From Desulfobacterales bacterium (GTDB taxonomy: Bacteria; Desulfobacterota; Desulfobacteria; Desulfobacterales; C00003060), in the NCBI GenBank assembly GCA_030613145.1, contig JAUWMM010000058.1, forward strand, positions 1 to 8,442: a DNA stretch of 8,442 nt, read 5' to 3'. The notes beneath the pieces were generated by a model that was not told where the DNA came from, did no database searches, and saw only the letters and a program-made list of their open reading frames with translations. Of the stretch, positions 1 to 8,442 are shown piece by piece; position 1 is the first letter of the stretch, and every line of letters begins with the position of its first letter. The position numbers and the translations under genes were made by a program.

Positions 1-265
1 GATCTTTATTCTCTTCAAACGTCTTAGGCCCTATGCCCGACACGTTCATGATATCTTCAGCCTTAACGAATGGCCCATGTTCTGCTCGGTACTGAACTAT
101 CCGCTCGGCATACTTAAGCCCTATGCCTTGCAGCTGCGCAAGTTCCTCTACCGACGCCTTATTAATATTAACCTTTTCTACTTCCCCAGCCCACAATGGA
201 AGGGACAGCGCCATAACAACTCCGATCACCAAGCATAGCGTAAAAGCCTTTTTCAGTTGTTTCAT
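1..265 (-). CDS. ComEA-like secreted helix-hairpin-helix DNA-binding protein, partial
   Basis: The frame opens at an ATG at 265-263 and runs off the window edge, giving 88 residues without a stop. Residues 1-26 form a signal peptide: a basic start (MKQLKK), a hydrophobic core and a cleavage-like LWA-GE junction. The rest is the ComEA-type helix-hairpin-helix unit: VNINKASVEELAQL at 32-45, GIG at 47-49, a helix, GPF at 64-66, and a second hairpin GIG at 77-79. The family binds double-stranded DNA without sequence specificity. In competent bacteria ComEA holds incoming DNA in the periplasm, but short stand-alone copies are common where competence is unproven. The start is supported by a strong Shine-Dalgarno (GGAGA, 272-276) placed correctly. 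It sits 189 nt after the dehydrogenase-acetyltransferase gene behind a structured leader. The family call is secure; a competence role is inference. Confidence 0.88.
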   Translation of the reverse strand, partial: MKQLKKAFTLCLVIGVVMALSLPLWAGEVEKVNINKASVEELAQLQGIGLKYAERIVQYRAEHGPFVKAEDIMNVSGIGPKTFEENKD

Positions 266-309
266 TGTAAATCTCCTTTCCTGAGTCTCCTGAGTTCCCC
301 TCTTTCTAT

Positions 310-402
310 GAACCCGCCAACTGATCCTGTTTTACTGGCAGTTCCCATCTTCGATCGTCTGCAACTCGTACTTTTTGCAGAACTGTCTATGGCCAACTGC
401 CA
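310..402 (-). promoter_or_regulatory. Structured leader of the comEA-like gene with two competing hairpins
   Basis: In the transcript, TGGCAGTT (402-395) is perfectly complementary to AACTGCCA (343-336), and the enclosed stretch contains a second perfect stem, CTGCAA (380-375) with TTGCAG (364-359). The same AACTGCCA segment also belongs to GAACTGCCA (344-336), which can pair with TGGCGGGTTC (319-310): nine pairs, including one G-U, with one bulged G and a 16-nt loop. The two foldings exclude each other, as in attenuators or riboswitches. I do not recognise a known class, and the conserved core of c-di-GMP-I (GEMM) RNAs is not visible. No U-tract follows the downstream hairpin and it ends about 30 nt before the Shine-Dalgarno, so the mode of control is unclear. 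Confidence 0.4.
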
Positions 403-411
403 AGCAAGAGC

Positions 412-440
412 CCTATGGCATAGAATCATATCTTTGTCAA
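412..440 (-). promoter_or_regulatory. Weak candidate promoter for the comEA-like gene
   Basis: A perfect -35 hexamer TTGACA (440-435) is followed after 17 nt by CATAGG (417-412), which matches only three of six consensus -10 positions. It lies just after the stop of the upstream fusion gene and before the structured leader, so it would place that leader inside the transcript. The weak -10 makes this uncertain. Confidence 0.3.
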
Positions 441-454
441 CTGTTTGGGATAAT

Positions 455-2083
455 TTAATGGCAGCTTCCGATACCATCAGCCTTTTCTTCAAACCTCTTA
501 CCGCATGAAAGGCACTTCAGATCATCCGTAAGCCGTTCACCACATTCGCACACCCAGCAGATCTGCCTTGCTGGATTGCCTACTACCAGAGCGTAGTCGG
601 GGACATTTTTTGTCACTATTGCACCGGCGCCAATGAAGCTGTACTTTCCAACGGTAGTACCGCAGACTATAGTGGCATTGGCCCCGATGGTGGCACCCTT
701 CATTACAAGAGTGGGCCGTACCTGATCCATTTTGCGAATCTCTGCACGAGGATTGTAAACATTGGTAAAAACCATGGACGGCCCACAGAATACTCCGTCT
801 TCAAGGGTAACACCCTTGAAGACACTCACATTATTCTGAATCTTGCAGCCTTTGCCTATGATCACGTCTGGGCCAATTACCACGTTCTGTCCAATGTTGC
901 AATTTTCCCCGATACGCGAACCGGAAAGGATGTGGGAAAAATGCCAGATATTGGCCCCCTCACCGATCTCTGCCCCGTCATCAACGTACGAAGATTCGTG
1001 CACAAAGAAGCTCGAAGCTGAAGGCTCAATTGTCAAAGGTTTTTGACCTTTTCCTGCAGCTTTCAGTTTTGAATTTTCAGCCAGCAAAACAGTAGCACCA
1101 TTTCTATCCAGAGACTCCTGGGATGCTTGGAGTACCCGCAAAACGCGGAGGCCCTCTCGGCCGTCGGTCTTTGGTTTTTGCCCTTTAGCAATGCAGTCCA
1201 GAAAATGCCGGCATTCTGCCTTGAGGGGTTCTCCCATTCGTTCCAGGTGGACCACCTCGGCATCCGCTTTAGAGGCGACAGGAATCCGCTGCAGCCATTC
1301 GATCTTATGGGAATAAAGGAGGAGTTTTTCCTTGCTCACATCATCAAAGACGGCCATTTTCTTATCGCCCACCACAACCAATTTCTGCTCCTTGAAGGGG
1401 TGAAGCCAAGATACAAAAATGTGCGCTTTGACGCCGCTGGGGAAATCAAGGGCCGTCAGGGTGGTGTCTGGAATCTGGCGCTGCAGGTAGCTGCCTCCCC
1501 TGGCATAGACGGTTTCAGGCATCTCTCCCAATAGCATTAGTATTACAGAAATGTCGTGAGGAGCAAAACTCCAGAGGATATTTTCCTCAGCCCTGATCTT
1601 GCCAATATTGAGGCGGTTGGAATAGAGGTACTGTATCTTCCCTAATTCTCCGGACTCAATGAGTTCTCTAAGCTTGATCACCGCTGGGTGATAGTGAAGG
1701 ATGTGGCCCACCATAAGAGTAAGTTGGTTCTGCTCTGCCAGTTCAACCAGTTGTTGACCATCTTCCTCGGTCAGTGCAAGCGGTTTTTCAACGAAAACGT
1801 GCTTCCCAGCAAGAAGGGCCTCGCGTACAAAAGTGAAATGGGTTTCAGCCGGAGTGGCTATTACCACACCCTGGATCTCTTCTCCCGTCAAAACATCACT
1901 CAGAGCCAGACACGTTTCCACATCAGGGTACTGCTCTTTGAACCGGTCCAGGAGCACTTCGTTTTTGTCACAAATGAGTTTCAAAGCACCCAGTTGGTGA
2001 AAGTTACGGACAAGGTTCTTGCCCCAGTAACCAGAACCGACCACGGCGACACAATGACCTTTGGTGGTGTCTAAGCTATTCAT
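455..2083 (-). CDS. Fusion: Gfo/Idh/MocA UDP-sugar dehydrogenase + left-handed beta-helix N-acetyltransferase
   Basis: A 542-residue two-enzyme protein. Residues 11-330 are a Gfo/Idh/MocA oxidoreductase: NAD-binding VGSGYWG (15-21), ATPAETH (76-82), the EKP catalytic-lysine motif (99-101) and WSFAPHD (171-177). After a linker near 335-358, residues 360-505 are hexapeptide repeats of a left-handed beta-helix acyltransferase with the IWHFSHI signature (379-385) of WbpD/WlbB-type enzymes. A zinc ribbon follows, with cysteines 512, 514, 524 and 527. WbpB/WlbA oxidises C3 of UDP-GlcNAcA and WbpD/WlbB acetylates the 3-amino product, making precursors of ManNAc3NAcA-type surface polysaccharides. The aminotransferase step between them (WbpE/WlbC) is not in this window. 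GAGGAGT upstream supports the ATG. An EPS-type regulator lies upstream. The domain calls are strong; the exact substrate is inferred, and other 3- or 4-acetamido sugars are possible. Confidence 0.88.
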
Positions 2084-2105
2084 ACTTTACTCCTCATCTT
2101 AAGCC

Positions 2106-2126
2106 TGCCAGCACGGGGTGCTGACA
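2106..2126 (-). promoter_or_regulatory. Hairpin next to the Shine-Dalgarno of the fusion gene
   Basis: The transcript reads TGTCAGCAC (2126-2118), CCC, GTGCTGGCA (2114-2106), forming nine pairs with one G-U and a three-base loop. It ends about ten bases before the GAGGAGT ribosome site of the gene starting at 2083. There is no U-tract, so it is not a terminator. It could affect translation initiation or mRNA stability; the function is unknown. Confidence 0.4.
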
Positions 2127-2185
2127 CACCTCTGTCCCTTGAATTACACTCTGTTGTGCGTGATAACCCATTAAGTTAACTATAG

Positions 2186-2219
2186 AAATAAACCCCTGCC
2201 GACTACTTGTCGGCAGAGG
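2186..2219 (-). terminator. Rho-independent terminator of the MarR-type regulator gene
   Basis: Directly after the TAA at 2224-2222 the transcript forms CCTCTGCCGAC (2219-2209), loop AAGTA, GTCGGCAGGGG (2203-2193). This is eleven pairs with one G-U, followed by TTTATTT. There is no T-rich tract on the other side, so it acts on minus-strand transcription. It separates the regulator from the fusion gene, which then needs its own promoter or readthrough. Confidence 0.85.
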
Positions 2220-2221
2220 CG

Positions 2222-2782
2222 TTAGGGCAGGGGCAATAGTTTGTCGGGAGAAATTCCCGTTGCCTCTCTTATTTTTCTTACACCCTTTGAATTGCCATCA
2301 AACAGAAGAGCTATATCAAAAGTTCCTTGGTCAAAGCCCTTCAAATCTTTCCAGTTGTTGCAGTGACCTACCAGATCCAGCCTTGGAAGTTTTTCTTCTA
2401 TTATGGAATCTACAAATTCTTTGACAATTTGAGGCCCTACAAAAATGATGCGAACACAGCCCTTGTTTTCAATAATAGCCAATCTTTCTGCCAATCTTTG
2501 CCGCACCCTGTTGTATTCCCTTAGCCTGGCCATAAAAAACCTGAAACCCAACCTTGATTTGGCCTCAATGCCCTTTGGCGTTAAAAGGTAAACATAACCT
2601 ATTTTGCGGGGGTTTTTGCGAAAGTTGCCGATCTTGACCAAACCCTTTTCCAAAAGGCTCTTAAGGACGTAATTTACCTGTCCAAGGCTGACACCTGCAT
2701 GCTCAGCCAGTTGCCGTTGCGTCAAGATCTCTTGACTATCTAAAGCGTCTAATACCTGGAAGGCCTTCTCGGATAGTTCCAT
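2222..2782 (-). CDS. EPS-associated MarR-family winged-helix regulator with extra C-terminal domain
   Basis: A 186-residue protein. Residues 1-95 resemble the EPS-associated MarR-type regulators found at polysaccharide loci: a helix-turn-helix (TQRQLAEHAGVSLGQVNYVL, 21-40), a recognition/wing section (EKGLVKIGNFRKNPRK, 45-60), YVYLLTPKGIEAKSRL (63-78) and a basic helix. That family is usually near 100 residues. Here about 78 more follow, beginning VRIIFVGPQIVKEF, with alternating strands and helices that suggest a small Rossmann-like fold. A glycine-rich loop is missing, so it may be a degenerate nucleotide- or sugar-nucleotide-sensing domain (inference). The gene has its own promoter, a palindrome over the likely start site and a terminator, so it is probably monocistronic and self-regulated. 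The Shine-Dalgarno before the ATG is weak. The likely target is the neighbouring polysaccharide gene or genes. Confidence 0.82.
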   Translation of the reverse strand: MELSEKAFQVLDALDSQEILTQRQLAEHAGVSLGQVNYVLKSLLEKGLVKIGNFRKNPRKIGYVYLLTPKGIEAKSRLGFRFFMARLREYNRVRQRLAERLAIIENKGCVRIIFVGPQIVKEFVDSIIEEKLPRLDLVGHCNNWKDLKGFDQGTFDIALLFDGNSKGVRKIREATGISPDKLLPLP

Positions 2783-2813
2783 GTGATTTTCTTATTCCCG
2801 ACACAAACCTAAC

Positions 2814-2831
2814 TTGTTCAATTTTGAACAA
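2814..2831. promoter_or_regulatory. Probable operator palindrome of the MarR-type regulator
   Basis: TTGTTCAA (2814-2821) and TTGAACAA (2824-2831) are perfect inverted 8-mers separated by two bases. The site begins just downstream of the -10 box and spans the expected start site near 2827, the usual position for a MarR-family autorepression operator. No second full copy was found in the window. Confidence 0.6.
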
Positions 2832-2833
2832 AC

Positions 2834-2862
2834 TTTCTATGTCGAAGGAAATCCTATGTCAA
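2834..2862 (-). promoter_or_regulatory. Sigma70-type promoter of the MarR-type regulator gene
   Basis: A perfect -35 TTGACA (2862-2857), a 17-nt spacer and a -10 TAGAAA (2839-2834, four of six consensus bases) are followed directly by the palindromic operator. The predicted start near 2827 leaves a leader of about 45 nt before the ATG at 2782. Confidence 0.65.
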
Positions 2863-3053
2863 GAAAAAACAGATAGTGACCATCCATAAAAGGACCGGCT
2901 TGGTAGTTTCTCCTCACAGGGCAAGAAGAGACAACTACGTAAAGTGTTACAAAATTCTTGAATGAGAAGTTTTCAGGGGATAAAAATTAATAGAGCAGAT
3001 GTTTGAAAGGTTTAAGTATAAAAAAACCGGACGCTAAGGTATTATGGGAAGCT
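2863..3053. other. Non-coding spacer with one imperfect hairpin
   Basis: No gene is apparent between the adenosyltransferase stop and the regulator's promoter. GTAGTTTCTC (2903-2912) faces GAGA-C-AACTAC (2928-2938): ten pairs with one bulge, not followed by a T-tract on either strand. A seven-T run in the minus transcript (3027-3021) lies about 30 nt after the adenosyltransferase stop, but I see no convincing stem before it, so a terminator there is unproven. Confidence 0.4.
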
Positions 3054-3872
3054 CTATCTTGATAGCTTGAGTCTTACAGTTTGACCGATGCTGGCTTTAA
3101 AATAGGAGCGGGCATCTCCCTGGTTCAAAGAGATCTCAAGGAGATTACGGCTTCCAAAGACGGCCACCGGACAGCCGGTCTTCGCACTGTCATAAGACTT
3201 TGACACCCCGTGAATCTTATGCCTTCCCATTCTGATCACAACTTCTTTTAGACTCGCATCATCTTTAAACCTTTCAAAGGCTACCTGGCTGATATTTGTA
3301 ACCAGGTTTCCGAAATGATCAATTGCTATGACAGTGCCAACTAGTTCATCGGTGGCAGAGACAAGGGCTTCCGGAATCTCGAGTCTGGTAACATCCGAGA
3401 GTGCAACCTCTTGTCCGAGCCGTAGCATATCAACGCCCTTTGATAGGTGAGCTGCTGCTGGGGCAAATATATCACGGCCGTGAAACGTGTGGCTTGTCGG
3501 TTTCAGAAAATACTTCCGGTTGGTTATCGTACAGATTCTCTCCACCTTTTCATCCTGGATGACCATGGTCAAGACGCCATTGTCAGGTGCCACAAAGAAA
3601 TGGCCTTCCTGTTGTAGACAGATAACCTTTCTCTTTCCACCAACACCGGGATCTACTACGACTACGTGAATGGAACCTTTCGGAAAATACCTGAAGGAGG
3701 CGTTTAGAGCCAAGGCTGCCTGTTTAACGTCATGCCTGGTAATGTTGTGGATGATGTCGACGATATGAACCCTGGGGTTTATGGACAGGATGACTCCCTT
3801 CATTACACCAACGTACTCATCCTGAAGTCCAAAATCGGTCAGCAAAGTTATAACGGGGATGTTGTCGTTCAT
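3054..3872 (-). CDS. S-adenosyl-L-methionine hydroxide adenosyltransferase (DUF62 family)
   Basis: Family members hydrolyse SAM to adenosine and methionine using hydroxide and are related to the fluorinase/chlorinase enzymes. Visible signatures, numbered from the chosen start: TLLTDFG (9-15), DEYVGVMKG (18-26), VVVDPGVGG (71-79), PDNG (96-99), FHGRDIFAPAAAHL (130-143) and a later DHFGNLVTNI typical of the C-terminal barrel. Length is 272 residues, normal for the family. The open frame extends upstream to an ATG at 4025, but those 51 residues are not family-like and are encoded by a palindrome-rich repeat, so MNDNIPVITL at 3872 is the better start, with a weak AAGG before it. It follows ruvB after a 222-bp gap; a role linked to recombination is not implied. 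Physiological purpose is poorly known in general. Confidence 0.87.
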   Translation of the reverse strand: MNDNIPVITLLTDFGLQDEYVGVMKGVILSINPRVHIVDIIHNITRHDVKQAALALNASFRYFPKGSIHVVVVDPGVGGKRKVICLQQEGHFFVAPDNGVLTMVIQDEKVERICTITNRKYFLKPTSHTFHGRDIFAPAAAHLSKGVDMLRLGQEVALSDVTRLEIPEALVSATDELVGTVIAIDHFGNLVTNISQVAFERFKDDASLKEVVIRMGRHKIHGVSKSYDSAKTGCPVAVFGSRNLLEISLNQGDARSYFKASIGQTVRLKLSR

Positions 3873-3905
3873 TTGAGACAGCCTTGAGATAAGGGTAATG
3901 TTTGC

Positions 3906-4033
3906 AGAGCACTTCGTTCGAGGACCGCTTCGCTCAAGGCGCGTTTCACTTGAGGCAAAAGCCAAAAAATGTTCTGCCTCAAGCGTAGCGATCCTCAAGT
4001 CCGCCCCAAGCGGACGGTCCTCCAACCTGCTCT
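3906..4033. repeat. Fold-back (inverted-repeat) element between ruvB and the adenosyltransferase gene
   Basis: Several perfect inverted pairs are nested around one centre: AGAGCA (3906-3911) with TGCTCT (4028-4033), GAGGACCG (3920-3927) with CGGTCCTC (4015-4022), and CTTGAGGCA (3949-3957) with TGCCTCAAG (3975-3983). The sequences between them align imperfectly. A local stem GTCCGC (3999-4004) with GCGGAC (4010-4015) competes with the outer one. Arms of roughly 50 bases each suggest a dispersed palindromic or MITE-like repeat, but I found no clear flanking target duplication. It encodes the spurious N-terminal extension of the downstream frame. Confidence 0.55.
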
Positions 4034-4042
4034 TATGTGAGA

Positions 4043-4086
4043 GAAAAAATACCCACTGGAATCACCTGTCCTTCTGACAAGGGGGT
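4043..4086 (-). terminator. Weak candidate terminator after ruvB
   Basis: Just past the ruvB stop the transcript has ACCC (4086-4083) that can pair with GGGT (4054-4051), enclosing an inner stem TGTC/GACA, followed by a six-T run (TATTTTTTC). The stem is broken and low in stability, so partial termination or none is possible. Confidence 0.3.
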
Positions 4087-4094
4087 GCAAGGCT

Positions 4095-5150
4095 CTATCT
4101 AAATAGTCCTTGTTGGATTGGCAAACCAAAATGACGGTATGCTTCTTCTGTGACCTTGCGGCCAGAGGAGGTGCGGTTGACAAAACCAATCTTTAGCAGG
4201 TACGGCTCAACAACATCCACCAGGGTGTCGGACTCTTCTTGCAAGGTGGCCGCGATGGCCTCAATGCCCACAGGCCCTCCCTTGTAGAAGTCGATAATGG
4301 TTTTCAAGTATTTCCTGTCCAGCACTGCCAGGCCCTTTTCATCAACCCCCTCAAGCTCCAATGCCTTACAGACTATGTCTTTGCGGATAATTCCGTCGCC
4401 TCTGACCTGGGCAAAGTCCCTCACCCGCTTCAAGAGCCGGTTCACAATCCTGGGGGTGCCCCGAGAGCGGCGTGCAATCTCGTAAGCGCCATCTGTGTCG
4501 ATTTCAACATTCAAAAGAACAGCCGAACGCCTTGCAATTTGAACCAGCTCTTCATCAGAGTAAAAATCGAGGCTCCTAAATATGCCAAAACGTTCACGCA
4601 GTGGAGCTGAGAGCAAACCTGCACGGGTTGTGGCACCCACCAGGACAAAGCGTGCCAGCCGGTATCGGTGACTTCTGGCATGAACGCCCTTATCAAAGAT
4701 AAAATCCACCGCAAAATCTTCCATAGCGGGATAGAGAAACTCCTCAACCACTTTCGGAAGCCGGTGGATCTCATCGATAAAGAGTAAGTCCCCTTCTTCC
4801 AGATGGGTCAGTATGCCTAACAGATCACCCCCCTTTTCCAGAGCCGGCCCACTGGTCACTGTCATGTTAACACCCATTTCTCCAGCAATAATGTGGGCAA
4901 GGGTTGTCTTGCCCAGGCCGGGGGGGGCATGAAACAGGATGTGATCCAGTGGCTCTTTCCGTTGGCGTGCAGCCTCAATGGCAATACTGAGGGCTTCTAT
5001 CACTTCGGCCTGACCGATATAGTCCTTCAAACTCTTAGGCCTGAGGCTTATGAAATGTGGTGTTTCCTCGGCAGGATCGACCTTGTTGGAAAGCAGTGCA
5101 ACGCTGTCCTCTCCAACTGCCTTACCTTCTTGTGGACTCTGATTTCCCAT
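4095..5150 (-). CDS. ruvB: Holliday junction branch-migration helicase subunit RuvB
   Basis: RuvB is the AAA+ motor that assembles as hexameric rings on RuvA-bound four-way junctions and drives branch migration with ATP in the cytoplasm. Visible parts: an N-terminal extension, [12 protein letters not shown] (36-47), Walker [10 protein letters not shown] (75-83), Walker [11 protein letters not shown] (122-131), sensor/arginine-finger segment [19 protein letters not shown] (171-189), sensor 2 [11 protein letters not shown] (230-240) and a C-terminal winged helix with [11 protein letters not shown] (290-300). Length 351 is close to the usual 330-350. An H replaces the common G just before Walker A. 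The ATG overlaps the ruvA TAA by one base (TAATG), with GGGGAAG upstream, so translation is coupled. It is the last clear member of ruvCAB here. Confidence 0.98.
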
Positions 5151-5767
5151 TAGCTTACTTCCCCGCGATAGACCTCTTCAAAAAGTTCTTCTGCCGTAGT
5201 AATACTGCTATTTCTTTTCAAGGCGGCAGCTATCAGCCCCCTAGCTTCTTTCACCTTGTGGCCCAACTGCTTTATCAGCACCCCCTGGACCTGTTCCACA
5301 AAATCTTCAGATGGTGCAGTTTCAGTCGGTTCTTCAACCTTTCGGATTAAGGCAAACTTAGCCATCTTGCCCTCCAAGGTTGCCAAGATTTTTTGTGCTG
5401 TTCGGTTCCCAATCCCTTTTAGTCGCTTCAAATAGGGCGCATCCCTGGACTCTATAGCCCTGGCAATCTCTCGAACCGGTGCCGTAAGGGCCTGAACCGC
5501 CTTCATAGGTCCGATATCTTCCACTGATATGAAGTAACGGAAGAACTCCCGTTCCACCTCCAGGTTGAAACCTATAAGAGTCGGCTTGGGCTGACGCTCA
5601 GTTTGATGGTAGTAAATATATAGGGCAACCTCTTCACCAGTCTTTTTGGAGTCAATGGACTCTCTTACAATTGCCGGCAGTAGTATTTCGTAACCAACCT
5701 GGTTGGCTAACAGCAAGATACGATCCTGTTCCTTTTTTAGCAGCTTGCCTTCCAGATAGCCGATCAT
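5150..5767 (-). CDS. ruvA: Holliday junction recognition protein RuvA
   Basis: RuvA tetramers bind the four-way junction, load RuvB and regulate its ATPase. The protein has 205 residues (E. coli 203) with the standard MIGYLEGKL start and N-terminal OB fold (1-65). Tandem helix-hairpin-helix motifs follow, at about 80-95 ([15 protein letters not shown]) and 114-128 ([15 protein letters not shown]). After an acidic linker, the C-terminal RuvB-binding three-helix domain includes [16 protein letters not shown]. The Shine-Dalgarno GTAGGAGCA (5780-5772) is well placed before the ATG. The gene is separated from ruvC by 233 nt, unusual for this operon, and the gap is filled by an inserted repeat element. 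Its stop overlaps the ruvB start. Confidence 0.97.
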
Positions 5768-5777
5768 ATCCTGCTCC

Positions 5778-5784
5778 TACGATT
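5778..5784. repeat. Left copy of target-site duplication of the MITE-like element
   Basis: TACGATT here is repeated exactly at 5996-6002, immediately outside the opposite terminal repeat. The preceding C is also shared, so the duplication is 7 or 8 bp. This copy lies next to the ruvA Shine-Dalgarno. Confidence 0.7.
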
Positions 5785-5995
5785 GGTGGTCTCGTAAAAA
5801 GTCAATTTTCCTCACTCCATGAGCATTTTGGGCGCACTCAAAATGCTCAGCTAAAATGCTAACACGTAGTGAAGCATGGCGCTCAACTCGGGCTAACACC
5901 CTCAAACAGTTAGCATTTTTTCACGCTGAACATCTCGAGTGCTTTTCTCCTAAAATGCTCAATGTCCTTCGTAAAAAACTTTTTACGAAGCCATC
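5785..5995. mobile_element. MITE-like non-coding element inserted between ruvC and ruvA
   Basis: The element is 211 bp. Its left end GGTGGTCTCGTAAAAAGT (5785-5802) is an inverted match (15 of 18) to the right end ACTTTTTACGAAGCCATC (5978-5995). Internal inverted pairs continue the fold-back: TGAGCATTTT (5820-5829) with AAAATGCTCA (5952-5961), and AAAATGCTAAC (5853-5863) with GTTAGCATTTT (5909-5919), leaving a central loop of about 45 nt. A further tight palindrome lies at 5968-5989. It is flanked by TACGATT direct repeats. No open frame resembling a transposase is present, so it would have to be moved in trans. It is transcribed within the ruv operon and would fold into a long hairpin. Confidence 0.75.
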
Positions 5996-6002
5996 TACGA
6001 TT
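5996..6002. repeat. Right copy of target-site duplication, overlapping the ruvC stop codon
   Basis: TACGATT again, matching 5778-5784. Its last two bases are part of the ruvC TAA (6003-6001), so the duplication kept the stop codon intact on the ruvC side while the other copy stayed beside the ruvA ribosome site. Confidence 0.7.
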
Positions 6003-6486
6003 ACGGATGTCTAAAAAAGCCTACCAGGGCTAAGGCTATGGCGTCTGAAGCGTGCGACGGAGTAATTGATATGTCTCTTTTCAAAAAATGCCTTACCGCC
6101 CTCTCCACTTGATCCTTGTTGGCATTTCCGTTTCCCGTCAGTATGCGTTTGACTTCCTTTGTAGGCAGTTCCACGGCCTGTATTCCACGCTGAGAGCCTG
6201 CAAGAAGTATAACACCGCAAACCTTTCCGAGAGCAATACCTGATTTGGGATATTGCTTGAGAGAAAAGATATCTTCAATGACCATCAGGTCGGGTTTTTC
6301 GGAATTCAGAATGGAACAAAGCTCAGAAAAGATATGGTGAAGCCTATTGGGTAAAGTCTCGGTCTTTGAGGTGCGGATTGTGCCGAAGGCGTAGTCTCTA
6401 ATCCGGGGACCAGACCCCTGGACTATTCCAAAACCTGTATCAGCTAAGCCAGGATCGACCCCGATGACCTTAAGAGACCTTTGCAA
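6001..6486 (-). CDS. ruvC: Holliday junction resolvase RuvC
   Basis: RuvC is the dimeric, metal-dependent endonuclease that cuts Holliday junctions symmetrically, acting with RuvAB. The protein is 161 residues. The RNase H-like catalytic set is present: D11 in VIGVDPG (7-13), E71 in VIEDIF (69-74), and H145 with D148 in SHASDAIALAL (144-154). The first of the last pair is histidine, as in Thermus RuvC, where E. coli has aspartate. The only start codon in this frame before VIGVDPG is TTG (6486-6484); an in-frame TAA lies a little upstream, and AAGGG sits six bases before the TTG. The stop coincides with one flank of the MITE-like insertion. YebC, often found next to ruvC, is not in this window. 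Confidence 0.96.
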   Translation of the reverse strand: MQRSLKVIGVDPGLADTGFGIVQGSGPRIRDYAFGTIRTSKTETLPNRLHHIFSELCSILNSEKPDLMVIEDIFSLKQYPKSGIALGKVCGVILLAGSQRGIQAVELPTKEVKRILTGNGNANKDQVERAVRHFLKRDISITPSHASDAIALALVGFFRHP

Positions 6487-6505
6487 AACCTTCCCTTTTT
6501 CCGAA

Positions 6506-6598
6506 CCCTGTTAATTCACAAACTTCAGGACCATCAATTCATGAAACTTCCCAGCTTGCGGGTTTAATCATAATCCAAAACTTTGCTAATTAACAGGG
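6506..6598. repeat. Fold-back element with 11-bp perfect ends upstream of ruvC
   Basis: CCCTGTTAATT (6506-6516) is the exact inverse of AATTAACAGGG (6588-6598). Extending inward, 17 of 20 positions match. The element is 93 bp, A/T-rich between the ends, and starts only 19 bp upstream of the ruvC start codon. I see no flanking target duplication and the centre does not pair as a continuous stem, so it could be a short MITE-like repeat or a regulatory structure. It shares no obvious sequence with the elements at 3906-4033 or 5785-5995. Confidence 0.5.
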
Positions 6599-6798
6599 CA
6601 AGTCTCTACGTCAGACTCAGATTTCGCACGAAGTGCCTCTTTAATTAAGCCGCCAGGTGCAACCTTTGCGCTATCCTCAAAATACTCAGAGTATTCCTTT
6701 GGTTTAAATCTTCGCCTTCCTTGACCTTGGACAAAATTGAACGCTTTGCAAACGTCTCCTAAAGTACTGGTTTCAAACGCAGGTTTCGGCCTTGTTGA
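6586..6798 (-). pseudogene. Start-less open frame between cpoB and ruvC, possible gene remnant
   Basis: Directly after the cpoB TGA, and in the same frame, 70 sense codons run to a TAG at 6588-6586. The product looks protein-like (for example RRRFKPKEYSEYFEDSAKVA, then PGGLIKEALRAKSESDVETC) but I do not recognise it. No ATG, GTG or TTG exists in the frame, so it cannot be an ordinary independent gene as it stands. It may be the tail of a lost gene, part of a dispersed repeat, or chance. The stop lies inside the right arm of the fold-back repeat at 6506-6598, which may have truncated it. An AGGAG (within TTTAGGAGACG) sits inside the frame without a usable start after it in this frame. Confidence 0.3.
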
Positions 6799-7650
6799 TC
6801 ATTTTAGAGTCTTCAACTTGTTTTTAGCGATATTTGCCTCGTTGGAATCCGGGTACTTTCGAATCAATTCCTTCAAGATGAGTCGGGCATTGGCTTTATC
6901 GTCAAGATTAAGAAAGGCAAACCCTTGCTTAAGCAGAGCACTGGGGGTTTTGTTCCCTTTGGGATAGCCTTCAATGACCTTTTGATATTCTAATATGGCC
7001 TTTTCGTACCACTTTTCGCGATAGTAAATCTCACCAAGCCAAAACTGTGCGTTGTCACCTTTTTTGGACTTCGGGTACTGTTCCAAAAAGGACCGAAACA
7101 GTTCCCGGGCATTCTCGTACTCGCCCTTGTCAAAGGATTGTTTGGCCTTAGCATATAGACCTTCAGAGGTCTCCTGTGCTTCCGGTTTTTCCTTTTTACC
7201 CTTATCTTGGTCTATACCCGGAGCACCAAGTTTTTCTGAAGGCTCCATCCCCAGATATTGTTCTATCCTAACAATCCTATCATGATTGTTTTGGAGAGAC
7301 TTCTCCATGTTTTTTTGGTGGGTCTCCGCCAAGTCCTCCATCCTTTTCTGGGTATCATATCGACCTTTTTCCACCCCTCCACGAAGCTGGCTCATTTCGT
7401 CTCTGAGGTCGTTTATTAGCGCACGCAGTTCTGCGTGCCTGTTTCGAGAATCCTGGTCGGATTTCAATTGATCCTCGTGATAAAGCTTCACTTTAGACCG
7501 AAGCAATGCCATGTCTGCTTCGCTTTTTTGCTCAAAGGCTATGACCTCGTCATCGAGCGCTACCAGATCCTTGTGGAGGGCACAACCGCTCAATGACATC
7601 ACCAGGGTCATTACAAGGACTACCAACGATGCCGCTATGTTTTCATACAT
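6799..7650 (-). CDS. cpoB: Tol-Pal system protein CpoB/YbgF, lipoprotein-type with coiled coil and TPR repeats
   Basis: CpoB (YbgF) links the Tol-Pal envelope machine with cell-wall synthesis at the division site in the periplasm. From the chosen ATG the protein has 283 residues: a hydrophobic signal segment ending in the lipobox LSGC (20-23, lipidated C23 expected), a long charged coiled coil (about 25-130), a lysine-rich linker (about 140-160), then three TPR-like repeats (about 161-283) beginning GLYAKAKQSFDKGEYENARE. The frame continues upstream to 7782, but those 44 residues precede the signal peptide, so the ATG at 7650 is preferred. The signal n-region is odd: MYEN has no lysine or arginine, and the Shine-Dalgarno is poor. 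E. coli CpoB is soluble, while a lipobox form is inferred here. It directly follows pal, the usual order. Confidence 0.85.
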   Translation of the reverse strand: MYENIAASLVVLVMTLVMSLSGCALHKDLVALDDEVIAFEQKSEADMALLRSKVKLYHEDQLKSDQDSRNRHAELRALINDLRDEMSQLRGGVEKGRYDTQKRMEDLAETHQKNMEKSLQNNHDRIVRIEQYLGMEPSEKLGAPGIDQDKGKKEKPEAQETSEGLYAKAKQSFDKGEYENARELFRSFLEQYPKSKKGDNAQFWLGEIYYREKWYEKAILEYQKVIEGYPKGNKTPSALLKQGFAFLNLDDKANARLILKELIRKYPDSNEANIAKNKLKTLK

Positions 7651-7688
7651 ATGATTTGGACCGCTTGCAGGTTCTAACTTGCAGGCTG

Positions 7689-7716
7689 TTAATAGACATC
7701 CTGAAGGACTTGTAAA
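7689..7716 (-). promoter_or_regulatory. Candidate promoter for cpoB
   Basis: TTTACA (7716-7711, five of six -35 bases), a 16-nt spacer and TATTAA (7694-7689, four of six -10 bases) lie about 40 nt upstream of the cpoB ATG and downstream of the pal-cpoB hairpin. This would let cpoB be expressed separately from pal. Confidence 0.4.
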
Positions 7717-7770
7717 TCTCTTTAGTTCATTGGGTTTGAAACTGTTTTTACAAACACTGAGGTTGAAGTA

Positions 7771-7815
7771 CGGTGCTTCCACTAAATCCTGTTCAGGGGA
7801 TTAGTGGAAGCACCG
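7771..7815. repeat. Perfect 15-bp inverted repeat between pal and cpoB
   Basis: CGGTGCTTCCACTAA (7771-7785) is the exact inverse of TTAGTGGAAGCACCG (7801-7815). With one bulged A the stem extends by three or four more pairs, leaving a loop of about six bases. It lies 20 bp after the pal stop. No T-tract follows in the minus transcript, so it is not a standard intrinsic terminator. It may stabilise the pal mRNA 3' end, cause partial termination, or be an intergenic repeat. Confidence 0.65.
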
Positions 7816-7835
7816 ATGATGATCATGATGGTCTT

Positions 7836-8414
7836 TTATTCTATTACAAGGTGGGCCCGTCTGTTCTTGGCCCATGCTTCTTCATTTTGTTGAGGATCAA
7901 GAGGTCTTTCCTCGCCATAACTGATTGTTGTTAGACGTCTAGGCGCGATCCCCATGTCTGACAGAAAACTTGTGACACTCCGAGCACGTCGATCCCCGAG
8001 CGCCAAATTGTACTCGTTGGTCCCGCGCTCGTCACAATGACCTTCGACAATAACTGAAACGTCAGGGTGTGCCCTGAGCCATTCTCCCTTGTCTCTGAGA
8101 ATTTCCATCGCCTCAGGAAGCAGCGTCGACTTATCAAACTCAAAGTGGATGTCTTCATTCAGGAATCTTTCCTTCTCAGCCAATTCTTCGCGCGCCCTGG
8201 CTTCTTCCCTCATCCGCTGCTCTTCCAGGGCCCTCTGTTCTGCCCGGGCCCGGGCCTCCTCCTCTGCCGCCTGACGCTTTGCCTCTGCATCCTCATCTAC
8301 TGCAGGAGTCACAACAGGCTCAGACACCACTGCTTTCTTGGCACAGGAAGCTGCAAACATCAAACCGGGAATCACCAAGAAAAGCGCCAAACTTCTCCAG
8401 TACCTCTTTGTCAT
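7836..8414 (-). CDS. pal: Peptidoglycan-associated lipoprotein Pal
   Basis: Pal is an outer-membrane lipoprotein that binds peptidoglycan and TolB, joining the Tol energy-transducing complex to the envelope during constriction. The protein has 192 residues. A basic n-region (MTKRYWR), a hydrophobic core and a lipobox-like AASC give a lipidated Cys24. A highly charged Glu/Arg/Ala helical spacer spans about 40-84, longer than in E. coli Pal. The OmpA-like domain fills 88-192 with IHFEFDKSTL (89-98) and the peptidoglycan-binding EGHCDERGTNEYNLALGDRR (124-143). A strong Shine-Dalgarno (AGGAGG, 8427-8422) lies seven bases before the ATG. cpoB follows; tolB would be expected just upstream, beyond the window edge. 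Confidence 0.96.
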   Translation of the reverse strand: MTKRYWRSLALFLVIPGLMFAASCAKKAVVSEPVVTPAVDEDAEAKRQAAEEEARARAEQRALEEQRMREEARAREELAEKERFLNEDIHFEFDKSTLLPEAMEILRDKGEWLRAHPDVSVIVEGHCDERGTNEYNLALGDRRARSVTSFLSDMGIAPRRLTTISYGEERPLDPQQNEEAWAKNRRAHLVIE

Positions 8415-8442
8415 AATTCCACCTCCTCTGAAGCAAAAGTTT

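Follow-up and report, generated by a model that had tools for sequence, protein, structure and literature searches.

Several families of MITEs are described in bacteria, among them RUP, NEMIS, ERIC and Nezha, and the same source, in the part of its text available to us, describes REPs as extragenic palindromes of 20-40 bp and reports no dedicated transposase for CGTC-tagged repeats (PMC3733652). Palindromic multicopy sequence families are also described, in the accessible parts of two further papers, from Geobacter genomes (PMC2996986, PMC2700814). The locus compared with them here lies in an 8,442-nucleotide stretch (which we refer to as the window), contig 229 of the 319 in a 2.0 Mb, 65% complete genome of a Desulfobacterales bacterium. 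It is close to certain that positions 5785-5995 of this window are a MITE by origin, and we are highly confident that it is a dispersed non-coding MITE that probably owes its movement to a cut-and-paste transposase acting in trans and contains a hairpin core found again in elements with different ends. We draw the movement in trans from the dispersed copies together with the 7 bp target held only once in the empty ruvC-ruvA junction of a close relative, genome G018.

The element separates two genes of the ruvCAB operon on the minus strand, with ruvC (6001-6486, PF02075 and open-reading frame) upstream, ruvA (5150-5767, PF01330 and open-reading frame) downstream and ruvB (4095-5150) as the third gene. 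Its ends in the window, GGTGGTCTCGTAAAAAGT, which we designate class A, are 18 bp terminal inverted repeats (left 5785-5802, plus strand; right 5978-5995, minus strand) identical at 15 of 18 positions, they are flanked by exact copies of TACGATT (5778-5784 and 5996-6002), and no open-reading frame of 80 aa or more overlaps the 211 bp between the copies; re-reading of the sequence confirmed these ends, flanks and non-coding length as a sequence-only reading of the window had given them. That reading left the target duplication at 7-8 bp; we take it to be 7 bp, not 8 bp, since ends of this family usually run ...CCRTC, which makes the C at 5995 the final base of the element itself. It also placed the ruvC stop within the target, which holds for two of the three stop bases (6001-6002) but not for the T at 6003; the whole TAA (6001-6003) is retained and, as had been proposed, the ruvC and ruvA frames are both unbroken. 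Within the element, a conserved apical core AACTGTTTGAGGGTGTTAGCCCGAGTT (5885-5911, minus strand, the same strand as ruvCAB) is followed directly on its 3′ side by a 22-nt segment (5863-5884, minus strand) that is optional, being missing in copies such as L006-L008. The element is a quasi-palindrome over its whole length, the single-stranded DNA fold of the element with its flanks has a z-score of -6.7, and the predicted fold of the ruv-sense RNA reaches -85.1 kcal/mol (z -5.6), and no terminator-like site was found. The ruvCAB transcript would carry a hairpin of roughly 200 nt between ruvC and ruvA, which could separate the translation or decay of the two messages. Elsewhere in the window, a single open-reading frame at 455-2083 fuses a Gfo/Idh/MocA-type oxidoreductase with a hexapeptide-repeat transferase, and an intergenic near-perfect hairpin, CGGTGCTTCCACTAA ... 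TTAGTGGAAGCACCG, lies at 7768-7815, where the Rfam microRNA matches are weak and at chance level.

A search for RuvA in 60 genomes gave a match in 54, and the closest was that of G018, at 97% identity. G018 is 96.8-97.6% identical to the window on either side of the insertion, and its ruvC-ruvA junction is an exact empty site, 15 nt long with one copy of the target and no element. The junction that excision should leave had been predicted from the window (a TAA stop followed by 15 nt in which GGAG lies six bases ahead of the ATG), and G018 carries it with one base different. Among 30 ruvC-ruvA junctions, the paired class A ends or the core occur only in that of the window, and all 29 others (29/29) have neither, so the conservation of the 211 bp in distant relatives that the sequence-only reading had named as counting against its proposal was not seen in these junctions. 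Among the relatives (L058-L087, the window apart), the ruvC-ruvA spacer ranges between 0 and 352 nt in the 28 of 29 where it was measurable, and several spacers are filled by short repeats unrelated to the element. A second length difference from G018, of about 207 bp, falls upstream of ruvC at window positions 6509-6715, and near it an inverted repeat, CCCTGTTAATT / AATTAACAGGG, was noticed by eye at 6506-6516 and 6588-6598.

Copies of the element are dispersed through its own genome. A blastn search there returned 78 pieces, 12 further ones measuring 125-215 bp at 75-93% identity and one 169 bp piece being 67% identical. The class A ends in the form GRYGRTYTCGTAAAAAGTC, allowing two mismatches or fewer, are present in 22/22 genomes of the genus (97 in the own genome, 203 in G018) against 0 to 2 per strand for the reversed control in the genus genomes, whilst the form GAYGRTYTCGTAAAAAGTC, allowing at most one mismatch, was found in 128 of the 395 genomes in the phylum sample, with 695 in one genome, its reversed control occurring at most once per strand among the rows listed. 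Exact duplications of 6-8 bp flank 74 of 137 distinct elements with paired ends, compared with a mean of 1.6 when the flanks are shuffled. The range of 7-8 bp suggested earlier holds for a minority of these (7 bp, the window's type, in 10/74 and 8 bp in 1/74), but most are 6 bp (63/74); of the remainder of the 137, two have duplications of 3-4 bp and in 61 no duplication reaches 3 bp. The duplications mostly take the form ANNNNT, the six bases beside the left end starting with A in 67/74 and finishing with T in 66/74. Terminal inverted repeats, target-site duplication, a short non-coding body and many dispersed copies, the features by which a MITE is recognised, are therefore all found here, and the proposal of a non-autonomous, MITE-like element is borne out by the dispersed, duplication-flanked copies, found in the own genome and across the family, together with the empty site.

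The class A ends also enclose interiors unrelated to that of the window, for example GTAC..GTACGCCTCATTCCTCA in 17 of the 137 elements. Loci fetched by their ends alone are a fairer sample in this respect than loci selected by the core, and of the 32 candidate elements printed from them, nine (eight distinct) contain the core within four mismatches, one has a poor match with seven mismatches and 22 have other interiors. Similarly, L095, L116, L117 and others have class A ends around other palindromes, some built of CCGGAATGAC-type repeats; one shell therefore carries several unrelated interiors. In L007 and L010, adjacent class A ends share a common target copy (by eye), as though a second element had entered next to the first, at the target that the first had duplicated.

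The full-length transposon with the same ends that the sequence-only reading suggested seeking did not emerge from the families and loci tried. As partners of a transposase, class A ends were absent from genus loci of PF01609 (30), PF00665 (24) and PF01610 (16); no transposase was recognised, judging open-reading frames by eye, when 237 loci and 20 further stretches from eight other genomes were examined for outward class A pairs 600-4,500 bp apart, nor by eye near the four matches to the ends in viral contigs. The search covered PF01797, PF01609, PF00665 and PF01610, the PF01797 (30) and PF01609 (30) loci being part of all genus matches to these families. Because a MITE family can outlive its autonomous partner, we do not count the missing partner against MITE membership.

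Other origins for the element were weighed against the MITE reading. A REP/REPIN-type palindrome, mobilised in single-stranded form by a Y1 tyrosine transposase (RAYT), would fit a long palindrome in intergenic DNA, and Y1_Tnp genes occur in 20 of the 22 genomes of the genus, but we consider this very unlikely: the family has inverted ends and 6-8 bp target duplications, which are not known as a mark of Y1 transposition, the own genome (65% complete) has no Y1 match, and 30 Y1 (PF01797) loci contained no core within five mismatches and few had even a weak class A end. In L327 (positions 1-315), the end of an ISL3-type insertion sequence lies within a class A element immediately ahead of the core, with the transposase end directly adjoining the core and the class A end. 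This could be taken to mean that the class A ends are those of an ISL3-type element of which the core is the 3′ end. L327 was considered as such an autonomous copy and rejected, since L339, a related full-length ISL3 copy, carries separate end repeats, GGTTCCTCACAC... and ...GTGTGAAGAACC, just after the stop codon; we therefore read the ISL3 in L327 as inserted into a class A element, and, with class A ends also missing close to the gene in the other ISL3 loci examined, regard an ISL3 origin as extremely improbable. Least credible to us, with hardly any probability left to it, is the idea that the element was never inserted and instead represents a regulatory RNA conserved in the ruvCAB operon: the element does lie in the operon and in the transcript sense with a strong predicted fold, but it is lacking in 29/29 other ruvC-ruvA junctions examined, is copied at many other genomic sites, and has both a flanking duplication and an empty site.

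The apical core has a distribution of its own; that the interior holds a hairpin common to elements with other ends had escaped the sequence-only reading. The hairpin is built as YTGTTTGA, stem, loop, stem, CGAGTT. In the own genome, 28 sites match the core at 5885-5911 with three mismatches or fewer (none for the reversed control), an exact-core scan of named genomes gave at least 109 stretches, and the 80 titles among the matches listed are all of Desulfobacterales, Desulfobacteraceae, Desulfobacteria or Deltaproteobacteria MAGs. Across the phylum sample the core pattern occurs within three mismatches in 11 of 395 genomes, the own genome included, with a reversed control of 0. Neither of two forms of the core searched in viral contigs gave a match, and in plasmids three 30-base matches at an E-value of 0.7 were taken as chance. 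Among 170 distinct contexts, the ends on both sides of the core are class A in 84, class B (GAAGCTGTTTCAAAACC) in 17, class C (GTAACACTTTACGTGT) in five and class D (GAGACTGTCGAAAAA) in two; the remaining contexts have one known end (29), neither end (six) or lie at locus edges (27). Class B elements have TA on both sides in 18 of 21, the core being confirmed in part of the 21, and in this are like IS630/Tc1-type elements. Class D ends were read directly on both sides of the core in L145 and L162. Two genomes of the genus to which the window belongs each carry an insertion sequence delimited by these ends (L280:1317-3171 and L290:1282-3119), and the encoded products, 504 and 525 aa long, match PF13751, PF05598 and PF01609 (DUF772/DDE). 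One kind of carrier thus uses the ends of a known kind of insertion sequence; these differ in sequence from the class A ends of the window, whose element is without DUF772/DDE insertion-sequence ends. Of 80 core elements placed relative to genes, 27 are between divergent and four between convergent genes, and those between co-directional genes are antisense in 33 and sense in 16 (p 0.02; looser count 34 vs. 14), the own genome having the opposite trend (3 vs. 6); since this test was devised after seeing the data, we draw no conclusion from the orientation.

The stems of the core covary. A filter for six of nine pairs was passed by 117 of 136 contexts, giving 112 distinct hairpins, taken without the optional segment, and the 19 contexts left out comprise 16 with the extra segment and three without (L024, L134 and L175). 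In these 112 pre-filtered hairpins, 95.5% of cells at the five variable stem pairs hold a standard pair; shuffling the partners lowers this to 59.0% (maximum 63.9%) and sliding them to 23-47%. Conservation of the core in the same hairpins is partly a selection effect because the loci were collected by the exact core. An alignment of 19 diverse copies chosen from those that pair (A1) has 42 cells with two-sided changes against 11.5 when shuffled, and a covariance model found matches in 26 of the 395 phylum genomes at an E-value ≤0.001, again including the own genome. A second alignment (A2) of 24 chosen loci contains 23 distinct rows, at least two of which repeat rows of the training set; in the 23 rows, two-sided changes occur in 14/14 pairs and 98.0% of cells pair against 64.1% shuffled, figures that lean towards structure because the model shaped the alignment, the range of pair types being less affected. 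Apical stems of GGGC/GCCC, GGCC/GGCC, GCGC/GCGC, GCCC/GGGC and AGGC/GCCT were all seen. The internal loop TGTTTGA is exact in 19 of 24 A2 rows and one base off in the other five, and the GAGTT side is exact in 23 of 24, in rows found with a model that favours the TGTTTGA/GAGTT loop. Rfam gave no match at the window element, and none at an E-value ≤1 in seven loci with distant cores.

Kink-turns bend sharply at tandem G.A pairs, usually have a three-nucleotide loop and are bound by L7Ae-type proteins. The core is like them in sequence pattern, its two stems being separated by an asymmetric loop that could continue into tandem G.A pairs (TGTTT-GA / GA), but its loop is of five nucleotides, not the usual three, and the kink-turn-like arrangement is a resemblance only.

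How the parts of the element may work can be proposed from these patterns. The class A ends would be what a transposase reads, and because one core sits in carriers with different ends, the interior would be a module exchanged between them, an exchange that in sequence would look the same as ends having diverged very long ago. Because the internal loop hardly varies, we suggest that the module persists through being recognised by some factor when folded, as RNA or single-stranded DNA, by way of the TGTTTGA/GAG loop. We put forward tentatively, as a possibility somewhat short of probable, that the hairpin is a self-standing module older than its carriers, moved between MITE shells of different transposases across the phylum, persisting through a structure-specific factor that recognises the kink-turn-like loop and giving its carriers a shared benefit (mobilisation, stability or host tolerance). 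The stems might otherwise be paired merely through self-correction of a palindrome by template switching, the core being an unselected relic that nothing recognises, an explanation we find rather unlikely. Template-switching correction of palindromes would yield double changes without selection, and the whole element is quasi-palindromic. The unpaired loop lies beyond such correction, however, and keeps TGTTTGA and GAGTT at the frequencies above (in rows found with the loop-favouring model) though the arms differ completely; the apical stem also occurs in both directions (GGGC/GCCC and GCCC/GGGC) around an unchanged loop.

By itself, another MITE family would only add a member to a known kind; what is novel is the covarying core common to differently ended carriers, and no description of the core or of the ends was found in the open-access literature, judged by titles and the starts of abstracts. 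Descriptions of MITEs usually concentrate on the ends and take the interior for filler, and a covarying interior hairpin shared across differing ends and target choice makes a shared function of MITE interiors testable, with a covariance model available for seeking the factor that would read the core. The window offers a clear case, a mobile hairpin between two recombination-repair operon genes with neither frame broken.

The core-bearing elements share features with several known systems. The insertion sequences of the L280/L290 type (PF05598, PF13751, PF01609), which we take to be IS1182-like, come close in that their ends GAGACTGTCGAAAAA also bound MITEs holding the core, but the window ends GGTGGTCTCGTAAAAAGT differ and were not found with a transposase of this type; IS630/Tc1-type elements are set apart from the window's class by the 6-8 bp duplications of the latter. 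REPs, REPINs and CGTC-tagged repeats, as far as the accessible text describes them, are like the element multicopy extragenic palindromes, the CGTC-tagged repeats being likewise without a dedicated transposase, whereas the element differs from REPs in being 211 bp long with inverted ends and target duplications. The Geobacter families, compared by their partial published description only, share with it the character of intergenic palindromes in deltaproteobacteria. In build the element is also like the bacterial MITEs RUP, NEMIS, ERIC and Nezha, which in the text available are also short and non-coding, with inverted ends, target duplications, many intergenic copies and a strong hairpin; set apart from these by description rather than by sequence, the family in the window has a core common to differently ended elements, the stems of which covary around a nearly fixed loop.
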